Below, one piece after another: positions 1-61,151 of a stretch of 61,151 bases of DNA. The notes under the pieces were generated by a model, which had not been told where the DNA came from, did not search any database, and saw nothing but the letters and a program-made list of their open reading frames with translations. The DNA is from Thermoanaerobaculia bacterium (lineage in GTDB: Bacteria > Acidobacteriota > Thermoanaerobaculia > Multivoradales > JAIOJS01), in NCBI GenBank assembly GCA_030429235.1, contig JAUIDB010000026.1, positions 1 to 61,151 on the forward strand, written 5' to 3'. The translations under genes were made by a program, and so were the position numbers. The stretch's first letter is position 1. The number at the start of each line of letters is the position of its first letter.

Positions 1-1
1 C

Positions 2-280
2 CTGGTCACTCTCGAAGGTGGTGAGCCGGTGTCGACCTACGTGCTGGGGCCGACCGTAGTGACCCTGGGCCGGGCGACCGACAACAGCATTCGCCTGACG
101 GAGGAGGCCGTCTCGCGGCATCATGCCGAAGTGATCCCTGGACCCGATGGATTCCTCCTGCGCGACCAAGGGTCCGAGAACGGCACCTACGTCAACGGCA
201 AGCGGAAGAAGGAGCACCTGCTGGTGGAGGGCGACATCATCCAGATCGGCGTCCGCAAGCTGCGATTCCACGACGCTTAG
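2..280 (+). CDS. FHA domain protein, C-terminal part (5' end outside window)
   Basis: The reading frame is open from the first bases, and the residues before the GTG at 29 already belong to the domain, so this is the 3' end of a longer gene. The visible 92 or so residues form a forkhead-associated domain, a phosphothreonine-binding beta sandwich. The hallmarks are TLGRATDNSIRL (the GR-x-x-x-N/S-I block), SRHHAEV (the S-R-x-H block) and SENGTYVNG (the N-G-T-x-V-N-G block). FHA domains dock phosphorylated partners, often of Ser/Thr kinases or type VI secretion. What lies upstream is unknown, so the job of the full protein cannot be named. The domain call is secure. Confidence 0.88.
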   Translation: MVTLEGGEPVSTYVLGPTVVTLGRATDNSIRLTEEAVSRHHAEVIPGPDGFLLRDQGSENGTYVNGKRKKEHLLVEGDIIQIGVRKLRFHDA

Positions 281-399
281 AGCGAACGCGGATCGATCGG
301 TCCGTCGGCTGGTGCGGAGCTGAAACCTGCAGCCGGTGGCTGGCGGGAGTTGGCTCGGCCGACTGGAAATCTCGTACCGCGTCACCGGGGACCTCAGTC

Positions 400-412
400 T
401 ACAATTGGCGTC
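400..412 (+). promoter_or_regulatory. -10 box TACAAT and 7-nt gap to the ATG at 413
   Basis: TACAAT at 400-405 matches the -10 consensus at five of six bases and sits 7 nt before the ATG. A transcript starting at the usual distance would have essentially no leader. No Shine-Dalgarno sequence lies before the ATG, and no convincing -35 was seen. The same layout recurs at other genes in the window. Confidence 0.5.
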
Positions 413-1378
413 ATGTCGATCCGGGACTTCATCCGCCACCACTACCGCCACTTCAACGCCGCTGTCCTTCGCGACGCCTCGCAAGCGTACGTCGACCACC
501 TCGACGCTGGAGGCCAGATGATGATCACCTTGGCGGGCGCGATGAGCACCGCCGAGTTGGGACTCTCGCTCGCCGAGATGATCCGCCAGGACAAGGTCCA
601 TGCCATCACCTGTACGGGAGCCAACCTGGAGGAGGACCTGTTCAACCTGGTGGCGCACGACTTCTACGAGCGCATCCCGGACTATCGACATCTGACCGCG
701 GCGGAGGAGCAGGCACTGGCGGATCGCGGGATGAACCGTGTCACCGACACCTGCATTCCAGAAGAGGAGGCATTTCGCCGCGTGGAACGGGATCTCCTCA
801 CACTCTGGCGGACGGCCGAACGTGAGGGCGAACGACTTTTCCCCCACGAGTTTCTGTATCGACTGATCCGCAGCGGCGTGCTCGTCGAGTCCTACCAGAT
901 CGATCCTCGCGATTCCTGGCTCGTAGCCGCAGCCGAGAAGGACCTGCCGATCTTCACGCCGGGCTGGGAAGACTCCACCCTGGGCAACGTGTTCGTGGCC
1001 CGGAATTTCGACGGTCGCCTCGGGTCGCTGCTCACGGTCCGCTCCGGCCTGGAGGCGATGGCGCAGCTCATCGGTTGGTATCGGGACGTTCAGCAGGAAC
1101 GGTCGATCGGCTTCTTTCAGATCGGTGGGGGGATCGCCGGGGACTTTCCGATCTGTGTCGTGCCGCTCGTCCACCAGGATCTGCGAGAACCCTGCCGTTA
1201 CTGGGGCTACTTTTGCCAGATCTCGGATTCGACCACGAGTTACGGCTCGTACAGCGGTGCCGTGCCCAGCGAGAAGATCTCCTGGGGAAAGCTCGAAGTC
1301 GACACACCGCGCTTCGTGATCGAGTCGGACGCGACGATCGTCGCTCCCCTGATGTTCAGCTATATCCTCGACCGCTAG
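413..1378 (+). CDS. deoxyhypusine synthase-like protein
   Basis: The 321-residue protein belongs to the deoxyhypusine synthase fold, whose members use NAD and spermidine to transfer an aminobutyl group to a lysine or another amine. TCTGANLEEDLFNL near residue 65 matches the NAD-binding segment. YSGAVPSEKISWGKLE contains the SWGK motif with the catalytic lysine at 293, equivalent to Lys329 of the human enzyme. The ATG at 413 is preferred because the reading frame upstream has no family similarity and a -10 box lies just before it. Bacteria lack eIF5A, so the substrate is unknown. Relatives include homospermidine synthases and uncharacterised DHS-like proteins. The family is clear; the function is not. 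Confidence 0.87.
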   Translation: MSIRDFIRHHYRHFNAAVLRDASQAYVDHLDAGGQMMITLAGAMSTAELGLSLAEMIRQDKVHAITCTGANLEEDLFNLVAHDFYERIPDYRHLTAAEEQALADRGMNRVTDTCIPEEEAFRRVERDLLTLWRTAEREGERLFPHEFLYRLIRSGVLVESYQIDPRDSWLVAAAEKDLPIFTPGWEDSTLGNVFVARNFDGRLGSLLTVRSGLEAMAQLIGWYRDVQQERSIGFFQIGGGIAGDFPICVVPLVHQDLREPCRYWGYFCQISDSTTSYGSYSGAVPSEKISWGKLEVDTPRFVIESDATIVAPLMFSYILDR

Positions 1379-1428
1379 CTCGGGCTGCCCGTCGACCGGG
1401 GTTCATCGACTTAGCCGGGGCTAGCGAA

Positions 1429-2178
1429 TCAGCTCTTGCCGACGGTGTCTTCGAGGTACTTTCGGATGCGGTCTCGCGTGCCTTCCGAGGTCCACAGATG
1501 CCGCGCCGCCGTTTCGATGTCCGTATACCGACGGATCTTCTCGAGGGTCGGGGCTCGCAGCTGTCGCTTGGCGAGCGAGAAGGCGACAGGGTCGATCCCA
1601 CCCATCTCGGCGGCGACCTCGCAGGCCCGAGCCACCACGCGGGTGTTCTCCACGGCCTCGTCGGCGAGACCGAGCAACAGGGCTTCGTCTCCGTTGAAGA
1701 GGCGCCCCGTCAGTACCATCGATGGCAGCAGATGAGAGGGTGTCGCATGACGCACGACTTCGAGAGGCACCACCGGGAACGCGACGCCGACCTTGAGTTC
1801 GGGTACGCCGAGCTTGGCAGGTCCGTCGATCACGACCCGGTAGTCAGCGGCACAGGCTACGACCCAGCCGCCGGCCACGGCATGGCCGTTGACGGCGGCG
1901 ACCAGCGGCCGAGAGTAGGTGAAGAGCCGTCGGACCGCCTGGTCCAGCATATCGAGAAAGCGATCCAGGTAGGGGGTTCCCCCATCGAGGACCCGGTAGA
2001 GATCGACGCCCGCCGAGAAGATCTTGCCGGTGCCGGTGAGGACCAGCGGCGCGCCGTCGGTCTCGGCTCGATCGAGTTCACCCACGATGCACTCGAGCAA
2101 CTCGATGTCGAGGGCGCTGACCTTGCCGTGGTTCATTCTCAGGAGGACGACGCCGTCACGCTCTTCTCTCTCGATCAC
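1429..2178 (-). CDS. enoyl-CoA hydratase/isomerase family protein
   Basis: This 249-residue protein has the crotonase fold. The two oxyanion-hole segments are visible: GTGKIFSAGVDL (residues about 49-60) and NGHAVAGGWVVACAADYRV (about 96-114). The first catalytic glutamate of hydratases is present in GVPELKVGV. The second, normally in an E-M-V-L-T-G context, is replaced (LPSMVLTG), so simple hydratase activity is doubtful; isomerase or another CoA chemistry is possible. The GTG start at 2178 follows a strong AGGAG about 8 nt upstream. It is divergent from the methyltransferase gene at 2255. No beta-oxidation partner lies nearby. Confidence 0.88.
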   Translation of the reverse strand: MIEREERDGVVLLRMNHGKVSALDIELLECIVGELDRAETDGAPLVLTGTGKIFSAGVDLYRVLDGGTPYLDRFLDMLDQAVRRLFTYSRPLVAAVNGHAVAGGWVVACAADYRVVIDGPAKLGVPELKVGVAFPVVPLEVVRHATPSHLLPSMVLTGRLFNGDEALLLGLADEAVENTRVVARACEVAAEMGGIDPVAFSLAKRQLRAPTLEKIRRYTDIETAARHLWTSEGTRDRIRKYLEDTVGKS

Positions 2179-2242
2179 TGTACTTCTCCTCTCGGGGCCT
2201 CGGCGCTCGGTTGCGGGACTGGGGGACGAGCTGTGCAGAGTG

Positions 2243-2254
2243 TAGTCTACGGGG
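2243..2254 (+). promoter_or_regulatory. extended -10 box (TGTAGTCT) just before the ATG at 2255
   Basis: TAGTCT at 2243-2248, preceded by TG, lies 6 nt from the ATG of the methyltransferase gene. The spacing implies a leaderless or nearly leaderless message. No proper ribosome-binding site is present, since the GGGG before the ATG is too close. A -35 was not identified. Confidence 0.4.
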
Positions 2255-3178
2255 ATGCGCCTACTAGAACTCTACTGCGGCATCGGCGGCTGCCACGCGG
2301 CCCTGGAGGGTAGGGTGCAGTCGGTCGGCGCGGTCGATGTCAATCGCCAGGCGGCCTCGGTGTACGAACGGAATCACCCGAACTCGAGGGTCACGGTGGC
2401 GGATCTGCGCTCCTTTCCGGTCGAGCGGTTGCGCCGCTTCGAGGCCGACCTGTGGTGGTTGTCACCGCCTTGCCAGCCCTTCACGCGGCGGGGAAACCAG
2501 CGGGACGTCGAGGATCCTCGGTGTGAGAGCTTCCTGGCCCTACTGCCCAAACTCGACAGCGTGCGACCCGCCAGGATCGGGCTCGAGAACGTCCCCGGGT
2601 TTCGGCGGTCGGAAGCGCGGCGGCGCCTCTTGGTGGTGCTCGAGGAAGCGGGCTATGAGTTCCGGGAACAGCTGCTCTGTCCCCACACCCTGGGCTGGCC
2701 CAATCGTCGCGAGCGGTACTACCTGGTGGCCCAACTCGGGAGCTTGCCGTCGGTCGAGGCGCCCGCCCGAGTCGAGCGGCGCTCGCTGGCGGAGTTCGTC
2801 GACGAGAGTTGGGACCGCGATCCGCGGCTGGCGGTCGATGACGCGGTCCTGAGCGCCTACCAGGGGGCACTGGACATCGTGGACCGGCAGGACCCGCACG
2901 CCCTGGCCGCGACCTTCACCTCAGCCTACGGACGATCCCACGTACGCAGCGGCTCCTATCTGCGGACCCGTCGAGGGGTGCGGCGGTTCTCTCCGCCGGA
3001 GATCTTGGCTTTGCTCGGCTTTCCAGCTTCCTGGACGCTGCCACCGGAGCTGTCGCTCGCCGCCGCCTGGAAACTGGTGGGCAACAGTCTCTCGTTGCCT
3101 TCCGTGCGCTCCGTGTTGCAGCCCTTCTTGGGGGCGGCCACCGATTCGAACCGATCGATCGCCTCGGGAGTCGCATGA
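2255..3178 (+). CDS. Dnmt2/TRDMT1-like cytosine-5 methyltransferase
   Basis: The 307-residue protein has the cytosine-5 methyltransferase order. Motif I is LELYCGIGGCHAAL (residues 4-17), motif IV is SPPCQPFTR with catalytic Cys73, motif VI is ENV (111-113), motif VIII is PNRRERYYLVA (149-159) and motif X is LVGNSL (274-279). It resembles Dnmt2, which methylates C38 of tRNA-Asp, more than restriction-type DNA enzymes. It is short, has almost no target-recognition insert, and keeps the FTxxYG...GSYL and RRFSPPEILALLGFP blocks. The Dnmt2 signature Cys-Phe-Thr reads Thr-Phe-Thr here (220-222). No restriction endonuclease is adjacent. It overlaps the next gene by 4 nt (ATGA). A DNA substrate cannot be excluded. 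Confidence 0.82.
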   Translation: MRLLELYCGIGGCHAALEGRVQSVGAVDVNRQAASVYERNHPNSRVTVADLRSFPVERLRRFEADLWWLSPPCQPFTRRGNQRDVEDPRCESFLALLPKLDSVRPARIGLENVPGFRRSEARRRLLVVLEEAGYEFREQLLCPHTLGWPNRRERYYLVAQLGSLPSVEAPARVERRSLAEFVDESWDRDPRLAVDDAVLSAYQGALDIVDRQDPHALAATFTSAYGRSHVRSGSYLRTRRGVRRFSPPEILALLGFPASWTLPPELSLAAAWKLVGNSLSLPSVRSVLQPFLGAATDSNRSIASGVA

Positions 3179-4215
3179 GCCGGGCCGTGGCTTGCCTCGC
3201 TTGGTTGTTCCTGACCTTGGGTGGAATCAACGCCGTGTGCGCAGCGTCCTGGGAGACCCTCGACATTCCCGAGACCGGAGTGTACGCCCGCTGGTACCTA
3301 CCCGATAGCGCGCCCTCCGAGGGGCCGCACCCGGTGATCCTCTTTCTGCATGGTGCGGGCTCCACTCCTGAGGCGTGGATGCCGTTCCTGCGCTCCGAAG
3401 CGGAGGCTACTGGAGCCCTATTGCTGGTGCCAAAGTCGGTCTCGCCCTTCGGCTGGGGGGTAGGAAACGACCTGGCCACGCTGCACGCCTCTTTGGCCCG
3501 GCTCGGCGAACTGGTCGAGATCGATCGCCTGCGGGTCGGGTTGGCGGGGCACTCGTCGGGCGGCGCGTTTGCGTACGTGGCGGGACTGGCCGGCGACCTC
3601 CGGGTGGCCGGCATCTTCGCGTTGGCCGCTCCCTTTCGTACCGTGTTGGAGGTGGCCGACAGCAGCTACGTGCCACCGCTCCGGCTCTACTACGGGACCG
3701 AGGATCCCAACCACGATCTACTGCCGCCGCTGCAAGACATGTTCGATCGGCTCGAGGTCGACACCGAGGTCCAAGTGGCCACGGGCCATGGCCATTCTTC
3801 GTGGCCGGTCGGTACGTTGACGACCGGTTTTCAGTTCCTGCTGGCTCGCTCCTATCCGGGACCCTGTGTGTCCTCTCCGGCCCTGGTCTGTCTGCGGCAA
3901 GGGCGTTTCTCGGTCGAGGTGGAGTGGCGCGACCATCGGGGGCGTACCGGAGTCGGTACCGTGGTGCCCGGACAGGCCGACGATTCGGCTCTCTTCTGGT
4001 TCTTTGACGAGGCCAACTGGGAGCTGCTCGTGAAGGTGATCGATGGCTGCGCGTTCAACCAGCGCTATTGGGTCTTCGGGGCCGCGGCTACGGACGTCGA
4101 GTACAGGATCCGGGTGCGGGATCTGGTGCGGGGTGAGGACGCCGAGTACTTCAATCCCCTCGGTCGTCAAGCCCCGGCGATCAACGACACGAGTGCGCTC
4201 GCAGTCTGTCCGTAG
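3175..4215 (+). CDS. secreted alpha/beta hydrolase with C-terminal WFFD-type domain
   Basis: A signal peptide (residues 1-24, ending in AVCAA) is followed by an alpha/beta hydrolase of the phospholipase/carboxylesterase type. FLHGAGS supplies the oxyanion loop, GHSSGG the nucleophile Ser127, GTEDPNHDL the likely acid and GHGHSSWP the histidine. From about residue 240 a second domain begins: RFSVEVEWRDHRG, ALFWFFDEANWELLVKV, YWVFGAAATDVEY, then a FNPLG-like end. I recall this domain as common at the C-terminus of secreted proteins in Thermoanaerobaculia-like Acidobacteriota, so it may be a surface or export module. The start overlaps the methyltransferase stop (ATGA), so the two genes are translationally coupled. 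The substrate is unknown. Confidence 0.83.
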   Translation: MSRAVACLAWLFLTLGGINAVCAASWETLDIPETGVYARWYLPDSAPSEGPHPVILFLHGAGSTPEAWMPFLRSEAEATGALLLVPKSVSPFGWGVGNDLATLHASLARLGELVEIDRLRVGLAGHSSGGAFAYVAGLAGDLRVAGIFALAAPFRTVLEVADSSYVPPLRLYYGTEDPNHDLLPPLQDMFDRLEVDTEVQVATGHGHSSWPVGTLTTGFQFLLARSYPGPCVSSPALVCLRQGRFSVEVEWRDHRGRTGVGTVVPGQADDSALFWFFDEANWELLVKVIDGCAFNQRYWVFGAAATDVEYRIRVRDLVRGEDAEYFNPLGRQAPAINDTSALAVCP

Positions 4216-4320
4216 GTGGGTCCCGAAGCCCGGACCAGAACTCGAAGGCAGGTTGTTGCGTACAGGAAGAGCTGCCCGGCGAACCCGGGTTCGGATGAAT
4301 CGGTTGCAAGGAGTTGGACA

Positions 4321-7041
4321 ATGGAACTGAGTAGAGGAGTGGCGTTCGTCGGCGCCTTGGTGTTGGCGCTGGGCGGAGCGGTGCACGCTTCGGATTCTGG
4401 ATTGCAGGCGGTGCTGGACGGCGTGCACCGAGAGACACTCGACAACGGCTTGACCCTGCTGGTCAGCGAGCAACCGGGCAGCGGCGTGGTCGCGATCAAT
4501 ACCTGGGTCAAGGCGGGATACTTCCACGAGCCGGACGAGGTCGCGGGGATGGCGCATCTGTTCGAGCACATGTTTTTCAAGGGATCAAAGTCGTTCCCTG
4601 AGCCCGAAGCGATCGCGGGAGAACTGGCACGGATTGGGGGACGTACCAACGCCGGCACCATCTACGACAGCACCAACTACTACTTCGTGCTGCCCAAGGA
4701 GAGCTTCCGGCGGGGTCTGGAGATCCAGGCCGATGCCCTGATCCACCCGCTGTTCGACCCGGAGGAACTCGCCAAGGAGGCCGAGGTCGTCATCGAGGAA
4801 TCGAACCGCAAACTCGACAACCCCAGCGCGGTTTCGCTGGAACGGATGTTCGCAACCTCCTTTACCGAGCACCGGATTCGACGGTGGCGTATCGGCTCGA
4901 ACGAGGTGCTGCGGAACATCGATCGGGATGACCTGATCGCGTTCTTCGAGACACTCTACCGACCGGAGAATCTGATCCTCTCGATCGCCGGTGATGTCAC
5001 CACGGCCGAGGTCTCGAAGGCGGCTCGGGAGACCTTCGGGGCCCTCGAGCGCGGGGTTCTGAAGAAGGAGCGGGGTCCGGAGGAACCAGAGCAGAAGGCC
5101 TTCCGCTTCGGGCATTCTTCCGCCGATCTAACCCAGGGGTACTCGGTGTTCGGTTGGCACACCCCGGGCGTTGGAAGCGACGATGAGCTCGCTCTCGACT
5201 TGTTGGCGGCCATCCTCGGCCAGGGACGCTCCTCGCGGTTGTATCGGGAGGTCGTGGGACCGGACGGAGCCAGTACCAGCAGTTCGGGACACTGGACCGT
5301 CGAGGATGTGGGGATCTTCTACGTACGCAGTTCCTTCGACGAGGAGCGACGCCAGGAGGTGGACCGCCGCGTGTTGGCGGAGGTGGAGCGTTTGCGTGAG
5401 TACGGCCCGACCGAGTACGAAGTCGCATTGGCGCGCAACCAAGTCGAGTCGGATATCGCGTTTGCCTTCGAGGATGCTCTGGGACAGGCCAGGACCCTGG
5501 CCAGCTACCAGGCGAGGGGAGACTTCGGGCTCCTCGGCGAGCACGTCGAAACGCTGCGGGGCATCACGCCCCAACAGGTGCGAGATGTGGCTCGTCGGTA
5601 CCTCACCCTGGATCGCGCGACGCTCTATCACTACCTCCCGAACGGCGTCGAGGCCAGCGATCGAGAGGCTCAATTGGCCCTGGCCATCGCGGCGGTGTCC
5701 GAGGTCGGCGGCGCCCCGGAAGCGGTGGAGATCCCCGCCCGTACCGAGCCGATCCGGCGAGCCAGCCACGAAACCGGCGTGCAGATGGTTACCCTCGACA
5801 ACGGGGTCGACCTGATCGTCGAGCCCCGGCCTGGGGCGCCGATCGTGTCGACCGGAATCTACTTCCCCGGGGGACGGACCGCCGAACACAGCGGCAACGC
5901 CGGGATCACGCAACTGATGGGTCGGACCATGCTGCGGGGTACCAGCCATCGCAGTGGCGAGGAGATCGATCGGCAGATCGAGTTCCTCGGTACCTCGATC
6001 GACCGAGTCACTAATGCCGACTACTTCGGGTTCGAACTCGACATCCTGTCTCGAAACTACGCTCCGGGAATCGAGCTGCTCGCCGACATCGTGCTGCATT
6101 CCACCTTCCCCGAGGACGAGTTCGTCGAGCAGCGACACCTGCAGGAGGCCGCGGTGAAGCGTTCGATGGACTCCTCGTTCCAGCGCCCGTTCTCGCTGCT
6201 GGTCGGTCAGCTGTTCGGCAGTCATCCCTACGGGCTTCCTGGTAGCGGTGACTCCACGTCTCTGGCCTCGCTCGATCGAGACGGACTCGAGTCGTTCTGG
6301 CGCGATCACGTCGTCGCCGAGGGCGCCGTGATCGTCGTGGTCGGAGATGTCGATCCCGAGGCGGTCCGAACCCTTTTCGAGTCGCAGTTCGGCGCTCTGC
6401 CCAAAGCCTCGCAGAGCGAACGGAGGCTGGCCCCGGCCGTCTCGCCGAAGTCTCGAATCGAGACGGCGGAGTACCGGGACCGCAAACAATCGGCCATCGT
6501 CGTCGGGTACCGCACCGTGCCGCGAACCCACGAAGACTGGACCGCGCTGCGCCTCCTCGGCAACGTCACCTCGGGGCTCTCGGGGACCTTCTTCGCTGAA
6601 CTCCGCGGCCGGCAGTCTCTCGCCTACACCGTATTCGCGGGCGAATCGACGATGGCCGAGGCGGGGTACTTCTTCTCCTATCTGGCCACCGACGCCGACA
6701 AGGAGGAGCGAGCCCGCGCCTCACTGCAGCACGAAATTCTCCGTTTGGCTGGGCAGGGGATCACCGACGACGACGTGGAGCGGGCCAAGGCCTACTTCGC
6801 CGGGAGTACCCGCATCGCCCAGCAGACCAACTCCAGTCGGGCACGCAGTCACGCAGACCACTACTTCTACGGGGTGGGACTCGACTTTCTGGAGCGCACC
6901 CTGGCGGCGGTCGCGGAACTCACCGCGGACGACCTTCGTGCAGTGTCAGAGAAGTACCTGAGCCACGACCACTACGTGGTCGCGACCCTCAAGGGAAAGC
7001 CCGACGAGCCACAGGAGGCGCCAGCGGGGTCGGGGGAGTAG
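4321..7041 (+). CDS. secreted M16 family zinc peptidase, two tandem M16 units
   Basis: This 906-residue protein opens with a signal peptide (about 1-24). The first M16 half carries the inverted zinc motif HLFEH (79-83) with the downstream glutamate in AEVVIEESNRKLDNP (around 155-160). The second half, from about residue 485 (TLDNGVDLIVEPRPGAPI), has the fold but no HxxEH, so it is the non-catalytic partner, as in PqqL/pitrilysin-like enzymes. The ATG at 4321 is chosen because AAGGAG lies 7-12 nt upstream and the signal peptide starts there; 35 more upstream codons are open but read as non-coding. Probably it degrades peptides in the periplasm or outside the cell. Confidence 0.92.
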   Translation: MELSRGVAFVGALVLALGGAVHASDSGLQAVLDGVHRETLDNGLTLLVSEQPGSGVVAINTWVKAGYFHEPDEVAGMAHLFEHMFFKGSKSFPEPEAIAGELARIGGRTNAGTIYDSTNYYFVLPKESFRRGLEIQADALIHPLFDPEELAKEAEVVIEESNRKLDNPSAVSLERMFATSFTEHRIRRWRIGSNEVLRNIDRDDLIAFFETLYRPENLILSIAGDVTTAEVSKAARETFGALERGVLKKERGPEEPEQKAFRFGHSSADLTQGYSVFGWHTPGVGSDDELALDLLAAILGQGRSSRLYREVVGPDGASTSSSGHWTVEDVGIFYVRSSFDEERRQEVDRRVLAEVERLREYGPTEYEVALARNQVESDIAFAFEDALGQARTLASYQARGDFGLLGEHVETLRGITPQQVRDVARRYLTLDRATLYHYLPNGVEASDREAQLALAIAAVSEVGGAPEAVEIPARTEPIRRASHETGVQMVTLDNGVDLIVEPRPGAPIVSTGIYFPGGRTAEHSGNAGITQLMGRTMLRGTSHRSGEEIDRQIEFLGTSIDRVTNADYFGFELDILSRNYAPGIELLADIVLHSTFPEDEFVEQRHLQEAAVKRSMDSSFQRPFSLLVGQLFGSHPYGLPGSGDSTSLASLDRDGLESFWRDHVVAEGAVIVVVGDVDPEAVRTLFESQFGALPKASQSERRLAPAVSPKSRIETAEYRDRKQSAIVVGYRTVPRTHEDWTALRLLGNVTSGLSGTFFAELRGRQSLAYTVFAGESTMAEAGYFFSYLATDADKEERARASLQHEILRLAGQGITDDDVERAKAYFAGSTRIAQQTNSSRARSHADHYFYGVGLDFLERTLAAVAELTADDLRAVSEKYLSHDHYVVATLKGKPDEPQEAPAGSGE

Positions 7042-7049
7042 TCTCGACT

Positions 7050-7072
7050 GCGGCGGGGCCCTAGCCCGCCGC
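7050..7072. terminator. hairpin between convergent genes
   Basis: GCGGCGGG (7050-7057) pairs perfectly with CCCGCCGC (7065-7072) around a 7-nt loop. It sits between the stop of the M16 gene and the stop of coaE on the other strand, so it could serve both. No T tract follows on either side. Confidence 0.5.
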
Positions 7073-7119
7073 CCCACTCTCCGTGGGAGCTGGTAGCTGA
7101 AGGGGGACCGCGGGCACCG

Positions 7120-7728
7120 CTAGGGGGCGGCGGGTTCTTCAGACCGGGTACGAAGCACGGTAACCAGGTGTTCTACCTGGCGTCGGAGATGATCCAGGTC
7201 GCCGTCGTTTTCGATCACGTAGTCGGCGGCCTGGCGCCGGACTGATTCTGGTGCCTGGGCTGCGATCCGTCGCTCCGCCTCTTCGCGGCTGCCGTCACGC
7301 TCCGTGGCCCGTTCGATGCGGACGGCGCGGGGGGCTTCGACGGTGATCAGACGGTCGAGTTGGGCTCCCCATCCGGTTTCGACGAGCAGGGCAGCTTCCA
7401 GCACCACGATGCCGTTGGCTGCGTTGGCGTGCGCTTCGAAGCGCTGGCGCACCAAGGGGTGGATGCCGGCCTCCAGGGCGCGACGGAGGGCGGTATCGCG
7501 GAAGACTCGAGCGGCGACGGCGGTCCGATCGACGGCTCCGGTGGGATCGAGGGCCTCCTCGCCGAGCAACTGCGCCACCAGTTCCGCCCCGGGTTGCCCG
7601 GGGGCGTAGAGCTCCGCCACCAGCTGGTCGGCATCGACGACCGTAATCCCAGGTCGCGTCAGTAGCCGCGCGACGGTGGACTTGCCCGAGGCCAGGCCGC
7701 CGGTCAGCCCGACCACCAGGTCGGCCAA
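7120..7728 (-). CDS. coaE: dephospho-CoA kinase
   Basis: A 202-residue kinase that phosphorylates the 3'-OH of dephospho-CoA with ATP, the last step of coenzyme A synthesis in the cytoplasm. GLTGGLASGKST (residues 7-18) is the P-loop, VDADQLVAELYAPGQPG is the CoaE substrate-binding segment, and HPLVRQRFE plus VVLEAALLVETGW follow as in the family. Length is normal. It is the last gene of the leftward ubiE-folD-coaE operon, with only 2 nt separating it from the folD stop. Confidence 0.95.
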   Translation of the reverse strand: MADLVVGLTGGLASGKSTVARLLTRPGITVVDADQLVAELYAPGQPGAELVAQLLGEEALDPTGAVDRTAVAARVFRDTALRRALEAGIHPLVRQRFEAHANAANGIVVLEAALLVETGWGAQLDRLITVEAPRAVRIERATERDGSREEAERRIAAQAPESVRRQAADYVIENDGDLDHLRRQVEHLVTVLRTRSEEPAAP

Positions 7729-7730
7729 GG

Positions 7731-8654
7731 TCAGCTGCGCCCTTGGCGGCGCAGACCCGCCTGGAGGGTATTAACCAACAGCATGGCCACCGTCAGGGGC
7801 CCGACCCCACCGGGAACCGGGGTGATGGCCGAAGCGATCGCTGCGACCCGGTCGTAGTCGACGTCGCCGACCAGGACCGACCCCCGCCGTTCCCAGACCC
7901 CTTGCTTCTGTTCGTTGTCCGGGAAGATCCGTCGCATCTCCGCTTCGTCGAACACGCGGTTCATCCCCACATCCACCACCACGGTTCCCGGTTTCACGTG
8001 GTCAGGTCCGATCATCGCCGCCCGGCCGACGGCGGCGATCAGGATATCGGCCTGACGGCAGACGGCTGGGAGATCCGCCGTGCGGGAGTGGCAGACCGTC
8101 ACGGTACAGTTCTCACGCAGCAGCAGGGCGGCCATCGGTTTCCCGACGATGTTGGAGCGCCCGACGATCACGGCGTGGCGCCCCGACATCTCCACGCCGG
8201 CGCGATGCAGCAACTGGATGACTCCCGCTGGGGTGGCCGAGAGGAAGCCCGGCTCACCCAGCCAGAGACGGCCGACGTTGACCGGGTGGAACCCGTCGAC
8301 ATCCTTCTCGGGATCGATGCGGTCGAGGACCACGCGGCTCTCCAGGTGATCCGGCAACGGCAGTTGCACCAGAATGCCGTCGATCTCGGGATCCTGGTTG
8401 AGCTCGTCGACCGTGGCCAGCAGCGCCTCCTGGGAGAGCTCGGCGGGCAGCTGCACGGTCCGGCTCACCATGCCGACTTCTTCACAAGCTCGCCCCTTCG
8501 AACCGACGTAGACCTTCGAGGCCGGGTCCTCTCCCACCAGGACGGCGGCCAGCCCGGGGGGCCGACCACCATCGCGGACGAGGTCCGCCACCTGTTCGGC
8601 GACTTCGGATCGAATGGTGGCGGCGACGGCCTTGCCGTCGAGTAGCTGGCTCAT
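7731..8654 (-). CDS. folD: bifunctional methylene-THF dehydrogenase / methenyl-THF cyclohydrolase
   Basis: The 307-residue FolD interconverts 5,10-methylene-, methenyl- and 10-formyl-tetrahydrofolate with NADP in one-carbon metabolism. Diagnostic blocks are [18 protein letters not shown] (with the catalytic Lys of the YxxxK motif), [36 protein letters not shown] and the Rossmann segment [14 protein letters not shown]. The ATG at 8654 is favoured because family similarity begins right there and it forms a 4-nt ATGA overlap with the upstream methyltransferase stop. An in-frame start 15 codons earlier would lie within that gene. The C-terminal [10 protein letters not shown] and [15 protein letters not shown] blocks are intact. 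Confidence 0.95.
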
Positions 8655-9385
8655 GGTGAGGTCTCCTGGGGTAAGGGGCACTGCGCCGAGTAGAGGCACA
8701 CGGTACCGAACGTGTACTCCGTCCAGTGCGCATGCTCGAGCCCGGCGCGAGTGAGGTGTTGAGTGAAGTCGTTGCGTTGCGGGAACTCGGCGACCGACCC
8801 GGGAAGGTAGCTGTAGGCCGAGTCGTGTCCCGACAACAACCGACCGAGGCGCGGTAGCACCCGTTGGAAGTAGAAGCGGTAGCCGGCTCCGAGGAGGCGG
8901 TTGCGGGGCATCGTCGCTTCGAGGATCCGGAGCCGTCCCCCGGGCCGGAGGACTCGGCGGATCTCGCTGAGGGCGGCGCCGAGGTCGGCCACGTTGCGGA
9001 TGCCAAAGGAGATCGTCAGTGCTTCGAAGGTCGCATCGGGGAAGGGCAGTCGCATCGCGTCGGCGGCCATGGGCTGAGGCCGTGGGGCGCCGGTCCGGGC
9101 GAACTTGGGGCGGGCCAGCGCCAGCATCGGGAGGCAGAAGTCGGCGGCTACGACCCGGTGTTGACGTCGGCGCAGTGAGAGGGCCTGATCGCCGGTACCG
9201 CAGCAGAGGTCGAGAACGCGCAACGGACGTTCATCCGGGATGGAGCGAGAACTGCTCCGGCGCCACAGCCGGTCGAGCGAGAGCGAGAGCAGGTGGTTGA
9301 GTCGATCGTAGACGGGCGCGATGCTGCCGAACATCGCCTGCACCTTGCGGGCACTCTTGTCCTCGGGTGTAGGGGCCTCGACCAT
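8651..9385 (-). CDS. ubiE: UbiE/MenG-family quinone methyltransferase
   Basis: This 244-residue SAM-dependent methyltransferase of the UbiE/MenG family C-methylates demethylmenaquinone (or the ubiquinone precursor) at the membrane. [16 protein letters not shown] is the family N-terminal signature, [13 protein letters not shown] is the SAM-binding motif [20 protein letters not shown] the signature 1 block and [11 protein letters not shown] the post-motif. Since the host is probably an acidobacterium, menaquinone is the likelier product, but the sequence alone does not settle this. It is the first gene of an operon with folD and coaE. A TATGAT box lies 8 nt before the ATG and there is no ribosome-binding site. 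Confidence 0.92.
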
Positions 9386-9399
9386 GGGGGGCGATCATA
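9386..9399 (-). promoter_or_regulatory. -10 box TATGAT 8 nt before the ubiE ATG
   Basis: On the minus strand TATGAT (9399-9394) lies 8 nt upstream of the start codon, with a C-rich gap and no Shine-Dalgarno sequence. It faces away from a similar box at 9435 that serves the divergent DinB gene. The spacing implies a leaderless transcript. Confidence 0.45.
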
Positions 9400-9434
9400 G
9401 CGGACGACCTCCGAGGGAATCTGACAGGGTGGGT

Positions 9435-9447
9435 TAGGATCCTCCAC
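9435..9447 (+). promoter_or_regulatory. TAGGAT box 7 nt before the DinB gene
   Basis: TAGGAT at 9435-9440 fits the TANNNT-N7-ATG layout seen at other genes in the window. The AGGA inside it could instead act as a ribosome-binding site 8 nt from the ATG, so the reading is ambiguous. Confidence 0.3.
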
Positions 9448-9954
9448 ATGAACGACCCACGGCTCTTGTTGTTGATGCGCCACGCCGAGTTTGCCGACGC
9501 CGCAGTCTGGAAGGCGATCCTTCGCTCGGGGGCTGCGTCCGACGATCGAGTCCTCGACCTGATGCACCACATCCACGCCGTACAGCGGGCCTTCCACGCC
9601 GTTTGGACCGACGGCGAGGTCGACTTCGGCGAACGAGCTACGGTCGGAGACACCGAGGCGCTGGTGGGCTGGGGTCGAGAGGGCCATCGTCAGCTGCAGA
9701 GGTACGTCGAAAGCGCCGACGAGGAAGAGCTCGTTCGGCAGCCGACCATTCCCTGGGCTCACTACTTCGAACGCCGGTTCGGACGGCCGATGGAGCCGGT
9801 TTCGGTAGGCGATATGATCCAACAGGTCGCCATGCACAGTATCCACCACCGGGGACAGGTCACCTCGCGGCTCCGCGAACTCGAAGCCGAACCGCCACTG
9901 GTCGACTGGATCGCCTGGCTCTGGTTGGATCGTCCGATTGCCGACTGGGAGTAG
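9448..9954 (+). CDS. DinB family protein
   Basis: A 168-residue four-helix-bundle protein of the DinB/YfiT superfamily. The metal-ligand histidines are visible in LMHHIHAVQRAFH (around residue 45) and in QQVAMHSIHHRGQV (around 130), the C-terminal HSxHHRGQ signature of this family. Members are metal-dependent thiol transferases (bacillithiol or mycothiol) or uncharacterised stress proteins; the substrate cannot be told. The gene starts 62 nt from the divergent ubiE gene and is followed 25 nt later by the TTL-like gene in the same direction. Confidence 0.85.
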   Translation: MNDPRLLLLMRHAEFADAAVWKAILRSGAASDDRVLDLMHHIHAVQRAFHAVWTDGEVDFGERATVGDTEALVGWGREGHRQLQRYVESADEEELVRQPTIPWAHYFERRFGRPMEPVSVGDMIQQVAMHSIHHRGQVTSRLRELEAEPPLVDWIAWLWLDRPIADWE

Positions 9955-9979
9955 CTTTCTCGAGGAACCGGCTGGACCT

Positions 9980-11818
9980 GTGGCGAAGCTCTATCGCGCC
10001 GACCAGGAACTTCGGAGTGGTGAAGTGGCGGCGTGGGATCCGCACCTCCGGTCCGCGGGTTGGCAGCGGACCGAGGGAGACGCCTGGCACCTCTTCCTGG
10101 CTCGGGGCCGCCCGGATGATGACCTGTACCGCCGCCGCCAAGGCGGACAATGGGTCAATCGTTTCGCCGGGATGGCGTCCTACGCGGTCAAGAGCCTGTT
10201 GGTTCGCAACCTACGGTCGGCCCGGCACGCGATCGAGAGCCGAGAGGGCGAGAGTCGCTTCCGAGAATTCCATCCCGAGACCTTTCTCCTACCTCGAGAA
10301 GCGCAGGCCTGGCAGCGACGAGCCGCCGCGGCGCCCGAACTCTGCTGGCTCCTGAAGCCGCAGGCCTCCTCTCGAGGTCGCGGCATTCGGTTCGTCGAGG
10401 CCGGCGAAGAGCTCCCCACCGATGGAGACTGGCTGGTCCAACGAGCGGTCGATCCCCATCTCATGGATGGCTACAAGTACGGACTGCGGTACTACGTGTT
10501 GCTGGCCTCCCTCGATCCCCTGGTGGCCTACGTGCACCGCCGGGGTACCTGTCGGGTCGCGACGCGCCCGTTTGCCCTCGATGCTGCGGGTCGCTCCGAT
10601 CGATTGGCCCATCTCATCAACACGGCCGTGCAGCAAACCAATCCGGAGGCGACCTGGTGGCAGCGCAATCTCGATTTCGCCGGCTACTACCGCTGGTTCG
10701 AAGGGCAGGGATTCGACCCGCTTCGGCTCGAATCACAAATCGACGAGGCCCTGCGCCGTACGCTACTCGCTTGCCGTGAGCAGGCTCTGATCGAGAGCCG
10801 GGCCGTGGGGACTCTGGAGGGCTGTTTCGAGTTTCTGGGGGTGGACTTCCAGGTAGACGACCGTGGGTCTCCGTGGCTCCTCGAGTGCAACCCGGCCCCG
10901 CCGATGGAGGACGAGGGTGGCTTCGACCCGCGCACGGGCGCACTCTTCGGGGGGATCAAGAACGAGCTGATGTCCGATCTACTGCGGTTGCTCGGTCTCG
11001 AAGGCAGCCTCGAGGAACAAGCCGCCGAGCGTCGACTCACCTGGCCACAACGACTGCAGGCCCAACGGGACCGAGCCGGCGGTTGGCGGCTGCTGTGGCC
11101 GGTGGCGGAGAGCGCCACATATCGGGAGCGTCTCCTCCTCCGTCCGACGGACGAGGAACTGCAGGCAGAGGTCGGCGTACGCCGAAGAAGGTCTGCGCCG
11201 CCTGCTCCTTCCTCTCGAGTGGCGGCCTGGCCTCTGGGCCAGGGACTCGTCTTGCACGACGACTCGACGGGGCGACTGTTCACCACCAATGCCGCGGCTG
11301 CGTTCGTCTGGTCTGGACTGGCCGAAGGGGCGAGCCTCGACGAACTGGTGGCCGAACTCGAGGGGGCGAACCCGAGCGGTCGCGAGACCACCGGCCCCGA
11401 GATCGGCTGGCGCGACCGGGTCTGGGATCTACTGGTGGTCTGGTCCCACCTCGGACTGCTAGCGGGCACCGAATACTGCCGGAGCGAAGAGCGTTCTACC
11501 GGGTCCCTGCAGGTAGCGGGCCGGAGGCTCGCCGCGGCGCTCGCCCTGCCCGTCAGCGCGGCGGTCGCCGAGGGGTGGTCGACGACCGTCGAGCTCCCCG
11601 ACCCGCGAATCCGAAGCCTGCTTTTCACTGGAGAAGACCCTGGACCTGGTGCGCAGCCCGAGGGCGGGACGCTGTGGACGAAGAGTGCGGCACTGGACAC
11701 GCTCGGCGAACTCCATTCTGGCGGCCTGCGTTTGGACAGGCCGTTGGCCCGGCGGCTGGTGGCCTGGTTGAGCCAGTGCGAAGTCGTGGTTTCGGACCGA
11801 CGGCCCGGTGCACTATGA
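9980..11818 (+). CDS. tubulin-tyrosine-ligase-like ATP-grasp ligase fused to a PqqD-like domain
   Basis: This protein of about 612 residues has two recognisable parts. Residues about 45-335 match the TTL family: VNRFAGMASYAVKSLLVRNL, FHPETFLLP, the ATP-grasp block WLLKPQASSRGRGIR (K126), DGYKYGLRYYVLLA, HLINTAVQ and PWLLECNPAP (E302, N304). TTL enzymes ligate an amino acid to a protein carboxylate. Residues about 412-490 look like PqqD, the fold used as RiPP recognition element: GLVLHDDSTGRLFTTN, AAAAFVWSGLAEGASLDELV, VWSHLGLL. The last 110 residues are unassigned. GTG at 9980 is preferred over TTG at 9938 because a GAGG lies upstream and the latter overlaps the DinB gene. The Tat-protein gene follows after 7 nt. 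Confidence 0.8.
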   Translation: MAKLYRADQELRSGEVAAWDPHLRSAGWQRTEGDAWHLFLARGRPDDDLYRRRQGGQWVNRFAGMASYAVKSLLVRNLRSARHAIESREGESRFREFHPETFLLPREAQAWQRRAAAAPELCWLLKPQASSRGRGIRFVEAGEELPTDGDWLVQRAVDPHLMDGYKYGLRYYVLLASLDPLVAYVHRRGTCRVATRPFALDAAGRSDRLAHLINTAVQQTNPEATWWQRNLDFAGYYRWFEGQGFDPLRLESQIDEALRRTLLACREQALIESRAVGTLEGCFEFLGVDFQVDDRGSPWLLECNPAPPMEDEGGFDPRTGALFGGIKNELMSDLLRLLGLEGSLEEQAAERRLTWPQRLQAQRDRAGGWRLLWPVAESATYRERLLLRPTDEELQAEVGVRRRRSAPPAPSSRVAAWPLGQGLVLHDDSTGRLFTTNAAAAFVWSGLAEGASLDELVAELEGANPSGRETTGPEIGWRDRVWDLLVVWSHLGLLAGTEYCRSEERSTGSLQVAGRRLAAALALPVSAAVAEGWSTTVELPDPRIRSLLFTGEDPGPGAQPEGGTLWTKSAALDTLGELHSGGLRLDRPLARRLVAWLSQCEVVVSDRRPGAL

Positions 11819-11825
11819 TCGATCG
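11814..11825 (+). promoter_or_regulatory. -10 box TATGAT 6 nt before the Tat-protein ATG
   Basis: TATGAT at 11814-11819 matches five of six consensus bases and overlaps the TTL stop codon. TTCGGA 17 bp upstream is a weak -35. A start about 7 nt downstream of the box coincides with the ATG at 11826, so the small gene may have its own leaderless promoter in addition to read-through from the ligase gene. Confidence 0.4.
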
Positions 11826-12185
11826 ATGAGCAAAGAGAAGCTGCCGCCGCTGTCCCCCGAGACCCTCGCTCGTCCGAGTCGGCGGTCCTTCCTGAAACTG
11901 GTCGGAACGGCGGCCGTGGCCGGCCCTGTGTTCCTGTCCGTCGGCGCTCGGGCCGGCGAAGAGACTCCTTACGAACGCGCCCAGTACTATCTCGGCAACG
12001 CACGAGACCTGGTGGCCAGGGCTCGCGACGCAGAGGGACAGGCCCAGCGGCAGCTGGCTACCGAGGCCCACACCGAGCTGACCGAAGCTCGCAGCGCGAT
12101 CGCCGACGGCACGCCGGAGGAGCGCGAGCGGATGGCTCGCCCGATGCTTCGCCTCGAGAAGGAAATCGACGATCTTCTCGACTAA
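11826..12185 (+). CDS. small Tat-exported helical protein, unknown function
   Basis: I do not recognise the family. The 119-residue product has a textbook twin-arginine signal, SRRSFLKL (residues 18-25), a hydrophobic stretch and an AxA cleavage site (ARA|G, after 43). The mature part of about 76 residues is highly charged, rich in Ala, Glu and Arg, likely two helices (YERAQYYLGNARDLVARARD and a second from about 80), and ends in the acidic tail LEKEIDDLLD. Tat export suggests folding or cofactor loading in the cytoplasm, or transport with a partner. It lies 7 nt after the TTL-PqqD gene and could be its substrate, but nothing in the sequence proves that. Confidence 0.8.
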   Translation: MSKEKLPPLSPETLARPSRRSFLKLVGTAAVAGPVFLSVGARAGEETPYERAQYYLGNARDLVARARDAEGQAQRQLATEAHTELTEARSAIADGTPEERERMARPMLRLEKEIDDLLD

Positions 12186-12203
12186 GTTCGCCCTGTCTGG
12201 CGC

Positions 12204-12230
12204 TTGACAGACGCGCCGCGGGACCATACT
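12204..12230 (+). promoter_or_regulatory. sigma-70 promoter of the metH leader
   Basis: A perfect TTGACA (12204-12209) and CATACT (12225-12230) with a short 15-bp spacer. The start site predicted about 7 nt downstream (near 12237) falls right at the base of the riboswitch stem at 12240, which supports both calls. Confidence 0.65.
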
Positions 12231-12239
12231 CTGCTCTCA

Positions 12240-12322
12240 GCATTCGGAGCGGCCTGAGTTTTCAGGCTCGGCAACCTGGGACGGACACCCAAGGTGCCTA
12301 CCCGTCAGATCGGCGGGAATGC
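12240..12322 (+). ncRNA. SAM-I/SAM-IV clan riboswitch aptamer upstream of metH
   Basis: The element is closed by GCATTC (12240-12245) pairing with GAATGC (12317-12322). Inside are P2, GCCTGA (12252-12257) with TCAGGC (12262-12267), then the conserved CGGCAACC (12269-12276), P3 TGGG/CCCA (12277-12280 and 12288-12291), and AAGGTGCC (12291-12298). The GGCAACC and GGTGCC core with this stem order is that of the SAM-I clan, which binds S-adenosylmethionine. P2 is a short simple hairpin without the usual kink-turn, so it is closer to SAM-IV or the SAM-I/IV variant class. Its position before methionine synthase fits. Confidence 0.75.
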
Positions 12323-12329
12323 GGTCCCC

Positions 12330-12363
12330 GAGATCCAAGTCTTCGCGAGATCCAGGTCTTCGC
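12330..12363 (+). repeat. tandem 17-nt direct repeat in the metH leader
   Basis: Two adjacent 17-nt copies, 12330-12346 and 12347-12363, differ at one position (GAGATCCAAGTCTTCGC against GAGATCCAGGTCTTCGC). They lie between the aptamer and the terminator and may take part in the switching structure, or be a recent slip duplication. Confidence 0.75.
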
Positions 12364-12409
12364 CGGAGATGACGATCGAGGGCGGCAAACCAACTGTCCG
12401 CCGTCGAGA

Positions 12410-12445
12410 CCCGTTCCAGATGCCCTCAGCAAGGAACGGGTTTTT
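12410..12445 (+). terminator. Rho-independent terminator, expression platform of the riboswitch
   Basis: CCCGTTCC (12410-12417) pairs perfectly with GGAACGGG (12433-12440), followed at once by TTTTT (12441-12445). It ends 26 nt before the metH start. In SAM-I-type switches ligand binding favours such a terminator, so metH should be shut off when SAM is plentiful. A second hairpin (around 12376-12407) lies just upstream and could be the competing structure. Confidence 0.85.
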
Positions 12446-12471
12446 GGCGTGTGGAGTACGAGAGGACGACG

Positions 12472-15400
12472 ATGATGGTAACGACGATCGAACGGCAGAC
12501 GAGCCAGGCTCCCGAGCGTCCGGCGGACCTGGAGACGCGGCAGCGAGCCCTCGTCGAGGCACTCGCGCAGCGCGTGTTGGTGCTCGATGGAGCCACGGGG
12601 ACCGGTCTGCAGGATCGGGAACTGGGGCCGGAGGATTTCGGAGGCGAGGAACTCGAAGGCTGCAACGAGAACCTCTGTCGTACCCGCCCTGACGTCATCG
12701 AGAGCCTTCATGTCTCCTACCTCGAAGTGGGGGCCGACATCGTCGAGACCAACTCGTTCGGGAGCACCCCCCTGGTGCTGGGTGAGTACGGGCTGTCGGA
12801 GGACGCGTTCGAACTCAACCGGTTGTCGGCCGCGATCGCGCGGCGGGCCTGTGCTCGGTTCGAAAGTGCCGAGCGAACCCGTTTCGTCTGTGGGTCGATG
12901 GGCCCGACGACGAAGGCGATCTCGGTCACCGGTGGGATCACGTTCGCAGAATTGATCGAGAACTACCGGGTGCAGGCCCTGGGACTGATGGCGGGAGGAG
13001 CGGACTATCTGCTCCTCGAGACGTGCCAGGACACGCGCAATATCAAGGCGGGTCTTCTGGGGATCGACGCCGCGACCGAGGAAGCTGGCTGGGGGCTCCC
13101 GGTCGCCGTCTCGGTGACCATCGAACCCACGGGGACGATGCTCGCCGGCCAGGATGCGGAGGCACTGGCGGTCTCCGTGGCTCATCGAGATCTTCTCTAC
13201 GTAGGCTTGAACTGCGCGACAGGGCCGGAACTGATGCGCGATCACGTGCGAACCCTCGCGGAGTTGGTACAAACACGGGTGGCCTGTGTTCCGAATGCTG
13301 GTCTTCCCGACGAGGAAGGGCGCTACCTGGAGTCGCCCGAAGATCTGGCCAGGGTGCTGGGTGAGTTCGTCGGCCACGGCTGGCTGAACCTGGTCGGAGG
13401 GTGCTGCGGAACCCGACCGGGGCATGTCGCGGCACTGTGCAAGGCGGTCGAAGGGGCCGCGGTGCGGGCGGTTCCCAGCCACGATCGTTGCCTGGTTTCG
13501 GGGATCGAGGCTGTCGAACTGACCGAAGACAACCGACCCTTGCTGGTCGGTGAGCGGACCAACGTCCTCGGCAGTCGGGCCTTCAAGCGACTGGTGGCCG
13601 ACGCCGAGTGGGAGGCCGCGGCCGAAGTAGGTCGGGCGCAGGTGAAGAGCGGGGCCCAGATCCTCGACGTCTGTTTGCAGGACCCCGACCGCGACGAACT
13701 GTCCGACGTCGAGGCCTTTCTCGATCAACTGGTGCGGCTGGTCAAGGTGCCTCTGATGATCGACTCGACCGACTCCGAGGTGATGGAGCGAGCGCTGAGC
13801 TACTGCCAGGGCAAGGCCGTGTTGAACTCGATCAACCTCGAGGATGGCTTGGCCCGTTTCGAGAGCGTGGCTCCCCTGGCCGCTCGCTACGGCGCCGCCT
13901 TGATCGTCGGGACGATCGACGAGCAGGGCATGGCGGTGACGGTCGAACGCAAGCTCGAGGTCGCTCGCCGCAGCTATCGCTTGCTGACCGAGCGGTACGG
14001 GATCGCACCCCAGGACATCTGGTGGGATCCGCTGGTGTTTCCTTGCGGCACCGGGGACGAGAACTACATCGGCTCCGCCAAGGCGACGATCGAGGGAGTT
14101 CGGAGGCTGCGGGAGGCGTTTCCTGGGACGCGCACGGTTCTGGGGATCTCGAACGTGAGCTTCGGCTTGCCGCCGGCCGGACGCGAGATTCTCAACTCGG
14201 TCTTCCTCTACCACTGCACCCGTGCCGGTCTCGACGCGGCGATCGTCAACAGCCAGCGGCTGGCCCGCTACGCCGAGATCGCTGACGACGATCGTCTCCT
14301 CTGTGAGCGACTGCTCGAACTGGAGGTGGGCCAGGTGGCCCAGGCCGACGCTGCGGTGGCCGAGTTCACGGCGCACTTCCGGGGACTCGACCCCACCGCC
14401 AACCGGCCCTCACGCGAAGACCTGCCCCTCGAAGAACGTCTGGCGCGGGCCGTCGTCGAAGGCTCGAAGGTCGGGTTGACGGAGGACCTCGAACTCGCGT
14501 TGGCCGACGCTCGCTGGCCGGAACCTCTCGACATCATCAACGGCCCGCTGATGGCGGGGATGAGCGAGGTGGGTCGGCTGTTCAACGACAATCAGCTGAT
14601 CGTGGCCGAGGTTCTGCAGAGTGCCGAGGTCATGAAGGCTGCGGTCTCGTTCCTGGAACCGCACATGGAGCATTCGGAGGGACAGGCCAAGGGGCGCGTC
14701 CTCCTCGCCACGGTGAAGGGGGACGTCCACGACATCGGCAAGAACCTGGTCGAGATCATCCTCTCCAACAACGGCTTCCAGGTGATCAATCTCGGGATCA
14801 AGGTTCCCAGTGAACAGCTGATCCAAGCGGTCGAAGAGCACTGTCCCGATGTCATCGGTCTCTCGGGACTGCTCGTGAAGAGCGCTCAGCAGATGGTCCT
14901 GACGGCAGGAGACTTGGCCGCGGTGGGGATCGATACCCCGGTGTTGGTCGGAGGCGCCGCGCTGACCCGGCGCTTCACCCATCGCAAGATCGCCACCGCC
15001 TACCAGGGGTTCTGTACCTACGCCAAGGATGCGATGCACGGTCTGGAACTGGTGGAACGGTTGACCGACGAGGCGCGACGACCCACCCTGGTGGAGGAGG
15101 TCAGCGCTCGGCTGGCGGCCGATCGGGAGGGTGAAGTCGAGACCCGAAGGGTTCCTGCGGAGACGCCGCGGGGACCAGCTGCCAGCATTCGACGCGATCT
15201 CGACGTTCCGCTCCCGCCGGACCTCGAGCGGCACGTGGAGACTCTCGATCTCGATGCGGTCTGGAGCCTGCTCAATCCCCAGATGCTCTACGGCAAGTAC
15301 TTCGGACTCAAGGGTGTCGTACGGAAGCTCGAGCAACAAGGAGACCCGCGACTTTTCAAGATTCAACGGGTCGTCGAGAAGTTGCAACTCGAAGGTCGGC

Positions 15401-15975
15401 AGGGGGCCCTCAGTGTCCCCGCGGTGTGGCAGTTCTTCCCAGCGGCGGCCGAAGGTGAGGATCTGGTCCTGTTCGACCCCTCGCGGACCCGCGAAGTGGC
15501 ACGTTGGACTCTGCCACGCCAGGCCGAAGGCAAGGGGTTGTGTCTGGCGGACTACGTCCTGCCGAACGATCATGTGGCCCTCTTCGTCACCGGGGCCCAG
15601 GGGACGGTCCGTGAGCGCGCCGAGAGCCTCAAGGAGGCGGGCGAGTACGTCGAAAGCCACGCCCTGGCAGCCCTGGCATTGGAGACAGCGGAGGCAGCTG
15701 CCGAGTGGATCCATCGCCGGATGCGGCAGCAGTGGGGATTCGCCGACCCCGAGAATCTCACCCGCGAACAGACCTTCGCCGCGCGCTATCGGGGGCGGCG
15801 CTACAGCTTCGGTTATCCCGCTTGCCCGGACCTGGCCGGGCAGCGCCAACTCTTCGAACTCCTGCGACCCGAGGAGGTCGGCATTCAGCTCACCGACGGC
15901 GACATGATGGACCCAGAGGCCAGCGTTTCCGCGCTCGTGTTTCAGCACCCCGATGCCACGTACTTCGCGGTGTAA
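12472..15975 (+). CDS. metH: cobalamin-dependent methionine synthase
   Basis: The 1,167-residue enzyme transfers a methyl group from methyltetrahydrofolate through cobalamin to homocysteine. All four modules are present. The homocysteine domain (about 20-330) has DGATGTGLQ and the zinc cysteines in GGCCGTRPGH (about 309-316). The pterin domain (about 350-620) has VGERTNVLGSR and IDSTDSEVM. The B12 cap and Rossmann domains (about 640-880) have DVHDIGKN with the cobalt-ligating His753. The reactivation domain (about 900-1165) has RYSFGYPACPDL. Length matches E. coli MetH. The ATG at 12472 follows GAGAGGA; a GTG at 12451 is in frame but lacks such a site. Expression is probably controlled by the SAM riboswitch and terminator just upstream. 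Confidence 0.97.
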   Translation: MMVTTIERQTSQAPERPADLETRQRALVEALAQRVLVLDGATGTGLQDRELGPEDFGGEELEGCNENLCRTRPDVIESLHVSYLEVGADIVETNSFGSTPLVLGEYGLSEDAFELNRLSAAIARRACARFESAERTRFVCGSMGPTTKAISVTGGITFAELIENYRVQALGLMAGGADYLLLETCQDTRNIKAGLLGIDAATEEAGWGLPVAVSVTIEPTGTMLAGQDAEALAVSVAHRDLLYVGLNCATGPELMRDHVRTLAELVQTRVACVPNAGLPDEEGRYLESPEDLARVLGEFVGHGWLNLVGGCCGTRPGHVAALCKAVEGAAVRAVPSHDRCLVSGIEAVELTEDNRPLLVGERTNVLGSRAFKRLVADAEWEAAAEVGRAQVKSGAQILDVCLQDPDRDELSDVEAFLDQLVRLVKVPLMIDSTDSEVMERALSYCQGKAVLNSINLEDGLARFESVAPLAARYGAALIVGTIDEQGMAVTVERKLEVARRSYRLLTERYGIAPQDIWWDPLVFPCGTGDENYIGSAKATIEGVRRLREAFPGTRTVLGISNVSFGLPPAGREILNSVFLYHCTRAGLDAAIVNSQRLARYAEIADDDRLLCERLLELEVGQVAQADAAVAEFTAHFRGLDPTANRPSREDLPLEERLARAVVEGSKVGLTEDLELALADARWPEPLDIINGPLMAGMSEVGRLFNDNQLIVAEVLQSAEVMKAAVSFLEPHMEHSEGQAKGRVLLATVKGDVHDIGKNLVEIILSNNGFQVINLGIKVPSEQLIQAVEEHCPDVIGLSGLLVKSAQQMVLTAGDLAAVGIDTPVLVGGAALTRRFTHRKIATAYQGFCTYAKDAMHGLELVERLTDEARRPTLVEEVSARLAADREGEVETRRVPAETPRGPAASIRRDLDVPLPPDLERHVETLDLDAVWSLLNPQMLYGKYFGLKGVVRKLEQQGDPRLFKIQRVVEKLQLEGRQGALSVPAVWQFFPAAAEGEDLVLFDPSRTREVARWTLPRQAEGKGLCLADYVLPNDHVALFVTGAQGTVRERAESLKEAGEYVESHALAALALETAEAAAEWIHRRMRQQWGFADPENLTREQTFAARYRGRRYSFGYPACPDLAGQRQLFELLRPEEVGIQLTDGDMMDPEASVSALVFQHPDATYFAV

Positions 15976-16042
15976 CGGGTCGCAGGTCGCAACCTTCGTC
16001 TACACTGGCTCGTAGATGCCAAAAGACCACGAGGAGATTCTG

Positions 16043-16549
16043 ATGAGCGACGCCCCCGACTTCGCCGCCCTGGCGGCACCGACCGAGGAACATGCTCGAC
16101 TCGAGCCCTTCGTGGGCACGTTTGCCGCCGAGGTTCGTCTGTGGATGGGGCCCGGAGATCCGATGATCATGACGGGAACCATGGTCAACGAGTGGGATCT
16201 GGGACAGCGCTTCCTGCGCCAGACCTATGAGGGCGACGAAGTCGAGGGTCCCTTCCCGGCCTTCGCGGGACGCGGCTACTGGGGCTACAACAAGATCGAT
16301 GGTCGCTGGGAGGGCTTCTGGATCGACACCGCCTCGACCGTGCAACAGATCGAGCACGGGACGCTCGACGCGAGTGGTCGGGTGTGGACGATGCTGGGTG
16401 ACATGACCGATCCGGGAAGTGGGCAGCCACTGCGCAAGCGCTCGGTCATCACGCTGATCGACGCTGACCGCCACCGTCTCGAGATGTTCTTCGAGACCCC
16501 CGAAGGCGAGTCCAAGGGGATGCAGATCGACTACGCCCGGCGCGGCTGA
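16043..16549 (+). CDS. DUF1579 family protein
   Basis: A 168-residue cytoplasmic protein of the DUF1579 family, a lipocalin-like beta-barrel group with no assigned role. Family blocks visible are LEPFVGTFAAEV, GTMVNEWDLGQRFL, FAGRGYWGYNKIDGRWEGFW and the C-terminal MFFETPEGESKGMQIDY. The start at 16043 follows GAGGAG by 7 nt; an in-frame ATG at 16016 has no such site but would add nine residues. TACACT at 16001-16006 is a possible -10 box. The gene stands alone between metH and the efflux operon, bounded by a hairpin downstream. Confidence 0.82.
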   Translation: MSDAPDFAALAAPTEEHARLEPFVGTFAAEVRLWMGPGDPMIMTGTMVNEWDLGQRFLRQTYEGDEVEGPFPAFAGRGYWGYNKIDGRWEGFWIDTASTVQQIEHGTLDASGRVWTMLGDMTDPGSGQPLRKRSVITLIDADRHRLEMFFETPEGESKGMQIDYARRG

Positions 16550-16571
16550 AGTCTCGGTACCGTTCCCGCCC

Positions 16572-16611
16572 GCTCCTCCCGCGAGCTCGTTCCGAGCTTG
16601 ACGGGAGGAGC
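16572..16611. terminator. 10-bp-stem hairpin after the DUF1579 gene
   Basis: GCTCCTCCCG (16572-16581) pairs perfectly with CGGGAGGAGC (16602-16611) around a 20-nt loop. There is no T tract. The loop contains the -35 of the tetR promoter, so terminator and promoter are interleaved. Confidence 0.5.
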
Positions 16612-16626
16612 CAGGGCTGGAATACT
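16598..16626 (+). promoter_or_regulatory. sigma-70 promoter of the TetR-efflux operon
   Basis: TTGACG (16598-16603) and AATACT (16621-16626) are separated by the ideal 17 bp. The -10 runs into the operator palindrome and the predicted start near 16633 falls at its centre, so repressor binding would block transcription directly. Confidence 0.7.
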
Positions 16627-16644
16627 ACCGACCGGTCGGTAGTA
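16623..16644. promoter_or_regulatory. TetR operator, perfect 22-bp palindrome
   Basis: The half TACTACCGACC (16623-16633) is followed without spacer by its exact reverse complement. The ACCGACCGGTCGGT core is typical of TetR-family regulators of efflux pumps. It lies 18 nt before the tetR start and overlaps the -10 box, consistent with autorepression of the whole tetR-TolC-MFP-RND operon. Confidence 0.85.
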
Positions 16645-16662
16645 CCGTAGGCGAACAATCTC

Positions 16663-17277
16663 ATGACCCCGACACCCTCCCCCGCCGTTCCCACGCGCCA
16701 GAGGCTGCGTTCCGTGGCGCTGGAGCTGTTCGCTCGCCATGGCTACGGCGGGGCCTCGATGGCCGAGATCGCTCGCGGGGTCGGCGTGCAGAAGGCCACT
16801 CTCTACAACTACTACCCCTCTAAAGAGTCGCTGCTGCTCGACCTGCTGGAACAGGGGTTGGCGGCCTGGGGGCGTGCCTCACGAGTGGCGCTGCGGGCCG
16901 ATGGACCCCTGCGCGAGCGCCTCCAGCAGCACCTGGAGGCGGTGCTGGACTACGCGAGCAAGCATCCGCACGAGGCGGCGGTGGTGCGCCTGGCGGCGAC
17001 CCAGATCGGGGGCGAGCTGGGAGTCGAGGTTCGTCGCCGGCTGGAAGCCCACAAGGCTGAGTACATGGAGCTTCTCGCGCAGCAGTTCGCCGCTGCGATC
17101 GACGCCGGCGAGGTACGCAACGTCGATCCGGTGGGTCTGGCCCGAACCTGGCGAGCCCTGCTCAATGGCATGTTGATTCAGTACCTCTTCGAAGGAGCGG
17201 GTGGTGATGTGCGGCGTTCCCTGGAACAGGTCTGGGAGATCGTCTGGAAGGGCATGGCAGCCCGGGAGGAAGTGTAG
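16663..17277 (+). CDS. TetR/AcrR family transcriptional repressor
   Basis: A 204-residue regulator with an N-terminal TetR helix-turn-helix: LRSVALELFARHGYGGASMAEIARGVGVQKATLYNYYPSKESLL (about residues 9-53). The C-terminal half is a ligand-binding helical domain without a clear subfamily. It is the first gene of the operon with TolC, membrane-fusion and RND genes, so it most likely senses an efflux substrate and represses the pump. The palindrome at 16623-16644 is the expected operator. Confidence 0.93.
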   Translation: MTPTPSPAVPTRQRLRSVALELFARHGYGGASMAEIARGVGVQKATLYNYYPSKESLLLDLLEQGLAAWGRASRVALRADGPLRERLQQHLEAVLDYASKHPHEAAVVRLAATQIGGELGVEVRRRLEAHKAEYMELLAQQFAAAIDAGEVRNVDPVGLARTWRALLNGMLIQYLFEGAGGDVRRSLEQVWEIVWKGMAAREEV

Positions 17278-17279
17278 AG

Positions 17280-18731
17280 ATGGTATGCATGCGATGGGGA
17301 CGAACACTCTGTCTGCTGGGGGTTCTGGGATTGGTCTCGAGTCCGGGCCTCGGCTCCGAGCCGACCGACGGTGGGCCGTCCGCCACCTCGGCCTTGGGAC
17401 TCGAAGAACTTACGCTCTGGGCCCTCGAACACAATCCAGCCCTGGCCGCGGTGGAGGAACTACGACAGGAGGTCCAGGGTGGCGTGGTGGAGGCGCGGGC
17501 CGATGCGTTTCCTCAGCTGGAGGCGGTGGCGGCCTGGGACCGCTCTCGCAACCCGTCCTTCCTCAACAGCCCCGACTTCCAGGATTTCGTGCCGCCGGGC
17601 TTCGAACCGAGTGAGCAGGAGGTCTACAACCTGGGGATGGAGCTAACGCAGACGCTGTACAGCGGTGGGAAGATCGCGGCGGCCCTGGAGCTGGCTTCGG
17701 TTCTCGTCGACCTCGCCGAGACCAGCATCGACTCCGCGCGGCTCGACCTGGCAGCAGACGTGGCCACGACCTACTACCAATTCCTCGGGGCCCAGCGGGC
17801 GATCGAGACGATCGAACTGCAGGAACGGGCTCGCCGACAGAACCTGGAGACGGTGGAGAATCGACTGGAACTCGGCGAGGCCACTCGGCTCGAACAGCTG
17901 CAGGCCGTTGCCGCCCTGGCCCAGGTGCGCCCGCAGTTGGAACAGCGACGCGGTGATGCCCTCGTCCTCGAGGCAGAACTGAAGGCTCTGCTCGGTATCG
18001 AGCGGGATCGTGAGGTGGCAGTCCGTCCGGTCGACCGGCTCCTACCCCCCGGTCCCGGCTTCGACACCCTGCTAGCCTGGGCCGACGGTCAACGGCCTGA
18101 ACTCCTCGACCTCGACCTCCAGATCCAGTCGCTCGAGCTCCAGCAGACCATCAGGCGAGCGGACGGGCGGCCGCAGTTGGAGTTCACCGGGCGCTACGGC
18201 CACCAGGCTCGGCTGGCGGAGGACCTGACCGACTCGTTGTTTGCCGACTGGGGCGTGGGTTTCGGTCTGCGGTGGTCCTTCTTCGACGGCGGGCGTCGTC
18301 GAGGTGAGATCGCACGACTGGCTAGCCAGAGTCGTCAACTCGCACTGCAGATCGAGGATCTCCGGCGCCGCATCGAAGTGCAGATCGAGGAGGGACTGTC
18401 CTCCTACACCGCGGCCCGAGCCGGCTGGGAGGCCTCCAAGGTCGCGGCCGAGGCCGCTCGCGAAGCTCGCCGTGTCGCCGCCGAGAGCTACCACGAGGGC
18501 ATCGCCTTGCAAGTCGATCTTCTCAACGCCCAGGACCAGGAGGCGTCGAGCGAACTGCTCGAAGTCGAAGCGTACTACCGGGCCCTGCAGGCGGTGGCCC
18601 GGCTGGCTCGTGCCGTCGGCATGATGCCCAGTGAACTGATCGAGCGTGCCGACGAAGGCACTCCGCACACTCCAACGACGACCACCGAGGAATCCATCGC
18701 GACGGAGACTTCGGAGAGGGTGATCCGATGA
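17280..18731 (+). CDS. TolC-family outer-membrane efflux protein
   Basis: The 483-residue protein begins with a signal peptide (to about residue 30) and has the two-fold repeated TolC/OEP architecture: LTLWALEHNPALAAVEELRQE starts the first repeat and RAWDxxQRPELLDLDLQIQ-type sequence (around 265-280) the second, each with long helical coiled-coil stretches. It forms the outer-membrane channel of the tripartite pump with the next two genes. GGGAGGA lies about 9 nt before the ATG at 17280. The stop overlaps the adaptor start by 4 nt (ATGA). The tail (TPTTTTEESIATETSE) is low complexity. Confidence 0.92.
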   Translation: MVCMRWGRTLCLLGVLGLVSSPGLGSEPTDGGPSATSALGLEELTLWALEHNPALAAVEELRQEVQGGVVEARADAFPQLEAVAAWDRSRNPSFLNSPDFQDFVPPGFEPSEQEVYNLGMELTQTLYSGGKIAAALELASVLVDLAETSIDSARLDLAADVATTYYQFLGAQRAIETIELQERARRQNLETVENRLELGEATRLEQLQAVAALAQVRPQLEQRRGDALVLEAELKALLGIERDREVAVRPVDRLLPPGPGFDTLLAWADGQRPELLDLDLQIQSLELQQTIRRADGRPQLEFTGRYGHQARLAEDLTDSLFADWGVGFGLRWSFFDGGRRRGEIARLASQSRQLALQIEDLRRRIEVQIEEGLSSYTAARAGWEASKVAAEAAREARRVAAESYHEGIALQVDLLNAQDQEASSELLEVEAYYRALQAVARLARAVGMMPSELIERADEGTPHTPTTTTEESIATETSERVIR

Positions 18732-19786
18732 GCAAATCCACTGTACACGTACTCACTGTCTCCATCTTGGTGGGCCTCGCCGCCTGGGGCTGTGGAAGCT
18801 CGTCCGAGAGCCAAGCCGCGGCCACCACCACCGAACGGATCGCCACCGTGCGGGTCCTGGGCCTGGCGACCGAGGCGGCGACCGACGTCGTTAGCCTGCC
18901 GGCCGACTTGAAGCCAGCTCGCCGCGCGATCCTGGCAGCCGAGGTGCCGGGACGGATCGAGAGCCTTTCGGTGGAGGTGGGAGACACCGTCACCAAAGAG
19001 CAGTCGTTGCTGACGATCGATCGCCGCGCCTTGGAGCAGACGGTTCGAGAGGCGGAGGCGGTCTTCTTCCAGCGCACCCAGCAGTTCGAGCGGGCGCAGA
19101 ATCTCTTCGCCAAGCAGTCGATCACCAAGGCCCAGATGCTCGATGCCTTGACCTTCCGTGACGTGGCGCAAGCCAGCCTCGATTCGGCGCGTCTGCAGCT
19201 TTCGAAGTCGAGCCTCCGGGCTCCGTGGTCGGGGCGGGTAGCCGCCCGTCGGGTCGAACTTGGCGACTACGCGCAGCCCGGTCAGCCGCTCATCGAGTTG
19301 ATCGCGGTCGGGACCCTGAAGGTACAGGCACCGGTGGCGGCCTCGGATGTGCCCTTCGTAGCAATCGGCTCGCCGGTCTCGGTCCGGATCGACGCCTTCC
19401 CGGACCGCCTGTTTCAAGGAACCATCGTTCGCACGGGAGCTGAACTGGATCCGCGGAGCCGCACCCTCGAGGTCGAGGCCGAGTTGAACAACGCGGCGGG
19501 TGATCTCACGCCGGGTCTCCCCGCGCGGATCGAGCTGGTACGGCGCCAGTACCCCGAGGCGCTCTTGCTACCGGCCAGTGCCGTCATTCGCTTCGAGGAC
19601 CACGACGCGGTGTACGTGGTCGAGGACGACCGGGCCGTGTTGCGCCAGATCGGTCTGGGCCCGCTCCTCGGGGAGAGGGTCTTGGTGAACTCAGGGCTGG
19701 TGGCGGGCGACGAGGTCGTGGTCGAGGGGCAGTCGGGCATCTCGGATGGCCAGCCGGTCGAGGTCCTGACGGAGGATGCGGCGTGA
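18728..19786 (+). CDS. RND efflux periplasmic adaptor, probable lipoprotein
   Basis: A 352-residue membrane-fusion protein linking the RND pump to the TolC channel. The N-terminus (residues 1-22) is a signal ending in Cys22 with a slightly unusual lipobox (AWGC). The family order is visible: a biotinyl-lipoyl half (LAAEVPGRIESLSVEVGDTV), a helical hairpin (about 95-150), the second lipoyl half (SLRAPWSGRVAARRVELGDYAQPG) and the beta-barrel (VRIDAFPDRLFQGTIVRTG). It overlaps the TolC gene by 4 nt and the RND gene by 4 nt (GTGA), indicating coupled translation. Confidence 0.93.
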   Translation: MSKSTVHVLTVSILVGLAAWGCGSSSESQAAATTTERIATVRVLGLATEAATDVVSLPADLKPARRAILAAEVPGRIESLSVEVGDTVTKEQSLLTIDRRALEQTVREAEAVFFQRTQQFERAQNLFAKQSITKAQMLDALTFRDVAQASLDSARLQLSKSSLRAPWSGRVAARRVELGDYAQPGQPLIELIAVGTLKVQAPVAASDVPFVAIGSPVSVRIDAFPDRLFQGTIVRTGAELDPRSRTLEVEAELNNAAGDLTPGLPARIELVRRQYPEALLLPASAVIRFEDHDAVYVVEDDRAVLRQIGLGPLLGERVLVNSGLVAGDEVVVEGQSGISDGQPVEVLTEDAA

Positions 19787-22700
19787 GAATCGTCGATCAA
19801 GCCCTGGCCCATCGCGCCACGGTCTTCTTCCTCCTCGCAGCCTTGATCATCGGCGGTTTGACCGCCTACCGCAGCCTGCCGCGGGAGAGCTTCCCGGACA
19901 TCTCCGTGCCGATGATCATGGTCTACACGCAGTACCCCGGCGCCGCTCCCAAGGAGGTCGAAACCCAGATCACCGATGTGCTCGAGCGGGAGCTCAAGGG
20001 AGTCGACGACCTGGAGGAGTTGACCTCGCAGTCGCTCGAGAGTACCTCGGTGGTGACCGTGGAGTTCGGTACCGATATCGACATCGATTCCGCCCTGCAA
20101 AAGGTGCGAGACAAGGTGGATCTGGCGAAGGCCGAGTTTCCGTCCGAGGTCGAGGATCCGATCTTGGAAGAGATCAACTTCTCGGACATTCCGATCCTTC
20201 AGGTGAACCTCGCCGGCGATATCGGCGCGGTGGCGTTGAAGGAGCTGGCCGAGGATCTCCAGGACATGATCGAAACCCTGCCTGGCGTCTTGCGGGCCAA
20301 CATCGTCGGCGGACGGGAACGCGAAGTCCAGGTCGACGTCGACGCCGAGCGTTTGCGTTTGGCGGGGCTGTCGCTCGACGACGTAGTCCAGGCCGTGGCC
20401 AGCGAGAACGTGTCGATTCCCGGCGGGGACCTCGACGTCGGCGACCAGACCTTTGCGGTGCGCGTGCCGGGCGAGATCGAAGATCCGATGGAGATCCGCG
20501 ACTTCGTGATCGAGGCCAAGGCCGGGAAGCCGATCTACGTCCGTGACGTGGCTACGGTGACCTTTGGCTTCAAGGAGCGGGACTCTTACGCTCGGATCAA
20601 CGGCAAGGAGTCGGTCGCCCTGACAGTGCAGAAACGAGCGGGTACGAACATCATCGAACTGGCCGATCGGGTCAAGGCCGAAGTAGAAGCCGCCCAGGCC
20701 GAGTGGCCCGAAGGAGTCGAAGTCTCACTGCTCGCCGACCAGAGCAAGGAGATTCGGCGCATGGTCAAGGATCTCGAGAACAACATCCTGTCGGGCTTGG
20801 TTCTCGTGCTCCTGGTCCTGATGTTTGCGCTCGGTCTGCGCAACGCCACCTTTGTGGCTCTCTCCATTCCCTTCTCGATGTTCCTCACCTTCCTGTTCAT
20901 TCAGGCCTCGGGGATCACACTGAACATGGTGGTGCTCTTCTCGCTGGTCCTCGCGGTTGGCATGCTCGTCGACAACGCGGTGGTGGTGGTCGAGAACATC
21001 TATCGCCATATGCAGGGTGGACTCTCGTCCAGCGCCGCCGCGGCGACCGGTACGCACGAGGTGGACACCGCGATCCTGGTGTCGACTCTGACGACCGTGG
21101 GCGCTTTCTTCCCGCTGCTCTTCTGGCCGGGAACGATGGGCGAGTTCATGTCCTTCTTGCCGATGACCCTCAGCATGGCGCTGATCGCTTCGCTGGCGAT
21201 TGCGTTCACCGTCAATCCGACGTTGTGCGCAACCTGGATGAGGATCGCCGCCGGTGAACTGCGCACCGAGACCGAAGAACCGGACGAGTACGACCTCGGG
21301 AAGAAGGGCCGCCGCTGGACCGAGCGTTTGGGCGAGGCGCTGACGAGTCGCTACCGACGCTCACTGCGATGGTCGCTGGACCATCGGTTCATGACTCTGG
21401 GAGGCACCGTCAGCTGTTTTGTCCTGGTCGTCGTGTTGTCGGGACTCTACGGCCATGGCGTCGAGTTCTTTCCCGAGACCGAACCGCCTCAGATCTTCGT
21501 CAACGTCGAACTGCCGTCCGGAACTCGCATCGAGCGCACCGATGGCGTGATCCGCGAGATCGAATCGCGACTGACCGGTCTTCCCGACGTCAAGACGATG
21601 GCGGCGAGCGTGGGGGCAGGGAGTCAGAGCGACTTCGGTGGAACCTCGCGCGGAGACGCCTCGAAGGCTCGGATCACCCTCGACCTTCTCGATCGGGAGG
21701 AACGGTCTCAGAGCTCTTTCCTCACTATGGATCAGATTCGTGATCTGACGGCTGACCTACCGGGGGTGGTGGTCGATGTAGCGCGACCGGACGAAGGACC
21801 GGCGACCGGAGATCCTCTCTCCATCGAGGTGACGGGAGAGGACTTTTCGGTTCTGGGCCAGATCGCCGAGCGGATTCGTGGCATCGTCGACGGCATCCCA
21901 GGTCTCGTTTCGCTCGACGACGATTTCGACCCGGCGAGCCCGGAGATCGTAGCGCGGATCGATCGGGCCCAGGCGGCCAAGCTCGGTCTGACGACCCGTG
22001 ATATCGCTTCGACCGTGCGTACGGCGATCAATGGAACGGAAGCCTCGACCTTCCGCCGCACGGGTGACGACGAGATCGACATCATGGTGCGCTTGGGACA
22101 CGGTGGCGAGACGGACCTCTCCGAACTCTCCCGCGTCACTCTGGTCAACGAGGACGGGATCCAGATTCCACTCTCCTCGGTCGCCAGTTTCGAGCGAGCC
22201 ACAGCGCTCACGGCGATCCGCCACAAGGACCAGGATCGGGTCGTCACCGTGTCGGGGAAGGTCACGGACACCCGACTGGCTCAGCCGGTACGAGAGGAGG
22301 CACGGGCTCGACTGGAAGCGGTGCCGGACCTCCTTCCCGAGGGGTACTCGATTTACTTCGGTGGCCAGAGCGACGACGAGAAGGAGGCCGCGGACTTTCT
22401 CTCCAAGGCGTTCCTGTGGGCCATCCTCATCGTTATGGCACTGATGGTGGGGAAGTTCGATTCGGTAGCGATCCCGGTGATCATCATCACCTCGGTCGTG
22501 ATGTCGATGATCGGCGTGCTCTTGGGCTTGCTGGTGACCGGCTTGCCGTTCGGCATCGTGATGACCGGATTGGGAGTGATCTCGCTGGCTGGAGTGGTCG
22601 TCAACAACGCGATCGTGCTGCTCGACTACGCCGAGCAACTGCGGGCCCAGGGTTTGCCGAGGCGAACCGTGGTCGAACTGACGGGCGAGCGTCGTTTGCG

Positions 22701-23064
22701 GCCGGTGCTGCTGACCGCGGTCACGACGATCCTCGGGCTGATCCCCCTCGGAACCGGCTTCGAGTTCGACTTCCACAGCTTGCGGTTCGCCAGTGGGGGA
22801 GAGAGCAGCCAGTGGTGGCAGGGGATGGCGGTCGCGGTTATCTTCGGCCTCGCCTTTGCGACCTTCCTGACCCTGATCCTGGTGCCCGTGCTCTACGACC
22901 TCCTTCTCGAGTTCAAGGAACGCTGGGCCTCGCGGCGGGGGCGCGGCCCCCAGGAACCGTCCTCTGGCCCCCTGTCACCGTTGGACGATCGACTATCCGA
23001 CGAGGAGGCGGACGACATCGATACCGCGGCCGCCTACGTACCGCCCGACCCCCTCGGGGCCTGA
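19783..23064 (+). CDS. RND family efflux transporter, inner-membrane pump
   Basis: This 1,093-residue pump has the RND layout: TM1 at about 13-30, a large periplasmic loop, six TM helices at about 330-540, a second loop and TM helices to about 1040. Conserved pieces are RESFPDISVPMIMV, VDNAVVVVENIYRH (D397, N398) and GVVVNNAIVLLDYAEQLR. Compared with AcrB, the second aspartate of the relay is Asn398 and the Lys940 position is Asn941, a pattern of non-HAE1 RND subfamilies. Drug export is the likely role but the substrate is open. The GTG start overlaps the adaptor stop. The C-terminal 50 residues are acidic and disordered. Confidence 0.94.
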   Translation: MRIVDQALAHRATVFFLLAALIIGGLTAYRSLPRESFPDISVPMIMVYTQYPGAAPKEVETQITDVLERELKGVDDLEELTSQSLESTSVVTVEFGTDIDIDSALQKVRDKVDLAKAEFPSEVEDPILEEINFSDIPILQVNLAGDIGAVALKELAEDLQDMIETLPGVLRANIVGGREREVQVDVDAERLRLAGLSLDDVVQAVASENVSIPGGDLDVGDQTFAVRVPGEIEDPMEIRDFVIEAKAGKPIYVRDVATVTFGFKERDSYARINGKESVALTVQKRAGTNIIELADRVKAEVEAAQAEWPEGVEVSLLADQSKEIRRMVKDLENNILSGLVLVLLVLMFALGLRNATFVALSIPFSMFLTFLFIQASGITLNMVVLFSLVLAVGMLVDNAVVVVENIYRHMQGGLSSSAAAATGTHEVDTAILVSTLTTVGAFFPLLFWPGTMGEFMSFLPMTLSMALIASLAIAFTVNPTLCATWMRIAAGELRTETEEPDEYDLGKKGRRWTERLGEALTSRYRRSLRWSLDHRFMTLGGTVSCFVLVVVLSGLYGHGVEFFPETEPPQIFVNVELPSGTRIERTDGVIREIESRLTGLPDVKTMAASVGAGSQSDFGGTSRGDASKARITLDLLDREERSQSSFLTMDQIRDLTADLPGVVVDVARPDEGPATGDPLSIEVTGEDFSVLGQIAERIRGIVDGIPGLVSLDDDFDPASPEIVARIDRAQAAKLGLTTRDIASTVRTAINGTEASTFRRTGDDEIDIMVRLGHGGETDLSELSRVTLVNEDGIQIPLSSVASFERATALTAIRHKDQDRVVTVSGKVTDTRLAQPVREEARARLEAVPDLLPEGYSIYFGGQSDDEKEAADFLSKAFLWAILIVMALMVGKFDSVAIPVIIITSVVMSMIGVLLGLLVTGLPFGIVMTGLGVISLAGVVVNNAIVLLDYAEQLRAQGLPRRTVVELTGERRLRPVLLTAVTTILGLIPLGTGFEFDFHSLRFASGGESSQWWQGMAVAVIFGLAFATFLTLILVPVLYDLLLEFKERWASRRGRGPQEPSSGPLSPLDDRLSDEEADDIDTAAAYVPPDPLGA

Positions 23065-23084
23065 ACCCGCCGTCTTGCCGCCAG

Positions 23085-23414
23085 CTACTTAGGTGGTAAG
23101 GAGTCGACGAACTGTCGGGCCAACTCGATCCAGGTCGCGAGACCGGCGTGCTCGGCGGCGTCGGCTTCGACCCAGACCAGGCCGCGCATCGGTCGGCCCG
23201 TGAAGTCCATGACGGCGGCGCCTGGCCGGGCGAGGGCGTCCTCCCAGCGCTGCTGGCCGACGCGGAAGATGTAGCGTCCGGTGCCTACGCCGCAGAGCAT
23301 GTTGCCGTGCCGCATCCAACAGATCCCACCGAACATCTTGGTCTCGGTGACTCCCTCCGGATCCTCGGCTAGGGCTTCGCGCATCTTCTCAGCCAGTTCT
23401 GGGTCATAGGGCAC
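23085..23414 (-). CDS. TfoX N-terminal domain protein
   Basis: A 109-residue protein of the TfoX/Sxy N-terminal domain family. KMFGGICWMRHGNMLCGVG is the family core, followed by YIFRVGQQRWEDAL and PGAAVMDFTGRPMRGLVWVE. The DNA-uptake regulators of gamma-proteobacteria carry a second TfoX-C domain that is missing here, and stand-alone TfoX-N proteins have no known role. The GTG at 23414 is chosen because GAAGGAG lies about 7 nt upstream and the residues before it look non-coding. It converges with the RND gene, leaving only 20 nt between stops. Confidence 0.82.
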   Translation of the reverse strand: MPYDPELAEKMREALAEDPEGVTETKMFGGICWMRHGNMLCGVGTGRYIFRVGQQRWEDALARPGAAVMDFTGRPMRGLVWVEADAAEHAGLATWIELARQFVDSLPPK

Positions 23415-23514
23415 GTCTTCGTCTCCTTCGGGTTCGGCATGGTGGGTGCCAATGGCAGGTACGACCGTAGGACGGTTTCTCACTGCCGTTCCCGACATCC
23501 AGCCGGAATCGAAG

Positions 23515-25068
23515 CTACTTCTTCTCGGAGAGACGGCGTCGCAGGATCTCGTTCTCGAAAGCGATACCGACCTCTGCCGCCGCCAGGTCGAGGATCTCGA
23601 CCTCTTCGATCCGCCGGTCGATCAAACCGTTGTCGGTATAGACCACGAGGATCACCCGGTCGACTCCGAGCACGGGGAAGAGGACGACCTCTTTCCTACG
23701 TGGTGGTCCAATGCGGGCCACGAGTTCAGGGGGGAGACGGGCCTCTTCCCAACTCGTCGTCATCGCCCTGCCCTCCTCGATCGCCCGGCTCAGACCATCG
23801 TCCGGGTCGAGTGCCAGTCGCAGGCCTCGTGTCTTGTCGGCCAGCGAACCGCCGTCGGCGTCGAAGCCGAAGGCGCCGAGGGCGTTGAGGGTGTTTCCCT
23901 GAACCAGGAAAAGGACGGCCCGCTCGACCGATTCACTGACGACCTTCATCAGGCTGAGAGCGACACTGGCCGAGAACAGACCCGAACGCAGGTCCGAGAC
24001 GATCCGGTGCAGGCGCTCGATGGCAGTTTGGTTCTGTTCGGGGCTGGACGGAGGGAGCGGTTCGCGAAAGCGCGACAGGCTGTTGAAGCAGCCAAGAATG
24101 GCTTGCGGGTCGGAGGGAACGACTGCGGTGGCACCCGCGGCGTACGCCTTGGTCGTCAGGCCCACGTCCTCGACGATACAGAGCACTGGTACGGTGGGCC
24201 GCGCTCGGCACAGCTCGGCGAGCTGATCGAAGGTCGTGGTTGGTTCGCGCAGCTCGAAGGCGATGATGGCTCGACTGCCGGCCGCTTCGTCGAGACCGGC
24301 GGGCGAGAGCACGCGGTAGGGAGTCTGGCTGGACACCAGACGCGTGACGAGTTCGGTTTCGAGGGCAGTCGCAGCGGAAACGAAGTGCAGTTCGGAAAAG
24401 GACGCCTCGGCCAGCGACGGCTGACGGCCCAGACGCTCGACCAGCGCGGCGGTACTGGGCCCAGGGCCTTCGCCCTCGGCCGGATCTGGCAGCGCTTGGG
24501 GGCCTGGAGTCGTCCTCGCGGTTGCGGGGTCCTGCTCTGGTGCAGCCGAGACGCCCTCCTGGTGCCGCTCGTCGAACACCCGGGCTGCCTCCAGCAGAAC
24601 CATCTGGGTATTGAGGTCGAGTTCTGGTAGCAGGTCGGCCGGCAGGAAGGCGATGTCATCGACGGGGGCGAGCTGGTCGAGTTCGAACTCGAAGTCACCG
24701 AGTTCCCAGGAAACGAGCTCGTAGATGGTCTCTTCGACCTGAGCCTTCACCGCGGCCTGGACCGCAGGGAGAGTCAAGGCTCCCTCGTCGAGGAGGATCT
24801 GCCCCAGAAGGCGTCCCGCGGGATCCGTCATCTGGCGTTCGAGCGCCTGGTCCCGAACCTCGGCGTCCAGGGAACCCATGCGCACGAGGAGTTCGCCGAC
24901 GCGAAGTCCGGGGTCGAGCTTGGCTCCCACGATGGCGCCCTGGTGGAAGAGGACACGAGCTTGCCGGTTGGCCGTTCGCACCTGGAGCGTGCCGCTCCTG
25001 CGGCCCAGGTGGATGAACTGCATGACGTCCGAAACCGGGACGTCTTCCAAGCGGCCGGCCAGACTCAT
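23515..25068 (-). CDS. DUF4388 protein with receiver-like and GAF-like regions
   Basis: The 517-residue protein starts with DUF4388 (PATAN): LAGRLEDVPVSDVMQFIHLG, then SGTLQVRTANRQARVLFHQG, up to about residue 145. A Pro/Ala-rich linker (about 170-220) follows. Residues about 235-330 look like a degenerate receiver (VPVLCIVEDVG, YAAGATAVVPSDPQ) without an obvious phosphoacceptor. From about 350 a GAF-like region runs to the end (AVLFLVQGNTLNALGAFG, VLGVDRVILVVYTDNG). PATAN proteins act in motility or polarity signalling in deltaproteobacteria and cyanobacteria; the role here is inferred. The ATG at 25068 is chosen because DUF4388 begins there. It is probably co-transcribed with the upstream GAF gene (88-nt gap). 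Confidence 0.8.
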   Translation of the reverse strand: MSLAGRLEDVPVSDVMQFIHLGRRSGTLQVRTANRQARVLFHQGAIVGAKLDPGLRVGELLVRMGSLDAEVRDQALERQMTDPAGRLLGQILLDEGALTLPAVQAAVKAQVEETIYELVSWELGDFEFELDQLAPVDDIAFLPADLLPELDLNTQMVLLEAARVFDERHQEGVSAAPEQDPATARTTPGPQALPDPAEGEGPGPSTAALVERLGRQPSLAEASFSELHFVSAATALETELVTRLVSSQTPYRVLSPAGLDEAAGSRAIIAFELREPTTTFDQLAELCRARPTVPVLCIVEDVGLTTKAYAAGATAVVPSDPQAILGCFNSLSRFREPLPPSSPEQNQTAIERLHRIVSDLRSGLFSASVALSLMKVVSESVERAVLFLVQGNTLNALGAFGFDADGGSLADKTRGLRLALDPDDGLSRAIEEGRAMTTSWEEARLPPELVARIGPPRRKEVVLFPVLGVDRVILVVYTDNGLIDRRIEEVEILDLAAAEVGIAFENEILRRRLSEKK

Positions 25069-25156
25069 CGGCGTTTCGCAGGGTTGGCCTGGGCACCTAC
25101 GTCCCAGGCGGAGCACTGCCCCTCCTTGTCGCTACTCATGGGTGCAGCGAAAGGCC

Positions 25157-25921
25157 TCAGCTGCCGCGCAGGAGGCCTACCAGTCCCTGCAGGGTCTCCA
25201 GCTTGCGGTGCGTCTTGGAGTAGATGCGGGCCGCAACCAGGGCAGATGCGGCGTGGGCTGCGAGCAGATCCAGGATGTCTCGGTCCTCCGAAAGTGGCGT
25301 CTTCTTGTGGTCGAGCATAGCAAGGATCACCAGCGCGCCCACCACCGAGTCCTCGACGCGAAGCGGAACGACGGCCAGGGCTTCGGAATCGGTGGCTCGC
25401 TCCAGACGTAGATGGCCGTCGGTCAGGGCGGCATCGACCAGCGCGTCGCCGCCGTCGTAGGAGGGAGCTCCGAAGCGCGACTCAGCCGCCACGTCTCCGT
25501 ACGCGAGCGCTACCTCGTACTCACCTTCGTTCTCGTCCTGGATGAGCAAGACGAAGGTCGCGGCCCCGAGAAGATCACGCGTGATCTCCGCGATTGCCGA
25601 ACGCACCTCGGCGGGGTCGAGGCTGGCGTGCAGCTGGTAGGTCGCGACGTAGAGGCTGGTCAGCTTGCCGGCTTGGCGCTCCGCTTCGACGAGTTGCGCT
25701 ACCAGCTCTTCCTGATCGTTCTCGGCCTCCCGGATTCGCTCCTGCAGCGACTGGATCTGTGTCTGTTCGTCAGGCCGCGGAATCACCAGACGCGCGTTGT
25801 TCTCGAGGACCTTGGCCAGATGTCCGGCGTCGTCGAGTAGAGACTTGAGCTGTCCCAGGGCTTCGACGACTTGCGACCCATCCTCGTTGGCGGCGTCGGA
25901 TCGAGACTTCTGATCTGTCAA
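25157..25921 (-). CDS. coiled-coil GAF domain protein
   Basis: About 254 residues: a helical coiled-coil of some 75 residues (LQERIREAENDQEELVAQLVEAERQAG) followed by a GAF domain (LYVATYQLHASLDPAEVRSAI, AATFVLLIQDENEG, LAVVPLRVEDSVVGALVIL) and a short helical tail. There is no kinase, cyclase or other output domain, so it is likely a sensor adaptor working with the DUF4388 protein encoded just downstream. The start is uncertain: no ATG is well placed, and TTG at 25921 (TDQKSRSD) is the best guess, since further upstream the reading frame loses coding character and overlaps the region before sucC. Confidence 0.75.
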   Translation of the reverse strand: MTDQKSRSDAANEDGSQVVEALGQLKSLLDDAGHLAKVLENNARLVIPRPDEQTQIQSLQERIREAENDQEELVAQLVEAERQAGKLTSLYVATYQLHASLDPAEVRSAIAEITRDLLGAATFVLLIQDENEGEYEVALAYGDVAAESRFGAPSYDGGDALVDAALTDGHLRLERATDSEALAVVPLRVEDSVVGALVILAMLDHKKTPLSEDRDILDLLAAHAASALVAARIYSKTHRKLETLQGLVGLLRGS

Positions 25922-26261
25922 TGGGTGTACTCGGGTAGCCCGAAGCCGATCGACTACGGGTGGGCTCGAAACCCGAAGGGGAGCCGAGCCCGGGTTCCTC
26001 AGCGGAGTGAATGGCCTCGGTCCTCGCCGGGTTCTCCGGTGCGGCCAAGGTAGACAGCTCCATATTGTAGCGGACGAGAGGCCGAACCGCGTGGCCAACC
26101 GCTCCAGGTGGCTCGCATCCCCACCGCCGTTCGACGGAACGCGCCTTCGGTAGGTGGCGAATGCCCTGTCTCGCAGGGGGCTGGTCTGGTAGACTGCGCT
26201 CCCCCGGGCCTCCCCCGGGACCCAACAAATCCCCATCCATAGCCGTCCAAGGGAGGACGAA
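25922..26261. other. divergent intergenic region between the GAF gene and sucC
   Basis: About 340 nt with no convincing gene. On the plus strand TGGTAGACT (26187-26195) could be an extended -10 for sucC, but no good -35 is seen. A CCCGGG/CCCGGG inverted repeat (around 26203-26219) lies in the presumed sucC leader, and GGGAGGA (26251-26257) is its ribosome-binding site. Confidence 0.5.
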
Positions 26262-27430
<1,169 letters not shown>

Positions 27431-27431
<1 letters not shown>

Positions 27432-28303
27432 TGGCGATCTGGGTGAACAACGATACGCGCCTGCTGGTGCAGGGCATTACCGGCAAGGAGGGTGAGTTCC
27501 ACGCCCTGGGGTGTCGCGACTACGGTACTCAGGTCGTGGCGGGAGTCACGCCGGGCAAGGGGGGGCAGGAAGTCCAGGGGATTCCGGTCTTCGACTCCGT
27601 GGCCGAGGCTCGAGCCGAGACCGGCTGCAACGCGACCATGATCTTCGTGCCGCCACCGTTCGCCGCCGACGCGGTCATGGAAGCGGCCGCGGCCGGCATC
27701 GAACTGGTGGTCTGTATCACCGAGGGCATCCCCGTGACCGACATGATGCGGGTCAAGGCCTTCCTCCAGGATCATCCGACGCGGCTGGTCGGACCGAACT
27801 GCCCGGGGGTCATCACTCCGGGGCAGGCCAAGATCGGCATCATGCCGGGTCACATCCATACCCCTGGCAAGGTGGGAGTCGTCAGCCGATCCGGTACGCT
27901 GACCTACGAAGCCGTCTGGCAGCTGTCCAACGTGGGGCTGGGACAATCGACCTGCGTAGGTATCGGCGGAGATCCGATCAACGGTACCAACTTCATCGAT
28001 GTGCTGGCCGCCTTCAAGGACGACCCGGACACCGAGGCGGTCATCCTGATCGGCGAGATCGGGGGCAGTGCCGAGGAAGAGGCGGCAGAGTGGGTGCAAG
28101 CCAACTTCGATCGTCCGGTCGTCGGTTTCATCGCCGGAGCTACGGCTCCTCCCGGACGCCGCATGGGGCATGCCGGAGCCATCGTCGCGGGTGGCAAGGG
28201 CACGGCGGCCGCCAAGAAGGAAGCCCTGACGGCGGCGGGAATCCATGTGGTCGATTCGCCCGCGGTCATGGGCGAGACGGTTCTCGAGGCCCTCGGACGC
28301 TAG
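27431..28303 (+). CDS. sucD: succinyl-CoA synthetase alpha subunit
   Basis: A 290-residue alpha subunit carrying the phosphohistidine intermediate. Visible are the CoA-binding [36 protein letters not shown], the nucleotide-pocket segment [30 protein letters not shown] and the active-site His247 in [15 protein letters not shown]. It forms a heterotetramer with SucC. The TGATG junction couples its translation to sucC. A GC-rich hairpin follows 5 nt after the stop. Confidence 0.97.
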
Positions 28304-28308
28304 GAAAG

Positions 28309-28333
28309 GGGCGCCACGGGATTCGTGGCGCCC
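28309..28333 (+). terminator. 9-bp hairpin after sucD
   Basis: GGGCGCCAC (28309-28317) pairs perfectly with GTGGCGCCC (28325-28333) over a 7-nt loop, 5 nt after the sucD stop. No T run follows. The right arm contains a GTG in frame with the next gene, which argues that the ATG at 28343 is the real start there. Confidence 0.5.
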
Positions 28334-28342
28334 ACCCCGACC

Positions 28343-29092
28343 ATGGAAGACACCACGACATCGCCGACCCTGCGTCGGCCCAGCGGAGGCGGCTGGCTCG
28401 CCCTGGTGGGAGGAGGAGAGTTTAGCTTTGGCGAGACGGTCGATGCCGATGCCGCCTGGCTCGAACACGCCGCCCCGGGGACGGTTGGCTTCGTACCGAC
28501 CGCGAGCGGTTCCACCGACTACGGCGAGAACCTGGCGGAGTACCTTCGAGAGACTTTCGAGCGGAAGGTCGAGACGGTGCCCGTGTTTCGCAGTCGAGAC
28601 GCTCGACGGCGTAAGAACTGCGATCGACTGGCCGGTCTCTCTGCGGTCTATCTCGGCGGAGGACTGGTCGATCAGCTGGTCGACACGATCTCGGGGACGA
28701 CCTTCTCCGAGGCGCTGTTGCAGCACCTGCGGTCTGACGGAGTGGTCGTGGGCATTGCGGCCGCAGCCCAGGCGCTGGGGGCGTGGGCCCACAGTCCGCT
28801 GCGGCGCGAGGCTACGCCCGGACTCAGCTGGTTGCCGGGGGGCGTAGTCGAGCCGAACTTCGATCCGGGGCACGACCGCCGCCTCCGCCAACTGATGCAG
28901 GTTCCGGGGGTCGCGTTCGGGTTGGGGATTCCGGCCGGCTCGGCGATCCTCCTCGGACCGGAAGGGGTGGTCGAGACGGTGGGGGTTTCCTTCCTGCTCG
29001 ACGACCCCGAAGGGGAGTACCGGATCCTCGGAGAGGCCGACCCCGAACCACCGCCAGTAGCCGAGGTTCCGCCTCGAGACGACGCGCTCTGA
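28343..29092 (+). CDS. peptidase S51/cyanophycinase-like fold protein lacking the catalytic serine
   Basis: About 249 residues with a class-I-glutamine-amidotransferase-like fold resembling peptidase S51/cyanophycinase. LALVGGGEF (19-27) opens the domain, FVPTASG (50-56) and VYLGGG (102-107) follow, and then comes the nucleophile elbow. In active members this reads G-T-S-A-G; here it is GIAAAAQ (137-143), so the serine is alanine. The rest (LGIPAGSAILLGPEGVVETVG) is intact. It may be a pseudo-enzyme with a binding role. It lies between sucD and ndk but is separated from both by hairpins. Start ATG 28343; GTG 28325 is an alternative. Confidence 0.7.
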   Translation: MEDTTTSPTLRRPSGGGWLALVGGGEFSFGETVDADAAWLEHAAPGTVGFVPTASGSTDYGENLAEYLRETFERKVETVPVFRSRDARRRKNCDRLAGLSAVYLGGGLVDQLVDTISGTTFSEALLQHLRSDGVVVGIAAAAQALGAWAHSPLRREATPGLSWLPGGVVEPNFDPGHDRRLRQLMQVPGVAFGLGIPAGSAILLGPEGVVETVGVSFLLDDPEGEYRILGEADPEPPPVAEVPPRDDAL

Positions 29093-29128
29093 CGGCCTCC
29101 CGGTCCGTTTCGCATTTGATGTTCACTC

Positions 29129-29148
29129 TCCGGCACCGCAGTGCCGGA
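29129..29148 (+). other. 8-bp hairpin before ndk
   Basis: TCCGGCAC (29129-29136) and GTGCCGGA (29141-29148) form a perfect stem with a CGCA loop, 36 nt after the preceding gene's stop and 46 nt before the ndk start. It could terminate the upstream message or structure the ndk leader; there is no T tract. Confidence 0.5.
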
Positions 29149-29194
29149 TCCACGATTCGCAACAATCACTTCAGACAGTTCAGGAGATACGACC

Positions 29195-29617
29195 ATGGAG
29201 CAGACGCTCGCCATCCTCAAGCCCGATAGCTACGCCAACGGCAACGCCGGAAAGATCCTCGCCCACCTCGAAGCCGAGGGGTTCACCATCCGTGGATTGC
29301 GGGTGGTCCACCTGACCGAGGCGCAGGCTGGTGCCTTCTACGCCGTCCATTCCGAACGCCCCTTCTTCGGCAGCCTGGTCGAGTTCATGACCAGCGGCCC
29401 CTGCATTCCGGTCGCCCTGGAGCGTGAGAACGCGGTCAAGGGACTGCGCGAAGTGATGGGAGCGACCAATCCGGCCGAAGCCGCCGAGGGCACGATCCGC
29501 AAGCTGTACGCGGCCAACATCGAGAACAATGCCATCCACGGTAGCGACTCGCCCGAGAACGCCGCCATCGAGCTGGCCTTCTTCTTCTCGTCGAGCGATC
29601 TGATCGCCGCCCGTTAG
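29195..29617 (+). CDS. ndk: nucleoside diphosphate kinase
   Basis: The 140-residue enzyme transfers the gamma-phosphate of ATP to other (d)NDPs through a phosphohistidine. QTLAILKPDSYANGNAGKIL is the N-terminal signature, FYAVHSERPFFGSLVEFMTSGP the substrate loop, and the catalytic histidine is His115 in NAIHGSDSPENA. The ATG at 29195 has AGGAG about 9 nt upstream and gives the normal family length. It follows sucCD and the S51-like gene in the same direction. Confidence 0.97.
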   Translation: MEQTLAILKPDSYANGNAGKILAHLEAEGFTIRGLRVVHLTEAQAGAFYAVHSERPFFGSLVEFMTSGPCIPVALERENAVKGLREVMGATNPAEAAEGTIRKLYAANIENNAIHGSDSPENAAIELAFFFSSSDLIAAR

Positions 29618-29623
29618 GAAATC

Positions 29624-29652
29624 GTCCCGGCCGTGGTTGCCTCGGCCGGGAC
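29624..29652. terminator. 10-bp hairpin between convergent ndk and histidine kinase genes
   Basis: GTCCCGGCCG (29624-29633) pairs perfectly with CGGCCGGGAC (29643-29652) with a 9-nt loop. It fills the 43-nt gap between two converging stops, so it likely acts in both directions. No T tract on either side. Confidence 0.6.
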
Positions 29653-29660
29653 CAGTCAAC

Positions 29661-31043
29661 TCAGGACCGAGAAGAGGGCAGTGTCAGTCTGAACTCGGTC
29701 TGGTAGCCGGCGGCTACCTCGCCTGGCCCGAGCCAGACCTGCCAACCGTGGCGGGCGGCGATCTCTTGCACCAGGGCGAGGCCCAACCCGCGACCGTCGC
29801 GCTTGGTCGAGGTGAACGGCCGAAAGGCTTCGGTGCGCATCTCGGGCGCGAGGCCGGGGCCGCTGTCGAGCAGCCGCAGCACGGTGCGGTGGGGATCGAC
29901 TTCGATCGCCGCTGCGATCACCCGTCGCTCGCCGTCGGGGAGGGCCGTCACCGCTTCGAGCGCGTTGCGGAACACGTTGACGACCAGTTGTTCGAGCTGG
30001 TTCTTGTCGGCGTCGACGATGACGGTTCTGGGTCGGGTGAGCCACTCGGAGCGGACCGAGGCTTGCTTCAGCTCCGGGGCGAAGAGGTGCAGGATGTCGT
30101 CGATCAGGGGTACCAGATCGCAGGGTCGTCTCTCGGGGGGTGGCAGCCGGACCACTTCGGCGAAACCGTTGATGAAGCCACTCAACCCCAGGAGTCGCGT
30201 GTCGGCGATGGTCAGCGAGGCCTGCAGGGCGTCGCGATCCCCGGCCGGCAAGCCCGATGCCATTTCGCGACAGGACCCGAGGAGCGAGCTCACCGCTCCG
30301 ACCGAGTTGCCGACCTCGTGCGAGATGGTTCGGATCAGCTGACCGTAGGCGCGGCGTTCGGAATCGAGGAGCTCTCGCGTCAGCTCCTCGAGTACGAAGA
30401 AACGGCGGGGAAACCCACGGTCGAAGAAGTGGCCAGCCGAGGCCTTGAACTGTTGTCCCCGGAAGTCGACCAGGGTCGATCCGCTGGGCTCCAGCTCGAC
30501 GAGGACGGTGCCCAGGGGCCGGGTTTCTGCGCTGTCGCCGGAGTTCAGGGTCGAGCGATCGCTCCCCAATTCGGTCAGGGGGCGCCCCACGATGTCTGGC
30601 TCGTCGAGGCGTAGGAGGCGCCCGGCCTCCGGGTTGATCTGGGCGATGGTCTGGTGATGGTCGAGGATGATGACCGCCACCGGAGCTGCCTCCAGCAGTC
30701 GCTCTAGGAAGTAGTTCCTCTCCGAACTGAGCAGGCGTTCTTCCCGCAATCGCTCCGACATCGAGTTGAAGAGCAGGATCAGGTCGTCGACCTCACTGCG
30801 GCCGGTGCTGCGGAACTTGGCCGTGAAGTCCTGTTCTTTGAGAAGCTCGGTACCCAGCTGGGCGAGCCGGTTGGGGAGCCGGCCCTGCGAGTAGGCCCGG
30901 AATCCCAAACCCAGCGACAGCAGGAGGATCCCTTCACTGAGCAGGAACCAGACGCCGTGCGATCGCAGGAAGTAGAAGAGGCAGGCGGCCAGGCCGACGT
31001 GCAGAAGGGTCCAGTGGAGACCGAAACGGACGGCGCTACTCAT
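29661..31043 (-). CDS. NtrY-like sensor histidine kinase
   Basis: A 460-residue membrane kinase: two TM segments (about 8-27 and 32-50), a HAMP-like linker (about 55-105), a PAS domain (about 115-220, AAPVAVIILDHHQTIAQINPEAG), the dimerisation/phosphoacceptor block SHEVGNSVGAV with His242, and a HATPase domain (LEQLVVNVFRNALEAV, DSGPGLAP, FTSTKRDGRGLGLALV). The layout is that of NtrY, the usual partner of NtrC-type regulators. It is the last gene of the exporter operon, 12 nt after the regulator gene. The extracytoplasmic part is almost absent, so it probably senses membrane state. Confidence 0.93.
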   Translation of the reverse strand: MSSAVRFGLHWTLLHVGLAACLFYFLRSHGVWFLLSEGILLLSLGLGFRAYSQGRLPNRLAQLGTELLKEQDFTAKFRSTGRSEVDDLILLFNSMSERLREERLLSSERNYFLERLLEAAPVAVIILDHHQTIAQINPEAGRLLRLDEPDIVGRPLTELGSDRSTLNSGDSAETRPLGTVLVELEPSGSTLVDFRGQQFKASAGHFFDRGFPRRFFVLEELTRELLDSERRAYGQLIRTISHEVGNSVGAVSSLLGSCREMASGLPAGDRDALQASLTIADTRLLGLSGFINGFAEVVRLPPPERRPCDLVPLIDDILHLFAPELKQASVRSEWLTRPRTVIVDADKNQLEQLVVNVFRNALEAVTALPDGERRVIAAAIEVDPHRTVLRLLDSGPGLAPEMRTEAFRPFTSTKRDGRGLGLALVQEIAARHGWQVWLGPGEVAAGYQTEFRLTLPSSRS

Positions 31044-31055
31044 CGGCGCCCAGAC

Positions 31056-32498
31056 TCACTCGAGACGAGACCGGCCCCCTTCCGCCTCGGCCTCCGGCGA
31101 GAGTCCGTGCTTTTCCAATCGCCGATAGAGGGCCTGGCGGCTCAAGCCCAGGGACTCGGCGACCCGGGTCAAGTTGCCGTCGTAGTGTTCCAGCGCCTCA
31201 CGGATCATCGCCGCCTCGACCTGACTCAAGGTCATGCTCCCAGGGCGGGGGAGCGCGGTGGGTCCCAACGGCTCTCCCGGCTCGATCGACCGGAGCCCCG
31301 GCACGTCGATGGTGGTCTCCGGTAGGACGAGCACGGCCCGTTCGAGCGTCTGCACGAGTTGACGGACGTTGCCTGGCCAGGGTTGTTTTCGGAGCCAGTT
31401 CTGGGCTGCCGGTGTCAAGGCCCGCTCCTCCACGTTGTAGCGGCGGCAGGCCGCCTGCAAGACAAACGCCGCCAGGTGCGGGATGTCGGAACGGCGGTCT
31501 CTAAGGGCCGGCAGTCGGATGGTGATGAGGTTGATCCGGTAGAGCAGGTCTTCGCGGAACCCCCCGGTTCGGACGAGCTCCGGCAGGTCGGCGTTGGTGG
31601 CGGAGACCACCCGGACGTCGGCCGTCTGCGGCGTGCTGGAACCCAAGACTTCGAAGGTATGGTCCTGGAGGACCCGCAGCAGCTTGACCTGCGAGCTGCC
31701 GTCGACCTCTCCGATCTCGTCGAGAAAGATGGTGCCTCCGTCGGCGCGGGCGAATCGCCCCGTGCGCTCCCGCTTGGCGTCGGTGAAGGCGCCGCGGACG
31801 TGGCCGAACATCTCGCTCTCGAAGAGGGTCGAGGAGACTCCGCCGAGGTTCACCTTGACGAAGGGGCCGCGACGCCGCCGGCTGTTGCGGTGGATGGCGG
31901 TTGCGACGAGTTCCTTGCCGGTGCCGCTCTCCCCGACGATCAGCACCGGGGCCTCGGTGGGCGCGACGCGTTCGACCAGAGCGAGGACCTTCAGGAAGGC
32001 TGGGTCGCGGCCCACGAGACCTTCGAGATCGAGTCGCGATTCGAGGGCCTCTCGGGTGGGGACCTCTTGGGTCTGCCCGTCCGGCTCCCGGCCCAGGGTC
32101 AGAGCCGTCTCGATCGAACGCAGCAGCTGTTCGTTGGACCAGGGTTTGTTGATGAAGTCGGCGGCGCCCAGTTTCATCCCCTGGACCGCGAGATCGATCG
32201 AGCCCCAGGCGGTCATCAGGATGACCGGCAGGTCGGGGGAGTCTCGGCGTAGGTCGCGCAGGAGCCGGAGACCTTCGTCGCCGCTCGTCTGGCGCGAGAA
32301 GTTCATGTCCTGGAGGACGAGATCGAAGGCCTCGGCGGCCACCAGGGCCCGAGCGCCCTCGGCGGACTCTGCCGAGCGGCAGAGGTACCCCGCTCGTCCT
32401 AGCAACAAGGTCAGCGAGGCGACGACTGTGGCGTCGTCGTCGGCGACCAGGATGCGTGGCGGTGGGTGCCTCCCGGCTTCGCTTCGGGATTCACTCAC
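31056..32498 (-). CDS. NtrC-family sigma-54-dependent response regulator
   Basis: The 480-residue activator has a receiver domain with phosphoacceptor Asp64 (VLQDMNF), a sigma-54 AAA+ domain with Walker A GESGTGKE (189-196), the sigma-54-contacting loop GAFTDA (236-241) and a Walker B segment GGTIFLDEIGE, then a Fis-type helix-turn-helix at the C-terminus (LTRVAESLGLSRQALYRRLEKHG). It should open sigma-54 promoters. The GTG start overlaps the upstream permease stop by 8 nt. A strong -24/-12 element and a palindrome lie upstream of this same operon, so self-activation of the exporter is the natural reading. Confidence 0.95.
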   Translation of the reverse strand: MSESRSEAGRHPPPRILVADDDATVVASLTLLLGRAGYLCRSAESAEGARALVAAEAFDLVLQDMNFSRQTSGDEGLRLLRDLRRDSPDLPVILMTAWGSIDLAVQGMKLGAADFINKPWSNEQLLRSIETALTLGREPDGQTQEVPTREALESRLDLEGLVGRDPAFLKVLALVERVAPTEAPVLIVGESGTGKELVATAIHRNSRRRRGPFVKVNLGGVSSTLFESEMFGHVRGAFTDAKRERTGRFARADGGTIFLDEIGEVDGSSQVKLLRVLQDHTFEVLGSSTPQTADVRVVSATNADLPELVRTGGFREDLLYRINLITIRLPALRDRRSDIPHLAAFVLQAACRRYNVEERALTPAAQNWLRKQPWPGNVRQLVQTLERAVLVLPETTIDVPGLRSIEPGEPLGPTALPRPGSMTLSQVEAAMIREALEHYDGNLTRVAESLGLSRQALYRRLEKHGLSPEAEAEGGRSRLE

Positions 32499-33672
32499 TG
32501 CGCAGGGCGTCCGCCGCGTCGACTCGCGTCGCGAGCCAGCTGGGATAGAGACCGCAGAGGAGCGTGAGTGAGTACATGACGAGGATTGAGGTGACCAGCG
32601 CGGTGAGGAAGACGGAGCGGGAGATGTCGCCGATCAAGTCCAGAAAGGGCAGCTGCACGAGAAGCCCGACTCCGAGGGCGAGACTCGCGGTGGTGACCAA
32701 CGCCAGTTCCGACAGGATCTGCTGGTAGATCTCGCGTCGGTGAGCGCCGACCGCTCGCCGCAGTCCCAGTTCGCGGGTGCGTTGGGTGACATTCTGCCAC
32801 AGGACTCCGATGAGCCCCAGGGCGACCATGAGCAGAAGGAAGCTACCGACGACTCCGGCGATGACCAACGGGGCGAGCCGGAAGTTCCGCGAGGTGCGGC
32901 GCAGTCCCTCGAGATCGCGAATCTCGAACGACCAGCCTGGAGCGACCGCGCGCAGGCGCTCCACCAGGACCTCCTCGAACTCGGCGGGCGTATCCGGTTG
33001 GACGCGCACCACGAGATCGCGCAAAAGCCGTTCCTCCGGATCGAGGTTCTTGCGCTGGAAGACGTAGTTGCTCTGGGCCGAGAGTTCTCCGTCCTCTCGA
33101 AAGTCGGAGATCACTCCGACGACCCGGTACTCTGGGTCTTCAGGGTCGCGGGGCAGGGACTGTCCGATGGGATCTCCCGCAAAGGCCTCGTTCGCCAGGT
33201 CGCGATCGATGACGATGGCGGTCCAGGGTTTGGCGTCGTCTTCGTCGGTGAACCAGCGGCCAGCCACCAGCTCGAGTCGCATCACGTCGAGGAAGTCGTC
33301 GGTCACTTCGTTGACCTGCATGTCGAGATTGGCGAGGGTGCGGGTGGAGCCGCCCATCTCGAAGGGCAGGGTGAGAACACCGGCTGCACTCTCCACCGCC
33401 TCCAGCCGCTGGGCTTCGACGAGGACGTGGCGTAGGGTCTCTACCTGATCGGCCTGCCAGTTGCTGTCACCGGTGCGGCCGTCTCCGGTTTCGATCTGCA
33501 CTCCCCAGACATGGTTCCATTCGAACCCGAGGGGCTGTCGGTGGTTGTTCCACAGGAAGCAGGAGAGAGCAACCACGGAGAAGGTGACGAGAAACGCCAC
33601 GAAGATCTCCACCATCAGGAGGGCGTTGGTGGTCTTCTTGCGCCAGGCGAGTTTGAGTAGGTGCTTGATCAC
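32491..33672 (-). CDS. MacB/FtsX-type ABC transporter permease
   Basis: A 393-residue permease with the MacB topology: one N-terminal TM (about 14-38, TTNALLMVEIFVAFLVTFSVVALS), a periplasmic MacB_PCD-like domain, and three C-terminal TM helices with the FtsX core (GVLWQNVTQRTRELGLRRAVGAHRREIYQQILSE is split around residue 300, then TALVTSILVMYSLTLL). GTG at 33672 is chosen: AAGGAAG lies just upstream and the start overlaps the previous stop by 4 nt (GTGA). With the next permease it likely forms a heterodimeric exporter driven by the ATPase at 34917. Confidence 0.9.
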   Translation of the reverse strand: MIKHLLKLAWRKKTTNALLMVEIFVAFLVTFSVVALSCFLWNNHRQPLGFEWNHVWGVQIETGDGRTGDSNWQADQVETLRHVLVEAQRLEAVESAAGVLTLPFEMGGSTRTLANLDMQVNEVTDDFLDVMRLELVAGRWFTDEDDAKPWTAIVIDRDLANEAFAGDPIGQSLPRDPEDPEYRVVGVISDFREDGELSAQSNYVFQRKNLDPEERLLRDLVVRVQPDTPAEFEEVLVERLRAVAPGWSFEIRDLEGLRRTSRNFRLAPLVIAGVVGSFLLLMVALGLIGVLWQNVTQRTRELGLRRAVGAHRREIYQQILSELALVTTASLALGVGLLVQLPFLDLIGDISRSVFLTALVTSILVMYSLTLLCGLYPSWLATRVDAADALRSE

Positions 33673-34904
33673 GAGGCACTTCCTTTCAGGCCGTCGACAG
33701 GATCGAGACGCGACATGCGCCAGGCCGGGTAGGCTCCGGACAGGACGCCGAACAGGAGAGCGCCGGCCATGCCCCAACCGAACACTCGGAGGTTGAGGGC
33801 GAATTCTGCGTAGGGGATGACCCCACTATCGTTGATCGCGGCCAGCACCAGGGCCGAAAGCCCGAGGCCCAGGAGGCCCCCGAGAACGGTGAGCACCACG
33901 TTCTCGAGCACGAATTGCAGCAGCAGGTGGCCGCGCGAGGCCCCGAAGGAGCGGCGGACGCCGATCTCCGAGGCGCGCTCCAGGATGCGAGACACGTTGA
34001 GATTCACCAGGTTCAGGGTCGGCAGCATCAGGAAGAGGAGAGCCGCGAGTCCGAGAGCAGCGCGGAGGCGGCCCGGATGGCTGCTCTGCATCCGCTGCCC
34101 GAAGAGCTGTCGCGACACGAACTCGAAGAAGGTGTCGGCTCCCGAGATCACGGTGTCGTAGCCCTCGGGCGGTGGCATCGCGGAAACCCGGGCCGCGTAC
34201 TCGGCTCGGATCTGGTCGAAGTCGGAGCGTCGTTCGGCCAGCAGCAGAGCCATGAAGTCCCCGCGGTATTGCTGCCGGTAGTCCTCGGTGCGCGCGGTGG
34301 TGTAGGGGATCCAGATCTCAGAATAAGGCACGATCCGCACGATCGGGACGTCCCTGACGACTCCGATGACTTCGAACGATCGACCATCGATTCGTATGGT
34401 TTCGCCCAGGGCCTGGCCCGCTCCGAAGAACTTGCCCCGCGTCGTTTCGTTCAGCACCGCCACCTGTCGGCGTTCGTTGAAATCGTGGGCGTCGATGGTG
34501 CGTCCTTCGATCAGCTCGAAGTCCAGGATCCGCCAGAAGGCATCGTCGGTCGCCTTGAGGAAGGACCGGATCTTCTCACCGCCTACGTAGCTGGTGACGT
34601 TGCCCTGCAGGCGGAAGAACGAGACCTCCTCGACTCCGGGCAGATCGCGGGCGCAGTGGTCGAGGACCTTGAAGCCGGGGAAGCCGGTTCCCGAGCCGGT
34701 CTCACTCTGGATCGAAACCCCGAACACTCCGAGGGTCCGGTGTCCCCGGGTCTCGGGAGCATGGGGGGCGAACACATGGTCCAGGAGGGCGGTGACGACC
34801 ATCAGTACCAGGAGCGTGAAGCTGATTCCAAACAGACTGATGGCGGTGAAGAACTTGCGGCGCCTCAGGACCTTGAGGGCGATCTGTAGATAGCTGCGAA
34901 GCAT
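33669..34904 (-). CDS. MacB/FtsX-type ABC transporter permease
   Basis: This 411-residue permease begins LQIALKVLRRRKFFTAISLFGIS with the N-terminal TM, has a periplasmic MacB_PCD-like region (about 45-270) and a C-terminal FtsX domain (NVSRILERASEIGVRRSFGASRGHLLLQF, then GLSALVLAA and ALLFGVLSGAYPAWRMSRLDPVDGLK). The ending PxxxLK is typical of MacB-like permeases. It is distinct from the permease encoded downstream, so the transporter probably pairs two different subunits. The ATPase gene lies 12 nt upstream. Confidence 0.92.
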   Translation of the reverse strand: MLRSYLQIALKVLRRRKFFTAISLFGISFTLLVLMVVTALLDHVFAPHAPETRGHRTLGVFGVSIQSETGSGTGFPGFKVLDHCARDLPGVEEVSFFRLQGNVTSYVGGEKIRSFLKATDDAFWRILDFELIEGRTIDAHDFNERRQVAVLNETTRGKFFGAGQALGETIRIDGRSFEVIGVVRDVPIVRIVPYSEIWIPYTTARTEDYRQQYRGDFMALLLAERRSDFDQIRAEYAARVSAMPPPEGYDTVISGADTFFEFVSRQLFGQRMQSSHPGRLRAALGLAALLFLMLPTLNLVNLNVSRILERASEIGVRRSFGASRGHLLLQFVLENVVLTVLGGLLGLGLSALVLAAINDSGVIPYAEFALNLRVFGWGMAGALLFGVLSGAYPAWRMSRLDPVDGLKGSAS

Positions 34905-34916
34905 CGTCGGCGCTCC

Positions 34917-35582
34917 CTACTGAACCTGTCGGCCGTCGAAGAGTCGTACCGTGCGATCGGCGCAGTCGGCCATTCGCTGGTCGTGGGTCACCATGACCAC
35001 GGTCGAGCCCGCGTCGTGGCGCTGCTTCAGGAGGTCCATGATCTCGTCGCCCATCCGGCTGTCGAGGTTTCCGGTCGGTTCGTCGGCGAGCAGGATCTGG
35101 GGTGCCCCGACGATGGCGCGGGCCACGGCGACCCGTTGCTGCTGGCCGCCGGAGAGCTGGTTGGGGAAGTGGAAGATCCGCGACGACAGCCCCACCTGAT
35201 CGAGGGCTTCGCGGGCGAGCCGACGGCGCTCTCGGCCGCTGACGCCCGGGCGGTACAGGAGCGGTACTTCCACGTTGTCGACGACGTTGAGATCCTGTAC
35301 CAGGTGGAAGCTCTGGAAGACAAAGCCGATCTTCCGATTGCGCAGCCGCGACAGCTTGCGATCGCTCTGGCCCCCGATCGATTGATCGTCGAGGAGAAGC
35401 TCGCCGGCGTCTGGGGTGTCGAGTAGTCCCATCAGGTTGAGCAGAGTGGTCTTGCCGCAGCCCGAGGGGCCCATGATCGCGACGAACTCGCCATCGGCGA
35501 TCGACAGGGTGACGGCATCGAGCGCCAGGGTCTCGATCCGCTCCGTGTGGTAGGACTTGGTGACGTTGTTCAGCTGGATCAT
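34917..35582 (-). CDS. LolD/MacB-type ABC transporter ATP-binding protein
   Basis: A 221-residue ATPase with Walker A GPSGCGKT (about 39-46), Q-loop [19 protein letters not shown], signature [14 protein letters not shown], Walker B LLADEPTGNLD and H-loop VMVTHDQ. It is of the MacB/LolD subclass that powers mechanotransmission-type exporters. It overlaps the upstream membrane-fusion gene by 4 nt (ATGA) and is followed by two permease genes. Substrates of such systems include peptides, lipoproteins and drugs; none can be chosen here. Confidence 0.95.
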   Translation of the reverse strand: MIQLNNVTKSYHTERIETLALDAVTLSIADGEFVAIMGPSGCGKTTLLNLMGLLDTPDAGELLLDDQSIGGQSDRKLSRLRNRKIGFVFQSFHLVQDLNVVDNVEVPLLYRPGVSGRERRRLAREALDQVGLSSRIFHFPNQLSGGQQQRVAVARAIVGAPQILLADEPTGNLDSRMGDEIMDLLKQRHDAGSTVVMVTHDQRMADCADRTVRLFDGRQVQ

Positions 35583-36889
35583 GGGGTCCTCTCGGTACGT
35601 TGCTGGTGGTGGTACAGGGGCTGACTTGGTGGCAGAACACCGTCGAGCTTCAGGTGTTCCAGGTAGAGGTAGTCGCGGACATCGGAGAGCACGATTCGAT
35701 CCCCCTCGTCGAGTCCGCCGAGGACCTCGATGGCGTCGACGCCTCGCAGCCCGAGTTGGACGGATCGTTTGTGGAGCTGGTGGCCGTCGACGACGAACAG
35801 GTCCGCGGTGCGTCCCGGGGGGAGAAACGAACTCCTCGGGAAGCGCAGAGCGCCCGGCTTGCCGTCGACGATCAGATCCACCTCGACTCGAAGGTTGTTG
35901 CGTAGGGCAGGGTGGGTCGGAGTGTCGAGAGTGATGCCGAAGGTGACGATGCCGTTCTCGATCGTGGGGTGCACGCGGTCGAGCTGTCCGGTGAGTTGCT
36001 GTCCGTCGAGCCGGAGGCGAGCGGGGAGACCAGGGCGCAATCGCGCCGCGTGGATGTCAGACACCTGGGCTTCGACGCGGAAGGAGTCCAGGTCGGCGAT
36101 CCGGGCGAGCACGCCGCCCCGCTCGACGGTGGCTCCTTCCTCCTCGATCACCCAGGTCAGCACGCCGGCGCGGTCCGAGCGGGCGGTGGCGCGATCGAGA
36201 TGGCGGGCCGCCTCCTCGCGTTCCTTCGACAGGATGTCGAGCTCGAGTTCGTAGCGGCGATGGTCGGACTCGAAGCTGGTGAGCTCGTCGGCCAGAGCCC
36301 TCTCCGCCCCGCGGACCGCCAGTTCGGCCTTGCGCTGCTCTACCTCTCGTTGGCGTTGACTCTCCTCCGAGGCCAGGCCTTCGGCGAAGAGGCGACGCTG
36401 TTGGTCGAGCCGGTAGCTGGCGATCTCCAGATCGAGTCGAGCTGCCTCCAGGGACTCAGACAGCTCACTCCGACGGCTGGCGTGGCTGGCCTGCCGACCC
36501 TCGATCTGCCACCGTTTCTGGGTGATCCGCTCATCGAGACGGTCGAGCTGAAGGCGCGTGGCCGACGGATCGAGTCGAACGATCGGATCTCCCGGTTCCA
36601 GGGTCGCTCCCGGCTGCCGGACCACCTCGAGCACGCGGGCCTCGATGGGGCTCGAGACCACCTTCTCGAAGGCGGGCAGCACCTGGCCGGTGGCCGTGAT
36701 GGAGGCTTCGACCAGGCCCCGGTCGACTGTGCCGAGGCGGAGCTCGGCGGCTCTGACCGAGGGAACGAGTCGCTGTCGGAGCAGGGCGAGGAGGGCTAGC
36801 GTGACCAGGGCGAGACCGCCCAGCCGCAGGAAGCGGCGGTTCCGTCGTCGCCAGCGATCTCGTGGATCTCGAGTTCGGTCCATGCTCAT
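35579..36889 (-). CDS. HlyD/MacA-type periplasmic adaptor of the ABC exporter
   Basis: A 436-residue membrane-fusion protein anchored by one TM (about 22-40) after a very basic N-terminus (RDRWRRRNRRFLRLGG). The lipoyl halves (VVSSPIEARVLEVVRQPGATL and GVLTWVIEEEGATVERGG) flank a long coiled-coil hairpin (about 115-240), then a beta-barrel (FRVEAQVSDIHAARLRPGLPA). It is the first gene of the operon with the ATPase, two permeases, regulator and kinase. The ATG at 36889 lies only about 2 nt after the start site predicted by the sigma-54 promoter; ATG 36883 is an alternative. Confidence 0.92.
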   Translation of the reverse strand: MSMDRTRDPRDRWRRRNRRFLRLGGLALVTLALLALLRQRLVPSVRAAELRLGTVDRGLVEASITATGQVLPAFEKVVSSPIEARVLEVVRQPGATLEPGDPIVRLDPSATRLQLDRLDERITQKRWQIEGRQASHASRRSELSESLEAARLDLEIASYRLDQQRRLFAEGLASEESQRQREVEQRKAELAVRGAERALADELTSFESDHRRYELELDILSKEREEAARHLDRATARSDRAGVLTWVIEEEGATVERGGVLARIADLDSFRVEAQVSDIHAARLRPGLPARLRLDGQQLTGQLDRVHPTIENGIVTFGITLDTPTHPALRNNLRVEVDLIVDGKPGALRFPRSSFLPPGRTADLFVVDGHQLHKRSVQLGLRGVDAIEVLGGLDEGDRIVLSDVRDYLYLEHLKLDGVLPPSQPLYHHQQRTERTP

Positions 36890-36901
36890 GGTGAACCCTT
36901 G

Positions 36902-36917
36902 AGCAGGGTCTGTGCCA
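36902..36917 (-). promoter_or_regulatory. sigma-54 (-24/-12) promoter of the exporter operon
   Basis: On the minus strand the bases 36917-36902 read TGGCACAGACCCTGCT, an almost perfect match to the sigma-54 consensus (TGGCAC, four to five bases, TTGCA/T), with GG and GC exactly 10 bp apart. The operon it drives encodes an NtrC-type activator, which independently supports the call. Confidence 0.82.
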
Positions 36918-36981
36918 GATCCTTAAGTGTATTATTGGTAGTTACTTAGGGTCGCTGGCCGTGCGGTGGAATCGTCCTGGT

Positions 36982-37007
36982 TCGGACCCTGGCGTCCGAT
37001 TTCGGAC
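36982..37007. promoter_or_regulatory. enhancer-like palindromes for the NtrC-type regulator
   Basis: GTCCGA-TT-TCGGAC (36994-37007) is a perfect 14-bp dyad. A further TCGGAC at 36982-36987 forms a second inverted pair with the left arm. They lie roughly 70-95 bp upstream of the -24 element, a distance normal for activators of sigma-54 promoters, and are the best candidate binding sites of the regulator encoded at 31056-32498. Confidence 0.65.
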
Positions 37008-37046
37008 AATCGGGGCTCGCCCGAGGGTGGCCGCGCGGCGGTGTTC

Positions 37047-37075
37047 TTGACAGCTCGAAAGCGGAATCCCATACT
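37047..37075 (+). promoter_or_regulatory. sigma-70 promoter of the RDD-MoxR operon
   Basis: A perfect TTGACA (37047-37052) and CATACT (37070-37075) separated by exactly 17 bp. The -10 sequence is the same as in the metH promoter. It lies 45-57 nt before the possible starts of the RDD gene and shares the region with the divergent sigma-54 promoter. Confidence 0.75.
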
Positions 37076-37131
37076 CGCCGCTTCCTAACGTCTAGTTTTC
37101 TCGTCTGCAATCAGGGGGGTTGGCCCGGGAG

Positions 37132-37815
37132 ATGATCGACACGCTGCGCCAGGTGGAGACGCCAGAAGGGGTCGACCTGAAGCTACCGCTGGCCGGTCTG
37201 ATTCCGCGGGGCCTGGCCTGGTCGATCGACCTCGTGCTTCGCCTTTTGGGCTACGGTGTGGCGGCGGTGTTCCTGGCAGCACTGGGTGAGGTCGGTACCG
37301 GCCTCTACCTGATCCTCCTCTTCGTCGGAGAGTGGTTCTATCCTGTGTTGTTCGAGGTCTTCAACGGTGGCGCCACACCGGGCAAGGCCACTCTGGGCCT
37401 CTTGGTGGTTCAGGACGACGGGACGCCCGTAGGCTGGAGTTCCTCGTTGCTGAGGAACCTGTTGCGCTTCGCTGACTTCCTGCCGATCGCGTATGGCTTC
37501 GGCCTGACCAGTCTTCTCCTGCAGCGGGACTTCAAGCGACTGGGCGACCTGGCGGCGGGAACGGTGGTGGTCTATCGGCCGGTGGAACGCCGGGTCGAGG
37601 CACTCTCGGACGAGGCCAGTCCTCTGCCTCCTCCCGTTCCCCTGCAGCGTCAAGAGCAGCTCGCGGTGGTCGAGTTCGCTCAACGGCGCAGTACCTGGAC
37701 CGATGGTCGGGCGCAGGAACTGGCGCAGATGACGGGCTCGTTGGTGACGGGGAGTCGGCGCGAGAAGGTCGATCAACTGCTCGGCCTGGCGGCCTGGTTG
37801 CAGGGACGCCGATGA
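37132..37815 (+). CDS. RDD family membrane protein
   Basis: A 227-residue protein of the RDD family. LIPRGLAWSIDLVLRLLGYG (about 20-40) contains the Arg and Asp of the RDD motif in the first TM, followed by a second TM (YLILLFVGEWFYPVLFEVF), GGATPGKATLGL, and a third (about 115-135). The C-terminal 90 residues are soluble. RDD proteins are poorly understood; some act in ion transport or quality control. ATG 37132 is used, though TTG 37120 is equally possible and neither has a well-spaced ribosome site. It overlaps the SpoIIM-like gene by 4 nt. Confidence 0.85.
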   Translation: MIDTLRQVETPEGVDLKLPLAGLIPRGLAWSIDLVLRLLGYGVAAVFLAALGEVGTGLYLILLFVGEWFYPVLFEVFNGGATPGKATLGLLVVQDDGTPVGWSSSLLRNLLRFADFLPIAYGFGLTSLLLQRDFKRLGDLAAGTVVVYRPVERRVEALSDEASPLPPPVPLQRQEQLAVVEFAQRRSTWTDGRAQELAQMTGSLVTGSRREKVDQLLGLAAWLQGRR

Positions 37816-38765
37816 ACCGGGAGAGTTTCCGCCAGCGACGGTCGGCGGACTGGGACCGCCTGGAGGTGCTGCTGTCGGGGTTGGAGGATCGTCGCCTGAA
37901 GTCGGTACCGGGTGGGGCGGAGATCCCGGCCCTCTACCGTCGTGCCTGCCAGGATCTGGCTCTGGTGCGGAGTCGATCGTACGGTCGCGACCTCGAACAG
38001 CGTCTGCACGAGATCGTCCTCCGGGGCCATCGGGCGCTCTATCGAGGGCAACGCCTGAGTTGGGAACGGGTGGGGCAGTTCGTGGTGGTCGAGTTTCCGC
38101 GATTGGTGCGTCAGGAACACCGGCTGGTCGCGTTCTGTACTGCATTCTTCCTACTGCCTTTCGTCGGCGTCGGGGTGGGGGTGCACGAACAACCCGACCT
38201 GATCTACTGGCTGTTGGGGCAGGAACAGGTCGCCGAGTTCGAGGCGATGTACGCCGACGGCGGAAACTTCGGTCGCGACGCCGAGAGTGACGTGCTGATG
38301 TTCGGTTTCTACATCTTCAACAACATCGGGATCGCGCTGCGCACGTTTGCCTCGGGCATCTTCCTCGGCCTTGGCTCGCTCTTCATCCTCCTCTTCAACG
38401 GACTCCATCTCGGCGCGGTCTCCGGGCATCTCATTCGGGTCGGCTACGGTGGGAACTTCCTGCCGTTTGTCGTCGGACACGGTGCCTTCGAGCTGACCGG
38501 GATCGTGCTGGCGGGGGCGGCCGGGACCCGACTCGGACTCTCCCTGCTCCGGCCAGGGCATCGGAGCCGCGCCCGGTCGTTGGCGACCGAGGCGCGGCGG
38601 ATTCTGCCCATGATCGTCGGGGTGGCCCTGATGCTATTGGTGGCAGCCTTCGTCGAAGCGTTCTGGTCTGCGTCCAGTGCTTCGGCCGATCTCCGTTATG
38701 GAGTCGGGGCCCTGCTTTGGCTGACGGTTTTCCTCTACTTCGGCCTGGTGGGGAGGGACCGTTGA
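37812..38765 (+). CDS. SpoIIM-family (stage II sporulation protein M-like) membrane protein
   Basis: A 317-residue integral membrane protein of the SpoIIM/DUF95 family. The soluble N-terminal part (NRESFRQRRSADWDRLEVLL; LPALYRRACQDLALVRSRSYG-like at about 40-60) is followed by five or six TM helices from about residue 108. FYIFNNIGIALRTFASGIFLGLGSLFILLFNGLHLG and GHGAFELTGIVLAGAAGTRLG are the family cores. Outside spore formers these genes occur, as here, with RDD, MoxR and DUF58 genes, not in sporulation. It is linked to both neighbours by 4-nt overlaps. Confidence 0.9.
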   Translation: MNRESFRQRRSADWDRLEVLLSGLEDRRLKSVPGGAEIPALYRRACQDLALVRSRSYGRDLEQRLHEIVLRGHRALYRGQRLSWERVGQFVVVEFPRLVRQEHRLVAFCTAFFLLPFVGVGVGVHEQPDLIYWLLGQEQVAEFEAMYADGGNFGRDAESDVLMFGFYIFNNIGIALRTFASGIFLGLGSLFILLFNGLHLGAVSGHLIRVGYGGNFLPFVVGHGAFELTGIVLAGAAGTRLGLSLLRPGHRSRARSLATEARRILPMIVGVALMLLVAAFVEAFWSASSASADLRYGVGALLWLTVFLYFGLVGRDR

Positions 38766-40231
38766 ACCTGGACCGGGTCGCGGTGGCCGTGCGACCGCGC
38801 CGCCCCTGGGAGGCGGTGGACCTCGGATTCCATCTGGCTCGGGAATGGTGGCGGCCGTTGGCCACGGTCTGGTGCGCGGTCCTCGGGCCTCTCTGGCTCG
38901 TGCTGTTGGTGCCCGCCTACTGGAGTCCGTTGCTCGCTACCTTGCTGGTGTGGTGGTTCAAGCCCTTCTACGACGTGCCGGTGCTCTACGTGGTGAGCCG
39001 CCGCCTGTTCGGTGCCGAGCCCGGTTGGCGCGAAACGAGGCGCTATGCACTTCGAGCTTGGCGTCGGCATTGGTGGCGCCTGCTCTTCTGGCGTCGGATT
39101 CAAGTGTCGAGGAGCTTCTTTCTCCCGATCCTGCTGTTGGAGGGCCTGTCCGGGCGCCCGCTGGCGGCTCGCCGTCGCCTGTTGGGGCGTCGAGACGTCT
39201 TGCAGACCGTACTGCTGTTGACCATCTCGTGCATCGTGGTCGAGACGTTCCTCGAACTCGCCTGCCTGGGCGGGCTGGCGCTGCTCATTCCGAGTGGTCT
39301 TCTCGATATCTGGGGTGAACTGGCTCGCTACTTCGAGCCGGAAGAGGCGCGGTGGTTCGAGTACCTGTCGTTGGCGGCCTGGCTGGTGGCTTTGCCCATC
39401 GTCGAGTCCTGCTACGTGGCCGCGGGCTTCTGCCTCTACCTCAACCGCCGGACCGAACTGGAGGGATGGGACGTCGAGGTCGAGTTCCGGCGCATCGGAC
39501 GACGACTCGGTCGGCCCACTGGCCTCAGAGCGGGAGTCGTGGGGCTGGTCGGACTGCTCGTCCTCGGTGTCTCGTTGTGGCCGGTGGCACCGCTTCGAGC
39601 CGGCGCTCTCCCGGACCCTCCCGATCCCTCGCAGGTGATCGTCGAGGTCCTCGACAGTGCAGAGTTCGAGACCACGCGGACCGTACGTTCGTGGCGCGGG
39701 CTCGAACCGAATGAAGGTGCTACGAGCCTGCTCCCGAGCGAGCTCATCGCCGGAATCGGCGGTCTCATCGAAGTCGTCCTGTGGATCGGGGCGTTCGTGC
39801 TTCTGGCGTGGTTCCTGTGGCAGCTCGTGCCGGTATTGGATCGGCACCGTCGCGCGCCGTCGGCGGGGATCGACGACAGCGAGGCGCTGATCCGTCGGCG
39901 CACCACCGGCGACGGTGGTGGCGATCCCCTGCCCCTCGATGTCCCGGCGGCGGCGCGAGCCGAACTCGATCGGGGGCATCCGCTGCTGGCTGCGAGTCTG
40001 CTCTATCGCGGCGCCCTGGCCCTGCTGATGCGGCGTCACCACCGCCAGATCCCCCGGAGCTGGACCGAAGAGCAGGTCGTGGACTCCCTGCTCGAACGGC
40101 TTCCGGATCGTCACCTGGCCTACGTGCGGGACGTCACGGGTACCTGGCAGTCGCTGGCCTACGGCCACCGGTTGCCGGATCCCGACTGGTTGCGGGGACT
40201 GTGTGATCGCTGGGCGGAGGACCTGGCGTGA
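38762..40231 (+). CDS. membrane protein with C-terminal DUF4129-like domain
   Basis: A 489-residue protein with several TM segments (about 33-62, 130-165, 195-215, 255-275, 335-360) and a cytoplasmic C-terminal domain (about 405-489: HPLLAASLLYRGALALLMRRH, IPRSWTEEQVVDSL, TGTWQSLAYGHRLPDPDWLRGLCDRW). That tail resembles DUF4129, a standard partner in MoxR/DUF58 clusters. TTG at 38762 is preferred because GGGAGGG lies 3-9 nt upstream and it makes a TTGA overlap with the previous stop; the longer frame would overlap that gene by 48 nt. Confidence 0.78.
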   Translation: MNLDRVAVAVRPRRPWEAVDLGFHLAREWWRPLATVWCAVLGPLWLVLLVPAYWSPLLATLLVWWFKPFYDVPVLYVVSRRLFGAEPGWRETRRYALRAWRRHWWRLLFWRRIQVSRSFFLPILLLEGLSGRPLAARRRLLGRRDVLQTVLLLTISCIVVETFLELACLGGLALLIPSGLLDIWGELARYFEPEEARWFEYLSLAAWLVALPIVESCYVAAGFCLYLNRRTELEGWDVEVEFRRIGRRLGRPTGLRAGVVGLVGLLVLGVSLWPVAPLRAGALPDPPDPSQVIVEVLDSAEFETTRTVRSWRGLEPNEGATSLLPSELIAGIGGLIEVVLWIGAFVLLAWFLWQLVPVLDRHRRAPSAGIDDSEALIRRRTTGDGGGDPLPLDVPAAARAELDRGHPLLAASLLYRGALALLMRRHHRQIPRSWTEEQVVDSLLERLPDRHLAYVRDVTGTWQSLAYGHRLPDPDWLRGLCDRWAEDLA

Positions 40232-41331
40232 ACCGTCGCTGGTTCTTCGGGTTGGCGGCGACGTCGCTGGCGGTGATCGCGGTGGTCTTTCTCGCCGGCC
40301 TGGAGCGAGTCGAGCGGACCATCTGGGTCGGACTGCAGGGTGCGGCGGCTCGCGACCCCTACCTGGCCGCGCAGCGGTTGCTCGAGGGGATGGGCCGTGA
40401 AGTGGAGCGTGAACTCTACGGCTTCGACCGGCTGGAGCCCGGCGCCACCGTCCTTTGGGTCGGTCGGGTGCCGGCCTTCGACCAGAAGACCCTCTCCGAT
40501 CTCGTAGCTTGGGTCGAAGGGGGAGGTCGATTGGTGATCGGCCCCCATCGTCAGGTCAGTGATTGGTTCAACGCCGGTCTGCTGCCATCGGCGGTGCCGG
40601 AAGAGACCACGACCGGACCGGACTCCCCAGGTGAGGTGCAGGTCGTGACCCTCGACGAGTCGGGGCGCACGTGGACGGTGGAGTTCCCGGCGGAGTCGGC
40701 GCGATTGCTCGATCCCAACACGGCCAAGAGCTCGCCACCCCAGGACTATCTACGCCAGCGCCGCTTCGTCGACGGGCAGGTGACCCTGCTCGCCAGCACG
40801 GTGCCGTTCGAGACCTCCAGCATCGGGGAGCGGGATCACGCCGCCCTGCTCTGGGATCTGGTCGGGGGCGAAGTAGGCTCCGTCGGTCCCGTGTACCTGG
40901 TCGACCGTTCGGTCACCGCGGAGTGGTGGAGCCTGCTCGGGCGTTCCTGGTGGATCGTGGTCGGCCTCGCCGCCTGGGTTCTGCTCTGGGGCTGGAGAAC
41001 GGGGACCCGCATCGGTCCGGTGACCGAAACCCAGGCCGCACCTCGTCGCAGTTTGCTCGAGCACATCGACGCCAGCGGCCAACTGTTGTGGAGGCTCGAC
41101 GAGCGCGGTGCGCTGCTCGAGGGCTTGCGGGCCGCCGTGCACCGCCGGGTCGCGGAACGCCACCCGGGTTGGTTGGCCCTGGCTCGACGAGACCGGATTG
41201 CGCGGTTGGCCTCGACCGGCGGCGTGGCCGGTGGCCTGCTCGATCAGGCCCTCGAAGGCGGCGAGCCGACCGACGCCACCAGTTTCCTTCGTTCTGTTCG
41301 TACCCTCGACCGTGTCTGGAGATCGTTATGA
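40228..41331 (+). CDS. DUF4350 domain protein
   Basis: The 367-residue protein has an N-terminal TM (about 4-24), a periplasmic DUF4350-like domain (DPYLAAQRLLEGMGREVERE, ATVLWVGRVPAFDQKTLSDLVAWVEGGGRLVIGP), and a second TM at about 233-250 (WWIVVGLAAWVLLWGW) followed by a cytoplasmic tail. This is the usual partner of MoxR and DUF58 proteins. The fold resembles class-I amidotransferase-like or ABC-type auxiliary domains, but no catalytic residues are evident. GTG start overlaps the previous stop by 4 nt, and its own stop overlaps the MoxR ATG. Confidence 0.87.
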   Translation: MNRRWFFGLAATSLAVIAVVFLAGLERVERTIWVGLQGAAARDPYLAAQRLLEGMGREVERELYGFDRLEPGATVLWVGRVPAFDQKTLSDLVAWVEGGGRLVIGPHRQVSDWFNAGLLPSAVPEETTTGPDSPGEVQVVTLDESGRTWTVEFPAESARLLDPNTAKSSPPQDYLRQRRFVDGQVTLLASTVPFETSSIGERDHAALLWDLVGGEVGSVGPVYLVDRSVTAEWWSLLGRSWWIVVGLAAWVLLWGWRTGTRIGPVTETQAAPRRSLLEHIDASGQLLWRLDERGALLEGLRAAVHRRVAERHPGWLALARRDRIARLASTGGVAGGLLDQALEGGEPTDATSFLRSVRTLDRVWRSL

Positions 41332-42338
41332 CCGAACCCCCCCGAGAGCCCTCGTTCGTTCCTGCTGCCGCCCCTGCCGAACCACCTGGGGAGGTCGCCG
41401 AACTCGGCCGCCGCATCCGCCATGAAATCGCCAAGGTGGTGGTGGCTCAGGACGAGGCCATCGACCACATCCTGGTAGCGCTGCTGGCGGCCGGCCACGT
41501 GCTGTTGGAAGGGGTACCCGGCACGGGCAAGACCTTGATGGTCCTGGCCCTTTCGCGGACCTTCGGCGGTCGGTTCTCGCGCGTGCAGTTCACTCCGGAT
41601 CTGATGCCTACCGACGTGACCGGCCACACGCTCTACGATGCCAAGTCCGGTCAGTTCCAGGTGCGCAAGGGACCGGCTTTCACCAACCTGCTGCTGGCGG
41701 ACGAGATCAACCGGGCCCCGGCCAAGACGCAGGCGGCCCTGTTGGAGGTGATGCAGGAGCAGCAGATCTCGATCGAGGGTCGGACCTTCGAGCTGACGCC
41801 GCCGTTCATGACTCTGGCCACCCAGAACCCGATCGAGCAGGAGGGGACCTACCCCTTGCCCGAGGCGCAGTTGGACCGGTTCCTCCTCAAGGTGGTGGTC
41901 TCCTATCCGGCTCTGGAGGAAGAGGTCCACCTGGTCCAGAGAGTGACCTCGGGACGGATCGGAGACCGGTTGGACGTGGCGGCCGTGCAAGCGGTGACGA
42001 CGCCGGAGGAAGTGGTGGCCATGCAACGCAAGGTCGGCACCGTTCTGCTCGACGAACGGGTCCTGCGGTACGCGGTCGAGGTCGTCCGTGCGACCCGCAA
42101 CTGGCAAGGGCTTCGAGTCGGGGTGGGTCCCCGTGGAGCGGTGTCGTTGGTGCGGGCCGCGCGAGCGGCAGCGGCCCTGGCGGGGAGGGACTTCGTGACC
42201 CCCGACGACGTGCGGCGAATCGCGGTCCCGGCTCTGGCGCATCGCGTGATCGTGGCGCCCGAGTTGGAGATCGAGGGCTACACCGCCGAACGGGCCGTGG
42301 GCGACCTGCTGGACCAGGTGGAGGCCCCGCGTCTGTGA
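41328..42338 (+). CDS. MoxR family AAA+ ATPase
   Basis: A 336-residue AAA+ ATPase of the MoxR group, chaperones that insert cofactors or remodel protein complexes. Walker A is GVPGTGKT (62-69), Walker B LLLADEIN (121-128), followed by RAPAKTQAALLEVMQEQQIS, the sensor-1 segment LATQNPIEQEGTYPLPEAQLDRF and sensor 2 near 265-285. The first 20 residues are a disordered Pro/Ala stretch. The ATG at 41328 overlaps the DUF4350 stop (ATGA). Partners in the same operon are DUF58, DUF4129, DUF4350 and SpoIIM proteins. Confidence 0.95.
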   Translation: MTEPPREPSFVPAAAPAEPPGEVAELGRRIRHEIAKVVVAQDEAIDHILVALLAAGHVLLEGVPGTGKTLMVLALSRTFGGRFSRVQFTPDLMPTDVTGHTLYDAKSGQFQVRKGPAFTNLLLADEINRAPAKTQAALLEVMQEQQISIEGRTFELTPPFMTLATQNPIEQEGTYPLPEAQLDRFLLKVVVSYPALEEEVHLVQRVTSGRIGDRLDVAAVQAVTTPEEVVAMQRKVGTVLLDERVLRYAVEVVRATRNWQGLRVGVGPRGAVSLVRAARAAAALAGRDFVTPDDVRRIAVPALAHRVIVAPELEIEGYTAERAVGDLLDQVEAPRL

Positions 42339-43639
42339 GGCCCGGCCGGCGCCTGCTCCACCTCGTGCTACTGGTGGTCGTGGCCTCGGTTGGAGGCTTG
42401 GTCTGGCCGCGGTCGGCGCCGGCCCTGATTGCACTCACCGCGGTCGGGCTTGGTTTCGCTCTGCGGGACCTGCGGAGGTTGCGCCGCACTCCGGAGGTGC
42501 AGCCCCGCCGAGTGGTCGCGACGAGCTTGCCGCTCGGCGTCTGGAGCCCGGTCGGCCTCGAGGTCGAGAATCCGGCGGGTCGCCCGCTGCGACTCCTGCT
42601 CACGGAGGTACACCCGTCGAGTTGGCAGAGTCGGGGTCTGCCGGTCCGCCTCGACCTGGCTCCGGGGGAGGAGGTCGAGATCGAATACTCGGTGCGGCCT
42701 TGGCAGCGCGGGAGCGAGACGCTGGGTCCCTGCGAGGTGTGGATCGAATCTCCGTTCGGGCTCTGGGAGCGCCGGTGGCGACCCGGTCCGGGAACGGCGG
42801 TGCGGGTCTTGCCGAACTTCCGGCCGTTGCTGAAGTACTCCTGGCTGGCCCTCGACAACCGCCTCGAGGAGATGGGGATCCGGGTCCAACGGCGGCGAGG
42901 AGAGGGCCTCGAGTTCAACCAGCTCCGCGACTATCGGCCGGGGGACTCGCAACGCCAGATCGACTGGAAGGCAACCTGCCGCCGGCAGAAGCTGATCTCA
43001 CGGGAATACCAGGACGAGCGCGATCAGCGCCTCGTCCTGCTGCTCGACTGCGGGCGGCGGATGCGAGCCCAGGACGGGCCGATCAGCCACTTCGATCAGG
43101 TGCTCAACGCCGCCTTGTTGCTGACCCATGCTGCGGTGCGCAAGGGCGATGCCGTGGGGCTCGCTACCTTCGCCGGGAGTCGTCGCTGGGTGCCCCCAAC
43201 CAAGGGTCTAGCCGCAACCTCGGCGGTGCTCGAAGCCGTGTACGACCTGCAGGTGACCCGGGAGACGCCCGATTTTTCGCTGGCGGCCACCCAACTGGCG
43301 GCACGGCTCCGGCGACGGTCCCTCATCGTTCTCGTGACCAACGTCCGAGACGAGGACATCTCCGATCTCGAACCCGCGGTTCGGGTCCTCGGGGGCAAGC
43401 ACCTCGTGCTGGTGGCGAGCCTCCGGGAGCGAGCGTTGCGCGAGGCCCTGGCGGCCCCTCCTCGGACTCTCGACGACGCCATCCTCACCTCGGCCGTCTT
43501 GGTCTACGACGAGGCTCGACGGCGAGCTCACGACCGACTCGCGGGGCGGGGCGTGCTGACGCTCGATAGCGAGCCGGACGAACTACCGGTGGCGCTGGTC
43601 AACAAGTACCTCGAGATCAAACGTCGGGGTATCCTCTAG
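42335..43639 (+). CDS. DUF58 domain protein (VWA-like)
   Basis: The 434-residue protein has two N-terminal TM helices (about 1-45), an Ig-like region (about 60-150) and the DUF58 block, EGLEFNQLRDYRPGDSQRQI then DWKATCRRQKLISREY (about 190-225), followed by a von Willebrand A-like domain (RLVLLLDCGRRM, VGLATFAGSRRWVPPT, SLIVLVTNVRDED). The MIDAS-type DxSxS is degenerate (DCGRR), so metal binding is doubtful. DUF58 proteins are the standard MoxR partners. GTG start overlaps the moxR stop by 4 nt. Confidence 0.93.
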   Translation: MRPGRRLLHLVLLVVVASVGGLVWPRSAPALIALTAVGLGFALRDLRRLRRTPEVQPRRVVATSLPLGVWSPVGLEVENPAGRPLRLLLTEVHPSSWQSRGLPVRLDLAPGEEVEIEYSVRPWQRGSETLGPCEVWIESPFGLWERRWRPGPGTAVRVLPNFRPLLKYSWLALDNRLEEMGIRVQRRRGEGLEFNQLRDYRPGDSQRQIDWKATCRRQKLISREYQDERDQRLVLLLDCGRRMRAQDGPISHFDQVLNAALLLTHAAVRKGDAVGLATFAGSRRWVPPTKGLAATSAVLEAVYDLQVTRETPDFSLAATQLAARLRRRSLIVLVTNVRDEDISDLEPAVRVLGGKHLVLVASLRERALREALAAPPRTLDDAILTSAVLVYDEARRRAHDRLAGRGVLTLDSEPDELPVALVNKYLEIKRRGIL

Positions 43640-43672
43640 GTCTGGTCACCACGGTGAGAAGGAGTGTGCGTC

Positions 43673-44371
43673 TTGAGTGAAGCGAGCTGTCCGAAGTGTG
43701 GTTTCGAACGCCCGGAAGGGGCCCTCGACTGTGGAGTGTGCGGCATCGTTTTCGCCCGCTATCGAGGGGCCGAGACGGAGCCGCCGCCGGCCGTGCCCGA
43801 AGCGGCTTCCTGGCCCGGGGCGGCGGATCCGGTGCTGGTTTCGCCAGACCCGCCACCCCCAGAGGCGCGAGCCGAGGAGCAAAATCCGTACGCGGCACCG
43901 CGAGCGCTCATCCTCGAACGGGACGTCGAACCGGCGACCGGGCAGGAACTGGCCGATCGTTCGACTCGCCTCGGGGCCGTACTCCTCAACATGCTGATCC
44001 TCTTCGCCCTGGTCATGGTCTTTGCCATGATGATCGGCTTTCTCGGCGAGGAACTGGCGGCGGTGGGCGTCGTTTTCATGGTGGTTGCCATGTTGGCGCT
44101 CCTGATCTACAACCTCGTTCTGCTCGATCGCTCGGGGCAGTCGATCGGTAAGAAGCTCCTGGGGATCAAGATCGTGCGCCTCAGCGGTGAGCGTGTTTCG
44201 CTCGGGCGTCTGATCCTCTTTCGGTGGTTGCCGGTGCAGCTGATCAGTGGCATCCCGGCTCTGGGAGCGGTCTTCGCACTGCTCAACGCAGGGTTCATCT
44301 TTCGAGATGATCATCGCTGTCTGCACGACCACATGGCCGATACGATCGTGGTGAAGGCGCCGAAGGTCTGA
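43673..44371 (+). CDS. zinc-ribbon and RDD domain membrane protein
   Basis: A 232-residue protein with an N-terminal zinc ribbon (CPKCGF...CGVCGIVF, four cysteines within the first 25 residues), a disordered Pro-rich stretch (about 32-75) and a C-terminal RDD domain (STRLGAVLLNMLILFALVM, YNLVLLDRSGQSIGKKLLGI, FRDDHRCLHDHMADT). The TTG at 43673 is chosen because AAGGAG lies 8 nt before it; GTG 43664 overlaps that site. It is the second RDD protein around the MoxR operon and follows DUF58 after 33 nt, so it is probably part of the same transcription unit. Confidence 0.85.
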   Translation: MSEASCPKCGFERPEGALDCGVCGIVFARYRGAETEPPPAVPEAASWPGAADPVLVSPDPPPPEARAEEQNPYAAPRALILERDVEPATGQELADRSTRLGAVLLNMLILFALVMVFAMMIGFLGEELAAVGVVFMVVAMLALLIYNLVLLDRSGQSIGKKLLGIKIVRLSGERVSLGRLILFRWLPVQLISGIPALGAVFALLNAGFIFRDDHRCLHDHMADTIVVKAPKV

Positions 44372-44382
44372 CCGCCCTGGCC

Positions 44383-45030
44383 GTGCGGCATCTCGTCGTC
44401 ACTCGGTTCGCGGTGCCCCGTAACGAGCCGGATACGCTGGACTGGTACCGAGATCCAGCCTGGATCGAACGGCGGTTGGAACTCTTCCGGCATTTCTTCG
44501 TGCCGAGTGTCCAGCCCACCGGCGTCCCCGCGGTCCTGCTCTGTGGATCCGCGGTGGCCGACCGCGTGGCGCAGCGACTGAGCGACCTGCCCTGGGTTCG
44601 GGTGGAGGTCCAGGACGACTGGCACGGCGGGTGGACCGCCGAACCCGACGTCACCTTGACTCGGCTCGACTCCGACGACGCCGTGCACGCGGGGTGGTTC
44701 GACGCCGTCGACCGCGCGCCGGCCTCGGCCCAGATCCTCCTGGTCCGCGAGCAGCTCCGCTTCGAACCCACCAGTGGCCGACTGCATCGGCTTCGTCGCC
44801 GCGAGCCCGGTCCTCTGGCCGCCTTCCGGGGCGGGGTCAATCCGTACTCGGTCGACCATCGGCACCTGGCGGCGCGACCGGATGCTCAGGTCCTGCCGGG
44901 GACCTGGTTGCTCCAGATCGTGCACGGAGGCAACGTCAAGAACCGCCGGCTGAAAGCCTGGCGTTTCGACCGTCGTGCACCGCGGGCGGAACTCGCTGCC
45001 TTTGGACAGGAAGCGGCGGCGCGTTCCTAG
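44383..45030 (+). CDS. putative rhamnosyltransferase-like protein
   Basis: A 215-residue protein resembling the putative rhamnosyltransferase family (GT-A-like fold). LVVTRFAVPR starts the domain, RRLELFRHFFVPSVQPTGV follows, and VTLTRLDSDDAVHAGWFDAV (about 89-108) contains the DxDD metal/nucleotide-sugar motif. The C-terminal part (VHGGNVKNRRLKAWRF) is usual for the family. The start is GTG at 44383, 11 nt after the RDD gene, so it may be co-transcribed. Sugar and acceptor are unknown. Confidence 0.72.
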   Translation: MRHLVVTRFAVPRNEPDTLDWYRDPAWIERRLELFRHFFVPSVQPTGVPAVLLCGSAVADRVAQRLSDLPWVRVEVQDDWHGGWTAEPDVTLTRLDSDDAVHAGWFDAVDRAPASAQILLVREQLRFEPTSGRLHRLRRREPGPLAAFRGGVNPYSVDHRHLAARPDAQVLPGTWLLQIVHGGNVKNRRLKAWRFDRRAPRAELAAFGQEAAARS

Positions 45031-45297
45031 TTGGCCCGGGGTTCTCCCGCCGTCGGGAAAGGGATAAGATCTCTCTGCCTTGAGTCGCCACCGCCAATAC
45101 CTGCTCTCGAAACCCGGCCGTGTGCTGCCGGGGATTCCGCGGTGGGCCGTCCCATTCCGCTGACGTCGTCCCCACCGACCCAGAACCGTACCGGTTCGTG
45201 CGGCGGCGCCGGCCGCCTGCTTCGCTCGAGCTACCGATCGGCCCCCGACGAGGGGCTCGTAGATTCTCGCCCATACCTATTCTGCTAAGGAGTCGCC

Positions 45298-45834
45298 ATG
45301 CCGCATCGCTATCCCCATCAAGTTGCCCTCCGCGACGGGCGTCCCGTCCTCCTGCGTCCCTTCGAACAACGGGACACGCAGGCGCTGTGGGAGTTTTTCC
45401 TGCGCCTTCCCGAGGACGTGCGCCGCTTCGCCTGGGACAACCTGGGAGATCGCAACCTGGTCGAGACCTGGGGGCACAACATCGACTACGGTCGGGTGTT
45501 CCCCCTGCTCGCTTTCGACGGGGACCGTATCGTGGCCGACGCCACGTTGCACCGCCGATCGCAGGGACCCTTGCGCCTGGTGGGCCGGATCAAGTGGTTG
45601 ATCGATCCCGAGTTCCGCAGCGCAGGATTGGGGACCGCTCTGATCACTCATCTGATCACGGCCGCGCGCCATGACGGTCTGCGCCATCTGACTTGCATGC
45701 TCATCTCGGACCTCGAGGCCGACGCGGTCGAGACTCTGACGGGGCTCGGCTTCGACAGTCTGGTGATTCCAGGCTATGGCGTGGATCCCGATGGGCAGGC
45801 CCACGATATGGTCAAACTCTGGACGCAACTCTGA
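45298..45834 (+). CDS. GNAT family N-acetyltransferase
   Basis: The 178-residue acetyltransferase has the GNAT order: VLLRPFEQRDTQALWEFFLRLP (beta1-alpha1), RLVGRIKWLIDPEFRSAGLGTALITHLI with the acetyl-CoA P-loop (R/Q-x-x-G-x-G/A as RSAGLG, about 107-112), and VETLTGLGFDSLVIPGYGVDPDGQAHDMVKLW. The similarity is to the ribosomal-protein/protein-lysine type, but the substrate is unknown. TAAGGAG lies 6 nt before the ATG. Its stop overlaps the start of the next gene (TGATG). Confidence 0.88.
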   Translation: MPHRYPHQVALRDGRPVLLRPFEQRDTQALWEFFLRLPEDVRRFAWDNLGDRNLVETWGHNIDYGRVFPLLAFDGDRIVADATLHRRSQGPLRLVGRIKWLIDPEFRSAGLGTALITHLITAARHDGLRHLTCMLISDLEADAVETLTGLGFDSLVIPGYGVDPDGQAHDMVKLWTQL

Positions 45835-46718
45835 TGCGTGGCGCCGGGATGTCGACGGGTTTCCCCCGCTTCCGGAGTGGGATGGCCGGCCTGGCTTGCG
45901 CGGTCGTGCTGGTCGTGGCCTGTGCCGCTCCCGAGGCCCCGGAGGTGGGCGCTGAAGAACCGCCGGCGCCGGCCGCGGCAGACCCGGCAGCCTTCGATCT
46001 CGCCGCCGCACAGCCCGTGGACCTGACCTGGCCGCTCGGTGAGAGCACGCTGTACTGGCCGAGTTCGCCCAGCGAGTTCGAGCTCGATCAGTTGAGCTTC
46101 GGAGAGGTCGAGGCCGGCTTCTTCTACGCCGCCAATCAGTTCAGCACGCCGGAACACGGCGGCACCCATCTCGATGCGCCCATCCACTTTGGCGAGGGTC
46201 GGAACTTCGTGCACGAGATCCCGGTGGGTCAGCTGATTCGGCCGGCGGTGGTCATCGACATGTCCGAATCGGCACAGGAGGACCCCGACTATCGGCTCAC
46301 CGTGGCCGACGTCGAAGCGTTCGAGGCGGAACACGGTCGCATCCCAACGGGATCGATGGCGCTTCTCTACACCGGCTGGTCCCATCGCTGGCCCGATCGC
46401 CTGCAGTACTTCGGGAGCGACGTGCCCGGGGATACCAGCAATCTGCACTTCCCTTCGTTCGGTCTCGAAGCCTCGCGGTTGCTGATCGAAGAGCGTGGGG
46501 TCGTGGTGCTGGGAGTCGATACCGCGAGTATCGACTACGGCCCCAGTACCGATTTCGTGGTGCACCGACTGGCGGCAGAACACGAAGTGCCGGGCTTGGA
46601 GAACCTGACGAATCTGGATCAACTGCCCGCGATGGGAGCCTGGGTCGTAGCGCTGCCGACCTCGATCGAGAACGGTTCGGGAGCGCCGGTTCGGGCCGTG
46701 GGGTTGGTCGCTCCCTGA
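45834..46718 (+). CDS. cyclase family (kynurenine-formamidase-like) lipoprotein
   Basis: About 294 residues: a lipoprotein signal (ACAVVLVVAC, lipid Cys at about 30), a Pro/Ala-rich spacer and then the cyclase/formamidase domain, VDLTWPLGESTLYWPSSP and the metal-binding motif STPEHGGTHLDAPIHF (H-x-G-T-H-x-D-x-P-x-H), later GSMALLYTGWSHRW and GVVVLGVDTASIDYGPS. Members hydrolyse N-formylkynurenine or cyclic amides with a metal. Being a lipoprotein, it should act outside the cytoplasm, which is unusual for a kynurenine formamidase, so the real substrate is open. The start overlaps the GNAT stop; ATG 45849 is an alternative. Confidence 0.85.
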   Translation: MRGAGMSTGFPRFRSGMAGLACAVVLVVACAAPEAPEVGAEEPPAPAAADPAAFDLAAAQPVDLTWPLGESTLYWPSSPSEFELDQLSFGEVEAGFFYAANQFSTPEHGGTHLDAPIHFGEGRNFVHEIPVGQLIRPAVVIDMSESAQEDPDYRLTVADVEAFEAEHGRIPTGSMALLYTGWSHRWPDRLQYFGSDVPGDTSNLHFPSFGLEASRLLIEERGVVVLGVDTASIDYGPSTDFVVHRLAAEHEVPGLENLTNLDQLPAMGAWVVALPTSIENGSGAPVRAVGLVAP

Positions 46719-46726
46719 GGTAGACC

Positions 46727-48730
46727 ATGCAGCTCGTACGGCTCGCTGCGGCAGCACTCAACCAGACGCCGCTCGACTGGGATGGCAACCGGGACCGGAT
46801 CGTGGCCGCCATCGCGGCGGCGCGAGAGCAGGAGGTGTCCCTGCTCTGCCTGCCGGAACTCTGCATCCCGGGATACGGGTGCGAAGATGCCTTCCTGGCC
46901 CCCTCCAACGAGGTGATGTCGTGGCGTGTGTTGGAGGAGATTCTGCCCGCCTGCCGTGGTCTGATCGTCTCGCTCGGACTGCCGGTGAGCTGGCGCCACG
47001 CCCTCTACAACTGTGCCGCGGTCGTGGTCGACGGTCAACTCGTGGGACTGGTCGCCAAGCAGCACCTCCCGGGCGACGGCCTGCATTACGAACCCCGGTG
47101 GTTCAAGCCCTGGCCCGACGATGCAGTGGCCGAAGTCGAGTGGTCCGGGGGCCGGATACCGATCGGGGATCTGCTGTTCGACTGCGGCGGAGTCGTGGTG
47201 GGGTTCGAAATTTGTGAGGACGCCTGGGTCGCCGGACGTCCCGGAAGGGAACTCTCCACCCAGGGGGTCGACGTCATTCTCAACCCCAGCGCGAGCCATT
47301 TCGCTTTCGACAAACAGGAGGTTCGGGAGCGCTACGTGCTCGAGGGTTCGCGCGCCTTCGGCGTGAGCTACGTGTACTCGAATCCGTTGGGGAACGAGGC
47401 GGGCCGTGCGATCTACGATGGCGGGACCCTGATCGCTTCCGGTGGCCGCCTACGGGCTCGGGGGCCTCGACTGGGGTTTGCCGAGGTCCAGGTGACGAGC
47501 GCGACGGTCGATGTCGAACTCAACCGGATGGCCCGATCTCGGCTGGCCAGCTATCGGCCCGAGTTCGACGACGAGGATCCTTCGCGTCGGGAGGTGGCCT
47601 TCGCTTGGCCGGAGGTGGGCGAGGTCGAGGAGAGCACACCGGCCGCCGCGGCGAGCTGGGAGACTGCATCCACGTTGAAGGAGGAGGAGTTCACCCGAGC
47701 CATCACTCTCGGCCTGTTCGACTACCTGCGCAAGAGCCGTTCCTATGGATTCGTGGTGTCGCTGTCGGGCGGAGCCGACTCGGCCGCGGTCGCCTGTCTG
47801 GTGCGTCTGGCGATCGATCGCGCCTGGCGGGAACTCGGGGGCGAGGTGCTGCGCCGGCGCCTGGACTACATTCCGGGCATGACGGAGGCGGTCACGCCCG
47901 ACCTCTTGGCGAGGCGGTTGTTGACCTGCTGCTACCAGGCCACCCGCAACAGCTCTGATACGACCCGGGAGGCGGCGCGGGCGGTGGCCACGGCGCTCGG
48001 CGCCCGCTTCCACGAACTCGACGTCGACCCCCTGGTCAGCGACTACGTCACCCTGGTCGAAGGGGCGCTGGATCGGCCGTTGACCTGGGAGCAGGACGAT
48101 CTGGCGCTGCAGAACATCCAGGCGCGGGTGCGAGCTCCCTCCGTCTGGCTCTTCGCCAATCTCGAGCGAAAGTTGCTGCTGGCTACCTCCAACCGCTCGG
48201 AGGCGGCGGTCGGCTACGCCACCATGGATGGCGACACGGCGGGCGGGCTATCGCCGATCGCCGGCATCGACAAGGACTTCCTGCGCCGCTGGCTGCGCTG
48301 GCTGGAAGCCACCGGACCCGAAGGGCTGGCACCGATCCCCGCGTTGGCGGCGGTCAATGCCCAACAGCCCACCGCCGAGCTGCGCCCTCCGGGGGAGGGA
48401 CAGACCGACGAAGGCGACCTGATGCCCTACGATCTACTGGACTTCATCGAGCGGGCGGCGATCCGGGACAAGCGGAGCCCGCGGACGGTGCACCGCCTGC
48501 TGCGAGAGCGGTTCCCGAGCTACACCGCGCCCCAGCTCCTGCTCTGGGTCGAGCGCTTCTTCCGGCTCTTCGCCCGGAATCAGTGGAAACGGGAACGCTA
48601 CGCCCCCTCCTTCCACGTCGACGACGAGAACCTCGATCCCAAGACCTGGTGTCGGTTCCCGATCCTGTCGGGCGGGTTCGAGCGCGAACTGCGCGAGCTG
48701 CGCGAGGAACTCGGGACGTCCGCCGAGTGA
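46727..48730 (+). CDS. nadE: glutamine-dependent NAD+ synthetase
   Basis: The 667-residue enzyme makes NAD from nicotinic acid adenine dinucleotide, using ammonia from glutamine. The N-terminal nitrilase domain has the triad Glu44 (CLPELCIPGY), Lys111 (VAKQHLPG) and Cys163 (FEICEDAW). The synthetase domain has the P-loop SGGADS (347-352), then LLATSNRSEAAVGYATMDGDTAGGLSPIAGIDKDFLR-type sequence around 483-520. Length fits the two-domain bacterial class. It starts 8 nt after the cyclase gene in the same direction. Confidence 0.96.
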   Translation: MQLVRLAAAALNQTPLDWDGNRDRIVAAIAAAREQEVSLLCLPELCIPGYGCEDAFLAPSNEVMSWRVLEEILPACRGLIVSLGLPVSWRHALYNCAAVVVDGQLVGLVAKQHLPGDGLHYEPRWFKPWPDDAVAEVEWSGGRIPIGDLLFDCGGVVVGFEICEDAWVAGRPGRELSTQGVDVILNPSASHFAFDKQEVRERYVLEGSRAFGVSYVYSNPLGNEAGRAIYDGGTLIASGGRLRARGPRLGFAEVQVTSATVDVELNRMARSRLASYRPEFDDEDPSRREVAFAWPEVGEVEESTPAAAASWETASTLKEEEFTRAITLGLFDYLRKSRSYGFVVSLSGGADSAAVACLVRLAIDRAWRELGGEVLRRRLDYIPGMTEAVTPDLLARRLLTCCYQATRNSSDTTREAARAVATALGARFHELDVDPLVSDYVTLVEGALDRPLTWEQDDLALQNIQARVRAPSVWLFANLERKLLLATSNRSEAAVGYATMDGDTAGGLSPIAGIDKDFLRRWLRWLEATGPEGLAPIPALAAVNAQQPTAELRPPGEGQTDEGDLMPYDLLDFIERAAIRDKRSPRTVHRLLRERFPSYTAPQLLLWVERFFRLFARNQWKRERYAPSFHVDDENLDPKTWCRFPILSGGFERELRELREELGTSAE

Positions 48731-48733
48731 AAC

Positions 48734-48763
48734 TTGACTGCTAAGAAATTAGCATGCTAAGAT
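48734..48763 (+). promoter_or_regulatory. promoter of the BlaI-M56 operon
   Basis: TTGACT (48734-48739) and TAAGAT (48758-48763) are separated by 18 bp. The spacer and the -10 are covered by two BlaI-like dyads, so binding would exclude RNA polymerase. Confidence 0.65.
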
Positions 48764-48769
48764 TTTAGC
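48740..48769. promoter_or_regulatory. double BlaI-type operator
   Basis: Two 14-bp dyads, GCTAAGAAATTAGC (48740-48753) and GCTAAGATTTTAGC (48756-48769), are separated by 2 bp. They share the arms GCTAA and TTAGC, and the junction TTAGCATGCTAA is itself a perfect 12-bp palindrome. Their AT-richness stands out in this GC-rich sequence. They overlap the promoter and lie 43 nt before the blaI-like start. Confidence 0.82.
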
Positions 48770-48812
48770 AGGCCGGCGGAGTGGACCGCGGTCGTCATCG
48801 GAGACTCGGAGC

Positions 48813-49223
48813 ATGAGTAGTAGATCCTCGAAGCTGAAGGACGCGGCGAAACCACTGAGCCGGCGCGAACGCGAGATCATGGATATCGTCTACCGCCAGG
48901 GCGGTGTGGCGGTCGCGGATGTGTTGCAGGAGCTGGTCGATCCCCCGAGCTACTCGGCGGTGCGGGCCCTGCTGCGAATCCTGGAGGAGAAGGGGCATCT
49001 GAAACATCGGCAGGAGGGCCCTCGTTATATCTATGAACCCACGACGCCGCGTACCGAGGCGCGGCGCTCGGCGCTCTCGCGCGTAGTTCGGACCTTCTTC
49101 GACGGATCGGTCGAAGGCACGGTGGCCGCGCTACTGGAGGACGACCTGTCCGAGGATGAACTCGATCGGCTGGCTGGTCTGGTCGAAGCGGCCCGAAACC
49201 AGGAAGAGGAGAACACACCATGA
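48813..49223 (+). CDS. BlaI/MecI/CopY family transcriptional repressor
   Basis: A 136-residue winged-helix repressor: LSRREREIMDIVYRQGGVAVADVLQEL, then YSAVRALLRILEEKGHLKHRQEGPRYIYEP (about residues 15-75) is the DNA-binding domain, and the C-terminal helices (VVRTFFDGSVEGTVAALLEDDLSEDELDRLAGLVE) form the dimer. BlaI proteins bind GC-poor dyads and are removed by a cognate M56 protease. The next gene, overlapping by 4 nt, encodes such a protease, and matching dyads lie in the promoter, so the three form a regulatory unit. Confidence 0.94.
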   Translation: MSSRSSKLKDAAKPLSRREREIMDIVYRQGGVAVADVLQELVDPPSYSAVRALLRILEEKGHLKHRQEGPRYIYEPTTPRTEARRSALSRVVRTFFDGSVEGTVAALLEDDLSEDELDRLAGLVEAARNQEEENTP

Positions 49224-52030
49224 TCGACGTCTTCGACTGGTTCTCGGCTGCTGAATCCGAGGCAGCACAACCGCTGTACCTCCTGGCTGAAGTCTGGCTT
49301 CGTGGTCTGTTGATCTTGTCGTTCGGTTTCGTCGCCGTGCGCTGGGCCCGAGGCACCTCCGCTGCGACCCGGCACACCCTGCTCGTGGCCACGCTCTCGA
49401 TGAGCCTGCTGGTCCCCGTGCTCTCCACCCTGGTGCCGTCCTGGTCCCTCGAGGTGCCTTGGCTTCCCGTGGTGGCTCCGCCCGAGGTCGCGACTTCGTT
49501 CGTCGACCAGGGTGGTGCCGTGGGATTGTCGTCCGCGGTACCGCAGTCCGGTCCCACGATTGAACTGGCTGGGGTGGTCGACCAGCGCGCTCCCGAGCGG
49601 CAGGCGACCGCTCCGCTCCCGCCGGTCTCGCTGGCCTCTGACGCGGAGGTCTCGAAAGGAAGCGAGACCTCTGCGGCTCGACCCGTCGCGGTCCCCGCCG
49701 TGGCGGCGGCCGAGCCTCGGGCCGCAAACCCCTTCGGTCTCGTGACGTGGATTCTCCTGTTTTGGGCCGGGGGGATCGCTCTGCGCTCGTACGGCCGGTT
49801 CCGAGCCCTCTGGGCCCGCAACCAACTGGCGCGCCAAGCACTTCCGGCGCCGCCCAATCTCGTGGCGACGATGAACGAGGTACGGGATCACCTGGGCATC
49901 GCTCGGCCCGTTCGGTTGCTGTGGAACGAATCGATCGACATCCCCGTGACCTGGGGAACGTGGCGACCGGTGGTTCTGCTTCCGGCCTCCGCTCGGGAGT
50001 GGGCGCCGCAGCGCCTGCGCCACATCCTGTTGCACGAGCTTTCCCACGTGCGCCGCCTGGACTCCCTGGTTCAGCATCTCGTCTGGCTGGTGGTCACGCT
50101 GCGCTGGATCGATCCGCTGGTCTGGTGGGCCGCCGCCGCGCTCCGCCGGGAAGCCGAACAGGCGTGTGACGACCGGGTGCTGCTGTCCGGGGGACGACCC
50201 GCTCAGTACGCCGGGCACCTGCTCGAGATCGCCCGCGGTGCCCGCTTTCGGGGGTTGGCAGCGGCGGTAGCCATGGCGCGTTCGCGGTCGGTTCTGTCGG
50301 AGCGGGTCGAGGCGATCCTCGATACGTCTCGGGAGCGTCGTCCCGCCGGCTGGGGCCGCCAACTGATCGCCTGGGCAGCAGTGGCCTCGCTGAGTGCGGC
50401 GATCGCTACCGCTGCGGTACGACCGGCCGAGGTTCCCCCCACTCCGCCAGAGCCCGCCGAGCCGGCCACGGCACCGAGCGTGGCGGAGCCGGTCATGTCT
50501 CCGTCCGGCGTGATGGTGCCCAGCCTGCCGTCTCCCGAGGCCCCGCCGACTCTGGCGGTAGCTCCCGTCGTGGCCTCCGCTCCAACTCCGGCCGCCCGTC
50601 CGTGGCCTGGGGCCGAACCCCGTCCCGAGCCCCGTCCCGAACCTCGGGTGGAACCGATGCCCGGTACTCTGCCCGAACCGCAAGTGGCCCCACAGGTGGA
50701 ACCGGTGCCGCAGCCCCTCGGTGAGCCCCGACCGGAGCCCCCGGCTCCGGTCACCGTCGAGCCGACGCCGGGCGTCGCGGTAGAACCAGTCGTGGCACCT
50801 AGGGCCCCCGATGGCGTGTCGATCGAACCGAGCATCGCACCGCAGGTCAGCTCGTCGTACGGCTCGAGAGCCGGCACGACGGTCGCCCCGAGCATCGACG
50901 CGGTCCCTTCGCCGAGTTGGTCTTACTTTCAGCCCGCCATCGATCGTGGGGAGTGCGAGCCCGGGTTCTTGCGCCGATCCCGGATGGGCGTTTCGACCGA
51001 GGTCGACGAGGCGGAGTGGACGGTGGAGATCACCCACGGGCATTGCCGTCTTCAGTTCGTGAAACAGGGAGAGATCACGTTCGCTGATGATGATCGCGGA
51101 ATCGACCGCCTCGCAGCGGGGGCGAGTCTCGTGGTAGAGGAACGCACGCGCGCCGGATCCCGGAGCCTCGAGATCACTCCGGACGGATCGGGTCGACCGT
51201 GCTTCGAGATGCGGATCGACGGTGAGTTGACCGATTCCGGGGAGGGGGAGCGTTGGCTGGCGAAGATCCTGCCCGAGCTCTATCGGCGCAGCGGTTTCCA
51301 GGCCGAAGAGCGGGTGACTCGCCTGCTGCGCCGTGGTGGCGTGGAGGGGGTTCTCGAGGAGCTTCCTCGGCTTTCGACCGACTACGTGGTGCGGCGTTAC
51401 GTCGCGGCCTTGCTGGAACAGTCGTCTCCCAGCTCGGAACAGTACCTGAGGATCTTCCGGGTGGTCGGCGGTTTTGACTCCGACTACGAGCGGGCGCAGG
51501 CTCTCCTGGCCGTGCGACCGGCATCCTTGGCCGACGCGCAGGTCCTCGATGGGTACCTGAGGGTGGCTCGCGGAATCGACTCCGACTACGAGTTGGGACG
51601 GACCCTCTCCTTCCCCTTGTCCCTCGGCCTTCCGCTCGGCGCGCAGCAGCGGGTCCTCGAGGTGGCGCAGTTCATCGATTCGGATTACGAACTGGCCCAG
51701 CTGTTGGTCCGCTTGCTGGAGGGGAGGGGGCGGGATGCCCTGGGACCGCCGCTGTACGAAGCCCTGCGTACCATCGACTCCGACTACGAACTTCGGCGCG
51801 CGCTGGTCGCCGCCACCCGGCTCCCCGGGACCGATCGCGAGGAACTCGGTACCCTCTTGCGGGTAGCCCAGAGCATCGAGAGCGACCACGAACTCGCCGA
51901 GTTCTTGGTCGGATTCGTCGAGCTTCACCCGATCGAAGGAGGGCTGGAACCTGCCTTCCGGGGGGCGCTGAGAAGTCTCGAGAGCGACTATCAGGCCTCG
52001 CGGGTCCGTACCGCGTGGGCCGGGCGCTGA
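49220..52030 (+). CDS. M56 family membrane metallopeptidase with C-terminal repeats
   Basis: A 936-residue BlaR1-type membrane protein. TM helices lie at about 25-42, 50-70, 173-195 and 388-408. The M56 zinc site is HELSH (272-276) with a downstream glutamate in REAEQACDDRVL (around 311). A long Pro-rich linker (about 412-550, PRPEPRPEPRPEPRVEP) leads to an extracytoplasmic beta-rich region and then seven 33-34-residue repeats (719 to the end). The beta-lactam-binding domain of BlaR1 is missing, so the signal must be different. On sensing it, the protease presumably cleaves the BlaI-type repressor encoded just upstream (ATGA overlap). Confidence 0.88.
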   Translation: MIDVFDWFSAAESEAAQPLYLLAEVWLRGLLILSFGFVAVRWARGTSAATRHTLLVATLSMSLLVPVLSTLVPSWSLEVPWLPVVAPPEVATSFVDQGGAVGLSSAVPQSGPTIELAGVVDQRAPERQATAPLPPVSLASDAEVSKGSETSAARPVAVPAVAAAEPRAANPFGLVTWILLFWAGGIALRSYGRFRALWARNQLARQALPAPPNLVATMNEVRDHLGIARPVRLLWNESIDIPVTWGTWRPVVLLPASAREWAPQRLRHILLHELSHVRRLDSLVQHLVWLVVTLRWIDPLVWWAAAALRREAEQACDDRVLLSGGRPAQYAGHLLEIARGARFRGLAAAVAMARSRSVLSERVEAILDTSRERRPAGWGRQLIAWAAVASLSAAIATAAVRPAEVPPTPPEPAEPATAPSVAEPVMSPSGVMVPSLPSPEAPPTLAVAPVVASAPTPAARPWPGAEPRPEPRPEPRVEPMPGTLPEPQVAPQVEPVPQPLGEPRPEPPAPVTVEPTPGVAVEPVVAPRAPDGVSIEPSIAPQVSSSYGSRAGTTVAPSIDAVPSPSWSYFQPAIDRGECEPGFLRRSRMGVSTEVDEAEWTVEITHGHCRLQFVKQGEITFADDDRGIDRLAAGASLVVEERTRAGSRSLEITPDGSGRPCFEMRIDGELTDSGEGERWLAKILPELYRRSGFQAEERVTRLLRRGGVEGVLEELPRLSTDYVVRRYVAALLEQSSPSSEQYLRIFRVVGGFDSDYERAQALLAVRPASLADAQVLDGYLRVARGIDSDYELGRTLSFPLSLGLPLGAQQRVLEVAQFIDSDYELAQLLVRLLEGRGRDALGPPLYEALRTIDSDYELRRALVAATRLPGTDREELGTLLRVAQSIESDHELAEFLVGFVELHPIEGGLEPAFRGALRSLESDYQASRVRTAWAGR
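51374..52027 (+). repeat. seven protein repeats of 33-34 residues in the M56 protein
   Basis: The core [I/F/L]-[D/E]-S-D-[Y/H]-E recurs at 51374 (degenerate, STDYV), 51476, 51578, 51677, 51776, 51878 and 51980. The spacing is 102, 102, 99, 99, 102 and 102 nt, that is 34 or 33 codons. Between cores are helical hydrophobic stretches (for example ELAQLLVRLLEG). The DNA itself is diverged, so the repeats are old and maintained at the protein level; the period suits an alpha-helical solenoid. Confidence 0.88.
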
Positions 52031-52121
52031 GCCGTTCGTCTGACGGTCGGGATCGGACTAAACTACGGGCCGATCGGAGGCCTCGGACCGAGGTCCCGGT
52101 AGCCTCGGAGCACGATCCCGC

Positions 52122-54017
52122 ATGAGCCAGAATCAGTACGACGCCTCTTCGATCGAAGTCCTCACCGGTCTCGAACCGGTGCGCCGACGGCCTGGGATGT
52201 ACACCCAGACCGAGCGGCCGAACCATCTCGCGCAGGAGGCGATCGACAACTCGGTGGACGAGGCGATCGCTGGGCACTGCCGGCAGATCGATGTCCGCCT
52301 CCACGAGGACGGGTCGTTGTCGGTCGTCGACGACGGCCGGGGGATGCCGGTTGACGTGCACGAGGAACACGGCGTCTCGGGGGTCGAGTTGATCCTCACC
52401 CGGCTGCACGCCGGAGCGAAGTTCTCCGACAAGAGCTACACCTTCAGTGGTGGCCTGCACGGCGTCGGCATCTCCGTAGTCAACGCCCTCTCGACCAAGC
52501 TCGAAGTGGAGATCAAGCGGGCGGGCAAGCAGTACCGCATCGGGTTCGCCGACGGCGAGAAGACCTCGGAGCTCGAAGTCGTGGGTACGGTCGGCCAGCG
52601 CAACTCGGGCACCACGGTGCGATTCTGGCCCGACCCCCAGTTCTTCGATTCGGTCCGGTTCTCGATTCCCCGTCTGAAGCACGTGCTGCGCGCCAAGGCG
52701 GTGCTGTGCCCGGGGCTACGGATCACGTTCACCGACGAGACCAAGCCCGAGAACGATACCGAGTGGTGCTACGAGGACGGGTTGTCGGACTACCTCCTCG
52801 ACGAATTGGACGGCCTCGAACTGGTTCCTGAGGCTCCCTTTATCGGCCACTTCAAAGGCAACGAGGAGGAGGTCGACTGGGCCGTCGCCTGGATCGCGGA
52901 GGAAGGCGCACCGATCCAAGAGGGCTACGTCAACCTGATCCCCACAGCCCAGGGTGGAACCCACGTCAACGGCTTCCGGTCAGGGCTCACCGAGGCCGTC
53001 CGGGAGTTCTGTGAGTTCCGCAATCTCCTTCCGCGGGGGGTGAAGATCGCGCCCGACGATGTATGGGAGCGCTGCACCTTCGTGCTGTCCCTGCGGATGC
53101 GGGAACCGCAGTTTTCGGGACAGACCAAGGAACGCCTATCGTCGCGTTCGGCCTCGACCTTCGTGGCCGGCGTAACCAAGGACGCCTTCAGCCTCTGGCT
53201 GAACCAGAACACGACCCTGGCCGAGCGGATCGCAGAGATGGCGATCGACAGCGCGCAGCGAAGGCAGAAGTCGGCCAAGAAGGTGAAACGCAAGAAGGTC
53301 GCCACCGGTCCGGCGCTGCCGGGCAAGCTCGCCGACTGCGCCAGCGAAGACCTGGACCAGACCGAGCTGTTCCTGGTCGAGGGTGACTCGGCCGGAGGGT
53401 CGGCGAAACAGGCCCGCTCGAAGGACACGCAGGCGATTCTGCCCCTGCGGGGAAAGATCTTGAACACCTGGGAGGTGGACTCGGATCAAGTGTTGGGCTC
53501 CCGCGAGGTGCACGATATCGCGGTGGCGCTCGGGGTGGATCCGGGCACCACCAAGACCAGCGGTCTGCGCTACGGCCGGATCTGCATCCTGGCCGATGCG
53601 GATTCCGATGGCGCCCACATTGCCACTCTGCTCTGCGCCCTGTTCGTGCGCCACTTTCGGGCCCTGGTCGACGAGGGGCGGGTCTACGTGGCGATGCCCC
53701 CGCTGTACCGGATCGACGTCGGCAAGAATGTGTTCTACGCCCTGGACGACGACGAGAAACGTGGCATTCTCGACCGCATCGAGGCGGAGAAGATCCGCGG
53801 CAAGGTCAACATCCAGCGCTTCAAGGGGCTGGGTGAGATGAACCCGCTGCAACTGCGAGAGACCGTGATGGCGCCGGAGACCCGACGCCTGGTGCGGCTG
53901 ACGGTGGCCGAAGGCGACGGGACCGAAGAGCGGGTTGACATGCTGCTCGCCAAGGGGCGCGCCGCCGACCGCCGCCACTGGCTCGAGAACAACGGCAACC
54001 TCGCCGAAGTCGGCTGA
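52122..54017 (+). CDS. parE: DNA topoisomerase IV subunit B
   Basis: The 631-residue type IIA ATPase subunit relaxes and decatenates DNA with ParC. It matches ParE better than GyrB in length and in the start YDASSIEVLTGLEPVRRRPG followed by MYTQTERPNHLAQEAIDNSVDEA. GHKL motifs are DNSVDEA, DDGRGMP and GGLHGVGISVVNAL. The Toprim domain has EGDSAGGSAKQ and DADSDGAH. The C-terminal FKGLGEMNPLQLRETVM is intact, and no GyrB-type insert is seen. No parC gene is adjacent. The gene is flanked by unrelated operons. Confidence 0.94.
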   Translation: MSQNQYDASSIEVLTGLEPVRRRPGMYTQTERPNHLAQEAIDNSVDEAIAGHCRQIDVRLHEDGSLSVVDDGRGMPVDVHEEHGVSGVELILTRLHAGAKFSDKSYTFSGGLHGVGISVVNALSTKLEVEIKRAGKQYRIGFADGEKTSELEVVGTVGQRNSGTTVRFWPDPQFFDSVRFSIPRLKHVLRAKAVLCPGLRITFTDETKPENDTEWCYEDGLSDYLLDELDGLELVPEAPFIGHFKGNEEEVDWAVAWIAEEGAPIQEGYVNLIPTAQGGTHVNGFRSGLTEAVREFCEFRNLLPRGVKIAPDDVWERCTFVLSLRMREPQFSGQTKERLSSRSASTFVAGVTKDAFSLWLNQNTTLAERIAEMAIDSAQRRQKSAKKVKRKKVATGPALPGKLADCASEDLDQTELFLVEGDSAGGSAKQARSKDTQAILPLRGKILNTWEVDSDQVLGSREVHDIAVALGVDPGTTKTSGLRYGRICILADADSDGAHIATLLCALFVRHFRALVDEGRVYVAMPPLYRIDVGKNVFYALDDDEKRGILDRIEAEKIRGKVNIQRFKGLGEMNPLQLRETVMAPETRRLVRLTVAEGDGTEERVDMLLAKGRAADRRHWLENNGNLAEVG

Positions 54018-54141
54018 ACCACCGGCCGAGCCCGCGTGGACTCACCGGGGTTCCGGTTCGGAGCGACCTCGGCGAGCGATCCTCCGTAACCCCAGAGCGG
54101 TTTCACACGTAGTAACTGAGAACCGGTTTGGAAGGGGAGTC

Positions 54142-54888
54142 ATGCTCGAGCTAGAGGGAATCCACAAGACCTATCGGATGGGTAAAGGGGGACTCCACGT
54201 CCTCAAGGGAATCGACCTGACCATCGAGGCGGGGGAGATGGTGTCGATCATGGGTTCGTCGGGTTCGGGAAAGTCGACCCTGCTCAACGTTCTGGGGATT
54301 CTCGACCGCTACGACGAAGGGGAGTACCGGCTCGACGGCACGCTGATCCAGAACCTCTCGGAGCGACGAGCCGCTCGGTACCGCAACCGGCTGCTCGGTT
54401 TCGTGTTCCAGTCCTTCCACCTGGTTCCGTTCAAGACCGCCCTCGAGAACGTGGCCCTGCCGCTCTACTATCAGAAGGTCGGGCGGCGGCAGCGCAACCG
54501 CGCCGCCCTGGAGTACCTCGAACGGGTCGGTCTGGCCGAGTGGGCCGAACACCGACCCTCCGAGATGTCCGGTGGGCAGCAACAGCGGGTCGCGATCGCT
54601 CGGTCACTCATCACGGAACCCAAGGTGATCCTCGCCGACGAGCCCACCGGAGCCCTCGATACCCAGACCTCTCACGAAGTGATGGATATCCTCCACTCGA
54701 TTCACGACAGCGGCACCACGGTGGTCATCGTGACCCACGAGCAGGATATCGCTGAGCGTACAGAACGCATCATCCGCCTGCGGGACGGTCTGATCGAAGG
54801 GGATGCACCGCCCGAGTCCAGGGAGTCGCCTCCACCGGTCGCGGTGGCGGCTGGCTCTGACGCCGCTACCGCCGCCGCAGGGGCCTGA
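54142..54888 (+). CDS. MacB/LolD-type ABC transporter ATP-binding protein
   Basis: A 248-residue ATPase: Walker A GSSGSGKS (about 38-45), [22 protein letters not shown], signature [15 protein letters not shown], Walker [14 protein letters not shown]-loop VIVTHEQ. The last 25 residues are a Pro/Ala tail. The ATG at 54142 follows GAAGGGGA and is where family similarity begins. It heads an operon with two permeases and an adaptor, a second MacB-like exporter with gene order different from the one at 29.7-36.9 kb. No regulator is attached to it. Confidence 0.95.
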
Positions 54889-54889
54889 G

Positions 54890-56122
54890 GTGTTCGACGT
54901 CGACAAGTGGCAGGAGATCCTCGCCACCATCCAACAGAACAAGCTCCGCACCTTCCTGACCGGATTCTCGGTCGCCTGGGGGATCTTCATGCTGGTGGTC
55001 CTCCTGGGGTCGGGTACCGGTCTCGCCAACGGGATCGAGTACCAGTTCCGCGACGATGCCATGAACAGCATCTGGGTCCGTAGTGGGCAGACTTCTTTGC
55101 CGCACAAGGGCCTGCAACCCGGCCGCTACGTCAGGTTCACCGACGCCGACTACGACGAGGTCAAGCGATCGGTCGACGGCGTCGAGCACATCACCTCCCG
55201 GTTCTACCCCCGCGGCGAGTTGCGCGTGAACTACGGCAAGGAGAGTTCGAGCTTCGACATCCGGTCGGTGCATCCCGACCACCGCTACCTCGAGAACACC
55301 CTGGTCAAGGACGGCCGTTTTCTCAACGACTGGGACATCCAGGAGTACCGCAAGGTCGCCGCGATCGGGGTTCGGGTCGAAGAGTCCCTGTTCGGTCGGC
55401 GCAGCAGTCTCGGGGAGTACATCCAGATCAACAAGATTCCGTTCCGAGTGGTCGGGACGTTCGAGGACATCGGTGGGCCGGGAGAGGAAGAGAAGATCTA
55501 CCTACCGATCACGACTGCCCGTCGCGTCTTCAACGGGGGGAACCGGGTGAACATGTTCATGCTCACCACCGGCACCGAGACCTTCGAGAAGACCGAAGAG
55601 ATGGCAGCCGACATCCGTGAACTCCTGGCCCAGCGGCACTCCTTCCACCCGGAGGACCGGAGAGCAGTGATGGTCTTCAATATCAACGAACGGTTCCGGA
55701 CGGTCATGCAGCTGATCACCGGTATCCGGGCCTTCGTGTGGGTGATCGGCATCGGGACGATCCTCGCCGGGGTGGTGGGAGTGTCCAACATCATGATGAT
55801 CGTGGTGAAGGAACGGACCCGCGAGATCGGTCTGCGCAAGGCGATCGGGGCGACGCCGGGCTCGATCGTCAGTCTCATCTTGCAGGAGTCGGTGCTGATC
55901 ACCGCCATCGCGGGGTACGTCGGGCTCGTGCTGGGAGTCGCGACCCTCGAACTGGCCGCGGGATCGTTGCCGGAGGCGGAGGTGTTCCGCGATCCACACG
56001 TCGACCTGCCCGTGGCGTTGCTGGCAACCCTGCTCCTCATCGCCGCCGGGACCATCGCCGGCCTGGTGCCGGCCTATCGCGCTTCCCGGGTCGAACCGGT
56101 GGTCGCTCTCAAGGACGAGTGA
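54890..56122 (+). CDS. MacB-type ABC transporter permease
   Basis: A 410-residue permease starting FDVDKWQEILATIQQNKLRTFLTGFSVAWG, with an N-terminal TM (about 22-44), a periplasmic MacB_PCD domain (about 50-270) and three C-terminal TM helices (VIGIGTILAGVVGVSNIMMIVVKERTREIGLRKAIGATPG is the FtsX core, here spanning about 285-325). The GTG start at 54890 is one base after the ATPase stop and gives the family N-terminus. The next permease is clearly homologous (both have ANxxTxxNxLRT-like starts), so the pair arose by duplication. Confidence 0.93.
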   Translation: MFDVDKWQEILATIQQNKLRTFLTGFSVAWGIFMLVVLLGSGTGLANGIEYQFRDDAMNSIWVRSGQTSLPHKGLQPGRYVRFTDADYDEVKRSVDGVEHITSRFYPRGELRVNYGKESSSFDIRSVHPDHRYLENTLVKDGRFLNDWDIQEYRKVAAIGVRVEESLFGRRSSLGEYIQINKIPFRVVGTFEDIGGPGEEEKIYLPITTARRVFNGGNRVNMFMLTTGTETFEKTEEMAADIRELLAQRHSFHPEDRRAVMVFNINERFRTVMQLITGIRAFVWVIGIGTILAGVVGVSNIMMIVVKERTREIGLRKAIGATPGSIVSLILQESVLITAIAGYVGLVLGVATLELAAGSLPEAEVFRDPHVDLPVALLATLLLIAAGTIAGLVPAYRASRVEPVVALKDE

Positions 56123-56130
56123 GGTAGACG

Positions 56131-57387
56131 ATGTTCGATCTCGACAACTGGAGTGAAGTCTGGGCCGCCCTGACCAGCAACAAGCTACGCACCCTGGTCA
56201 CCGCCTTCGGTGTTTTCTGGGGCATCTTCATGCTGATGCTCCTCATCGGATCGGGCGAGGGACTGGAGAACGGCATCCGGGCTGACTTCGAGGGCGAAGC
56301 GACCAACAGTCTCTACATCTGGACCCAGCGCACCACCAAGCCGTACCGCGGCTTGCCGGCCGGTCGCCGCTTCGAGATGAGAAACAGCGACATCGAGGCG
56401 TTGCAACTACGGGTTCCGGAACTCGAGGTGATCAGTCCCCGCAATCAGCTCGGCGGTCACCAGCGTGGCAACAACGTGACGCGGGGGCACCGGGCGGGTG
56501 GATTTCAGGTGATGGGGGATTATCCGGAGATCCGGCGGGTCGAGACGATCCCGATCGCCGAGGGTCGCTTCCTCGATCCGCTCGACCTGGCGGAGAACCG
56601 CAAGGTCACGGTCATCGGGGAGCGGGTTCGCGAAGTGCTGTTCGACCCGGAAGAGGACGCGATCGGCGAGTACATCCGGGTCAACGGGGTGGACTTCAAG
56701 GTGGTCGGGGTGACGCGGCCGATCAGTCAGGCGCGCGGTACCGACCGGGCGGCGGAGACCCTCTACGTTCCGTTCACCACCTTCCAACGAGCCTTCAACT
56801 ACGGCGATGTCGTCGGCTGGTTCGCTCTCACTTCGCGCTCGGACGTCCTGGCCTCGGAAGCGCAAGCGCGTGCCATGGCGGTTCTCAAGGAGCGCCATCG
56901 CGTGGCGCCCGATGATGACCGCGCCTTCGGCTCGTGGAACACGGAGGAGCAGTACCTCAAGATGCAGGCCCTGTTTGCGGGGATTCGACTGCTGGTGTGG
57001 ATCGTCGGAATCGGGACCCTGGCCGCCGGGGTCATCGGCGTCTCCAACATCATGCTCATCGTGGTCAAGGAGAGGACGTCGGAGATCGGACTGCGGCGGG
57101 CGATTGGCGCCACCCCCTTCGAGATCACCCGTCAGGTCTTGCTCGAAGCGCTCATCCTGACTGGTATCGCTGGCTACCTGGGTCTGCTGGCCGGCGTGGG
57201 GGTGATCGAGGCGGTGCGGATCGCGCTGGCCGACGCCGGCAGTCTCGAGATGTTCCGCAACCCGGGGATCAGTCTCTCCGACGCGCTGCAGGCCTTCGCG
57301 GTCCTGGTCCTCGCGGGCGGACTTGCCGGGTTGATCCCCGCTCGTCGGGCGGTGGCGGTCAGCCCGACCGAGGCCCTCCGCGCCTGA
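56131..57387 (+). CDS. MacB-type ABC transporter permease
   Basis: A 418-residue paralogue of the preceding permease: FDLDNWSEVWAALTSNKLRT, N-terminal TM with GVFWGIFMLMLLIGSGEGLENG, a periplasmic domain, and the FtsX core GVIGVSNIMLIVVKERTSEIG followed by LRRAIGATPFEITRQVLLEA. It ends in SPTEALRA, the usual MacB tail. It starts 8 nt after the previous stop and likely forms a heterodimer with it. Confidence 0.93.
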   Translation: MFDLDNWSEVWAALTSNKLRTLVTAFGVFWGIFMLMLLIGSGEGLENGIRADFEGEATNSLYIWTQRTTKPYRGLPAGRRFEMRNSDIEALQLRVPELEVISPRNQLGGHQRGNNVTRGHRAGGFQVMGDYPEIRRVETIPIAEGRFLDPLDLAENRKVTVIGERVREVLFDPEEDAIGEYIRVNGVDFKVVGVTRPISQARGTDRAAETLYVPFTTFQRAFNYGDVVGWFALTSRSDVLASEAQARAMAVLKERHRVAPDDDRAFGSWNTEEQYLKMQALFAGIRLLVWIVGIGTLAAGVIGVSNIMLIVVKERTSEIGLRRAIGATPFEITRQVLLEALILTGIAGYLGLLAGVGVIEAVRIALADAGSLEMFRNPGISLSDALQAFAVLVLAGGLAGLIPARRAVAVSPTEALRA

Positions 57388-57445
57388 GTTTCCTTCACGC
57401 TTTCTTCATCCGTTCACCATCAACCTCTGTCGAGGGATCGAGCCC

Positions 57446-58543
57446 ATGATCAAGAAGATCTTCCTTACCCTAGTTGCCCTGACCCTTCTCGCGGCCTTCG
57501 TCGGCACCCTGTTCTTTCTGCACGCGAAGTCGCAGGTCGACCCGGTCGTGTTCGAGACCCACGAGCCCTTCGTGGCCGACATCGTCAAGAAGACGGTGGC
57601 CACCGGCAGCGTCGTGCCGCGCAAGGAGATCGCCATCAAGCCGCAGGTGTCGGGGATCGTGGACGAACTGTACGTCGAGCCAGGGCAACTGGTGGCCGAG
57701 GGTGACCTGGTGGCCAAGGTCACGATCGTGCCGGACATGATCAGCCTCTCGGCGGCCGAGAACCGGGTCAATCGAGCGGAGATCAACTTGGAGAACGCAG
57801 AGACCGAGGCCAAGCGCAACCACCAGCTGTTCGAGCAGGGCGTCATCTCGCAGGCCGGCTACCAGGTCTTCGAACTGGCCCTCAAGAACTCGCGTGAGGA
57901 GCTCTCCGCGGCCGAGGACAACCTCGCCCTGATTCGCGAAGGAGCCCGCAAGAAGTCCAGCCTGATCACCAACACCCTGGTTCGGGCCACTGCCAGTGGC
58001 ATGGTGCTCGAAGTTCCGATCGAGGAGGGCGACTCCGTGATCGAGGCCAACACCTTCAACGACGGTACCACCATCGCCACGGTGGCCGACATGGACGAGA
58101 TGATCTTCGAGGGCAAGGTCGACGAGTCCGAGGTTGGCAAGCTCACCGAAGGCATGGCCCTCGAACTGACCATCGGCGCCATCGAAGAACGCCGCTTCGA
58201 CGCCGAGCTCGAGTACATCGCCCCGAAGGGAATCGAAGAGGAGGGCGCCATTCAGTTCGAGATTCGCGCGGCGCTCGAACTCGACGATCGAGATTTCGTC
58301 CGCGCCAACTACAGCGCGACGGCGGACATCGTTCTCGAGCGGCGCGACGACGTCCTCGCCATCCAGGAGAGCTGGCTGGCCTTCGAGGAGGGAGCGACCT
58401 TCGTCGAGGTCGAAACGGCGCCACAGACCTTCGAGCGCCGGGCGGTCGAGACGGGACTTTCCGATGGCATCACGATCGAAGTGGTCGACGGACTCGGAGA
58501 GGGCGAGAAGGTCAAGGGCGCAGCACTACCCGACGCTAGCTAG
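57446..58543 (+). CDS. HlyD/MacA-type periplasmic adaptor
   Basis: A 365-residue membrane-fusion protein with one N-terminal TM (about 5-24, IFLTLVALTLLAAFVGTLFF), lipoyl halves (KPQVSGIVDELYVEPGQLVAEGD and VRATASGMVLEVPIEEGDSV), a coiled-coil hairpin (about 105-160) and a beta-barrel (EGKVDESEVGKLTEGMALELTIGAI). It completes the ATPase/permease/permease/adaptor exporter. The TolC-like partner must be encoded elsewhere, possibly the one at 17280. Confidence 0.93.
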   Translation: MIKKIFLTLVALTLLAAFVGTLFFLHAKSQVDPVVFETHEPFVADIVKKTVATGSVVPRKEIAIKPQVSGIVDELYVEPGQLVAEGDLVAKVTIVPDMISLSAAENRVNRAEINLENAETEAKRNHQLFEQGVISQAGYQVFELALKNSREELSAAEDNLALIREGARKKSSLITNTLVRATASGMVLEVPIEEGDSVIEANTFNDGTTIATVADMDEMIFEGKVDESEVGKLTEGMALELTIGAIEERRFDAELEYIAPKGIEEEGAIQFEIRAALELDDRDFVRANYSATADIVLERRDDVLAIQESWLAFEEGATFVEVETAPQTFERRAVETGLSDGITIEVVDGLGEGEKVKGAALPDAS

Positions 58544-58863
58544 CCAGCCCAACTTGTCCGTCACGAAAAGTGCGGCCGAGACACTTGGCTTGAGAGAGTT
58601 GGCTACACTACGAGCGTAGAAATGTGAGCAGCCGCCGAGAGCTGGCGCCTCCTCAGGAGACAGCGATCGGGTTCGGACCCGAACGGCGGTCGGGAATCCC
58701 GCTCTACTGTCGGTTGTTGTCGCTTGGGAAAGGGCCCTTCATGGAGATGTGTAGCGGAACGAGTGTCCGGCTGAGTCCGCGGATTGTCTACGGAGGGTCG
58801 GCTGGTCAGATGGCGGTCGGCGGCCCGGAACACGGGACTAACCCCTTGTCTCTCCTCGGTCGG
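58544..58863 (+). other. intergenic stretch before the last gene
   Basis: About 320 nt without a clear gene. TACACT (58604-58609) could be a -10 box but has no good -35. A small inverted repeat (CGGGTTCGGACCCG) is present near 58668. The frame of the next gene is open from 58741, so an earlier start cannot be excluded. Confidence 0.4.
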
Positions 58864-61151
58864 ATGCTTCCCAGCCTTCTTTCTTTTGTGGTCGCGTTCG
58901 GCTCGGTCTGCGCCGATCAGGCGGTGTCCGCCGAAGCCCCACCGCGCCTGGTGACGATTCTGCTCGCGGGCCCACCGGAAGCTGGTCGCCTCGACGGGCG
59001 GGTGGTAGCGCTCCCCGGGGGTTCGGCCGAGGGGCTCCGTTCAGCGAGCCTCGAAGCGGGGCGGGCAGTGCTTGCCTTGCCCCCGTCCCCAGCGATCTGG
59101 CAGGTCGAGGCGGAGGTCGATGGCTACTGGGCGCAGTCTCGGTTGGTTTCGATTCAGGAAGGTGCGTCCGACCTCGTGCTGGACGTCTGGTCGACGGGGA
59201 CGATCCGCGGGTCGTTGTCGATGCCCCGAGAGGGGGGCGAGCTTCCCGAACGTTTCAGTGTGAGATTCTCGCCCCCGCGGCGGGGACAGGACTCCGCTCG
59301 GTTGCGGGATTCGATCGTGGCCTGCGAACTGGAAGAGAAGCGCGACTGGATCTGCCGAGTACCGGCGGTGCCGCTCGACCTAGCCCTGCGAGCGTCGGGT
59401 TTCGTCTCTCACTACCGTTGGGGTGTGGAGGTGCTACCGGACAGAGTCCTCGATCTCGGTAGCCTCGAACTCCAGCGGGGGGCGTCACTGACAGGGTGGG
59501 TCGATCTCGAGGACGAGACCTCGGACGAGGCGCCCACCGTGGAGGCTCGGTTGGAGCTCGCGGCGACGGTATCGGCACTGCAGACCGAAGCGGACAGGCT
59601 GAAGAAGGTCGGCCACCAGACGAGAGTCTCAGCGAACGGGTTCTTTCATTTCGAGGCGATACCGCCTGGTTTCTACGATCTGACCGTGCGTGCTGACCAC
59701 GGAGCAGCCGGAGTCATCAACTCGCTGCAGGTCGTCGACGGACGAGAGACTCGACTCCGGGAGCCGGTGGTCCTCGAGTACCCGATCGACCTCGAGGTTC
59801 GAGTGGAACCACCGTTGGATTGGCTGGGACAGCTCTGGCACGTCTCGGTTTTCAGAGGGTCGGATCCGAGCGGAGCCTTCGATCAGCCGCCGGTTTTCTC
59901 CGATACCGCAGATTCCAGCGGCAGCGTCACGGTGGAGAAGCAGCTACCCGGGAAGTTCATGGTCTGGGTCTACGACTCGCAGGACGGGCTGTTCTACGGC
60001 GAGTCTCACGACGTCGACCGTCAGGATGAAGCCTTGATTCGGGCTGGCGTCGAATTCGTCGATCTCGGCGGGGTCGTCCGACTCGGGTCGGATCCGATAG
60101 CCGCTTCGCTGTATTTTGGTGGTCGGCACGGAGCCGTCTCGATTCCAGTACGGACGAGGCCAGACGGAGAGTTCACCACCGTCCTCCCTCGGGATGGCGA
60201 ATGGATCGTCGAGATTCAGAGTGCCGAGGAGGCACTGGATACGAGGGCCCGAGTAGATGTGATTCCGAAGGACGATGGGCGGGCGTTCGTGGAGATCGAG
60301 ATCCCCGACACGAGAGTCTACGGACGCGTAGTGGATGCCTCGGGCGCTCCACTGGAAGGCGCCAAAGTTTCGGTTCGGTCTGGTGAGCAGCACGACCGGT
60401 CCCGCACTTCGGCCGACGGGACCTTCGCATTCCGGGGAGTCCCAACGGGTTCCCTCGAGTTCAGTGCCCGATTCGATGCCCCGGGGCGCGCATTGCGCGG
60501 CGATCCCGTGTCGGTGTTGCTCGTCGACGAGAACCCCATCGGTCCGGTCGAACTGGTGCTTCGAGGCACCGATCGACTGGTCGGTTTCGTCGCGGCGCTC
60601 GGCAACCCGGTGGCCGCGGCCACCGTCAGTGTGGGAACCGCGATTCCTCGCGACGACTTCTACTTCGATCAGGGGACTACGGGTCTCGATGGGCGCTTCG
60701 AGGTCGATGTCTCGGCGGACTCGACCCACCTCAGGTCCGAGGTCGAGGCGCCAGGCTACGGCTACACGGTGGTAGAGCTTCCGAGGCCCGCCGAGATCCT
60801 GAGTATCGAGATCTTCCCGGGGGGAGGAGAACTCCTGATCGATCTGCCTACGTTGGATGCTCCGCAGGCCACGCTCTTGTACCAGAACGGAGTCCGCCTC
60901 TCCAACGGCGCCTTGAACCGCTGGGCACGGCGCCACGGGGTCGAGATGGTGTCGGGTTCGGAACGCAACCGGCTGCGTCTACCGATGATGGCGCCCGCCG
61001 AGTATCGAGCGTGTCGGGCGCCGATCGAACGTTTACAGGCTGCCTACCGGGCCGGTGATCCAACCCTCGGGCTCACCGAGACGGACTGTGCCAGCGGCTA
61101 CCTGAATCCCGATGGGCTACTTCATCTGGAGGTCAGCGGCGGGGATGACTC
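58864..61151 (+). CDS. secreted protein with carboxypeptidase-regulatory-like domain, 3' end outside window
   Basis: At least 762 residues are visible and the frame stays open to the window edge. The ATG at 58864 gives a good signal peptide (LPSLLSFVVAFGSVCADQAVSA). The mature part is a chain of beta-sandwich segments. One, around residues 484-535 (VYGRVVDASGAPLEGAKVSV, then SADGTFAFRGVPTGSLEFSA), is a clear carboxypeptidase-regulatory-like (CarboxypepD_reg) domain; others near 210-300 and 570-620 (GLDGRFEVDVSADST) look related. No catalytic domain or TM is visible. Such proteins are common on acidobacterial surfaces, perhaps binding polymers. The exact start and total length are unknown. Confidence 0.8.
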   Translation, partial: MLPSLLSFVVAFGSVCADQAVSAEAPPRLVTILLAGPPEAGRLDGRVVALPGGSAEGLRSASLEAGRAVLALPPSPAIWQVEAEVDGYWAQSRLVSIQEGASDLVLDVWSTGTIRGSLSMPREGGELPERFSVRFSPPRRGQDSARLRDSIVACELEEKRDWICRVPAVPLDLALRASGFVSHYRWGVEVLPDRVLDLGSLELQRGASLTGWVDLEDETSDEAPTVEARLELAATVSALQTEADRLKKVGHQTRVSANGFFHFEAIPPGFYDLTVRADHGAAGVINSLQVVDGRETRLREPVVLEYPIDLEVRVEPPLDWLGQLWHVSVFRGSDPSGAFDQPPVFSDTADSSGSVTVEKQLPGKFMVWVYDSQDGLFYGESHDVDRQDEALIRAGVEFVDLGGVVRLGSDPIAASLYFGGRHGAVSIPVRTRPDGEFTTVLPRDGEWIVEIQSAEEALDTRARVDVIPKDDGRAFVEIEIPDTRVYGRVVDASGAPLEGAKVSVRSGEQHDRSRTSADGTFAFRGVPTGSLEFSARFDAPGRALRGDPVSVLLVDENPIGPVELVLRGTDRLVGFVAALGNPVAAATVSVGTAIPRDDFYFDQGTTGLDGRFEVDVSADSTHLRSEVEAPGYGYTVVELPRPAEILSIEIFPGGGELLIDLPTLDAPQATLLYQNGVRLSNGALNRWARRHGVEMVSGSERNRLRLPMMAPAEYRACRAPIERLQAAYRAGDPTLGLTETDCASGYLNPDGLLHLEVSGGDD

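Follow-up and report, generated by a model that had tools for sequence, protein, structure and literature searches.

A tubulin-tyrosine ligase-like enzyme fused to a PqqD domain is paired with exported proteins that appear to carry a leader within their signal peptides

The stretch of DNA that we analysed, referred to here as the window (61,151 nucleotides), raises the question of what a tubulin-tyrosine ligase (TTL) homologue does in a bacterium without microtubules, since the relatives of this enzyme add amino acids to tubulin. To our knowledge, TTL enzymes have been studied almost solely as writers of the tubulin code. The gene in question is a 612-amino-acid open reading frame with a GTG start (positions 9980 to 11818, forward strand; orthologues known), which encodes an ATP-grasp ligase of the TTL type joined in one chain with a PqqD domain, and its stop codon is separated by 7 nucleotides from the ATG of a 119-amino-acid exported partner (positions 11826 to 12185, forward strand). 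An earlier note, made from the letters of the window, had described both the fusion and a small neighbor with a twin-arginine (Tat) signal. The open reading frames are as described there, the fusion is matched by both domain profiles, and the signal of the partner exceeds the cut-off of the Tat model TIGR01409.

The ligase domain (residues 56 to 316; positions 10145 to 10927, forward strand) was delimited by Pfam, nearest structures and alignment. It matches the Pfam TTL model (PF03133) with an E value of 1.3e-40 and 139.9 bits versus a cut-off of 20.1, and the same profile is above its curated cut-off in all six fusions as well as in a truncated TTL protein from genome G458. No NCBIfam graspetide model matched the fusion, and TTL alone fits strongly. 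In the alignment of the six fusion orthologues, which come from two phyla, the ATP-grasp catalytic residues K126, R170, D289, E302 and N304 show no variation; the fusions have Gly, Val or Thr in place of the conserved Asp of the TTLL motif KFDLR. The solved structures nearest to this domain are the glutamylases TTLL7 and TTLL6, with TTL proper much weaker. Glutamate is most likely the donor amino acid, favored yet unproven because the PDB may under-represent glycylases. At the other end of the protein, residues 500 to 612 (positions 11477 to 11815, forward strand; delimited by alignment only) align with the two ends of a C-terminal domain that is longer in the fusions from Pseudomonadota, and are possibly a reduced form of that domain, a reading that we regard as suggestive only.

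Between these regions lies the probable leader reader, a PqqD/RRE domain (residues 405 to 497; positions 11192 to 11470, forward strand) supported by Pfam, hhalign and predicted secondary structure. In the protein scan, residues 424 to 461 match Pfam PqqD (PF05402) with an E value of 2e-4 and 22.1 bits, slightly below the cut-off of 23.4 bits, and in the genome scan the window protein scores 25.6 bits against the same cut-off. The model matches all six fusions and exceeds its cut-off in two, matching over its full length in the orthologues of G060 (28.9 bits) and G046 (24.2 bits), with scores of only 16 to 19 bits in the Pseudomonadota fusions, below the cut-off. When aligned by hhalign with PqqD proteins from its own genome, the fused domain reached 85.8%, versus at most 1.1% for 100 column-shuffled controls, and the NCBIfam model that fits it best is the lasso PqqD. 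The full-length AlphaFold2 model of the fusion (two sequences) has a mean pLDDT of 38.9 and is unusable, so that the PqqD fold is not demonstrable from it. Residues 414 to 490 of this low-confidence model show a predicted strand-strand-strand-helix-helix-helix order, which fits an RRE. Because the structure model is unusable, the assignment as PqqD, which is probably correct, rests on the profiles and hhalign. The source genome encodes other PqqD proteins: one at the edge of contig C48 (L029, 1 to 396) continues into a Tat-like stretch, SRRQLFKILVLVG, cut by the contig end and adjoined by sulfotransferase-like open reading frames, and two more (L017 and L018) lie beside HPr-kinase-like and radical-SAM-like open reading frames.

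The mature part of the partner (residues 48 to 118; positions 11967 to 12179, forward strand) is predicted by AlphaFold2 as a confident three-helix bundle (pLDDT 97 to 98 over this block), for which a fold search returned generic helical bundles only and no specific relative. Its family was found only beside the fusion. Among the 149 genomes of the class, we found two further full-length fusions (G060 and G046) and one TTL gene cut by a contig end (G458), and in G060 and G046 a member of the same small protein family directly follows the fusion. By its own terms, the earlier note would have been refuted if homologous fusions never had a conserved small neighbor, and a profile search shows that they do have one: the family occurs in 3 of 148 class genomes, exactly those with the fusion and always directly downstream. 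If both genes had spread independently, the chance of identical three-genome sets would be 1 in 529,396, a figure to be read with the fact that related genomes are not fully independent. Because the orthologues retain both genes and their order, the fusion and the small Tat protein are not a chance pairing and constitute a conserved but rare cassette. Of 77 near relatives, 74 lacked TTL, and among 396 genomes spread over the phylum it occurred only in the window genome itself (absent from 395). The fusion is also absent from the other searched genome of the same genus (G001), which suggests that it was gained by transfer or has often been lost.

The genes flanking the cassette in the window are housekeeping genes (CoaE, FolD, UbiE and DinB upstream, MetH and DUF1579 downstream), its base composition is not unusual, and the other copies of the fusion sit among different genes. 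Searches of plasmids with either of two queries gave no relatives, and none were found on viral contigs. Two records of an uncultured 735-kb phage (LR756501.1 and LR756503.1, 662312 to 662938) contain a weak TTL-like stretch with 23% identity to the G639 protein, comprising TTL only. Three weak loci among the genome contigs (L011 to L013) proved to be other ATP-grasp proteins and not TTL. Genes of the DinB superfamily lie near TTL in four loci (window, 9448 to 9954; L048, 6295 to 6861; L057, 10271 to 10855; L058, 10072 to 10683). The three genes from Pseudomonadota are mutually homologous, and DinB was dropped as a shared TTL partner since the window gene is not a close homologue of them. For the stand-alone TTLs of G982, G970, G898 and G1010, no PqqD was found in the retrieved loci. 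In G982 (L059, 7744 to 8859, and L052, 2539 to 3357), the gene after such a PqqD-less TTL encodes a protein with a signal peptide, RRKALK...WTRPLVESVVLPAHA, again with a WxxP motif.

What the partners have in common lies in their N termini. Aligned on one proline, eight partners display the block [RK]-x-x-[FL]-x(10-11)-[YFV]-x-x-P-[LMV] within the signal peptide, which in the window partner corresponds to RRSFLKLVGTAAVAGPVFLSV (residues 19 to 39; positions 11880 to 11942, forward strand; motif comparison). The W/Y/LxxP motif is bound by the RREs of PqqD, FusE and McjB (PMC12710340). The eight partners represent only four independent groups, and we therefore scored the block with one member per group, drawing controls from 93 signal-like N termini: the four-way scores were 239, 210 and 172, versus a maximum of 165 in 3,000 control quadruples. 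The simple pattern [YFV]xxPx[LMFI] or [YFV]xxP[LMV] occurs in 8 of 8 partners versus 4 of the 93 control signal peptides; this motif was picked after the partners had been seen, and the ranking with each group left out is the fairer test. In that ranking, six of the eight partners (G046, G458, G639a, G639b, G945 and G1052) came first of 4,305 open reading frames, that of G060 third and the window partner 33rd. The window leader is the weakest and least typical of the eight: VxxPVF replaces YxxP, and one residue is missing relative to the other partners. A secreted domain family seen elsewhere (L035 to L038; FHLMQIEQ-IGG) has a conserved FGD(G/D)FE.G near its C terminus, perhaps a sorting tag.

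In G458, a different Tat protein of 273 amino acids lies 6 nucleotides upstream of the TTL gene, which the contig end cuts before any PqqD part. Relatives of its cargo domain (G059, G008, G060 and G017) have ordinary Sec-type signals without the block, so that the leader of the G458 partner looks like an added part. The longer Pseudomonadota fusions (G639, G945 and G1052; about 810 to 840 amino acids, TTL E values of about 1e-55, weak PqqD) adjoin small exported proteins whose (EAEG)n tails are rich in Glu and Gly. Synonymous codons for Glu, Ala and Gly are mixed within these repeats, a pattern that speaks for selection at the protein level and not for recent DNA expansion. A second partner in G639, a SoxA/TsdA-type cytochrome (L048, 5598 to 6242), has the leader block and the same repeat, as (GEAE)n between signal peptide and haem domain. 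RRxF is found in the four partners on the Acidobacteriota side and is absent from those of Pseudomonadota, which have KR, RK or RQ in place of the twin arginine. The Tat signal to which the earlier note had drawn attention is therefore present in the window partner but is not the conserved feature; that role probably belongs to an RRE leader that overlaps with the signal peptide. The location of this common element within the signal peptide, together with the replaced Asp of KFDLR, would also suit an export chaperone, in which PqqD would grip the signal peptide as Tat proofreading chaperones do, with a TTL domain that is catalytically dead or a mere clamp. We consider this distinctly improbable, since both phyla keep K126, R170, D289, E302 and N304 without exception and partners without a twin arginine have the element too.

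The physical interaction of fusion and neighbor is putative, and the cargo domains differ between the partner groups, which would suit a ligase that targets a metabolite or some other protein, the neighbor merely using the modified product or being linked by chance. The strict co-occurrence and adjacency of the two genes and the common leader of unrelated cargos make this unlikely. Glu repeats are lacking in the three-helix cargo of Acidobacteriota, of which one member is non-acidic, with a net charge of +1. The acidic C terminus that the earlier note had remarked on is real in the window and recurs in G060 (DIEELLAD), but the G046 partner ends in KLNHYF, and we rejected it as a conserved substrate site. 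These two acidic termini and the repeat tails of Pseudomonadota could fit a scaffold pathway resembling that of PEARLs, in which a short peptide is built on the partner C terminus and later cut off as a small secreted product, the exported protein not being the product; TTLL11 can indeed initiate chains at a C-terminal carboxyl (PMC11574253). Such a pathway seems quite unlikely, given that neither a conserved protease nor another tailoring gene lies among the housekeeping or unrelated flanks of the Acidobacteriota loci and that the cargo is confidently predicted to be a folded bundle.

Taken together, the fusion and its partner are a real, conserved enzyme-substrate-like pair, with the address of the substrate apparently written in the signal peptide. 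The sequences themselves show the fusion, its conserved pairing, the leader common to the partners, ATP-grasp residues that are intact and, in Pseudomonadota, cargo with Glu/Gly repeats; we infer the binding of the leader, the catalysis, the amino acid and its site, whether modification or export comes first, and the biological role. We think it probable, without being confident, that this is a leader-guided protein-ligase system, in which PqqD binds the partner leader and TTL ligates amino acids onto the partner before export. The exported partner would carry the recognition leader in its signal peptide, and the PqqD domain would bind it in the cytoplasm as PqqD and lasso-type RREs bind YxxP-type leaders. 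Using ATP, the TTL domain would then attach free amino acids, with glutamate the most likely, to carboxylates of the unexported partner, either Glu side chains or the C terminus. The modified protein would be exported by Tat in Acidobacteriota and through non-twin-arginine signals in Pseudomonadota, with the leader removed by signal peptidase. Modification before export, as proposed in the earlier note, thus stands as logic, with the partner itself as the presumed recipient. In a more specific form, held tentatively and with somewhat more doubt than belief, the system would be a bacterial polyglutamylation of exported proteins resembling that of RPGR by TTLL5: an RRE-docked TTL would decorate any cargo, from Glu/Gly tails to folded domains, and one N-terminal tag would program both modification and export.

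The TTL-PqqD pair may thus be an unrecognised bacterial route for adding amino acids to proteins before export. A bacterial TTL whose substrate is linked to it genetically and apparently carries a leader would reveal the activity of the TTL family in the absence of tubulin, would bring a new enzyme class into leader-guided modification and would offer a simple two-gene model for the glutamylation of Glu/Gly repeats. With a leader in the signal peptide, the order of modification and export in secreted modified proteins, a question of long standing, also becomes directly testable.

Our literature search found no paper combining PqqD with a tubulin-tyrosine ligase, and the system is best placed by comparison with its separate relatives. 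With respect to RiPPs, a leader is evident by comparison, modification of the cargo is putative, and the cargo can be a folded domain (AlphaFold2). With PqqD and the lasso B1-type RREs (PF05402), it shares the profile match and the YxxP-type motif of the partner; unlike them, the domain is fused to TTL, the leader overlaps a signal peptide, and neither a lasso cyclase nor a B2 protease was found among the nearest flanking genes of the window locus. The MNIO/DUF2063 enzymes acting with DUF2282 proteins (bufferins) likewise combine an RRE-like domain with a signal-peptide precursor, but they belong to another enzyme class with other chemistry, and no specific motif was found in their leaders (PMC12710340), whereas the TTL-PqqD partners have one in common. 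Graspetides offer an analogy, as an ATP-grasp ligase modifies a gene-encoded peptide in them; here, the ligase is of the TTL family and the expected product is added amino acids instead of internal rings. The TTL/TTLL glutamylases (TTLL6, TTLL7 and TTLL5) have the same TTL domain with its ATP-grasp residues. TTLL5 docks on a separate domain and then glutamylates the Glu-Gly repeats of RPGR (RPGR-ORF15; PMC9897430); the Pseudomonadota cargos resemble these repeats, and the predicted docking in the fusion would likewise use a part outside the catalytic core. In contrast to the eukaryotic TTLLs, the fusion is bacterial, its docking part is a PqqD/RRE domain, the Asp of KFDLR is replaced, and its putative substrate is exported, with the docking site within the signal peptide.
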